From assembly GCA_937959125.1 (NCBI GenBank), contig CALGQU010000180.1, positions 1-38,481 on the forward strand: a stretch of DNA of 38,481 nt, in the 5' to 3' direction. The DNA comes from an uncultured Croceitalea sp. (GTDB lineage Bacteria; Bacteroidota; Bacteroidia; Flavobacteriales; Flavobacteriaceae). Of the stretch, positions 1 to 38,481 are shown piece after piece (within the stretch, counting starts at the first letter, position 1; every line of letters begins with the position of its first letter). The notes beneath the pieces were generated by a model. It saw nothing but the letters and a program-made list of their open reading frames with translations, had not been told where the DNA came from and did not search any database. The position numbers and the translations under genes were made by a program.

Positions 1-276
1 ACACCTGCAGTCGGTGCCTCTGGGGCAGTTTATGGGGTGCTGGTGGCTTTTGCATTTACCTATCCGGAAGCCGAGTTGATGCTCATTTTCTTACCGGTAC
101 CCATTACGGCGAAGTATTTTGTTCCTTTGATTATTGCCGGGGACCTCTTTTTTGGTTTTACCAATACCAATACGGGAATTGCACATTTCGCCCATATTGG
201 TGGTGCATTGATCGGTTTTATTATGATGTGGTATTGGAAAAAAAATCAGTTTAACAAAAATAGATGGGATAGCTAA
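1..276 (+). CDS. Rhomboid family intramembrane serine protease (5' truncated by window edge)
   Basis: Frame 1 is open from base 1 (TPAVGASGAVYGVLVAF...). It has the GASG catalytic-Ser motif and a C-terminal AHIGGALIGF His motif. Confidence 0.88.
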   Translation, partial: TPAVGASGAVYGVLVAFAFTYPEAELMLIFLPVPITAKYFVPLIIAGDLFFGFTNTNTGIAHFAHIGGALIGFIMMWYWKKNQFNKNRWDS

Positions 277-1151
277 TGGCAACAGGTGGACTTAAATATC
301 AATATGCAAGATTGAACATTGCGGAAAAGCTCATTGCCATTAATGTGCTGGTCTTTATTTTGTCCAAGTTGATTCCAGTACTCTTTGGGGCATCGGAAAT
401 TGCGTTGTTCAGTTGGTTTGAATTGCCCAGTGATGGCTTAAGATTTTTGGGAAAACCTTGGACCATTTTTACCTATTCGTTCTTTCATGTGGGCCTTGGA
501 CATATTTTTTGGAATATGTTGTTGCTCTACTTTTTTGGTCGCACCTTTCTCAATCTGTTTGGCCCACAACGTTTTATTGCGGTCTATTTTTTAGGAGTGA
601 TCGCCGGAGGTTTACTCTATATGTTGGGGTATAACGTTTTTCCAACCTTATTGGATACCAGTGCAGTGCTTATAGGAGCATCCGCTGGGGTAACCGCTAT
701 ACTGATATTTGTATGTTCTTACATTCCAAATCAAGAAGTGCGTATCATCTTTTTTAACGTAAAGCTTTGGCAACTGGGTGTTTTTGTCATTCTAAAAGAC
801 GTACTTACCCTATCCATGGGGCAGAACGTGGGCGGAATGCTGGCACACCTAGGTGGCGCCCTTTTGGGCTATGTTTATGCTAGGCAATTACTTAATGGCA
901 AAGATATTGGCGAAGGATTCTCTACCATGCTGACCAGCTTAGGAAATTTTTTTAAACCGGGTTCTAAAGCCCCCCTAAAGACGGTACATAGAAGAGATAC
1001 GGTGAAGCGAACTTCAAAAAACGTAAACTATGATAAAGAGGTCCACCAGCGTAAAATAGACGCTATTTTAGATAAAATCAGCACTTCTGGTTATGAAAGC
1101 CTCTCCAAGGCCGAAAAGGATTTTTTATTTAAAGCAGGTAAAGAAGACTAA
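276..1151 (+). CDS. Rhomboid family intramembrane serine protease (second tandem copy, with soluble C-terminal extension)
   Basis: Start overlaps the upstream stop (TAATG). Motifs FFHVGLGHIFWNM, GASAGV and AHLGGALLGY; multiple TM segments. Confidence 0.88.
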   Translation: MATGGLKYQYARLNIAEKLIAINVLVFILSKLIPVLFGASEIALFSWFELPSDGLRFLGKPWTIFTYSFFHVGLGHIFWNMLLLYFFGRTFLNLFGPQRFIAVYFLGVIAGGLLYMLGYNVFPTLLDTSAVLIGASAGVTAILIFVCSYIPNQEVRIIFFNVKLWQLGVFVILKDVLTLSMGQNVGGMLAHLGGALLGYVYARQLLNGKDIGEGFSTMLTSLGNFFKPGSKAPLKTVHRRDTVKRTSKNVNYDKEVHQRKIDAILDKISTSGYESLSKAEKDFLFKAGKED

Positions 1152-1154
1152 GCA

Positions 1155-2198
1155 TTGAGAAAAACAGGACTTCTCCATAAATCCATGTTGTTCCTCAATA
1201 TCCTAGTTGGATTGGCCTTATTGCTATGCCTTTTTGTGCGCTGGATGCCGGCCGAGTATTTTCCCTTTTTTGCAATTTTTAGTCTGGTCACGCCTTTTTT
1301 CTTAGTGCTTACACTACTTTTTCTGGTGTATTGGCTGTTTTTAAAGCATAAGAACATACTTGTTTCCGCGGTTCCATTGGTCGCCAGTATTTTCATTATG
1401 CAGCCTTTTTATAAGTGGGGTAGTCAGCCCATGAAGATTGCCGATACGGATATTACGATCATGTCCTACAACACTCGAAATTTTAATAAGAATGAACAGC
1501 TGAAGCTTAGGAAGGTCGATAGCCTGATTCTTGACTTTGTAACGGAACAAAATCCGGACATTGTTTGTTTTCAAGAATTTCACCATAAGATGAAACGCAG
1601 TAATGCCCTTGCCCAATACCCCTATAAATTTGTGGATTTTATTTTTGGCGAGCATAAAGGAAAGGTGATACAAGCCGTATATTCCAAATACCCAATTTTG
1701 GACGTTGAACAGATAGATTTTCCAAAGAGTGCAAACAGTGCTATTTACGCGGATATTCTTATTGATAAGGATACCATTAGACTGTATAACCTTCACCTAC
1801 AATCCTTCAGTATCGTGCCGGAAGTAAATAGTATTGAAAAACAAAAATACAACAAGGTCATCGCTAAAATGAAAAAGGTGATGCGATTGCAAAAGGAACA
1901 AGCCATCATCATACGGGAGCATATGGCCAAAAGTCCGTATAAAACCCTTGTTGTTGGGGATTTTAACGCTACCCAATTTTCCAATGCTTACCATACGTTG
2001 GCCAAAGATTTCTCGGATTCTTATTTTGAAGCGGGTAAAGGTTTTGGCAGGACCTACAATTTAAAGGGCTACCCTATGCGAATCGATTACATTTTAGCGG
2101 ACAAGCATTTTGAGTTTACCTCGCATACCAATTATGACAACAGGTATTCCGATCACTATCCCATAATGGCTAGCTGTAAGCTAGTATCCGATGAATAG
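1155..2198 (+). CDS. Membrane-anchored endonuclease/exonuclease/phosphatase (EEP) family protein
   Basis: N-terminal hydrophobic helices, then MSYNTRNFN...DIVCFQEF...VVGDFNAT...RIDYIL...SDHYPI, the EEP fold motifs. Start is TTG. Confidence 0.88.
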   Translation: MRKTGLLHKSMLFLNILVGLALLLCLFVRWMPAEYFPFFAIFSLVTPFFLVLTLLFLVYWLFLKHKNILVSAVPLVASIFIMQPFYKWGSQPMKIADTDITIMSYNTRNFNKNEQLKLRKVDSLILDFVTEQNPDIVCFQEFHHKMKRSNALAQYPYKFVDFIFGEHKGKVIQAVYSKYPILDVEQIDFPKSANSAIYADILIDKDTIRLYNLHLQSFSIVPEVNSIEKQKYNKVIAKMKKVMRLQKEQAIIIREHMAKSPYKTLVVGDFNATQFSNAYHTLAKDFSDSYFEAGKGFGRTYNLKGYPMRIDYILADKHFEFTSHTNYDNRYSDHYPIMASCKLVSDE

Positions 2199-2495
2199 GC
2201 AATCAAGGTAATCCGCCAAAATATGCAACACCAAAGCGCATCCAAAAATTCTTGTTTTTTTAGGAATCAATAAAAGGGCATAACCTACAATGGCCATATA
2301 ACTATGCAGCGGATGAAACCCAATACTACATCGGTTGGCATCATATACAGGATTGGCAAGCAGATGGTCCAAATCGATTGCGATTGCGGACCAAAAGACC
2401 AAAAGCACAAAAAACCTTCTTTCCTTAAAGAAGAAATAAGCAAGGAATAGGGGAACTATAAAATGTATTCCATAGTGTAGAATAAACCTAAACAT
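2181..2495 (-). CDS. Small membrane protein (DUF6122-like)
   Basis: 104 aa with several hydrophobic helices and DLDHLLANPVYD...CSIGFHPLHS; overlaps the ends of neighbouring genes in flavobacterial synteny. Confidence 0.65.
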   Translation of the reverse strand: MFRFILHYGIHFIVPLFLAYFFFKERRFFVLLVFWSAIAIDLDHLLANPVYDANRCSIGFHPLHSYMAIVGYALLLIPKKTRIFGCALVLHILADYLDCLFIGY

Positions 2496-3123
2496 GCCGT
2501 AACGGTAAATCCTGTGCCTGTAAGTACGTTAGGGCGTTGGTCCCTTCATTGAAAAGCAGGTCCAATCCGCTGGTGTTTTCCGTAAAGCCATTGCGGTCAT
2601 CAAACACCTGAAAATAAGGGCTGTTTTTATAAGGTACTTGTTTTTTAGCTTTAATGAGTACCCTGCCGTCCAATGCATTTTTAATGTCCTTGGTATAGGT
2701 TTCAGTCATGATCCCAGAAAAATCGGTATCCAAGGCTTCGGCCAAAAAGCTGATGGAGGCATGGTTAAAATCCATGAGATACCTAAAATTTTTGGCATAC
2801 AAAGGGGCCAATCCATCTTCATAAAATTCAAAAAAAGCGGAGGTTCGGTAGGCCGTCTGTAAGGTGCGCCAGTGCTGCTGTTGCCAGCGGTAGGTATTGT
2901 CTATCTTAACCTCTTTATAGGCTTGCCGCCCAGTTGCCCCACCTACATGTTTTATGGGTATGGTCAATACGTGCCTGCCTGTATCCGTACAAATATGACA
3001 GCGGTTTCTATAGGTTTGCTTCTGGTAATTATCATGGACCTCCCAAACCAACTCGTTCTTGATCATGGTAACCAAGGTGGTAATGTTTGGAAAATACGCA
3101 GGATGTAAGACTACCCGTTGCAT
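2488..3123 (-). CDS. WbqC-like family protein
   Basis: HPAYFPNI...NYQKQTYRNRCHI...LTIPIKHVGG...WQQQHWRTLQTAYRTSAFFEFYED, resembling the WbqC family. Confidence 0.78.
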   Translation of the reverse strand: MQRVVLHPAYFPNITTLVTMIKNELVWEVHDNYQKQTYRNRCHICTDTGRHVLTIPIKHVGGATGRQAYKEVKIDNTYRWQQQHWRTLQTAYRTSAFFEFYEDGLAPLYAKNFRYLMDFNHASISFLAEALDTDFSGIMTETYTKDIKNALDGRVLIKAKKQVPYKNSPYFQVFDDRNGFTENTSGLDLLFNEGTNALTYLQAQDLPLRHV

Positions 3124-3128
3124 GGGAC

Positions 3129-4838
3129 CTAAGCTTCTTGTTTTGATTTTCTTTTCTTTCTAAAGAAATCAAAAACAAAATATCCGGCCAACGCCAAAAG
3201 AAAATATTTAAAATAAGATACGGGTTCACCACTACCGTTGACCGTGGTGAACATGCGATCCCAACGTGGTTTTTCGTTAAAACGGATGCCGTCTTGGAAA
3301 TTATCAAAACTCAACCAGATAAAAACCGGCTTCCCAACAATATGGTCTTCTGCAACATAGCCCCAAGCGCGACTATCTTCAGAATGATCTCTATTGTCCC
3401 CCATCATCCAATAATAATCTTGCTGAAAGGTATATGAGGAAGCTTCTTTTCCATTGATAAGGACGTTGTTCGCAGTTACTTGTACTTCGTTATGCTCATA
3501 ATCCCTAATTATTTTTTTATATAGTGGAATGGTTCTCTTGTTTATTTTGACCGTTGTACCCGCTTTTGGGATATAAATAGGCCCAAAATTATCTACGTTC
3601 CATTTGTAGTAGGGACTCTGCGGGAAAGTATTGAACCCCGGTTCCCCTTTGGGTTGGATTTCCATGATTACGGAATCCACATTGGGTTTCTTTTTTAGCT
3701 CCGCAACCATGTCGGCGGTCATATTGGCCACACGTTGTCTTGGGGTCTCTTCTTTTAAGGAAAGTCGTAATGCCCGGATAACCTCTATCGGTATTCCCTG
3801 TTTATCGGTATACAGTTCAAATTGTCCTCCTGGGGTTTGGTTGGCCCCCCTCAAGTAGGGGAGAACGCTATTGTATTGGGTTTGGTTAAGGGCAGCGGAG
3901 ATAAACTTTCTTTGGTAGCTGTCGGCATCCACTTCTTCCAAGAGCCGTCTAGAGACGCCTTTATTGGAATAAACAATGTAGTTGGACATCGGTTTGGCCC
4001 GATCAGAAAGTTGGAGTCGTTTTCCATTGATATGTACAAATCCATCAATAATCTCCAAGGAATCGCCGGGAGTACCCACACATCGTTTAACGTAATTGGA
4101 TTTTTTGTCGATGGGTTTTTCTACCCCTTTGGATTTTACAAAAAACTGTTTTACGGTATCCGCAGGCCAGCTGAAAACTACAATGTCGTTTTTCTTTGGG
4201 GTTTGGAAACCCGGAAGCCTAAAATAAGGGAGTTGTGGTTTGTTAAGGTAGGAGCGTTTTTTAATGACGGGTATGGTATCGTGTACCATGGGTGCCGCAA
4301 TGGGCGTCATTGGGGCACGCGCCCCAAAATGGAATTTGCTCACGAACAAAAAATCCCCGATCCGCAATGTCCTTTCCAAAGAGCCTGTAGGAATTACGTA
4401 GGGCTGAATAAAATACGTATGCACAAATGTGGCCGCAACAATGGCAAAAACAATGGAACTTACCCATTCCCCAAGCCCTGTACGCGGTTTTAAACTTCGG
4501 TTTTCAATATAGGTAACGTCTTGGGTATAGTTGATATAATAGGTATAAAAACCAAGGGTCAAGAGTACCAACCAGGTGTCCAAAAGTGTATTTTTTCCAA
4601 AACTTCGTATGGTTTCTACCCAAATAACAGGGAACATCAATAAATTGATAATGGGTATGAACAACAATAAAACCCACCATTTAGGGCGATTGATAATCTG
4701 CATCAATACAATACCATTATAGATAGGTATAGCAGCTTCCCATGCTTTACGACCCGCTTTTACGTATAACTTCCAAGTGCCCAAAAAATGGATGACCTGT
4801 ACGATAAGAATAAACAAAATCCACTGTGTACCGTTCAT
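3129..4838 (-). CDS. lepB: Signal peptidase I
   Basis: 569 aa with N-terminal TM segments; IPTGSLERTLRIGDFLFVSKF (catalytic Ser box), NYVKRCVGTPGDSLEI (catalytic Lys box), YYWMMGDNRDHSEDSRAWGYV (GDNxxxSxDSR box). Confidence 0.95.
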   Translation of the reverse strand: MNGTQWILFILIVQVIHFLGTWKLYVKAGRKAWEAAIPIYNGIVLMQIINRPKWWVLLLFIPIINLLMFPVIWVETIRSFGKNTLLDTWLVLLTLGFYTYYINYTQDVTYIENRSLKPRTGLGEWVSSIVFAIVAATFVHTYFIQPYVIPTGSLERTLRIGDFLFVSKFHFGARAPMTPIAAPMVHDTIPVIKKRSYLNKPQLPYFRLPGFQTPKKNDIVVFSWPADTVKQFFVKSKGVEKPIDKKSNYVKRCVGTPGDSLEIIDGFVHINGKRLQLSDRAKPMSNYIVYSNKGVSRRLLEEVDADSYQRKFISAALNQTQYNSVLPYLRGANQTPGGQFELYTDKQGIPIEVIRALRLSLKEETPRQRVANMTADMVAELKKKPNVDSVIMEIQPKGEPGFNTFPQSPYYKWNVDNFGPIYIPKAGTTVKINKRTIPLYKKIIRDYEHNEVQVTANNVLINGKEASSYTFQQDYYWMMGDNRDHSEDSRAWGYVAEDHIVGKPVFIWLSFDNFQDGIRFNEKPRWDRMFTTVNGSGEPVSYFKYFLLALAGYFVFDFFRKKRKSKQEA

Positions 4839-4884
4839 AAAATTTTTGTTGTATGACTAACGTAGTCCGTATTAGTTACCAAAT

Positions 4885-5586
4885 TTAGTTTAGATTTAAC
4901 ACATCTTGCATGGTAAACACGCCTTTTTTATTCTGAATCCATTCTGCGGCAATTAGGGCCCCAAGCGCAAAACCTTCCCTATTATTGGCCGTGTGTTTGA
5001 TGTGGATGTTATCTACAGCACTTTCATAGGAAATACTATGGGTACCCGGAACGGTACCGATGCGTTTGGAAACAATAGGAATTTGTTGGTTTCCCGTTTG
5101 CTCCAGCGACCAATCCGTATAGCCCGTATTTTCAATGATGCCCTCAGCTAGGGTAATGGCCGTTCCACTAGGGGCATCCAATTTTTGGGTGTGATGGATT
5201 TCCTCCATGGAGACCCTGTATTCCTTAAGATGGGCCATCATTTTGGCCAACTGTTTGTTCAACTCAAAAAAGATATTGACCCCTAAGCTAAAATTGGAGG
5301 CATAAATGAATGCACCATTCTTTTTGTTGCATAGGACAACGGCTTCTTCATAGCGGTCCAACCATCCCGTAGTGCCGGAAATTACGGGGACCCCATGCTC
5401 AAAACACCCCGTTATATTGTTAAAAGCGGCATCTGGAGTACTAAAATCAATGGCAACATCAAATGTTGAATAATCTACTACGCCGGAATTGACGTCTATT
5501 TTGGCCACAATTTGATGTCCGCGGGCATTGCCTAATTCCTCTAGCATTTTTCCCATTTTCCCATATCCGAAGAGCGCAATATTCAT
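4885..5586 (-). CDS. dapB: 4-hydroxy-tetrahydrodipicolinate reductase
   Basis: MNIALFGYGKMGKMLEE Rossmann start; DFSTPDA, GTTGW, HHTQKLDAPSGTA signature. Confidence 0.95.
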   Translation of the reverse strand: MNIALFGYGKMGKMLEELGNARGHQIVAKIDVNSGVVDYSTFDVAIDFSTPDAAFNNITGCFEHGVPVISGTTGWLDRYEEAVVLCNKKNGAFIYASNFSLGVNIFFELNKQLAKMMAHLKEYRVSMEEIHHTQKLDAPSGTAITLAEGIIENTGYTDWSLEQTGNQQIPIVSKRIGTVPGTHSISYESAVDNIHIKHTANNREGFALGALIAAEWIQNKKGVFTMQDVLNLN

Positions 5587-5589
5587 AGG

Positions 5590-6249
5590 TTAAAATTTAT
5601 AGACCATGGCTAAGCCAAGATTGGGTCTGTTGGTAATGGGGTTAAAATCCAGGGTAGGTTTTATATCCATGGATAACTGCTCGTTGACGTTATACTGCTT
5701 TAGATGGGCGTCTACATTGGCATCAATAATATTTAAGGCATACAGTCCAATAGTGACCAAGAGGGCCAAATCCCGATCGCGTTGAAAACGTTCTTGGGCA
5801 TCCTGTAAGGCCGCGTTGCTTACTCTTGGGTTATTAACATCAATCACACCATCGTTTCGGGCAAAAAATTGATCATCGGTAAAACCGGCCCTCCTTCTTT
5901 TAAAGGCATCCCTAAAAATGTTGAAATTATTGTTGTTTTGAATAAAAGCAGCCCCCCCTATTCCTATAGCTGCCCAAACAATAGGGGCCTTCCAATACCG
6001 TTTGTTATAAATTTGTCCAAGTCCCGGTAAAACAGCAGAATAGAATGCCGCCTTGCTTGGCCCTAAGGGATTTATGGCTTTGCGTTCTACTGTCGCATTT
6101 TGGATTACAACCCCTTTTTTGCCCAAATCCGTTTTAAGGGAATCAATCCCTTTGTCCGTTTTTTGTTCAATAGTGCTTGTCTCTTGGGCAGATACTAGAG
6201 TAACGACAAGAAAACCAAAGAGTAAAAAAAGGAAGCTGCATTTATTCAC
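5590..6249 (-). CDS. DUF5683-like membrane/secreted protein
   Basis: Signal peptide; SKAAFYSAVLPGLGQIYNKRYWKAPIVWAAIGIG typical of the family; located between parB and dapB. Confidence 0.75.
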   Translation of the reverse strand: MNKCSFLFLLFGFLVVTLVSAQETSTIEQKTDKGIDSLKTDLGKKGVVIQNATVERKAINPLGPSKAAFYSAVLPGLGQIYNKRYWKAPIVWAAIGIGGAAFIQNNNNFNIFRDAFKRRRAGFTDDQFFARNDGVIDVNNPRVSNAALQDAQERFQRDRDLALLVTIGLYALNIIDANVDAHLKQYNVNEQLSMDIKPTLDFNPITNRPNLGLAMVYKF

Positions 6250-7150
6250 CCGTCAATATTTTTCTAAGACGATGGAATTCTTCTTTGGAATGAAAGGGAA
6301 TTACGATTTTTCCCTTCCCTGATGGCGAAGCGGAAATATCTACCTTGACCGCCAAATGGTCTTTAATGGCCCCAATGTTTTTGGAAACAAATCCAGGGAT
6401 TTCCTTTGAGACATCCTTATTGTTGGCCGTAGTTCCTTTTCCTCTTTCTTTTAAGGATTTTACCAAGTGTTCCGTTTGTCGTACGGAAAGTTTGTCACTC
6501 AAAATCCGTTCATATAAGGCCAATTGGTCTTTTTTCTTTTCCACGTTTACCAAAGCACGGCCATGCCCCATGGTTAGAAAGCCGTCCCGCATTCCTGTTT
6601 GGATAATAGGGTCCAACTTTAGGAGTCTAAGGTAATTGGTTATGGTAGAACGTTTTTTACCTACCCGATCACTCATTTTTTCTTGGGTAAGCTGTATTTC
6701 ATCTATTAATCGTTGGTAGGAGAGTGCTATTTCAATAGGATCAAGATCTTGTCGCTGGATATTCTCAACCAAAGCCATTTCCAAGGATTCTTGGTCATTG
6801 GCAATACGGATATAGGCAGGGATGGTTTCCAGCCCTACCAATTTAGAGGCCCTAAAACGACGTTCCCCAGAAACCAGCTGGTATTTGTTGAAATCTAATT
6901 TACGGACGGTAATAGGCTGAATAATACCCAATTCCCGTATGGAACTGGCCAATTCCTGTAAGGCCTCGTCATTAAAATTGGAGCGTGGTTGAAAGGGGTT
7001 TACCTCAATACTGTTCAAATCCAATTCTACAACATTGCCAATAACTTGGTCCGCATTTTTGTCGGCAACGGATTGAATGTCATTGTCCGGGTCTTTTAAA
7101 AGTGCGGACAGTCCTCTACCCAAAGCCTGTTTTTTGGTTGCCTTCGCCAT
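6242..7150 (-). CDS. parB: ParB/Spo0J chromosome partitioning protein
   Basis: KKQALGRGLSALL start; NPFQPRSNFNDEALQELASSI, GERRFRASKL, ALVENIQRQDLDPIE, HTH MSDRVGKKRSTITNYLRLLKL. Confidence 0.96.
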   Translation of the reverse strand: MAKATKKQALGRGLSALLKDPDNDIQSVADKNADQVIGNVVELDLNSIEVNPFQPRSNFNDEALQELASSIRELGIIQPITVRKLDFNKYQLVSGERRFRASKLVGLETIPAYIRIANDQESLEMALVENIQRQDLDPIEIALSYQRLIDEIQLTQEKMSDRVGKKRSTITNYLRLLKLDPIIQTGMRDGFLTMGHGRALVNVEKKKDQLALYERILSDKLSVRQTEHLVKSLKERGKGTTANNKDVSKEIPGFVSKNIGAIKDHLAVKVDISASPSGKGKIVIPFHSKEEFHRLRKILTGE

Positions 7151-7924
7151 CTAAACCTCTGCTTTGTTTTTAGTTAAAATCTCATTTGCCAAATTAAGGT
7201 AATTGGCGGCCCCTTTGCTACTGGCATCATATTTAATAATGCTTTCCCCATAACTGGGGGCTTCACTCAACTTTACGTTGCGTTGGATAATGGTGTCGAA
7301 CACCATATCGGAAAAGTGTTTTTTAACCTCTTCCACCACTTGATTGGACAATCGTAAACGGGAATCGTACATGGTCAGCAACATTCCCTCAATATCTAAG
7401 TCCGTATTATGGATTTTCTGCACGCTTTTTACCGTATTCAAAAGTTTGCCCAAACCTTCCAACGCAAAATATTCGCATTGTATGGGAATCATAACAGAAT
7501 CTGCAGCCGTTAAGGCATTTAAGGTCAATAAACCCAAGGAAGGGGCGCAATCAATCAAAATATAATCGTAAGCATCTTTTAGGCCTTGTACGGCCTGTTT
7601 CATCATATATTCCCTTTGGTCCTTATCTACCAACTCAATTTCTATGGCCACCAAGTCAATGTGCGAGGGAATTAAATCCACATTGGGGGAATCCGTTTTT
7701 ATAATGGTGTCCTCCGCAGAGGCCGTATGTTCCAATAACTGATAGGTGCCTATTTCAACACTCTCCACATCGATCCCCAGCCCAGATGTGGCATTCGCTT
7801 GGGGGTCCGCATCTATGAGTAGTACTTTCTTCTCAAGCACTCCCAAGGAAGCTGCTAAATTCACGGTGGTCGTGGTTTTTCCTACGCCACCTTTCTGATT
7901 TGCAATAGCAATGATTTTGCCCAT
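7151..7924 (-). CDS. parA: ParA/Soj chromosome partitioning ATPase
   Basis: GKIIAIANQKGGVGKTTTTVNLAASL deviant Walker A; LLIDADPQANATSGLGI; immediately upstream of parB. Confidence 0.97.
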   Translation of the reverse strand: MGKIIAIANQKGGVGKTTTTVNLAASLGVLEKKVLLIDADPQANATSGLGIDVESVEIGTYQLLEHTASAEDTIIKTDSPNVDLIPSHIDLVAIEIELVDKDQREYMMKQAVQGLKDAYDYILIDCAPSLGLLTLNALTAADSVMIPIQCEYFALEGLGKLLNTVKSVQKIHNTDLDIEGMLLTMYDSRLRLSNQVVEEVKKHFSDMVFDTIIQRNVKLSEAPSYGESIIKYDASSKGAANYLNLANEILTKNKAEV

Positions 7925-8109
7925 TTTACAAGTAAGTTGGAGGGTAAAAATACAATTATTTACAACGCTGTAAAATGTATTTTGTTAACAGGATGTGAAT
8001 ACGCGGAATATTCCTAGTTAAACTACGTTAAACGCCATAAAAGAATGCGAAAAGACCTTCAAAACTAGGTGCAAAGCCTGTTTCGTATCTGGAACATTGC
8101 AACGGTAGG

Positions 8110-8439
8110 TTATTCCTTATTTTTCTGGATACTATCGGCATCTTCAATTAAAAAGATCTCTTCATTGTCTTTTTTCATAAAGTATTCTTCCCTTGCAAAT
8201 TTTTCCAAGGCCTCGTCTTTGGAAAGTGCCTTAAGTTCTGCCCGGTCTTTTTGTATCTCACTTTCTAAAAACTCCTTTTGTTGTTCCAGTTTATCAATCT
8301 CTTTTTTAAGCTCCAAATGGATAAGAAGAGAATTGGTGTCAAAGAAAACCATCCAAATAACAAAAAGGGTCAGGACCAAAATATATGTGTTGGTAAGCAG
8401 GCTGAACCACTTTTTCTGTTTCCATGTTTTCCAGCCCAT
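8110..8439 (-). CDS. FtsB/DivIC-like septum formation initiator
   Basis: 109 aa with one N-terminal TM, a coiled coil (LKKEIDKLEQQKEFLESEI) and LEKFAREEYFMKKDNEEIFLIE; adjacent to udk. Confidence 0.85.
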   Translation of the reverse strand: MGWKTWKQKKWFSLLTNTYILVLTLFVIWMVFFDTNSLLIHLELKKEIDKLEQQKEFLESEIQKDRAELKALSKDEALEKFAREEYFMKKDNEEIFLIEDADSIQKNKE

Positions 8440-8440
8440 G

Positions 8441-9049
8441 TTATACCAATTTATTGTTGATAATCGTACGTACCAAGCCTACGGCAACGGTATTGTAATG
8501 GTTGTTGGGGATAATAAGGTCTGCAAATTCCTTGGAAGGTTCAATAAACTGGTTGTGCATGGGTTTTACCGCTGTTTGGTACCTGTTCAATACTTTTTCC
8601 AGGTCGTGACCACGCTCTTTTATATCCCGTTGCAACCTTCGGATAAGACGTTCGTCGGAATCTGCATGTACATAAATCTTGATGTCGAACAACTCCCGCA
8701 ACTCCGGATTACTGAGCACCAGAATCCCTTCTACAATGATTACCTTCTTAGGAACGGTCGTCAAGGTTTCTGCAAGACGGTTCTCTTCTACAAAGGAATA
8801 GACCGGAATTTCAATGGTCTTACCATTTTTTAGGGCTTTTAAATGGGAGATAAGTAAATCAAAATCAATGGAGTTGGGATGGTCGAAATTCACTTTACCT
8901 CGCTCTTCTTTGGTCATGTGCGATAAATCGTTATAATAGGAATCTTGGGAGATGACAACGACTTCATCTTTAGGAAGCTCCTCCACGATTTGATTGACCA
9001 CGGTAGTTTTACCACAACCCGTGCCCCCTGCGATTCCAATTACAAGCAT
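8441..9049 (-). CDS. udk: Uridine kinase
   Basis: IGIAGGTGCGKTTVVNQI P-loop; SQDSYYNDLSHMTKEERGKVNFDHPNSIDFDLL; EGILVLSNPELRELFDIKIYVHADSDERLIRRLQRDIKERG. Confidence 0.95.
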   Translation of the reverse strand: MLVIGIAGGTGCGKTTVVNQIVEELPKDEVVVISQDSYYNDLSHMTKEERGKVNFDHPNSIDFDLLISHLKALKNGKTIEIPVYSFVEENRLAETLTTVPKKVIIVEGILVLSNPELRELFDIKIYVHADSDERLIRRLQRDIKERGHDLEKVLNRYQTAVKPMHNQFIEPSKEFADLIIPNNHYNTVAVGLVRTIINNKLV

Positions 9050-9065
9050 GTTCCGTTCTTTGTTT

Positions 9066-9073
9066 CAAAAGTA
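9066..9073 (-). promoter_or_regulatory. Candidate -7 element for udk
   Basis: Minus-strand TACTTTTG, 16 nt upstream of the udk ATG; no good -33 element at ideal spacing. Confidence 0.35.
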
Positions 9074-9112
9074 AGAATTTGGAAAGCATTACCTAAATAC
9101 AACATCATATTG

Positions 9113-9143
9113 TTTTTTGGGACTTGGGAGATACCTACTTTTG
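9113..9143 (+). promoter_or_regulatory. Candidate Bacteroidota promoter for the MFS gene
   Basis: TTTG (9116-9119) or TTG (9110-9112) upstream of TACTTTTG (9136-9143); ATG at 9148. Confidence 0.45.
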
Positions 9144-9147
9144 TGCC

Positions 9148-10359
9148 ATGCAAGCAGAGAACCAAAAACCAAATATTGAATTTATTACCCTAATGGCGGC
9201 CCTTATGTCTATTGTGGCCTTAGCCATTGACGCCATATTACCTGCAATCTCGGATATAGGTGTGGCCATCAAAAGTTACAATGCCACGGACAACCAATTG
9301 TTGATTACCATGATTTTTTTGGGGTTGGGTGTTGGACAATTGTTTTTTGGCCCGCTGTCTGATGCTTATGGAAGAAAACCCATTGTTTATTGCGGTTTTG
9401 GGGTTTTTACCCTTGGAAGTTTGATTTGTCTGTTTGCTCCCAATTTGACCGTAATGTTGATTGGGCGTATTTTACAAGGTATTGGACTTTCGGCACCGCG
9501 TACGATGACCATTTCCATTATTAGGGATACCTATAGTGGGGATTATATGGCGCGTGTGATGTCTTTTGTAACCGCATTCTTTATTTTGATACCTGTTGTT
9601 GCGCCGGCCATTGGAAAGGTTATCTTAGATGGTTTTGGATGGGAGGCAATTTTTTACCTACAATTGGTATTTGCATTGGCTGTTGTGGTTTGGTTTTGGA
9701 GGAGACAAGGAGAGACCTTGAGGGAGGAGTTTAAGATACCGATTACCAAAAATGTTTTTTTTGATGGTTTTAAAGAGTTTGTAAAATATTCCGATACTGT
9801 TGCCTTTACCATTATATCCGGATTTATTACGGGAGCTTTTCTGGTGTTTCTAAGTGCATCGCAACACATTTTTGAAACCCAGTACAATCTTAAGGAGGCC
9901 TTTCCTTATATTTTTGCCGCCTTGGCCATATCTATAGGATTGTCCACCTTTACCAATGGCACTTTAGTGCTGCGCTTTGGTATGCGAAGACTTTCTTTTA
10001 TGGCCTTACTTTCTTTTTGTGTTATCGCTTTTGCCTATGTGGTTCTATTTTGGAACCAGCCCAATCCCCATATAGCGGTATTGGTTGGTTTTCTGTTTGT
10101 GCAGTTCTTCTGTTTGGGGTTCTTATGGGGTAATTTTAGGGCCATAGCTATGGAACCAGTAGGCCATATTGCGGGTATTGCAGCGGCGATCAATGGTTTT
10201 ATCTCTACTCTGTTTTCCGTACCCATCGCCACATTCATTGGACAATATCTAAAGGATACCGTATGGCCCATGTTTGTTGGCTTGGCCATTTGTGGATTCC
10301 TAGCCTTATTGATTTTTATACGTTCCAATAAGAAAAAACGGATGGCGGCCGCTATTTGA
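9148..10359 (+). CDS. Bcr/CflA-type MFS multidrug efflux transporter
   Basis: 12-TM pattern; GQLFFGPLSDAYGRKP; RILQGIGLSAPRTMTISIIRD. The given ORF begins at 9124 but the ATG at 9148 fits better. Confidence 0.88.
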   Translation: MQAENQKPNIEFITLMAALMSIVALAIDAILPAISDIGVAIKSYNATDNQLLITMIFLGLGVGQLFFGPLSDAYGRKPIVYCGFGVFTLGSLICLFAPNLTVMLIGRILQGIGLSAPRTMTISIIRDTYSGDYMARVMSFVTAFFILIPVVAPAIGKVILDGFGWEAIFYLQLVFALAVVVWFWRRQGETLREEFKIPITKNVFFDGFKEFVKYSDTVAFTIISGFITGAFLVFLSASQHIFETQYNLKEAFPYIFAALAISIGLSTFTNGTLVLRFGMRRLSFMALLSFCVIAFAYVVLFWNQPNPHIAVLVGFLFVQFFCLGFLWGNFRAIAMEPVGHIAGIAAAINGFISTLFSVPIATFIGQYLKDTVWPMFVGLAICGFLALLIFIRSNKKKRMAAAI

Positions 10360-10413
10360 TTACGTAGTCCAATTAAAACGAATCCTTCTTTAAGGAACTT
10401 CTTTTATGTTTCC

Positions 10414-11493
10414 TTAGGATTGTGGATGAAACACTAACCCACTACACGAGTCTTTTGTAGCTCCGGTCACAGAACGATACACATTGGTCTTTTCCAAAAC
10501 CCGTAAAACACCCATAAACGCAAATACAAGCGCTTCTTTAAATGCGATAAACTTCTTAGGTGGAATTTTTACGTTGCAGGCAGTTCCTATTTTTTCTTGT
10601 AAAACCCGCATGAAAAAAGCGTTTAAGGCACCGCCTCCAGTAACCAACAACCAACTGCCCGTGCTTGGATTTTGGGCTTTTATGGCTTTGGCAATCTGCC
10701 CACAATTATGATGGACCAAGGTGTGTAAGATATCTTCCGGACTGGCCGTACAACCCTCTAGCAAAGGAATTACATCCGATGCAAACCACTCGTACCCCGT
10801 TGATTTAGGATACGGCAATGTGTAGTAGGGGAGGTTGTCTAACTGCGAAAGTAAGGATTGATGTAATGTCCCCGCTGCTGCCATTCTTCCATCCTTGTCA
10901 TATTTCTTTCCTAATTTTTCGGACATATAGTTTAAAGGCATATTGGCCATGCCAATGTCGTAAGCGTATCGTATACCTTCTTTTTTAAAGGAAACATTGC
11001 TAATCCCACCAAGATTTAAACAAAAGGCATATTCGGGCAATAAAAGTTCGTCCCCAACGGGAACCAAAGGCGCCCCCTGTCCTCCTAAAGCAACATCCAA
11101 TGTCCTAAAGTCACAAACTACCTTATGTCCGGATAAATTGGACAATTGTTGGCCATCACCCAATTGAAACGTAAACCCTTCATGGGGCTTATGATGGGAA
11201 GTGTGCCCATGGCTCGCAATAAAATCAACCTGTAGCTTGTGCTTTTCAATGAATTTTTTAGCAGCTAGGCCCAACCATTTTCCATAGGCTAGATGCAGTG
11301 CGCTATGTGATTCCTGGGATAGGGAAATGGCTTTTTTAAGTTGGTCCCTTAATTTTTGATCATAGGCAATGGTTGTACATTGCCTAAGCTCATAATCCCA
11401 ACGCTTTCCGGTATGCCAAATATGGCAATAGGCAAGATCCAGGCCGTCCAAAGAGGTCCCAGACATTAATCCAAGAACATGGTATCGTTGCAT
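10414..11493 (-). CDS. anmK: Anhydro-N-acetylmuramic acid kinase
   Basis: GLMSGTSLDGLDLAYC; SHGHTSHHKP; FRTLDVALGGQGAPLVPVGD; LNLGGISN; VTGGGALN. Confidence 0.95.
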   Translation of the reverse strand: MQRYHVLGLMSGTSLDGLDLAYCHIWHTGKRWDYELRQCTTIAYDQKLRDQLKKAISLSQESHSALHLAYGKWLGLAAKKFIEKHKLQVDFIASHGHTSHHKPHEGFTFQLGDGQQLSNLSGHKVVCDFRTLDVALGGQGAPLVPVGDELLLPEYAFCLNLGGISNVSFKKEGIRYAYDIGMANMPLNYMSEKLGKKYDKDGRMAAAGTLHQSLLSQLDNLPYYTLPYPKSTGYEWFASDVIPLLEGCTASPEDILHTLVHHNCGQIAKAIKAQNPSTGSWLLVTGGGALNAFFMRVLQEKIGTACNVKIPPKKFIAFKEALVFAFMGVLRVLEKTNVYRSVTGATKDSCSGLVFHPQS

Positions 11494-12657
11494 TTACAGT
11501 TTGCTTTTTACCTTCATGATACGCTCATAACTTTTGTTTATCCGGGCTTCCGTCACTTTACCTTCCTCAACCAATTTAAGAATATGTTCCACGGCCTCTT
11601 TGGCAATATTGGGATTGTAAGGCAATTTAACGCAATCTGGTTCATTCTCTGGGCATGGATACGCGTTGTTGGAGAAAAGAAGCATATCCACACCTGCCGT
11701 AATGGCTTTTTCTATGCTTGTCTCAAGATCATAAAAGTTGGAAATGGCCCGCATGTGCATATCATCAGAAATGATAAGACCGTCAAATCCATAGTCCTCT
11801 CGCAACAATCCCCCGATGGTCTTGGGAGAGAGCGTTGCCGGTAACGTATCCAAGTTTTCGTTGTAGACATGGCAGGTCATCAATACTTCGGTCAACCCTT
11901 CTTTTATAAAATGTTCAAATGGGATAAGCTCTTGGGGCGTCCATGTTTTACTCACATCCGCCAATCCTTTGTGGGAATCGTTTTGGGAACTACCATGACC
12001 GGGAAAATGTTTTGGAACGGTGATGATACCCTGTTGTTGGTGTGCTTCCACAAAAATCTTACCGTGCTTCAATACCGTATCTACATCATGGGAAAAGCTC
12101 CGTTCCCTACCGCCTATTATTGGGTTTTCTGGATTGACGTTCAAATCCAATACCGGTCCAAAATTCATATTGATGCCCATATCGGCAAGCTCTTTGGCCA
12201 GCTGGGTAGCCCAAATTTTTGTTGTATCGGCATTATTGATGTTCCCAATGTGTTGGTGGGATATATCGTCTGTAAATCCGTCTACGGATTCCAGACGTTT
12301 TACATTGCCTCCTTCTTCGTCAATACCTATGAATAAAGGTGTGTCGTTGATCCCATGTAACACGGCGGTAAGCTTTTTTAATTGCTGAGGGGATTCCACA
12401 TTCCTTTTTTGCGTAAACTTTGATGGTAAATCCTTGCTGTAGAGGACTACCCCACCAATATGGTACTCGTCCATCATTTGGTACAAAGGGTCTTTAGGGT
12501 TTAAAGCGGTGCCCCTAAAACCGATCATGATCATTTGGCCAATTTTACGTTTAAGGCCATCGTTTCCCAAAGTTTTCTTTTTAGGTTTTGTAGTACAGGC
12601 ACTCAACGCCATGACAAAAATGGTAAGTAATACAGATATAGATCGTTTTTTTTGCAT
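11494..12657 (-). CDS. Glycoside hydrolase family 3 (NagZ-like beta-N-acetylhexosaminidase), lipoprotein
   Basis: KHFPGHGSSQNDSHKGL and GLIISDDMHM (NagZ acid/base loop and nucleophile). Lipoprotein signal MQKKRSISVLLTIFVMALSAC from the internal ATG at 12657. Confidence 0.9.
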   Translation of the reverse strand: MQKKRSISVLLTIFVMALSACTTKPKKKTLGNDGLKRKIGQMIMIGFRGTALNPKDPLYQMMDEYHIGGVVLYSKDLPSKFTQKRNVESPQQLKKLTAVLHGINDTPLFIGIDEEGGNVKRLESVDGFTDDISHQHIGNINNADTTKIWATQLAKELADMGINMNFGPVLDLNVNPENPIIGGRERSFSHDVDTVLKHGKIFVEAHQQQGIITVPKHFPGHGSSQNDSHKGLADVSKTWTPQELIPFEHFIKEGLTEVLMTCHVYNENLDTLPATLSPKTIGGLLREDYGFDGLIISDDMHMRAISNFYDLETSIEKAITAGVDMLLFSNNAYPCPENEPDCVKLPYNPNIAKEAVEHILKLVEEGKVTEARINKSYERIMKVKSKL

Positions 12658-12684
12658 ACATGTGGGTGCTAAATAGATCAAAGA

Positions 12685-12816
12685 TCAGGTATCCATGATA
12701 TCATTGATCTGTTTATAAATAGAAACACAATTGAGGGATAAATCGGCCAAGGGCCCCAAAAACCCACCACCATACAAATCAAAAAGGTTTTTAAGGCTGG
12801 ACTTGTTTTTGGCCAT
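12685..12816 (-). CDS. Very short hypothetical protein (43 aa from internal ATG)
   Basis: ORF only (MAKNKSSLKNLFDLYGGGFLGPLADLSLNCVSIYKQINDIMDT); no recognised motif. Confidence 0.25.
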   Translation of the reverse strand: MAKNKSSLKNLFDLYGGGFLGPLADLSLNCVSIYKQINDIMDT

Positions 12817-12986
12817 AATAGAATATCTAATAACTATTACGAATTTAGTTGTTTTTGGTGAAGTACCGTAGTTGGGCCAATACCCCATATACGTAGTAAT
12901 CCCATGGTTTGTATAAATAGTTGTAATTATCCTTTTATTAGTGACGGGAATTACCGAATTTCCGCTAAAATGTAGTGAACTGAGCC

Positions 12987-13802
12987 ATGGACAACAAGCA
13001 TAAGATTACGGAAAAATCTTCCGACCATAACCATTTGGAAAAACGTTCCACACAAGAATTGCTGATAAGGATCAATGGGGAAGACCAAAAAATTGCGGAT
13101 GCGGTTTACAAGGTAATCCCAAAGATCGAGCAGTTGGTGGATGCTTTGGTAGAGCGCTTCAATAAAGGGGGCAGGTTGTTTTATATTGGTGCGGGTACCA
13201 GCGGACGTTTAGGGATTTTGGATGCTTCTGAAATCCCCCCCACCTTTGGTATGCCCCATGATAGGGTCATTGGTATTATTGCCGGGGGCGACGGGGCTAT
13301 ACGAAAGGCCGTTGAATTTGCGGAGGATGATACCCAACAAGCGTGGAAAGATTTGCAAAAGTTCAACATTACAGCTAACGATACCCTGGTCGGTATTGCC
13401 GCTTCTGGGACAACACCCTATGTTTTGGGTGGAATTGAAGCCGCCAATGATTATGGGGTTTTAACGGCTGGAATCACCAATAACCCGGAATCCCCCTTGG
13501 CAAAATTGGCTAAGATTCCTATTGAGGTATTGGTAGGTCCGGAATTCGTTACCGGAAGCACCCGAATGAAAAGCGGTACCAGTCAGAAGCTGGTCCTTAA
13601 CATGATTTCGACAGCATTGATGATTCGTATTGGTAGGGTAAAAGGCAATAAAATGGTGGATATGCAACTGAGCAATAACAAACTGGTCGATCGCGGAACA
13701 CGCTATTTGGTGGATGCCCTTAATTTGTCCTATGTGGAGGCGGAAAAGGCCTTAAAAAAGCATGGTTCCGTACGGGAGGCCATAAAAGCACATAAAAATT
13801 AG
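12987..13802 (+). CDS. murQ: N-acetylmuramic acid 6-phosphate etherase
   Basis: RLFYIGAGTSGRLGILDASEIPPTFG; GIAASGTTPYVLGGIEAA; PEFVTGSTRMKSGTSQKLVLNMISTALMIRIG. Confidence 0.96.
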   Translation: MDNKHKITEKSSDHNHLEKRSTQELLIRINGEDQKIADAVYKVIPKIEQLVDALVERFNKGGRLFYIGAGTSGRLGILDASEIPPTFGMPHDRVIGIIAGGDGAIRKAVEFAEDDTQQAWKDLQKFNITANDTLVGIAASGTTPYVLGGIEAANDYGVLTAGITNNPESPLAKLAKIPIEVLVGPEFVTGSTRMKSGTSQKLVLNMISTALMIRIGRVKGNKMVDMQLSNNKLVDRGTRYLVDALNLSYVEAEKALKKHGSVREAIKAHKN

Positions 13803-13807
13803 AAGCC

Positions 13808-14905
13808 ATGCAACTTTTTCTGACGCATCCAGAAACGTATCTCTTTTATGGTTGGTGGCAATTTGCGACATGTCTCTTTGCTTTCATAGCTTTACTCTCC
13901 ATATGGTGGCATATAGGTAAGAGACAGAAAGATTTAGGGCAAGTATGGCTTGCGTTGTCCATACTTTGTTGGAGTTTGTCCGGCCTTGTTGAAGTGTATT
14001 TTGCTACCTACGCAGTATCAGATAGTATTTCCCTAAATGGATACCGAAGCATACTTTCTTTGTGCAACAGTTTGTTCATATTATTGGCATTACCTTGGTT
14101 TAGGTATTTGCCCCATTTCTTAAAAGGGATCATTAAATCCAAATTTTGGATCTATATCGTAGGCTTGCCTTTTATTTTTTCAATGCTTCCAACCCTAAAC
14201 AAGATGCTTTCTGGTCGGGAGGGCGTTATCAATGAGCTGGATGTATACTATGCCGTACTTACCCTCATTTTTTTAGGTTTTGTACTGTGGCATTCCTTTG
14301 CAAAGCGTCGTTTAGTATCCTTGGCGTACCTATCCTTGGTTTGTATTCTTATTACATTGTTGGCCCAATTTTATAAAATTAGCGGTTCTACGGTAAACCT
14401 GACCTTGTTTTCGGCCATATTTAAAACTTCCTTGATTATGATATTTTTTGCCCTTGCCCTCAGTTGGGTAAAGGAATTGTCAGAGAATACCATTCCAGAT
14501 GTTTTGAACCTTGGCTTGACGTTTAAAATTGATAAAGAAGGGGATAAGATACATCGATGGGTGATACTATCGGGCTTTTCGAATATTCCAAAAAGGAAAG
14601 TAAAATTATCTACTGCCTCTTTTGAACTGCTCCGGCTTTTTGCCGAGTCACGTAAGTTGGAACCGGAATCATGGTTGGAAATAAAACCAAAGAACCATGC
14701 TTTAAAAGAAAAGAAGTATGACATTAATGATTATAATGAGATCAAAAGGTTGCTTGTTGCGCTGGTAAACGGTCTTTTTGGCAAAGGAAATTGGACCAAC
14801 GAGCTTCATTTAACGCCTTTAAAGAATGTATTTTTTGAACTTTCGGAAAAAAGGGAGCGCAAGATTCGATTGCTGATACCTCCAGAAAATATAGACCTTG
14901 GCTAG
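13808..14905 (+). CDS. Uncharacterised multi-TM membrane protein with soluble C-terminal domain
   Basis: Seven or so hydrophobic segments, then a charged C-terminal domain (VKLSTASFELLRLFAESRK... weakly winged-helix-like). Confidence 0.7.
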   Translation: MQLFLTHPETYLFYGWWQFATCLFAFIALLSIWWHIGKRQKDLGQVWLALSILCWSLSGLVEVYFATYAVSDSISLNGYRSILSLCNSLFILLALPWFRYLPHFLKGIIKSKFWIYIVGLPFIFSMLPTLNKMLSGREGVINELDVYYAVLTLIFLGFVLWHSFAKRRLVSLAYLSLVCILITLLAQFYKISGSTVNLTLFSAIFKTSLIMIFFALALSWVKELSENTIPDVLNLGLTFKIDKEGDKIHRWVILSGFSNIPKRKVKLSTASFELLRLFAESRKLEPESWLEIKPKNHALKEKKYDINDYNEIKRLLVALVNGLFGKGNWTNELHLTPLKNVFFELSEKRERKIRLLIPPENIDLG

Positions 14906-15022
14906 GAGTACCCTCATTTTTGTCAGAACCTCGTTTTCCGACAAATTCAATTTTTTTCCGACTTTTCCGCGTACTTAATCCTATACTTTTCAATTTGCGC
15001 CCTGAATCATAAAACGAGCGTT

Positions 15023-16639
15023 ATGCCATCAGGGTTTTCCACCAAAGTAGTATGTCTGGTTTCTTTACTACTGCCATACCAAGGAACCGCACAGTCAAAA
15101 GGGTTGGATGAGCAAATAAATGACGCTTTTATGCCTTTTGCCATCTGGTGGGAAAACCTGATTTTTTCTGAAGTGACTTTTTTTGGCAACGGTATTCCCG
15201 TTGTTTTGATTCTACTCCTTGGGGGAGCGCTATTTTTCACGTTCTATTTTGGCTTCTTAAACGTTCGGCATTTTACTACGGCAATACAGGTGGTACGTGG
15301 CAAGCATGACGATTTGGAGAAAAAGGCCTTAACACCTTCCACGGATACAAATTCCAATACTACTGATGATGAGGTGGTAAAAGATGAAGGTCACCATGGT
15401 GAAGTAAATCATTTTCAAGCTTTGACAACGGCAGTTTCCGGCACCGTAGGTCTTGGGAATATTGCAATGGTCGCCGTAGCTATTTCCATTGGTGGACCTG
15501 GAGCCACATTTTGGATGATCATTGCAGGTTTGTTAGGAATGTCGTCCAAATTTGTGGAATGTACCCTAGGGGTAAAATATAGGGATATTGATGAAAATGG
15601 CCATGTTTATGGCGGGCCTATGTATTATCTATCCCGAGGACTTAAAGAAAACGGCTGCTCCATATTGGGAAAATTCTTGGCCAGTATTTTTGCAATACTA
15701 TGCGTAGGTGCCTCGCTGGGTGGGGGAAACGCCTTCCAAACCAATCAAGCTGCGGCCCAAATTATAACTAGGTTTGGGGTAGAAGGTGCCAGTTCTGGAA
15801 CCATAATTGGGGTACTTTTTGCACTATTGGTGGGTGTTGTAATTATTGGGGGCATCAAACGCATTGCCAAGGTTACTGAAAGAGTAGTCCCCTTTATGGC
15901 AGCTTTGTATGTGGCTGCCGCCCTTTTTATTATACTTTCAAACTACGATCGTGTTGGCGAAGCCGTACAGTTGATTCTTTCAGATGCTTTCTCACCCAAA
16001 GCAACCATAACCGGCGGTTTTATTGGGGTGATGATACAGGGTTTTAGGCGTGCGGCCTTTTCCAATGAGGCCGGTGCTGGATCGGCCGCAATAGCGCATG
16101 CTGCCGTAAATACCCGGTATGCGGCTTCTGAAGGTCTGGTAGGACTTTTAGAACCTTTTATTGATACTGTTCTTATTTGTACGATTACTGCCTTAACCAT
16201 CATCATTTTTAATGTAGATGGCACCTTTGTTTATGGAGACGTCATTGACCAACAGGTCTTAATGGCGGATGGCAGTAGGATCGGCGGTGTAAACCTAACG
16301 TCCATGGCATTTGAAAGTGCTATTCCGGGATCTTCCTATGTTTTGGTTATAGCGGTTGTTCTGTTTGCTTTTTCAACCATTATCTCTTGGTCCTATTATG
16401 GATTGCAAGCTTGGAAATATATATTTGGTCGCGGGAAGGCCTCTGACCTTATCTACAAAATTATTTTTCTCCTATTTACCATTCTTGGAGCCGCAATTAC
16501 CCTGGACGCCGTAATAAAATTTTCGGACGCCATGATTCTTGCGCTGGTTTTTCCTAATATTTTAGGCTTGTTACTGCTCTTTCCAAAAGCAAAACAGGAA
16601 TTGGTCAGGTATTTAGGGATACTTAAAACCGGGGCGTAA
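15023..16639 (+). CDS. Alanine/sodium symporter (AGCS) family protein
   Basis: FQALTTAVSGTVGLGNIAMVAVAISIGGPGATFWM; GGPMYYLSRGL; GFRRAAFSNEAGAGSAAIAHA. Confidence 0.94.
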   Translation: MPSGFSTKVVCLVSLLLPYQGTAQSKGLDEQINDAFMPFAIWWENLIFSEVTFFGNGIPVVLILLLGGALFFTFYFGFLNVRHFTTAIQVVRGKHDDLEKKALTPSTDTNSNTTDDEVVKDEGHHGEVNHFQALTTAVSGTVGLGNIAMVAVAISIGGPGATFWMIIAGLLGMSSKFVECTLGVKYRDIDENGHVYGGPMYYLSRGLKENGCSILGKFLASIFAILCVGASLGGGNAFQTNQAAAQIITRFGVEGASSGTIIGVLFALLVGVVIIGGIKRIAKVTERVVPFMAALYVAAALFIILSNYDRVGEAVQLILSDAFSPKATITGGFIGVMIQGFRRAAFSNEAGAGSAAIAHAAVNTRYAASEGLVGLLEPFIDTVLICTITALTIIIFNVDGTFVYGDVIDQQVLMADGSRIGGVNLTSMAFESAIPGSSYVLVIAVVLFAFSTIISWSYYGLQAWKYIFGRGKASDLIYKIIFLLFTILGAAITLDAVIKFSDAMILALVFPNILGLLLLFPKAKQELVRYLGILKTGA

Positions 16640-16701
16640 AAAGGCAAAAATAGTTTGTTGGTCTTGCTGTTTCAGGGAGTGGATTTTCTTCCTGCCCATG
16701 C

Positions 16702-17823
16702 CTAAGGTTGAGGTATCAGTTTGTAAATCCCTTTGCCCTCTACGGCAACATAAATAAAACCATTGGGGCCTTGCCGTACATTGCGTACCCTGCCAATACC
16801 ATCCATCAACTTTTCCCTATAAACCACCTTGTTGTTTTCCAGTTGTAACCGCTCCAAGTATTGAAAAGCAAGGGAACCTACCAATAGGCTACCTTTCCAG
16901 TTTTTATAGCGATCCGTGCTTACAAAGGTCATTCCACTTGGGGCAATGGAAGGCGTCCATTGGTATACAGGTTGTTCCATACCGGGTTGGGAAGTCTTAT
17001 CCGTAATTTTTGTGCCAATATAATTGATGCCATAGGTGATTACTGGCCATCCATAATTTTTCCCTTTTTGAACAATGTTGATTTCGTCCCCACCCCTAGG
17101 ACCATGTTCATGGCTCCAAATGGCGCCCGTAACAGGATGCTTGGTCAAGCCTTGGAGGTTTCGGTGTCCATAACTAAAAATGGCTTCTTTGGCTTTTACT
17201 TTCCCTACAAAAGGATTGTCTTTTGGGATTTTTCCGTCATCATAAATGCGGTATACCTTTCCGCCATCCCTGGTAATATCTTGTGGATTTACATCCCGGT
17301 TACCTCGATCACCAATGGTAAAGTAGAGATATCCTTCGTTGTCAAATTCCAAACGGGAACCCCAATGTTGTCCTTTTTTGGTATTGGGGACCCCTTTATA
17401 GAGGAGTTCCTTTTTGATTAGTTTGTTTGCAGAAAGTTGTGCACGCATAATGGCCGTATTACCGCCATTGCCAGGTCCTTCGGGGGAGGAATAGGAAAAA
17501 TAAATCCAGCCGTTGGTATCATAATTGGGATGTAGTTCCAAATCCAATAAGCCCCCTTGCCCGCGGACCAGAATTGGGGGCAATCCTTGGATTTCAGTCA
17601 ATTGCCCATTTTTAAATTGTAGTAATTTTCCTTCTTTTTTAGTGATTAATATGGAGTTATCCGGTAGAAAAACCATACCCCAAGGATCCTGTATGTTGGG
17701 AACAACTAAATCTACTGTAAATGAGTTAGTTACCGGGTTTTTAATGGTATTGTCCGTACTTTGCGCACAACTCTGAAAGAGCAGTACAACGAAAAAATAG
17801 GGGTACAATGCAAGTTTTTTCAT
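16702..17823 (-). CDS. PQQ-dependent sugar dehydrogenase (soluble aldose dehydrogenase-like), lipoprotein
   Basis: DPWGMVFLPDNSILITKKEGKL; GGLLDLELHPNY; SHEHGPRGGDEINIVQKGKNYGWPVITYG. Signal with lipobox FQSC; start set to ATG 17823 (MKKLALYPYF). Confidence 0.9.
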   Translation of the reverse strand: MKKLALYPYFFVVLLFQSCAQSTDNTIKNPVTNSFTVDLVVPNIQDPWGMVFLPDNSILITKKEGKLLQFKNGQLTEIQGLPPILVRGQGGLLDLELHPNYDTNGWIYFSYSSPEGPGNGGNTAIMRAQLSANKLIKKELLYKGVPNTKKGQHWGSRLEFDNEGYLYFTIGDRGNRDVNPQDITRDGGKVYRIYDDGKIPKDNPFVGKVKAKEAIFSYGHRNLQGLTKHPVTGAIWSHEHGPRGGDEINIVQKGKNYGWPVITYGINYIGTKITDKTSQPGMEQPVYQWTPSIAPSGMTFVSTDRYKNWKGSLLVGSLAFQYLERLQLENNKVVYREKLMDGIGRVRNVRQGPNGFIYVAVEGKGIYKLIPQP

Positions 17824-17975
17824 AGTTTTATCGTTGGAACTTATGAAAGTGTAGACGAAATTCGGATTTCCGCATTTCAATGAATTTAAAGTTAGTAGAA
17901 ATATAAGTTTAAATAATTACAATTTAATGTAAAGGGCTCCCAAATCCCGGTACATTAAAAAACCAGTCTTAACCT

Positions 17976-20900
17976 ATGCCCCGCAAAAAAACAAGGCGTC
18001 TTCTGTATGCCGTGCTATTGGTGTTATCATCAGTTGTTGTTTCGGCAGTCGTACATCCCAATACGTTTCTATTGGAGCCGGTGCTTGGCATATCCAATAG
18101 TGCCCCATCTACATCCCAATTGGAAGTTGGTTCAAAAGGGAAACGTGCTATATCAAAACATACGGAAGTTTTAGAAGCGCCCTACTTCAACACCATCATA
18201 CAAGGGGCCAATGAAACGGTCACTTGTGCAAATGATGGAAGTACCCTTGCCAAATTCTTCCTTTGCGGTACAAGTGACATTAGAAGCATAAGCTTAAGTC
18301 AATTCGGTACGAACTATGATTGGGAACAATTGGATCCCAATACCTGCGCACCCACGGTACAAGATGACTGCCCCACATTGAATAACGCTTGTACTTGGAA
18401 TACGGTGGGCAACGATCCAACGTATGATTTAAGCGCTGCTGGTGAATACCGTGTACGTGTGGACGGTGGACAATACTTTTATTTTAAGGTTACCCAAAAC
18501 CCGCTGGACCCCCAACTGGTCTATGAGGATATTATTTGCGGCAATCCGGGCAGGGTAGAAGTAACCAATGTTCCCAATGGGTATGAGTATAGCCTTAACA
18601 GCAATGCGGGCCCTTACCAAACCGATCCTTTTTTTGATATCCCCGCAGCTGGGGATTATACCGTTTTTGTACGTTTGGTAGGCTCTGGGGCAAGTGCCTG
18701 TATCTTTCCTTCCAATACGGTGACCCTTCAAAGTTTGGACATATCGATCGAGGTATCCAAGACGGATATACAATGTAGTGGGGAACAAGGAAGTATTGAT
18801 GTTTCCGTTTCCGGGGTTCCCGGTTTTTATACCTATAGATTGATTAAAGACGGGGTAACCGTAGATACTTTTGGTCCTGATGGTGCAGATACCTATACCT
18901 TTGCCAGTGTAAGCTCCGGCATTTATACCATTCGTGTGGAAACCAACGACTGTAGCGTTACGGTAAGCGACGATATTAATGGAAACCCTATTGAAATAGG
19001 AACCGGTATTAGTCCCCTTGACGTTTCTGCAACGGCGTCGGATAGCTTTGGTTGTGGCGCAACTTCCGTGGATGTCAGTTTGACCACTTCTGGAGGTACG
19101 GCCCCATACCGTTATAGTTTGGATGGAGGACCTTTAAGTGCCACCTACATGGGGAATACTACATTTTCCGTTACCGCCTCAGGAACATACAATCTCGTCA
19201 TTGAAGATGCCAATGGATGTCAACGTACAGCTTCGGTTGATGTGCAGGACATTCCACCACCCACCTTTACGTTGATCGAAGAGGATGCCAATTGCGGGGG
19301 TGCGAATAACGGGCAGATCACCGTAAACTTGGTCAATGGATTTGGGTACAATATTGAATACAGTAATGACAATGGAGCTACGTTCCAAGTAAGTAATGTA
19401 TTCTCCAATTTGGCACCTGGGGCATATGATATCATGTTACGGTATACCCAAGATTCCTTTACCTGCAACACTGCAGCTACTACAGGAAATGTAGGGACAC
19501 CTTCAAGTATTAACGCCAATGCCAATGCGGACAGCGGTCCCTCTTGCGGCAACGAGACCGGCGGTCAAATTACCGTAGCGGTCGTTTCCGGGGGCACGGC
19601 TCCTTATGAATATAGTATAGGCGCAGGATTTGGAGCAACCAACGTCTTCCCCAATTTGGGTGTAGGGAGCTATACCCCATTAATTCGTGATGCCAATGGT
19701 TGTGTGGAGCCCTTGGCCACTATTGTTTTTGATGCTTTGGACAAACCAACGGATTTGGATTTTGTCATTTCCAGTCTGGATTGTATTACTTCAACGGCAT
19801 CCGTAACCCTTAGCGTTACCGATGGTGCTGCACCCTACACTTATGAAATAGTGGCACCAGCAGCCAGTGCCATTAACAATGGGAACAATACTACTTTTAA
19901 TGGGTTGGGACTGGGAACCTATACCTTTAGGGTTACCGATGCTACCGGATGTAGCTATGATGAAAATTATGCCATAACGGACATTAGTTCCATAGGTGCC
20001 CAAGCGCAGCAGATAAGTCCTATTACCTGTTTTACGGATAGTGATGGAGAAGGACGCTTTTTAATTGACGGATTCAGCAATACTTATAGCTATAGCATAG
20101 ATGGCGGACCACTGCAAACCGGCCAGACCAGCGGGACCGTTGACCTTAATGCACTTGCAGCAGGAAATTATATGATCACCGTAACCGACGAGGACACCAA
20201 TTGTACGGATACGGCAACCTTGACCATTGAAGGACCGGCCGCTCCTTTGGCGATCGATGGTTTGGATGTGGAGCCCATGAATTGCCAAAATGGTAATATA
20301 GGTAGTGTTCGTATCAATACTTCTGGGGGATGGGGCGGAAATCGATATACCTTGACCCAACCCAATGGATCTACAAGAGGACCTAAAAACGGAAGGACCT
20401 TTTCCAACCTATCCCAAACGGGTTCTTATGATGTAAGTGTTACGGACACTAATGGCTGTACCGTTACCATACTCAACGCCTTTACCTTAACCGCTTTAGA
20501 TACACCAGTACTGACTGTGGATGTTGCAGCGTCGGACTTTTGCTATGATTCATTCGACGCTGCTTCCCTAGTCGTTACGGCAGCTTCGGGACAAGCACCC
20601 TACCAGTATCGCATTAATGGAGGAACCCTTGGTGCCAGCAATAGTTTTACAGGATTGAATCCGGGTCCATATACCATAGAAGTAGTGGATGCCAATGATT
20701 GTTCGGACACGGTAAACGTCACCATCAATCCCCAAATAACGGCAAATGCTACTATTTTAAGGGAATTGGAATGTTCCGGTCCAGATGCCGAAATTCGTGT
20801 TTCCGTATCCAATGGGTATCCTAGCGCAGGCAACTATGTGGATTATGATGTCTATGTAGATGGCATGCTTACAAGCTCGAACAACGCATTTCTTGGGACA

Positions 20901-23900
20901 AATTTTATCCATACGGTTCCCAATAACGGTTCCATTACGACCGATACCTCTTTCCGCTTTGTGGTCCGCGATAGCCAAGGCTGCGAAAACACGTCAGATG
21001 AGGTGGTACTGACCCCTCAGGAAACTATCGCAGGAACGGCCGCTACAACGGATACCAGCTGTGGACAAAATAACGGTATCGTTACCTTGACTGCAGATAC
21101 TAGCCAAGGAGTACCTCCCTACCAATACAGTAATGATGGTGGTACCATCTTTGGAAGTCAAAACGTATTCTCTGGCTACGCTCCGGGCACCTATTCCAAT
21201 TTTTTTATAAGGGATAGTAGAGGTTGTATAAGCCCTGCTATTTCCGCTACCATAGCTTCAAGTATACCTTTGGACGCTAACCTGACGCCCACTCCTGCAG
21301 AATGTTCAACATCCACTTCTGGAGCCATTAATACCGTTATTTCCAATGGTACCGCTCCTTTTGACTATATCTTATTGGATGTTAACGGTACGGAAATACA
21401 ATCCTCTTTGGCCAATGGCAGTACCACCCATGACTTTTTAGGCCTGGCAGAAGGATCATATACCGTGATCACAAGGGATGCACAAGGTTGTGAAGATTTG
21501 GATACCGTGCGGATTACGGATGACGACCTGACCATCATTCCCGTTCCAGACCCCATTGTAGACTGTACCAGCGGCTTAAGTTTGGAAATCCAGATTGTTG
21601 GTGGTACCGGACCTTTCCTATTACGTTTGGTAGGAGAAACTATACCTAGATATAGCCCTAACAACCCACCAAGGAACCATAGGTTTACGGGTCTTGATTT
21701 TGGAACCACCTATTTTGTTGAGGTTGAGGATACGGCTACAGGTTGTATTTATATTGAAGAAATACCACCGTTTACCCCGCCTTCTCCTTTAGATGTAACG
21801 GTAACATCGTCCAATGCTTCTTGTGATGCATTGGGTAGCGGATCCATTGCCTATACCATTACTGGTGCATCGGGTGCAAACGTAACGGTTACGGTGACCA
21901 ATACCACAACGGGTATGGTGCTTTCCGGACCTACGAGTATACCTTCAGCTGGGCCCTTTCCAGACTTTACGGGATTAATGCCGGGGAACTACCAAGTAAC
22001 GGTAGAAGACCCAAATAACGGATGTACCAATAGTGATTTGGCCAGCATCACCCTAGATGCACCATCCGTCATTATTTCAAATAACGTCCCCGCAAGCTGT
22101 AACTCCGGTGCCTTAGTAACGGTAAGTGCAGGTGGTGGAACAGCTCCCTATACGTTTGCTTACGTACCCAATGGGGCTGCAGCACCTACAACCTTCACCA
22201 CCACTACGACTTTTGATATCCCTGGACCTTACCCGGCGGACTATGATTTTTATGTACAGGATGATAATGGCTGTATCAGTATGATAACGGAAACCGTTAC
22301 CGAGACCGGCGGTGTTCCAACACCATCCATCAATGTGGTAAATCAATGTACGGCCACCAGTGGTTATCAAATCGATGTTATTTCCCCATTGACCGTTCCC
22401 GCTAGTGGACCGGAAACTACTTTTGAGTACGATATAGGGAGTGGCTACCAATCTAGTCCCAACTTTGTTGTTCCAAATCCGGGGAATTATGTCATTACGG
22501 TTAGGGATGGCAATGGTTGTACTGCAACGGTTAATGCTGAGGTTTTTGATTTCTTTTCCATCACTGCGGATGCTACTTCGGTCCCTACGTGTAATGCCGG
22601 GGATGGCATTATTACGGTAAATACCAGTGGCGGTAGCGGTAATTTTGATTATGAACTTCGTTTTCAGGGAACCCTATTGCCAACGGGAATTACTCCTACT
22701 GGGAACCAGTTTTTAAATGTTCCACCCGGTGATTATGACGTGTTGGTCACGGATTTAAGTTCCAATACCGTTCCACTATGTTCGGATACGGCCATAGTGA
22801 ACGTATCGACCGTAGATAGTCCCATTATAACAGCGACTCCCAGTAGCCCTATTAGTTGTTTTGGGGCTGCAAACGGTACCATTTCTGTGGAACTCCAACC
22901 CGGTACGGATACGGATACCCCGTTATCGTATACGCTCTATGATGGTGCCACAACAACTATAGTCGCGGGGCCACAAGGATCACCTTTGTTTGATAATCTG
23001 GGCCCTGGAACCTATCAAGTGGAGGTTTCGTCCAACAGAAATTGTACGGATCGCTCAGCGGATATTCTTATTGAAGAGCCTACACAATTGCAAATCAATG
23101 TAACGCATACCGAGTTTAGCTGTAACCCATCCAGCAATCAATTTAGCACAGCCACTATCACCGCCTTTATGGATGACAATGGCGATGGTAGCGGTACATT
23201 GACCGGTACGGGTCCCTATACGTATAGCATGAATGATGGAACCGCTACTTTTGACGGTACCAATTTCCAGACCAGTAACGTATTTGAGGTTGTAGACAAT
23301 GGCACTGATCAAACGATTATTATAACGGCTAGAGATCAGCGCGGCTGTGAAGTGTTTGATACCGTCAACATTGCTGCCCCAACGGACTTAACCTTTAGTT
23401 TTGCCGTAAACGGAATTACCTGTGATGCTTCCGGAGCAGGTGTTGCGCCAGGTTCCATCGAAATCATCATTGATCAGGGAGCAGGAAATTACGATGTTGA
23501 AGTTTTACCCCTTGGGTCGGAACCAGCACGAAATTCTGCAGGCACCGATAGGGTCGTATGGGATATTGCAACCCCAGGGGATTATATTTTTGCGGTGACC
23601 GATTTAACAAGTGGAGGCTGTACGTATTTGACTTCCATTGTCAATATGCCAGAGTACAATACCATAGCCGCTACCATTGCAGAAGTAAGCCCAGTGACTT
23701 GTTTTAACGGTAGGGATGGGGTCATCAGTCTGGACGTCAGCAATTATAGCGGACAGTATAGTTACGAAGTTTTCTCACGGGATAATATGGGGGTTGAGAC
23801 CACGACCACGGTAACCGGAAGTTTTGATACCAATGCACCCGTCAATAGTCCAGAGTTGATCAGTGGCCTGCCCGCTGGAAATTTGGTGGTACGTATTGAA

Positions 23901-26267
23901 GCTTTGGATACGCCGTTCTGTGATGTGGTAAGTAATGTTGCCACGGTACGCTCACCGGATAGGGCGTTGACGGTAGCCATAGATCAAACATCCGAAGTAA
24001 CCTGTAATGTTCCCGGACAAGGGGAAATCACCGTTGCCGGAGACGGCGGATGGGGAGGTTATGAGTATCGTTTACAAGCACCGGATGGCACTATTTTGGT
24101 CGATTTCCCAAATACGGACCCCATCTTCCCAAGCCTGTCAGAAGGTTTACATACGATTACCGTTAGGGATAGCCGGGGTTGCGAAACACCTAATACCATT
24201 GACTTAATGTTGCCGGTACCCATTACAGCGGATATACAGGTAGTAAGTCCGTTACGTTGTAACAACGATAATGATGGTATAATAGAAGCGTTCAATATTG
24301 CAGGAGGACAAGGAACGGGAAATTATTTGTTCCAATTGAACAGAATAACGGATGGAACAGATAGTGGATTACAGACCATGCCTACCTTTGCCAATCTTTC
24401 TGCCGGAGAATACACCATTACCATTTTTGATGGGTGGAACTGTAGTTTTACTACCGTGCCTATTACCGTTCAGGACCCAGAAATTGTTGTGGCGGCATTA
24501 GTGGAACTACAACCTCCTGGTTGTGGGGACCTGGGTAGAATGCAGTTAACGGTAACCAATCCGGAACCAGGGGTAGATTATTTCTACCAACGCACGGGCA
24601 GTGGTGCAGGTTTTATCCCTTTTGGTGCAGGAGCTACCAGTGTGGAGATCGCTGTAGATATCACCGTAGATCCGGGGCCGTTCCAATATGATGTCCAAAA
24701 TTCCAATGGCTGTCCTTCGGAGCTTTCCAATCTCATTTCCTTGGACCCGGCGGCTCCACTGGTCATTTCCTTGGATTTAGCCAATGCGACCATCAATTGT
24801 GCGGGTGAAGCAACGGGAATAATACGTTCCGAAGCTTTTGGGGGCATAGGAAACTACCAGTATACACTATTAAATTCAGACACACCACCGACACCAACGG
24901 CCGTGAATACGGAACGTGCCGCGCAGAGCTCAGGTATTTTTAGAAACTTAAGTCCCGGCACTTATTACGTTTATGCCCAAAGTGGCGGTTGTGAGGCCAT
25001 TTCCCCACCAATAGTCATAGAACCGCGCCCCCCTTTGGTCTTGGAGTACTTTGAGGCTATGGATGCTACTTGTTTTGGGGAATCAAATGGCCAGATAATC
25101 ATTGAAGCAAGCGGTGGAACGGGAGCCATTAGGTATTCTATTTCTGATACTTTAAGCCAGTTCTTTGAAGGTGATGATCCCGTCAATCCTAACAGAATAA
25201 CTTTTGATAACCTAGCACCCAGACAGTACGATATTATTGTACAGGACGAGTTAGGCTGTACCATTACCAGAACGGTCACTATAGAACAGCCCATGGAATT
25301 GGTAGCCAGTTTGGCCAATTCCACTCCAGAAACATGCTTGGGCGATGCCGATGGCAGTATACAACTCAATATCATGGGCGGCACCGCCCCTTACTATACC
25401 AGTATCAATTCTGCGGATGATGCAGATTTTATGGAAGATAATACCTTTTTCTTTGATGGATTATTAGGTGGGGAGAGCTATGTTATCTTTATAAGGGACG
25501 CGCAAGGGTGCGAAACCAACGTCATCGTTCCGGTGGGTATTGGTATTGACTTGGTTGCAGAACCTATTGTCCAATACGGTTGTGATGGTATTTTCCCAAA
25601 TAGTACCACTACGATTAACATAATGGATGATTCCCTCTTGCCCAACCTACTATTTTCCTTGGATGTAGATGATGTTATGTTAGCCAGTACGCAACGTACT
25701 TTTGCAGACCTGCTTCCCGGTGACCATACGATTTATGTATACCATGAAAATGGATGTGTAACCTTTGAGGAATTCACCGTAGATCAATATTTGCCGTTGA
25801 CCCTTGCAGCAATTAAAACAGGACCCAATGAATTGACGGCATTGGTAGAAGGTGGTTTTGGGGATTATGAATACTATTTCCAAGGCGAATCTTTCGGCAG
25901 CAATAACATATTTACCACCATAATGGATGCCAATATTGATGTCATGGTGCGGGATGCCCGTGGATGTGTGGCTAATCTTGTCATTCCCTTTGATTTTGAT
26001 GCTATGCCGGATTTTCCAGATTTCTTCACCCCGGATGGTGATAATCTAAATGATCAATGGATGATACAGAACAGGGAACTGTTTCCCAATATCGATGTCA
26101 AAATTTACGATAGGTATGGACGGGTCGTAGCTGATTTACGAGAGGTAGAAGGATGGGATGGAACCTATGAAGGCGCACCATTACCTACCGGCGACTATTG
26201 GTATGTTGTTAACTCAAATAACGAAGATGCGCAACAATTTGTAGGACATTTCACATTATATCGATAA
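17976..26267 (+). CDS. Giant SprB-repeat surface protein with gliding motility-associated C-terminal (T9SS type B sorting) domain
   Basis: 2763 aa with an N-terminal hydrophobic signal. Many repeats of the form G-G-T-A-P-Y-x-Y-S-[ILD] ... L-xx-G-x-Y-T-x-x-V-x-D-A-N-G-C. C-terminus FFTPDGDNLNDQWMIQN...KIYDRYGRVVADL...GWDGTYEGAPLPTGDYWYVV. Confidence 0.94.
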   Translation: MPRKKTRRLLYAVLLVLSSVVVSAVVHPNTFLLEPVLGISNSAPSTSQLEVGSKGKRAISKHTEVLEAPYFNTIIQGANETVTCANDGSTLAKFFLCGTSDIRSISLSQFGTNYDWEQLDPNTCAPTVQDDCPTLNNACTWNTVGNDPTYDLSAAGEYRVRVDGGQYFYFKVTQNPLDPQLVYEDIICGNPGRVEVTNVPNGYEYSLNSNAGPYQTDPFFDIPAAGDYTVFVRLVGSGASACIFPSNTVTLQSLDISIEVSKTDIQCSGEQGSIDVSVSGVPGFYTYRLIKDGVTVDTFGPDGADTYTFASVSSGIYTIRVETNDCSVTVSDDINGNPIEIGTGISPLDVSATASDSFGCGATSVDVSLTTSGGTAPYRYSLDGGPLSATYMGNTTFSVTASGTYNLVIEDANGCQRTASVDVQDIPPPTFTLIEEDANCGGANNGQITVNLVNGFGYNIEYSNDNGATFQVSNVFSNLAPGAYDIMLRYTQDSFTCNTAATTGNVGTPSSINANANADSGPSCGNETGGQITVAVVSGGTAPYEYSIGAGFGATNVFPNLGVGSYTPLIRDANGCVEPLATIVFDALDKPTDLDFVISSLDCITSTASVTLSVTDGAAPYTYEIVAPAASAINNGNNTTFNGLGLGTYTFRVTDATGCSYDENYAITDISSIGAQAQQISPITCFTDSDGEGRFLIDGFSNTYSYSIDGGPLQTGQTSGTVDLNALAAGNYMITVTDEDTNCTDTATLTIEGPAAPLAIDGLDVEPMNCQNGNIGSVRINTSGGWGGNRYTLTQPNGSTRGPKNGRTFSNLSQTGSYDVSVTDTNGCTVTILNAFTLTALDTPVLTVDVAASDFCYDSFDAASLVVTAASGQAPYQYRINGGTLGASNSFTGLNPGPYTIEVVDANDCSDTVNVTINPQITANATILRELECSGPDAEIRVSVSNGYPSAGNYVDYDVYVDGMLTSSNNAFLGTNFIHTVPNNGSITTDTSFRFVVRDSQGCENTSDEVVLTPQETIAGTAATTDTSCGQNNGIVTLTADTSQGVPPYQYSNDGGTIFGSQNVFSGYAPGTYSNFFIRDSRGCISPAISATIASSIPLDANLTPTPAECSTSTSGAINTVISNGTAPFDYILLDVNGTEIQSSLANGSTTHDFLGLAEGSYTVITRDAQGCEDLDTVRITDDDLTIIPVPDPIVDCTSGLSLEIQIVGGTGPFLLRLVGETIPRYSPNNPPRNHRFTGLDFGTTYFVEVEDTATGCIYIEEIPPFTPPSPLDVTVTSSNASCDALGSGSIAYTITGASGANVTVTVTNTTTGMVLSGPTSIPSAGPFPDFTGLMPGNYQVTVEDPNNGCTNSDLASITLDAPSVIISNNVPASCNSGALVTVSAGGGTAPYTFAYVPNGAAAPTTFTTTTTFDIPGPYPADYDFYVQDDNGCISMITETVTETGGVPTPSINVVNQCTATSGYQIDVISPLTVPASGPETTFEYDIGSGYQSSPNFVVPNPGNYVITVRDGNGCTATVNAEVFDFFSITADATSVPTCNAGDGIITVNTSGGSGNFDYELRFQGTLLPTGITPTGNQFLNVPPGDYDVLVTDLSSNTVPLCSDTAIVNVSTVDSPIITATPSSPISCFGAANGTISVELQPGTDTDTPLSYTLYDGATTTIVAGPQGSPLFDNLGPGTYQVEVSSNRNCTDRSADILIEEPTQLQINVTHTEFSCNPSSNQFSTATITAFMDDNGDGSGTLTGTGPYTYSMNDGTATFDGTNFQTSNVFEVVDNGTDQTIIITARDQRGCEVFDTVNIAAPTDLTFSFAVNGITCDASGAGVAPGSIEIIIDQGAGNYDVEVLPLGSEPARNSAGTDRVVWDIATPGDYIFAVTDLTSGGCTYLTSIVNMPEYNTIAATIAEVSPVTCFNGRDGVISLDVSNYSGQYSYEVFSRDNMGVETTTTVTGSFDTNAPVNSPELISGLPAGNLVVRIEALDTPFCDVVSNVATVRSPDRALTVAIDQTSEVTCNVPGQGEITVAGDGGWGGYEYRLQAPDGTILVDFPNTDPIFPSLSEGLHTITVRDSRGCETPNTIDLMLPVPITADIQVVSPLRCNNDNDGIIEAFNIAGGQGTGNYLFQLNRITDGTDSGLQTMPTFANLSAGEYTITIFDGWNCSFTTVPITVQDPEIVVAALVELQPPGCGDLGRMQLTVTNPEPGVDYFYQRTGSGAGFIPFGAGATSVEIAVDITVDPGPFQYDVQNSNGCPSELSNLISLDPAAPLVISLDLANATINCAGEATGIIRSEAFGGIGNYQYTLLNSDTPPTPTAVNTERAAQSSGIFRNLSPGTYYVYAQSGGCEAISPPIVIEPRPPLVLEYFEAMDATCFGESNGQIIIEASGGTGAIRYSISDTLSQFFEGDDPVNPNRITFDNLAPRQYDIIVQDELGCTITRTVTIEQPMELVASLANSTPETCLGDADGSIQLNIMGGTAPYYTSINSADDADFMEDNTFFFDGLLGGESYVIFIRDAQGCETNVIVPVGIGIDLVAEPIVQYGCDGIFPNSTTTINIMDDSLLPNLLFSLDVDDVMLASTQRTFADLLPGDHTIYVYHENGCVTFEEFTVDQYLPLTLAAIKTGPNELTALVEGGFGDYEYYFQGESFGSNNIFTTIMDANIDVMVRDARGCVANLVIPFDFDAMPDFPDFFTPDGDNLNDQWMIQNRELFPNIDVKIYDRYGRVVADLREVEGWDGTYEGAPLPTGDYWYVVNSNNEDAQQFVGHFTLYR

Positions 26268-26339
26268 ATATCAAAATTTGATAATTATATAAATATCTGA
26301 TAATAAGGTAGTTATAATTTAATAGCTTTTTTCGATAAA

Positions 26340-26405
26340 ATCACTTCACACCCGTTAAGTGATACTTCATCTTGATAATAAATCAGTTCACTATATCTTG
26401 AACTG
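26340..26405. promoter_or_regulatory. Two successive perfect inverted repeats in the intergenic region
   Basis: ATCACTT-N10-AAGTGAT (26340-26363) and CAGTTCA-N8-TGAACTG (26384-26405). Confidence 0.5.
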
Positions 26406-26475
26406 TCCGCCTTGTTCTAATGGTTTAATTTGTTCATCAATACAGACCTAAAGATAAACAAGCGGATAACGGACT

Positions 26476-26778
26476 ATGACTAACAAGAAGCGGCAATATG
26501 AGAACCCTTGCTTTTTAATGGACACAAACAATCAATTGGATGCGTATTCCATTTTTAAATTGAATATCTATCTCAATGCCTTAAAGGACGAAGACAAACC
26601 CTATATCATAGACTACAATACGCTGTTGATGAGCTATCATATGTGGCGGGGTAATAATCTAGAGGACTTTTGTGAAAAACAGACCATAAGTTATTTCCTT
26701 TTCAATCCTAATCATGACTCGGCAGAGGCGCGCGAAGCCTTTTACTTAGAGATTCGAGAATTTTTAGGGGGAAATTGA
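26476..26778 (+). CDS. Hypothetical protein (100 aa)
   Basis: Clean ORF with ATG, soluble composition, between the giant gene and the tRNA-Pro promoter; no recognised domain. Confidence 0.55.
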   Translation: MTNKKRQYENPCFLMDTNNQLDAYSIFKLNIYLNALKDEDKPYIIDYNTLLMSYHMWRGNNLEDFCEKQTISYFLFNPNHDSAEAREAFYLEIREFLGGN

Positions 26779-26801
26779 TACGAAAAGGGTAGTTACTGCT
26801 C

Positions 26802-26831
26802 TTTGTAAACCATAATTAATTTATATTTTTG
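26802..26831 (+). promoter_or_regulatory. Bacteroidota-type promoter for tRNA-Pro
   Basis: TTTG (26802-26805), 18-nt spacer, TATTTTTG (26824-26831), matching the -33 TTTG / -7 TAnnTTTG consensus. Confidence 0.7.
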
Positions 26832-26939
26832 CAATTCTTTTTTAGGAAGTATCCCTAAAATTGGACTTGGAAGATAATGGCTTAAAACGGCTGTTACCTT
26901 TGTTAGGAGTCTACTATGGAATCATAGTTACTCTTTATT

Positions 26940-27014
26940 CGGGATGTAGCTTAGTCCGGTTAAAGTGCACGGCTGGGGGCCGTGAGATCGGAGGTTCGAA
27001 TCCTCTCATCCCGA
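26940..27014 (+). tRNA. tRNA-Pro (anticodon GGG)
   Basis: CGGGATG...CATCCCG acceptor stem (C1-G72 as in bacterial tRNA-Pro); anticodon arm CACGG-CTGGGGG-CCGTG; T arm GGAGG-TTCGAAT-CCTCT; discriminator A; CCA not encoded. Confidence 0.95.
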
Positions 27015-27030
27015 CGAAGACAGTAGATAA

Positions 27031-27071
27031 AAAAAAGCACTATCAGCCTTTATGTTGATGGTGCTTTTTTT
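27031..27071 (+). terminator. Rho-independent terminator downstream of tRNA-Pro
   Basis: AAAAAA-GCACTATCA-loop-TGATGGTGC-TTTTTTT; 9-bp stem with one G-U pair plus U-tract. Confidence 0.88.
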
Positions 27072-27310
27072 ATGATGGCAATATCATGGTCTAGATATAG
27101 GTCTTTTCCATTTTTTATTTCACTTAAAAATAGGGAAGCCTTCAAAAGAAGCAGGTTCCAAACAGTTGAGAATAAGGGTCAACAAACGTGTCCTCCGTAT
27201 TTCTTGTAACTTATTGGATTTACCTGTAATACAACGATTTTATTGTCATTATTGGCATACAACAAGTAGATTCGCAAAAGTATGTTCAATAGAACCCAAA
27301 TCTAGAAACC

Positions 27311-30300
27311 ATGCAAAAAACACTAAGTCTTTTTCTAATTCTGTTTAGCAGTGCGGTACTAACAAGTACGGCCCAAGACATTGCTAGTGGGGCAAACGAT
27401 AATGGAACAAAGTTTACACCTATTTCAGAAAACCATTATCCCAAAACGGTAGGTTTTAGAAATACGGAAACTGCACTTGTCAATGGATCGTTTGTAGTAG
27501 ATAATGACGGGGAGTTTGTTAGGAATGCCAATAATAGAAGGATAAGAACACCAAGGTTTTCCCCAGAAGAGTTTGGTACGGACATGTTCCGTTTTCCAAT
27601 GATTCAAGGAAAGATGCTTCCAGAGGAAAGGAGGGATAACCCTGAATTTGCGGCTGCCGGGTATTCAAGGGCAAAGGAGTTACACCCAGAAATCAAAATA
27701 GCGATACATTGGAACGGCAGAAACCGCAGGCCGGAATTTCAAAATGAAATGGGGGAGCAGTGGTATGCAGGGCATTGGTTGTATAGGACGCCAAATACCA
27801 TTGCGGCAGCAAATGGTATAGATGAGACCCAGACACGTATACCTATTGGGGATGCAGGACCCTATCGTAACCATAATTTTGATAGGACCCTACTGGCCTT
27901 TTGCCTGTATGTGGAAGAGAATGGTGTTAAAGACTTTTATCAGAATGAATATATCATAGCAACTGGTTTTGATGCCACTACCAACGAACTTATTGTAGAT
28001 CGGGGAGCGTTCGAAACTACTGCCAGAGCCTTTGGCTCAGGTAAAGTAGGGATTGCTGAATTGGCCATGCTTGGCACACCGGGCAGGGGCAATGGAGCTA
28101 GGTTTTTTTATAATTTTTCTACACTATCGCCCCGGGACAGGTTTGGACGAACGGCAAATGAAGCACTTATTGATGAACTTGAGTTTAGGGCAAATAACGA
28201 TTTGAGTTTTATTGATGGGATAGAATTTGACGCATCTACCGTGGCTGTGGCACGTCAATTCTTTGGAGGGGCTTTTGATCTTGATTTGAATGGTGATGAA
28301 GAGACCTATGGCATGGAAAACGGAGTGAATTCCTTGTTCCTTGGCTTTTTCGATTTCTTTAAACAACTAAGGCAAAGGATGGGACCTGATTTTATTTTGA
28401 TTGCAGACTCTAGGACCTCATTTCATAACCGGGCATTTACTTTTTTGGATGGAATAGAATCTGAGAACTGGCCGCAAAAACAAGACGAGCAAGCTATGAG
28501 ACAATGGTCTTCCGGTATTGCAAGACACCAATATGTAGATACCCACGTTTCCCAAGGCCCCAATAAATTCAGTCAGTTTAATACTAGGGTCTATGAAACG
28601 GATAATATAGTACGTTTGTCCCAGGTGGCTGCCGCAAGTCTAAACGCTGGCCATACCTCCAACTATTATCTGGGCAGCGAAACAGATGATATTATTGGTT
28701 GGACGGATGAAATGAGTAAAGGCAAGGAGAACGACTTTAGTGGTTGGCTTGGAAACCCAACTGGAGAAATGATGCGCTTGGCATCCCAACAACCCAATCT
28801 TTTTGCCAATGGCCCTGCGGCAAAATATAACAATCTGGTGTTTAGGGGAAATGGTGAAACCACAGATACTTTTCTGCCAAAATCTACCGTAGTTATTGAT
28901 GATATTCCAAACGCAAGTAATGAAATCTATTTTACCATAAAAATCAATGCTGCGCAATTACGTGATTACCCTATTGGATATGACAGACTGTGTAGGGTAA
29001 CTATAACCCAAAGCGGCAATAGTCTTCCCAATGGAGAAACACCTCCGGCTGGTAATGGGGCACCAGAAGAATATACCCAAGAATTTTACGTGGATGCAGA
29101 TGGAGAGGAATATGGTATTTACTTTAGATGGTTAAATAAGGATAACCTTAGTCTCACTTTTGAAATGGAAGGCATTGAAACAGCGGTAATAGAGTCTATT
29201 ACCGCACATGACCATCCAGATATCATTTATCGAGAATTTGAGAACGGTATCGTAGTGGGAAATCCTTCCACATCGGAATATACTTTTGATTTGGGTACAA
29301 TTTTCCCAGGACAGACTTTTAAGCGAATAGATGGCTTTTTTCATCCTGATGTGAACAATGGCGAGGCTGTAGGAGAGGATATTACGCTGGCCAGTTTGGA
29401 CGGCATCTTTTTGGAAAAGGTGTTCCAGGATAGTGATGATGATGGTATTTTGGATAATGAAGAAGAAGATTTGGGAACCGATCCCGATGATCCTGATAGT
29501 GATGATGATGGTATTTTGGATGGTGATGAGGTTGATAACGGCACGGATCCCTTGGACCCGGATACCGATGATGACGGTGTTAGGGACAATGAGGATGTTG
29601 GCCCACTGGACCCCAATTCCGATAGTGATGGAGATAATGTTGGGGACAATGAAGAAACTAGCAATGGTACCGATCCGCTAAACCCAGATACCGATGGTGA
29701 TGGTTTAGAAGACGATGTTGATCCAGACCCATTGAACCCAGAAGAAGAGGAGATGGATAACGGGGATACAGAAGAAACCAATGAAGATGGCAATGAGGGA
29801 TCTGATGAAGGTTCTGATGAAGGTTCTGATGGGATGGACGAAGATGAAGGCACTACCGGAGAAGATGACAGTACGGATATGGACGGCACCGATGAAGGAA
29901 ATGAGGAAGAAGATGAGGGGTCATCTGATGAAGGTACTGATGGGATGGACGAAGATGAAGACATTACCGGAGAAGATAGCGATACGGATATGGATGGCAC
30001 CGATGAAGGGAATGGGGAAGAAGATGAGGAATCTGATGAAAATACTGATGGGACGGAGGAAGATGAAGGCACTACCGAGGAAGATAACGACACAGATGGT
30101 ACCGAAGAAGATACAGCTGACGACACGGAAAACCCTGATGAAAATGGAACCAACGGACTTGAAGAAGAAGACCAAATCGAAATATTTGCCTATCCAAACC
30201 CGGTTACGGATTGGTTGCTGTTAAATGGTGTAGAAGCCGGTAGTTTTATTTCGGTATATGATATTAGCGGAAGAAACCTTATGTTCACCATCTATGATGA

Positions 30301-30391
30301 ATCCCAAATACCCATGCAGAATTTTAGTTCTGGCACCTATATTTTGGAAATCAATGGGCAGACGCAAATAAAAATTTTAATTAATAGATAA
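27311..30391 (+). CDS. Secreted putative glycoside-hydrolase-like protein with thrombospondin type 3 repeats, acidic linker and T9SS type A sorting domain
   Basis: Signal peptide [22 protein letters not shown]; large N-terminal enzyme-like domain ([16 protein letters not shown]...DGIEFDAS...FILIADSRT); [24 protein letters not shown] repeats; Asp/Glu-rich repeats; C-terminus [30 protein letters not shown]...[21 protein letters not shown]. Confidence 0.85.
29824..30150 (+). repeat. Imperfect 108-111 bp (36-37 aa) tandem repeats in the acidic linker
   Basis: GATGGGATGGACGAAGATGAAG begins at 29828 and 29939, with a diverged copy at 30047; protein unit [ST][25 protein letters not shown]. Confidence 0.85.
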
Positions 30392-30414
30392 ACGGTTTTC
30401 GAAATAAACCTAGG

Positions 30415-30450
30415 CGTAGCATCTTTCTATGAAAGGTGCTGCGTTTTTTT
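30415..30450 (+). terminator. Rho-independent terminator
   Basis: CGTAGCATCTTTC-tat-GAAAGGTGCTGCG-TTTTTTT hairpin with wobble pairs and a U-tract, just after the stop at 30391. Confidence 0.85.
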
Positions 30451-30679
30451 AGATTTTAAGGAATCTACTTTAATTAGTATCGTCACGGGATAGAATACTC
30501 CGAGGCCTGCACTTCCGGCAGATGGGCTTGCCAAAATAAATTAAAATTCAGTTTCGTATAAATGCCTTGTGGGTTTGCGACGAGGTAATTTGCTGGTGGT
30601 GTCCCTATGTTTCAATAAAGAAATAATCTTTTTACCATATAGCAACATATTTTCTTTCTTGAAAAAAAGAACTTATCTT

Positions 30680-33499
30680 TTGAGAGGTGTTAAAAAGAAA
30701 CCATTGAAATATACTTTCCCTCTTTTATGCTTCTTATTTTTTGGGTTACATGCCCAAGAATTGCCGCCCATCCAAAACTACCAGCCGGAAGAATATCACG
30801 GTGAAAATCAGAATTGGGATATTTCGCAGTCTTTGGATAAGCTGATATATGTAGCCAATAATAAGGGATTGTTAGAATTCAATGGGGCCAGTTGGAGTCT
30901 TTATCCGTCGCCCAATGAAACTATTATGCGTTCCGTAAAAGTAGTGGGCGATCGCATTTATACCGGTTCTTTTATGGAATTTGGCTATTGGACAAAGAAT
31001 AGCGTAGGGGGTCTGGACTACACTTCTATAGCCAGTACACTCTCTGTAGGACTTTTAGAGGATGAGGAGTTTTGGAACATTATTGCCTTAGAGGATTTTA
31101 TGGTGTTCCAATCCTTAAAGAGGATTTACATCTATAATGTTGGTAATAAAACGATAAGCACTATTTCTTCTAAAAACACCATTACAAAAATGTTTTTGGT
31201 AGACGGCACTGTTTATTTCCAACGTTTGGGCCAAGGATTGTTCAAAATCCAATCAGGAAAGGATATCCTGGTTTCAAATGCACCCCTTGCTAAGGATGAT
31301 GAGATCATCAATGTATTTGGTAAGGAAGAAAATTTGCTTTTGCTCACCAAGAACAACGGCTTCTTTAAAATCAATGCATTGGGAGGTTTAAGCGCTGCGG
31401 ACAATTATCCTAATAAAATGTTGAAGGATCTTAGCTTATATGATGGTATTCAACTAAAGGATGGAACATACGCTTTAGGAACAATATCCAATGGCCTTAT
31501 ATCCTTGGATAGTAATGGTAAATTAGAGTATCAAATCAATCAGAACAATGGCCTATCCAACAATACGGTACTTGCACTTTTTGAAGATATGGCCAGTAAT
31601 ATTTGGTTGGGCTTAGATCATGGAATTAGTTATGTCAACGTAAAATCACCCTACAGGAATTTTAATGATTATGACGGGGATTTAGGGAGTGTATATGCAG
31701 CGGCTTTGCATCAAGGCAACCTTTATCTAGGTACTAATCAGGGACTCTATTACAAGGTTTATGGGACTAATGATCGGTTTAAATTGATTACGGGTACGCA
31801 AGGACAGGTTTGGTCGCTACAGGAATTTAACGGTATTCTTTTGTGTGGCCACCATAAAGGCACTTTTCAGATAAAGGATACCAGTGCAGAACAAATAAGT
31901 GAGGTCCAGGGGGCTTGGAAATTTTCCCGACCGGACAATACCTACAATATATTATTGCAAGGGAATTATGATGGACTTTATGTATTGGTTTTTGACGGTA
32001 CCACATGGAAACTTAAAAATAAGATCGTAGGTTTTAACAATTCTTCCCGGTATTTTGAAACCTTGGGAAATACCATTTTTGTAAATCATGAGTATAACGG
32101 TGTGTTTGAGTTAAAGGTGAATCCAGGTTATACCAAAGTAGAACAAGTGGTAAAAGATACCCAGATAAAAGGTTCGAAATCAGGGCTTATAAAGTATCGC
32201 GGGGATTTACTTTACGCTTATAAAAAAGGAATTTTCAAGTATAATGTGGACCAAAATACATTTATACGGGATACGGTATTGAGCAAGGTATATTCTTCCC
32301 ATACCTATGAATCTGGCAAACTCATCACGGATACTTTAGATAACACACTTTGGATATTTACCAAACCCGGCATATCATTTGTTACCCCAACAGCCTTATC
32401 CAGTGACCTTCAAATTAAATCCATACCGCTAAACAAGGAAATGAGAGATGGTATCTTGGGCTATGAGAACATCATAAACCTTGGGGATAGCAGGTATCTT
32501 CTGGGTAAGACTTCTGGCTATACCATTTTTGACCTTAGGCAATCCATACCATTGGATTTTGAAGTACAATTGTCCAGTGTGGCCAATATCAACTTTAGGA
32601 AAAATGAGGATTTTGTTCCAAAAGATGTTTTGGGAGAGTTTAGTAGTAATCAAAATGATTTTCATTTTTCTTTTTACGTTCCGGAATATCAGAAGTATTT
32701 GGAAACACAGTATCAATATAAATTAGAGGGCATATATGATGATTGGAGCGGTTGGACCAATGATGTTGAGGTCCTTTATGAAAATTTGCCATATGGAGAC
32801 TATGAGTTTAGGGTACAGGCAAGGTTAGGAAATCAAAAATCCTCCAATGTTGCAGCGTATAGTTTTACAATCGATAGGCCTTGGTTTATTTCAAATGTCA
32901 TGCTAGCGACTTATATCATTGGGGTTATTTTTTTCTCCCTGTTCATGCACAACGTCTATAACAAGTATTACCGCAGACAACGAGAAAAATTGGTGGAGAA
33001 AAATAAGAGGGAATTGGAATTTGCGCAAATGCAAAGCGAAAAAGAAATCATTAAAATAAAAAATCAACAACTACAGCAAGAAAATAAATCGAAGACCAAA
33101 GAATTGGCTGCTTCCACTATGAGTATCATTAAAAAGAATGAGCTTTTAGGTAAAATTAAAAAAGAGTTGGTAAATTCCGTTGGAGATGAAAGTTCTATAA
33201 AACCGGTAGTTCAGATTATAGATAAGAACCTTAACCAGAGTGATGATTGGGAAATGTTCCAAGAAGCGTTCAACAATGCAGATAGTACCTTTCTAAAAAC
33301 GGTAAAATCCTTGCATCCTAAGCTTTCCCCAAACGATTTAAAATTGTGCGCGTATTTAAGATTAAACCTCTCGTCTAAAGAAATTGCACAACTACTGAAT
33401 ATTTCCCCAAGAAGTGTGGAAATCAAACGATATCGTTTACGTAAAAAGTTGGATCTAAACCATGAAGATAACCTTGTAAACTACATCTTAGAGGTATAA
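30680..33499 (+). CDS. Membrane-tethered regulator: beta-propeller sensor, Y_Y_Y domain, TM helix, coiled coil, LuxR-type HTH
   Basis: Signal/TM FPLLCFLFFGLHAQ; propeller-like NGLSNNTVLALFEDMASNIWLGLDHGISYV; Y_Y_Y-like YQYKLEGIYDDWSGWTNDVEVLYENLPYGDYEFRVQA; TM; HTH LSPNDLKLCAYLRLNLSSKEIAQLLNISPRSVEIKRYRLRKKL. The ORF is open from GTG 30569; TTG 30680 places the signal peptide at the N-terminus, so the start is uncertain. Confidence 0.88.
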   Translation: MRGVKKKPLKYTFPLLCFLFFGLHAQELPPIQNYQPEEYHGENQNWDISQSLDKLIYVANNKGLLEFNGASWSLYPSPNETIMRSVKVVGDRIYTGSFMEFGYWTKNSVGGLDYTSIASTLSVGLLEDEEFWNIIALEDFMVFQSLKRIYIYNVGNKTISTISSKNTITKMFLVDGTVYFQRLGQGLFKIQSGKDILVSNAPLAKDDEIINVFGKEENLLLLTKNNGFFKINALGGLSAADNYPNKMLKDLSLYDGIQLKDGTYALGTISNGLISLDSNGKLEYQINQNNGLSNNTVLALFEDMASNIWLGLDHGISYVNVKSPYRNFNDYDGDLGSVYAAALHQGNLYLGTNQGLYYKVYGTNDRFKLITGTQGQVWSLQEFNGILLCGHHKGTFQIKDTSAEQISEVQGAWKFSRPDNTYNILLQGNYDGLYVLVFDGTTWKLKNKIVGFNNSSRYFETLGNTIFVNHEYNGVFELKVNPGYTKVEQVVKDTQIKGSKSGLIKYRGDLLYAYKKGIFKYNVDQNTFIRDTVLSKVYSSHTYESGKLITDTLDNTLWIFTKPGISFVTPTALSSDLQIKSIPLNKEMRDGILGYENIINLGDSRYLLGKTSGYTIFDLRQSIPLDFEVQLSSVANINFRKNEDFVPKDVLGEFSSNQNDFHFSFYVPEYQKYLETQYQYKLEGIYDDWSGWTNDVEVLYENLPYGDYEFRVQARLGNQKSSNVAAYSFTIDRPWFISNVMLATYIIGVIFFSLFMHNVYNKYYRRQREKLVEKNKRELEFAQMQSEKEIIKIKNQQLQQENKSKTKELAASTMSIIKKNELLGKIKKELVNSVGDESSIKPVVQIIDKNLNQSDDWEMFQEAFNNADSTFLKTVKSLHPKLSPNDLKLCAYLRLNLSSKEIAQLLNISPRSVEIKRYRLRKKLDLNHEDNLVNYILEV

Positions 33500-33656
33500 A
33501 CTACTTTACAAACAATTTTTTCCCCTCAACATTTTTTGAAAACACCTTAACATTACCTATACAAAATTGCCTATTTGAAAAAGTGAGGGCGATATCATCA
33601 TTTTTTAACATTCCTCTTCATGACTTGATATACTTGGCTTTCGGCGCAATTTTAAT

Positions 33657-33692
33657 ATGATAATCGCATAAAAACAGGTACTAAATTATCAT
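33657..33692. promoter_or_regulatory. Inverted repeat upstream of the glycosidase-barrel gene (candidate operator)
   Basis: ATGATAAT (33657-33664), 20-nt spacer, ATTATCAT (33685-33692); arms perfectly complementary. Confidence 0.4.
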
Positions 33693-33768
33693 GTATGCTT
33701 TTTGTTGTGGTGAAATTTATGAGAATAATAATTTTTAACAATATGTTTAGACTATCAAATTAAACTAC

Positions 33769-36700
33769 ATGAATACATTGTTAAAAAGATTGGTCAAGCT
33801 CAGCTTTTTTCTTCTTACCACAACACTGTTAGCACAAACTGCTCAAGTAAAAGTGGTAAATGACGACAAGGGAGCACAATTGATGGTAAACGGTGAAAAG
33901 TTTATGATTAATGGTATGAATTGGGATTATATCCCAATTGGAACCAACACCGTAAATGCAGATTTCTGGAAAAAACCGGATGATGTTATTAAAGCAGGGT
34001 TGGATACGGAAATGTCCTTGCTAAAAAACATGGGAGTTAACGTTATACGCCAGTATACGGGAGTCCCTGCAAGATGGATACGGTATATCTACGAGAATTA
34101 CGGTATCTATACCATGTTGAACCATTCCTTTGGTCGGTATGGATTAACATTGGACGGCGTTTGGACACCCGTAACCATATATTCTGAAGAACGGACCCAG
34201 AAATTCTTGCTGGACGAAATGAAAGGTTTGGTAGAAGGATATAAGAATACGCCAGGACTCCTATTATATCTGTTAGGCAACGAGAACAATTACGGCTTAT
34301 TTTGGGCAGGTGCGGAAACGGAGGATTTCCCGGATGGCCAGGAAAAGATAAACGCTGTTGGTGAATTGCGCGGTAGGCCCATGTACCGATTGATGAATGA
34401 AGCCGCCAAAATGATGAAGGCGATAGATACATCGCACCCGGTAGCCATATGTAACGGAGATGTTCTGTTTATTGATATTGTAGCGGAAGAATGTAAAGAC
34501 ATTGATATCTACGGCACCAACACCTACAGGGGCGTTTCCTTTGGCGATATGTTCGATGTGGTAAAGGAAAAGTTGGATAAACCCATTATGTTCACGGAGT
34601 TTGGTGCGGACGCTTTTAGCGCCATAGAACAAAAGGAAGATCAGTATTCCCAAGCGTACTATATGGTAGGCAATTGGAAGGAGATTTATGAAAATGCCGC
34701 AGGTTTGGGCAAGGCCAATAATTCCATTGGAGGGTTTACCTTCCAATTTAGTGATGGATGGTGGAAATTTGGTTTTGATGACAGAAAGAACGCCGATCTT
34801 CATGATAACAACGCTTCTTGGTCCAATGGTGGTTATGCCAGGGACCTTCCTGCTGAAGGGGAAAATAACATGAACGAAGAGTGGTTCGGTATCTGTGCAA
34901 AAGGCCCAACCAGCCCTAGGGGACTTTATGAGCTGTATCCTAGAGCAGCCTACTATGCCTTAAAAGAAGCCCATAAATTGAATCCCTATGAGACAGGTGT
35001 GGATTTGCCGTTCATTGATAATTATTTTGGGAACATAGAGCTAGCCGATGCCGTACTACGCGCTAGGGGAGATAAAGCCGCCCTGTCCGGACAGCAAACA
35101 AGTAAGCTTAGATTAAGCAACTTGCAGGCAAAGTTTACCACCTTTAATACGGGGGGTAACCTAACTACAACGCCAGAAAATGCAGATCCTACGCAACAGG
35201 TTTTTCCTAATCAGCAAGGGTTCGATTTTCAACAATCCTATTTTGTAGGCGTGGAAGGTAATCCTGCATCAAACGTAAGGGCAGAAGTCAACTTCAATGT
35301 CCTTGGAAATGTGGCCCAAAACCCTATTGATGAAATCTTTTATGAAAATCGTGGTCGGCCCATAACCGTGGAAACGGATCAAGGTCCGGTCGTACTTAAC
35401 GATGTAAATAGGGTTCAGGTATATAATGCTTCTTTTGAATGGAATGCCAAGGATTTTGATGTACGGGGATTCTTTAGGACAGGCCATTACCATTGGGGTT
35501 ACGAAGGGGATTTTTTCGGACTGTATCCAGAAGCCAACTACGGACCTAATCTAGATATCTATAACGGGGAGACCTCCGGTATTGAGGTTGATGGCAAACG
35601 TGCTTTCAAAGGATTTAAGGCCGCCTTCGGTCCACAATTGTGGTGGGGGGCCAACCCAGCGGTTTTGTTGAAATATTCCAAGAAATTTGGCAAGTATGAC
35701 ATCACGGGTATTTTTCATGAAGACGTAGATGATTTTGGCACCATTGTATCCTCTTTGGCCGTTCCGCAACCAAGAACAAGAAGGGGAACCATACATATAG
35801 AAAGAAAGTTTGGAGAACATCTGAATGTTGAAGTGGGTGGTATTTGGGGTGGACAGCCCTTGAACGGCAGGGAATTCCAGTTCACGGAAGAAGATGACCC
35901 AAACAGCCCTGTTTTTGTGGATCAAGTGGATACTAAGGATAATTGGGGAGGTAAAGCCAAGATTACATATGAAGGCGGAAAATTCAATTGGTACGCTCAA
36001 GGAGCCGTTATGGGATTGGTTGCCGGTGGCGGTGCAGACGCCACAAAAACCTTTACCGGATGGCGCTTAAAGGATAGCGGTAGTGGTAATCAGACCAACT
36101 TTCTAACCGGTTTTACGGTAAGTGCGGGTAATGTGCAGATCGCTCCAAACTTTTTATGGCAAAAACCTATTGTAGGGCCAATTCCCAATGGTATTGGCGG
36201 TGCAGGCAGGTTACGTAATATTTTGGACGATCCTTTTGTGGTACGTGCAAATAGGGAAACCGTAGCTGGGGAATTGTTGCTCACCTTTGATCCCACGCCG
36301 GGAACTTGGTTTTATGAATGGGACAATGATCGTTCAGAAGACGCAAAACTGGCGGTAAGTACAGGTTTCGTTTTTCGCCATCATCCCACGGCTCAAGATG
36401 CAGCTATCGGATTCTTAGGCAATCGTACCTTATTTGCATTTCCCGGTTCAGCACCGGCTAGAAACCTTTGGGAAAGCAATACGCGTTTGGTATCCAAGGT
36501 AAGTCCAGATTTAGGCTTAATTGCCAACTTATACTTTGGAAATGCCCAAGCACGCGGTAGTGATGAACGACTGATCGAACGGGTAGGTGGAGATATAAGG
36601 CTCATTTACAAAAAAATAAAGGTGCAACACGCCTTCAAGATCAACGATTGGGGTCCCTTTGACTTCCATCGTGATTTTAACTTGACCTTCCCAGTACAGT

Positions 36701-36927
36701 TAATGCTGGACATCTCAACTACCGTAGGTAAACAAGATTGGTTCATTCTTCCAAGTACCCAAATTGGTATTCGCGGAACATGGCGTTCGCTCAATGAATT
36801 CTCACCTCGGTTTTTACCAAATGCCATGGAAGAATTCGCTACGGAACCTACCATAAGTCCAGTTGGCTTTGGCAACGGTAACGAATGGGAAATTAGAACA
36901 TATGTACATATTAACATCGGGAAATAA
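33769..36927 (+). CDS. Clan GH-A type glycosidase (GH2-like TIM barrel) fused to a predicted outer-membrane beta-barrel
   Basis: Signal peptide FFLLTTTLLAQT; TIM-barrel N-terminus with LLGNENNYG (Glu172) and MFTEFGAD (Glu277); C-terminal ~600 aa of alternating amphipathic strands with aromatic/Gly-rich turns typical of OM barrels. Confidence 0.82.
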   Translation: MNTLLKRLVKLSFFLLTTTLLAQTAQVKVVNDDKGAQLMVNGEKFMINGMNWDYIPIGTNTVNADFWKKPDDVIKAGLDTEMSLLKNMGVNVIRQYTGVPARWIRYIYENYGIYTMLNHSFGRYGLTLDGVWTPVTIYSEERTQKFLLDEMKGLVEGYKNTPGLLLYLLGNENNYGLFWAGAETEDFPDGQEKINAVGELRGRPMYRLMNEAAKMMKAIDTSHPVAICNGDVLFIDIVAEECKDIDIYGTNTYRGVSFGDMFDVVKEKLDKPIMFTEFGADAFSAIEQKEDQYSQAYYMVGNWKEIYENAAGLGKANNSIGGFTFQFSDGWWKFGFDDRKNADLHDNNASWSNGGYARDLPAEGENNMNEEWFGICAKGPTSPRGLYELYPRAAYYALKEAHKLNPYETGVDLPFIDNYFGNIELADAVLRARGDKAALSGQQTSKLRLSNLQAKFTTFNTGGNLTTTPENADPTQQVFPNQQGFDFQQSYFVGVEGNPASNVRAEVNFNVLGNVAQNPIDEIFYENRGRPITVETDQGPVVLNDVNRVQVYNASFEWNAKDFDVRGFFRTGHYHWGYEGDFFGLYPEANYGPNLDIYNGETSGIEVDGKRAFKGFKAAFGPQLWWGANPAVLLKYSKKFGKYDITGIFHEDVDDFGTIVSSLAVPQPRTRRGTIHIERKFGEHLNVEVGGIWGGQPLNGREFQFTEEDDPNSPVFVDQVDTKDNWGGKAKITYEGGKFNWYAQGAVMGLVAGGGADATKTFTGWRLKDSGSGNQTNFLTGFTVSAGNVQIAPNFLWQKPIVGPIPNGIGGAGRLRNILDDPFVVRANRETVAGELLLTFDPTPGTWFYEWDNDRSEDAKLAVSTGFVFRHHPTAQDAAIGFLGNRTLFAFPGSAPARNLWESNTRLVSKVSPDLGLIANLYFGNAQARGSDERLIERVGGDIRLIYKKIKVQHAFKINDWGPFDFHRDFNLTFPVQLMLDISTTVGKQDWFILPSTQIGIRGTWRSLNEFSPRFLPNAMEEFATEPTISPVGFGNGNEWEIRTYVHINIGK

Positions 36928-36937
36928 AAACAACAAA

Positions 36938-38338
36938 ATGAGAAAAGATAGATTTATAAATATAGGCCGCATCCTTTTAGGATGCCTTCTCATCATCATG
37001 GTTAGTTGTGAACGGGAACCGACGGAAAACGTGGAATTTGCCCAATTCCCGCAAAATGGTGATGTTTTTATTGATGCATTTTCCGCTGGATTGGACTTTT
37101 TCCCATTTGTGGATGCAGGAGCAGACCCTATGGCATTCAGCGTGGTTACGGATGAAGTATTCTCTGGTGAAACCGCAATGCGATTTGATGTCCCCGTTTT
37201 TGGGAACGGTTTTGTAGGTGCAACCTTTAATACCACAGCGGCAAGAAACCTTACCGGTTTTGATGCACTCACGTTTTATGCAAGGGCCTCCCAGGCTGCT
37301 AGTATAGATGCTATAGGGTTTGGTATTTCTGGGGAAACCAACAACAGGTTTCTGGTAACGTTAAATGAGTTGGGTGTGAGTACCCGATGGGAAAAATATG
37401 TGATACCCATACCGGATGCTTCCAAATTAATAGGTGAAACAGGCTTGTTCTGGTTGGCGGAAGGTGCTTCCTTTGAAGGTGATGAAGGTGGGTATTCCCT
37501 GTTTTTTGATGAAATTAGGTTTGAAAGATTGGGAACCATAGCCCAGCCAAGACCTACTATTTTTGATGGTCAAGAAATAACGGAACAATCATTTACCGGA
37601 TCTAGCTTAAGTGTAACCGGACTCACCCAGACCTTTAATCTTGGAACGGGAGAGAACCTTACCGTAATGGCGGCACCGGCATATTTTGATTTTTCTTCAT
37701 CAGACCTTTCGGTTGCGATTGTTAATGAGTTGGGAGAAATAAGTGTGGTGGGCGAAGGTACGGCCCAAATATCGGCACAATTGGCAGGCGTTGCGGCGAC
37801 CGGTGGTTTAGAACTGGTTTCCGGTGGTGGCTTAGAGCCGGCTCCAACACCTACCTTGCCGCAAGCAAGTGTAAGCTCCATATTTAGTGATGCCTATACA
37901 AATGCTACGGAGAGTAACTTTACCCCGGGTTTTGGGGGATCTACAACGGAGACGACTATGACCTCTGCTAACGGGGACGCCGTCTTATCCTATGCAAACA
38001 ACAACTTTACAGGGATACTTTTTGAAAACACCGTAGATGGTTCGGATCGTACTTTTCTTCACGTCGACGTTTTTGCACAAGAACCTGGAGTGGAAATTGT
38101 TATTCAAATTCGTGATGTAGGTGCAAACCAGATGATTGAATCAGACAACAATGGTAATCCAATTGTAGACGATAGGGATTTTAGATTCACCGTTAACAGC
38201 CTTGCCGTTGGTGATTGGACTTCCTTTGATATTCCTTTGGAAGGGGACCTTGCTACACAGAAGAACAATTTAGGGGCACTTATCCTTGTAGGTGGGCCTA
38301 ACTTTTTATTGGATAATATCTACTTCTTTACAGAGTAG
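36938..38338 (+). CDS. Surface lipoprotein with carbohydrate-binding-like beta-sandwich domains and a central Big_2-like domain
   Basis: Start MRKDRFINIGRILLGCLLIIMVSC (lipobox). Central SLSVTGLTQTFNLGTGENLTVMAAPAYFDFSSSDLSVAIVNELGEISVVGEGTAQISAQLAG; C-terminal SVFSD-type jelly-roll-like region ending NFLLDNIYFFTE. 11 bp after the upstream stop. Confidence 0.8.
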   Translation: MRKDRFINIGRILLGCLLIIMVSCEREPTENVEFAQFPQNGDVFIDAFSAGLDFFPFVDAGADPMAFSVVTDEVFSGETAMRFDVPVFGNGFVGATFNTTAARNLTGFDALTFYARASQAASIDAIGFGISGETNNRFLVTLNELGVSTRWEKYVIPIPDASKLIGETGLFWLAEGASFEGDEGGYSLFFDEIRFERLGTIAQPRPTIFDGQEITEQSFTGSSLSVTGLTQTFNLGTGENLTVMAAPAYFDFSSSDLSVAIVNELGEISVVGEGTAQISAQLAGVAATGGLELVSGGGLEPAPTPTLPQASVSSIFSDAYTNATESNFTPGFGGSTTETTMTSANGDAVLSYANNNFTGILFENTVDGSDRTFLHVDVFAQEPGVEIVIQIRDVGANQMIESDNNGNPIVDDRDFRFTVNSLAVGDWTSFDIPLEGDLATQKNNLGALILVGGPNFLLDNIYFFTE

Positions 38339-38383
38339 TTAGTCTTGCTAAAGATTATGGAAATAAAAGTTAAAAAAGAAAAA

Positions 38384-38481
38384 ATGAATACGGGAAAATT
38401 AAACCAAATACAAATCCCTGCATTGGGATTAATAGTATTACTTTTTATGGGTTGCGCAACGGAAGATACCCAAACGGTAGT
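38384..38481 (+). CDS. Lipoprotein, 3' truncated by window end
   Basis: MNTGKLNQIQIPALGLIVLLFMGCATEDTQTV..., a lipoprotein signal with lipobox; an in-frame ATG also at 38357. Confidence 0.7.
   Translation, partial: MNTGKLNQIQIPALGLIVLLFMGCATEDTQTV

Follow-up and report, generated by a model that had tools for sequence, protein, structure and literature searches.

A single gene in the DNA analysed here (a stretch of 38,481 nucleotides from an uncultured Croceitalea sp. of the Flavobacteriaceae, contig CALGQU010000180.1, hereafter the window) is predicted to encode a clan GH-A glycosidase joined to a 24-stranded outer-membrane beta-barrel. This GH-barrel fusion, which occurs with a surface lipoprotein in laminarin clusters that often lack SusC/SusD, may be an uptake pore coupled to an enzyme, of a kind not previously recognised.

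Domain architecture of the fusion protein

The fusion ORF (1052 aa, ATG start) comprises a signal peptide, a glycosidase domain, a short linker and a barrel domain (Table 1). The full-length AlphaFold2 model (92 sequences; mean pLDDT 79, pTM 0.55) contains a (beta/alpha)8 barrel at residues ~26-421, a helical linker at 425-443 and then nearly all beta strands (24 long); as the pTM is only 0.55, the relative placement of the GH and barrel domains is uncertain. The original prediction had read the ORF as a glycosidase and an outer-membrane barrel in one polypeptide, with borders at 25-430 and 440-1052. This reading is confirmed by AlphaFold2, PF02836, Foldseek and the recurrence of the fusion, and the modelled borders lie close to those proposed. 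The same two-domain ORF is found, at 54-97% identity, in considerably more than 100 loci and is, thus, neither a chance product nor a misassembly or frame artefact. A PHROGs search matched nothing.

Table 1. Features of the GH-barrel fusion gene and its neighbours in the window
Feature	Position	Strand	Basis
Probable PUL regulator: Reg_prop/Y_Y_Y sensor with LuxR-type DNA-binding C-terminus	30569..33499	+	Pfam; upstream in 57/61 fused loci
GH-barrel fusion gene	33769..36927	+	Single open frame; full-length relatives 54-97% identity
Signal peptide, residues 1-22, without lipobox cysteine	33769..33834	+	Sequence; AF2 helix 2-21
Putative clan GH-A TIM-barrel glycosidase domain, residues 26-421	33844..35031	+	PF02836; GH158 top in profile and fold searches; AF2
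Putative acid/base Glu172 (GNENNYG), directly after beta-4 (164-169)	34282..34284	+	92/92 identical; DSSP of model
Putative nucleophile Glu277 (TEFGAD), end of beta-7 (273-278)	34597..34599	+	92/92 identical; model
Linker, residues 422-446 (helix 425-443)	35032..35106	+	AF2; protein without plug-domain match
Predicted 24-stranded outer-membrane beta-barrel, residues 447-1049	35107..36915	+	AF2 pTM 0.76; Foldseek; dyad repeat z 5.4; alternating loops
Aromatic loop 572-600 (GHYHWGYEGDFFGLYPEANYGPNLDIYNG), conserved; probably contacts the substrate or partner	35482..35568	+	Mean identity 0.95, 85 fused relatives
Conserved loop 622-630 (PQLWWGANP)	35632..35658	+	Mean identity 0.97
Partner lipoprotein, carbohydrate-binding-like; translation probably starts at ATG 36938 and the mature protein at CEREPTE	36938..38338	+	Adjacency; acidic N-terminus; CBM11/CBM30 and Big_2 matched by one relative

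The glycosidase domain

Residues 36-290 match the GH2 TIM barrel domain of Pfam (PF02836) above the cut-off (E 2.2e-6), and the domain has the features of clan GH-A: (i) a (beta/alpha)8 barrel, (ii) an Asn-Glu after beta-4 and (iii) a Glu after beta-7. The catalytic pair Glu172/Glu277 and the clan had been called correctly from the outset, as judged by these strand positions and by conservation; R94, N171, E172, Y253, E277 and W331/W332 are invariant in all 92 sequences, fused and stand-alone.

The best match for the domain profile, a remote one, is BuGH158 (6pal; E 1.8e-7), and a Foldseek search with the full-length model places GH158 endo-laminarinases at the top, followed by GH2 enzymes. 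The GH158 enzymes (BuGH158, PDB 6PAL; PMC7157763) provide the closest solved fold and share the clan, the Asn-Glu acid/base after beta-4, the Glu after beta-7 and a beta-1,3-glucan locus. Membership in GH158 is nevertheless rejected, as the identity in the fold alignment is 12-14%, the profile match is remote and GH158 has a C-terminal Ig-like domain instead of a barrel. The domain is not a canonical GH2 either. PF02836, which is the source of the database label (a fusion relative in RefSeq is named merely 'GH2 TIM barrel-domain containing protein'), is the only GH2 domain matched, and the N-terminal sugar-binding and Ig-like domains of GH2 are absent, since too few residues separate the signal peptide from the TIM domain. 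The enzyme domain is best described as a putative glycosidase with an intact GH-A catalytic set; its activity is predicted from distant similarity, and the exact bond cleaved is likewise a prediction.

The barrel domain and its orientation

The C-terminal ~600 aa have no sequence match in Pfam, NCBIfam or the PDB, even when searched as a 22-member profile. All 24 strands are retained when this part is modelled alone by AlphaFold2 (85 sequences, pTM 0.76), and the 50 Foldseek matches listed are outer-membrane barrels throughout, including BtuB-type, siderophore and zinc TonB receptors, the FimD usher, LptD, OccK7, AlgE and ScrY. The TM-scores are only ~0.2-0.4; thus, the barrel is without a close solved relative. 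The strands alternate between inside- and outside-facing residues (z 5.4 versus within-strand shuffles), whereas the TIM strands show no such alternation, and the gaps between barrel strands average 22.6 residues when they follow an odd strand and 5.0 when they follow an even one (P 1.4e-4). Amphipathic strands, short periplasmic turns and long outer loops are the marks of a transmembrane beta-barrel, and the C-terminal domain is almost certainly an outer-membrane barrel, with closure suggested by the fold matches and the pTM. Soluble beta-sandwiches, the fold that the original prediction had set against a barrel, were looked for by strand pattern, AlphaFold2 and Foldseek and were not found, which rules out a plain GH2 enzyme with a C-terminus of this type.

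The barrel is plug-less. The protein has no match to the TonB plug (PF07715), the ~25-aa linker is too short to hold one, and the barrel has 24 strands compared to the 22 of SusC; identity as a TonB-dependent receptor or SusC is, therefore, rejected. The loops at 572-600 and 622-630 are conserved at 95-97%, a pattern that appears unlike that of an inert anchor.

As a rule, the short turns of outer-membrane barrels are periplasmic and the long loops face the outer side. The alternation of long and short loops, thus, places both barrel termini in the periplasm and the enzyme probably beneath the pore, and a periplasmic location of the enzyme domain is considered likely. The original prediction had also entertained a barrel-anchored surface enzyme, in which the GH domain would be threaded outward, similarly to an autotransporter, and displayed beside the lipoprotein and GH16. 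The helix at 425-443 directly precedes strand 1, as in classical autotransporters, and the operon neighbours carry surface-type signals. This arrangement is disfavoured by the loop lengths, and is judged improbable since (i) strand 1 starts only ~16 residues after the similarity with stand-alone enzymes ends, (ii) classical autotransporter barrels have 12 strands rather than 24 and (iii) the stand-alone enzymes have lipoprotein N-termini that are mostly non-acidic.

A laminarin gene neighbourhood

Of the cluster, the window shows only the regulator, the GH-barrel and the lipoprotein before its end, and the rest is read from relatives. The typical order is LuxR-type sensor-regulator, GH-barrel, lipoprotein, GH16, CBM/PKD protein, GH149 or GH3, GH17, GH30 and MFS, where GH149 and part of the GH17/GH30 assignments are based on similarity between loci and on published clusters. 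The GH16, GH17, GH30, GH149 or GH3, MFS and regulator genes of a laminarin polysaccharide utilisation locus (PUL) are present in relatives; by gene content, the locus is a laminarin utilisation cluster. Related PULs of Formosa are induced by laminarin (PMC6246565), and PULs of Muricauda have the same enzymes (PMC13188888), including a 'GH2 beta-glycosidase' that is probably this fusion gene. The AlgE match could point instead to export, with the barrel releasing a self-made beta-glucan that the enzyme trims, like AlgE or PgaA with periplasmic hydrolases. This is highly improbable, as no glycosyltransferase is recognised in the fusion neighbourhood, the neighbouring genes are degradative (GH16, GH17, GH30, GH149/GH3, MFS) and the related Formosa clusters respond to laminarin.

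Persicobacter and Bacteroides finegoldii have the GH-barrel, lipoprotein and GH16 in the same order. The B. finegoldii locus (NZ_OY725931.1; L167:11867-22903) encodes a GH-barrel of 59% identity, a lipoprotein of 34% identity and GH16, followed by a fimbrillin-family protein and GH3 BglX, with SusC/SusD not annotated; the record is labelled a plasmid yet has valS and rpsA and may be a mislabelled chromosomal piece. Upstream in the window, 17976-26267 encodes a cell-surface protein of 2763 aa that has 13 SprB repeats and carries a CHU_C signal for type IX secretion. The gene at 27311-30391 encodes a protein of 1026 aa sorted by the T9SS; its repeat region is long, acidic and of a calcium-binding type, and its ~700-aa N-terminal part is without a Pfam match.

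The partner lipoprotein

In 138 of 139 fused loci the gene directly downstream encodes the lipoprotein, compared to 0 of 7 loci with a stand-alone enzyme, although these counts are inflated by loci that are related by ancestry or, in some cases, fetched twice. In 5 of the 7 stand-alone loci the next gene is GH149. Conversely, full-length relatives of the lipoprotein occur in 20 of 121 Flavobacteriaceae genomes, and all 20 have the fused gene. The mechanical ORF of the window copy (36863-38338) has its start at TTG 36863, inside the fusion gene; the later ATG (Table 1) is the likely true start and yields a lipoprotein signal, LLIIMVSC.

Acidic residues after the lipid cysteine form the export signal of surface lipoproteins (PMC5080379). 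Mean counts of acidic residues at positions +2 to +7 are 2.56 for the lipoprotein, 2.40 for GH16 and 0.54 for GH17, and GH149 is without a lipobox. Based on these signals, the likely layout is capture by the lipoprotein and GH16 at the surface, the pore with its enzyme in the membrane, GH17/GH30 in the periplasm and GH149 in the cytoplasm.

Distribution and loss of the barrel

A taxonomic survey of the two-domain architecture finds the fusion widely in Bacteroidota, with close relatives in ~45 of 201 Flavobacteriaceae genomes and others across additional families, including Saprospiraceae, Lewinellaceae, Persicobacter and Bacteroides finegoldii. Contig-end or broken pieces aside, no barrel without the enzyme is found among 396 sampled Bacteroidota genomes. 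By contrast, enzymes without the barrel are noted at 7 loci; they are ~430-480 aa long and share 50-68% identity with the GH domain of the fusion. These stand-alone enzymes nest among the fused ones in a quick tree that needs 5 changes; thus, several losses of the barrel are probable, each with the enzyme and its cluster retained, which suggests that the barrel is dispensable in some hosts. A separate barrel gene was sought in 11 genomes whose GH homolog is stand-alone or short and was not found; a barrel encoded elsewhere when the enzyme stands alone is, on this sample, rejected. A lipobox-like cysteine, scored by a simple pattern, is present in 5 of the 7 stand-alone enzymes compared to 4 of 85 fused relatives (missing in 81).

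One genome (G313; C314:3453-3629, after position 3464 of L154) retains, downstream of a stand-alone enzyme, a ~60-residue barrel remnant beside a stop codon, as a vestige of the lost barrel. Short lipoprotein-type GH-A enzymes of 336-352 aa, with ~25-28% identity to the fused GH domain, are found at L147:7145-8203, L151:5911-6930, L152:5420-6430 and L153:6712-7758, in laminarin-type clusters that have GH149, GH17 and MFS but no barrel.

Co-occurrence with SusC/SusD

Within ~9-10 kb on either side of the gene, SusD is found in 12 of 51 loci (missing in 39) and SusC in 14 of 51. Among 35 genomes with the fused gene, 16 have a close laminarin-type SusD (at least 50% identity) somewhere in the genome, often nearby, such that strict replacement of SusCD by the fusion is not upheld; 19 are without, one of which (G034) has a divergent SusD ~4 kb upstream. 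A 99% complete genome (G086) has 0 matches to PF07980 and one weak and distant match to PF14322, and carries, in order, the regulator, GH-barrel, lipoprotein, GH16, GH149 and GH17. In this cluster and that of G028, both with GH16, GH149 and GH17, the GH-barrel is the sole outer-membrane barrel gene recognised. In genomes with a stand-alone enzyme, SusD is adjacent in two (G178, G300), 17-31 kb away on the same contig in two (G317, G555) and absent by PF14322 in one (G432). These cases do not uphold the idea that the barrel was lost only where SusCD is present. The barrel-less genome without a PF14322 match (G432), together with the close SusD beside the fused gene in some clusters, counts against an import role.

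These observations bear on the view that the barrel is just an anchor, which would hold a periplasmic laminarinase at the outer membrane, possibly in the vicinity of SusCD, with no passage of sugar. Loss of the barrel is tolerated, the lipobox-like cysteine of most stand-alone enzymes would be a cheaper membrane anchor, and SusC/SusD are also present in some fused-gene clusters; however, a bare anchor would need neither 24 strands, nor highly conserved aromatic loops, nor a tie to a surface lipoprotein, and the fusion is present in clusters that lack SusCD. An anchor is, on this evidence, rather unlikely.

Proposed mechanism of uptake

The favoured model is an outer-membrane pore for beta-1,3-glucan (laminarin) that is coupled to an enzyme, with surface capture, passage through the barrel and hydrolysis at the exit; taken in full, it is given about an even chance. 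The lipoprotein and surface GH16 would capture and trim laminarin outside the cell, and the oligosaccharides would pass inward through the plug-less barrel, selected and guided by the conserved aromatic loops. The N-terminal GH-A domain, positioned in the periplasm just under the pore, would cut the oligosaccharides as they emerge, and this cleavage may block back-diffusion and draw in more substrate with no energy input from TonB. The remaining steps would fall to GH17/GH30 in the periplasm, an MFS carrier in the inner membrane and GH149 (or GH3) in the cytoplasm.

The original prediction of a one-protein cleave-and-import machine fits better than a surface enzyme but is modified in two respects. 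The GH-barrel probably acts as a pair with the adjacent lipoprotein rather than as one protein, based on the coupling of lipoprotein to fused but not stand-alone loci, and import before cleavage is the more likely order, given the side of the membrane on which the loop lengths put the enzyme.

Relation to known systems and significance

The cluster resembles SusC/SusD-type PULs of Bacteroidota in having a large outer-membrane barrel beside a surface lipoprotein, a surface GH16 and periplasmic GHs. It differs in that the barrel bears a glycosidase at its N-terminus, and the partner lipoprotein has no SusD match and is instead carbohydrate-binding/Ig-like. A transporter-glycosidase fusion is already known from the same kind of cluster, the MFS-GH17 protein FbGH17b of the Formosa laminarin PUL (PMC6246565). 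FbGH17b is an inner-membrane helical carrier with a C-terminal GH17, whereas in the protein described here the enzyme is N-terminal and of clan GH-A, and the membrane part is an outer-membrane barrel. No GH-outer-membrane-barrel fusion was found in the open-access literature searched.

The broader proposal is TonB-independent glycan uptake in Bacteroidota, in which a sugar-binding surface lipoprotein and a plug-less pore with an exit hydrolase import by destroying the substrate and can replace SusC/SusD for laminarin in marine species, with a counterpart in gut Bacteroides; this is advanced tentatively, at somewhat less than even chances. Laminarin is among the largest marine carbon flows, and SusC/SusD are credited with taking it up in Bacteroidota. 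How laminarin is imported by strains that have a laminarin cluster but no nearby SusC/SusD is a question raised by these findings. If the proposal is correct, this widespread fusion of pore and enzyme would give laminarin a second way in, masked in databases by its 'GH2' label, and the gut Bacteroides counterpart would extend its relevance to dietary beta-glucan.
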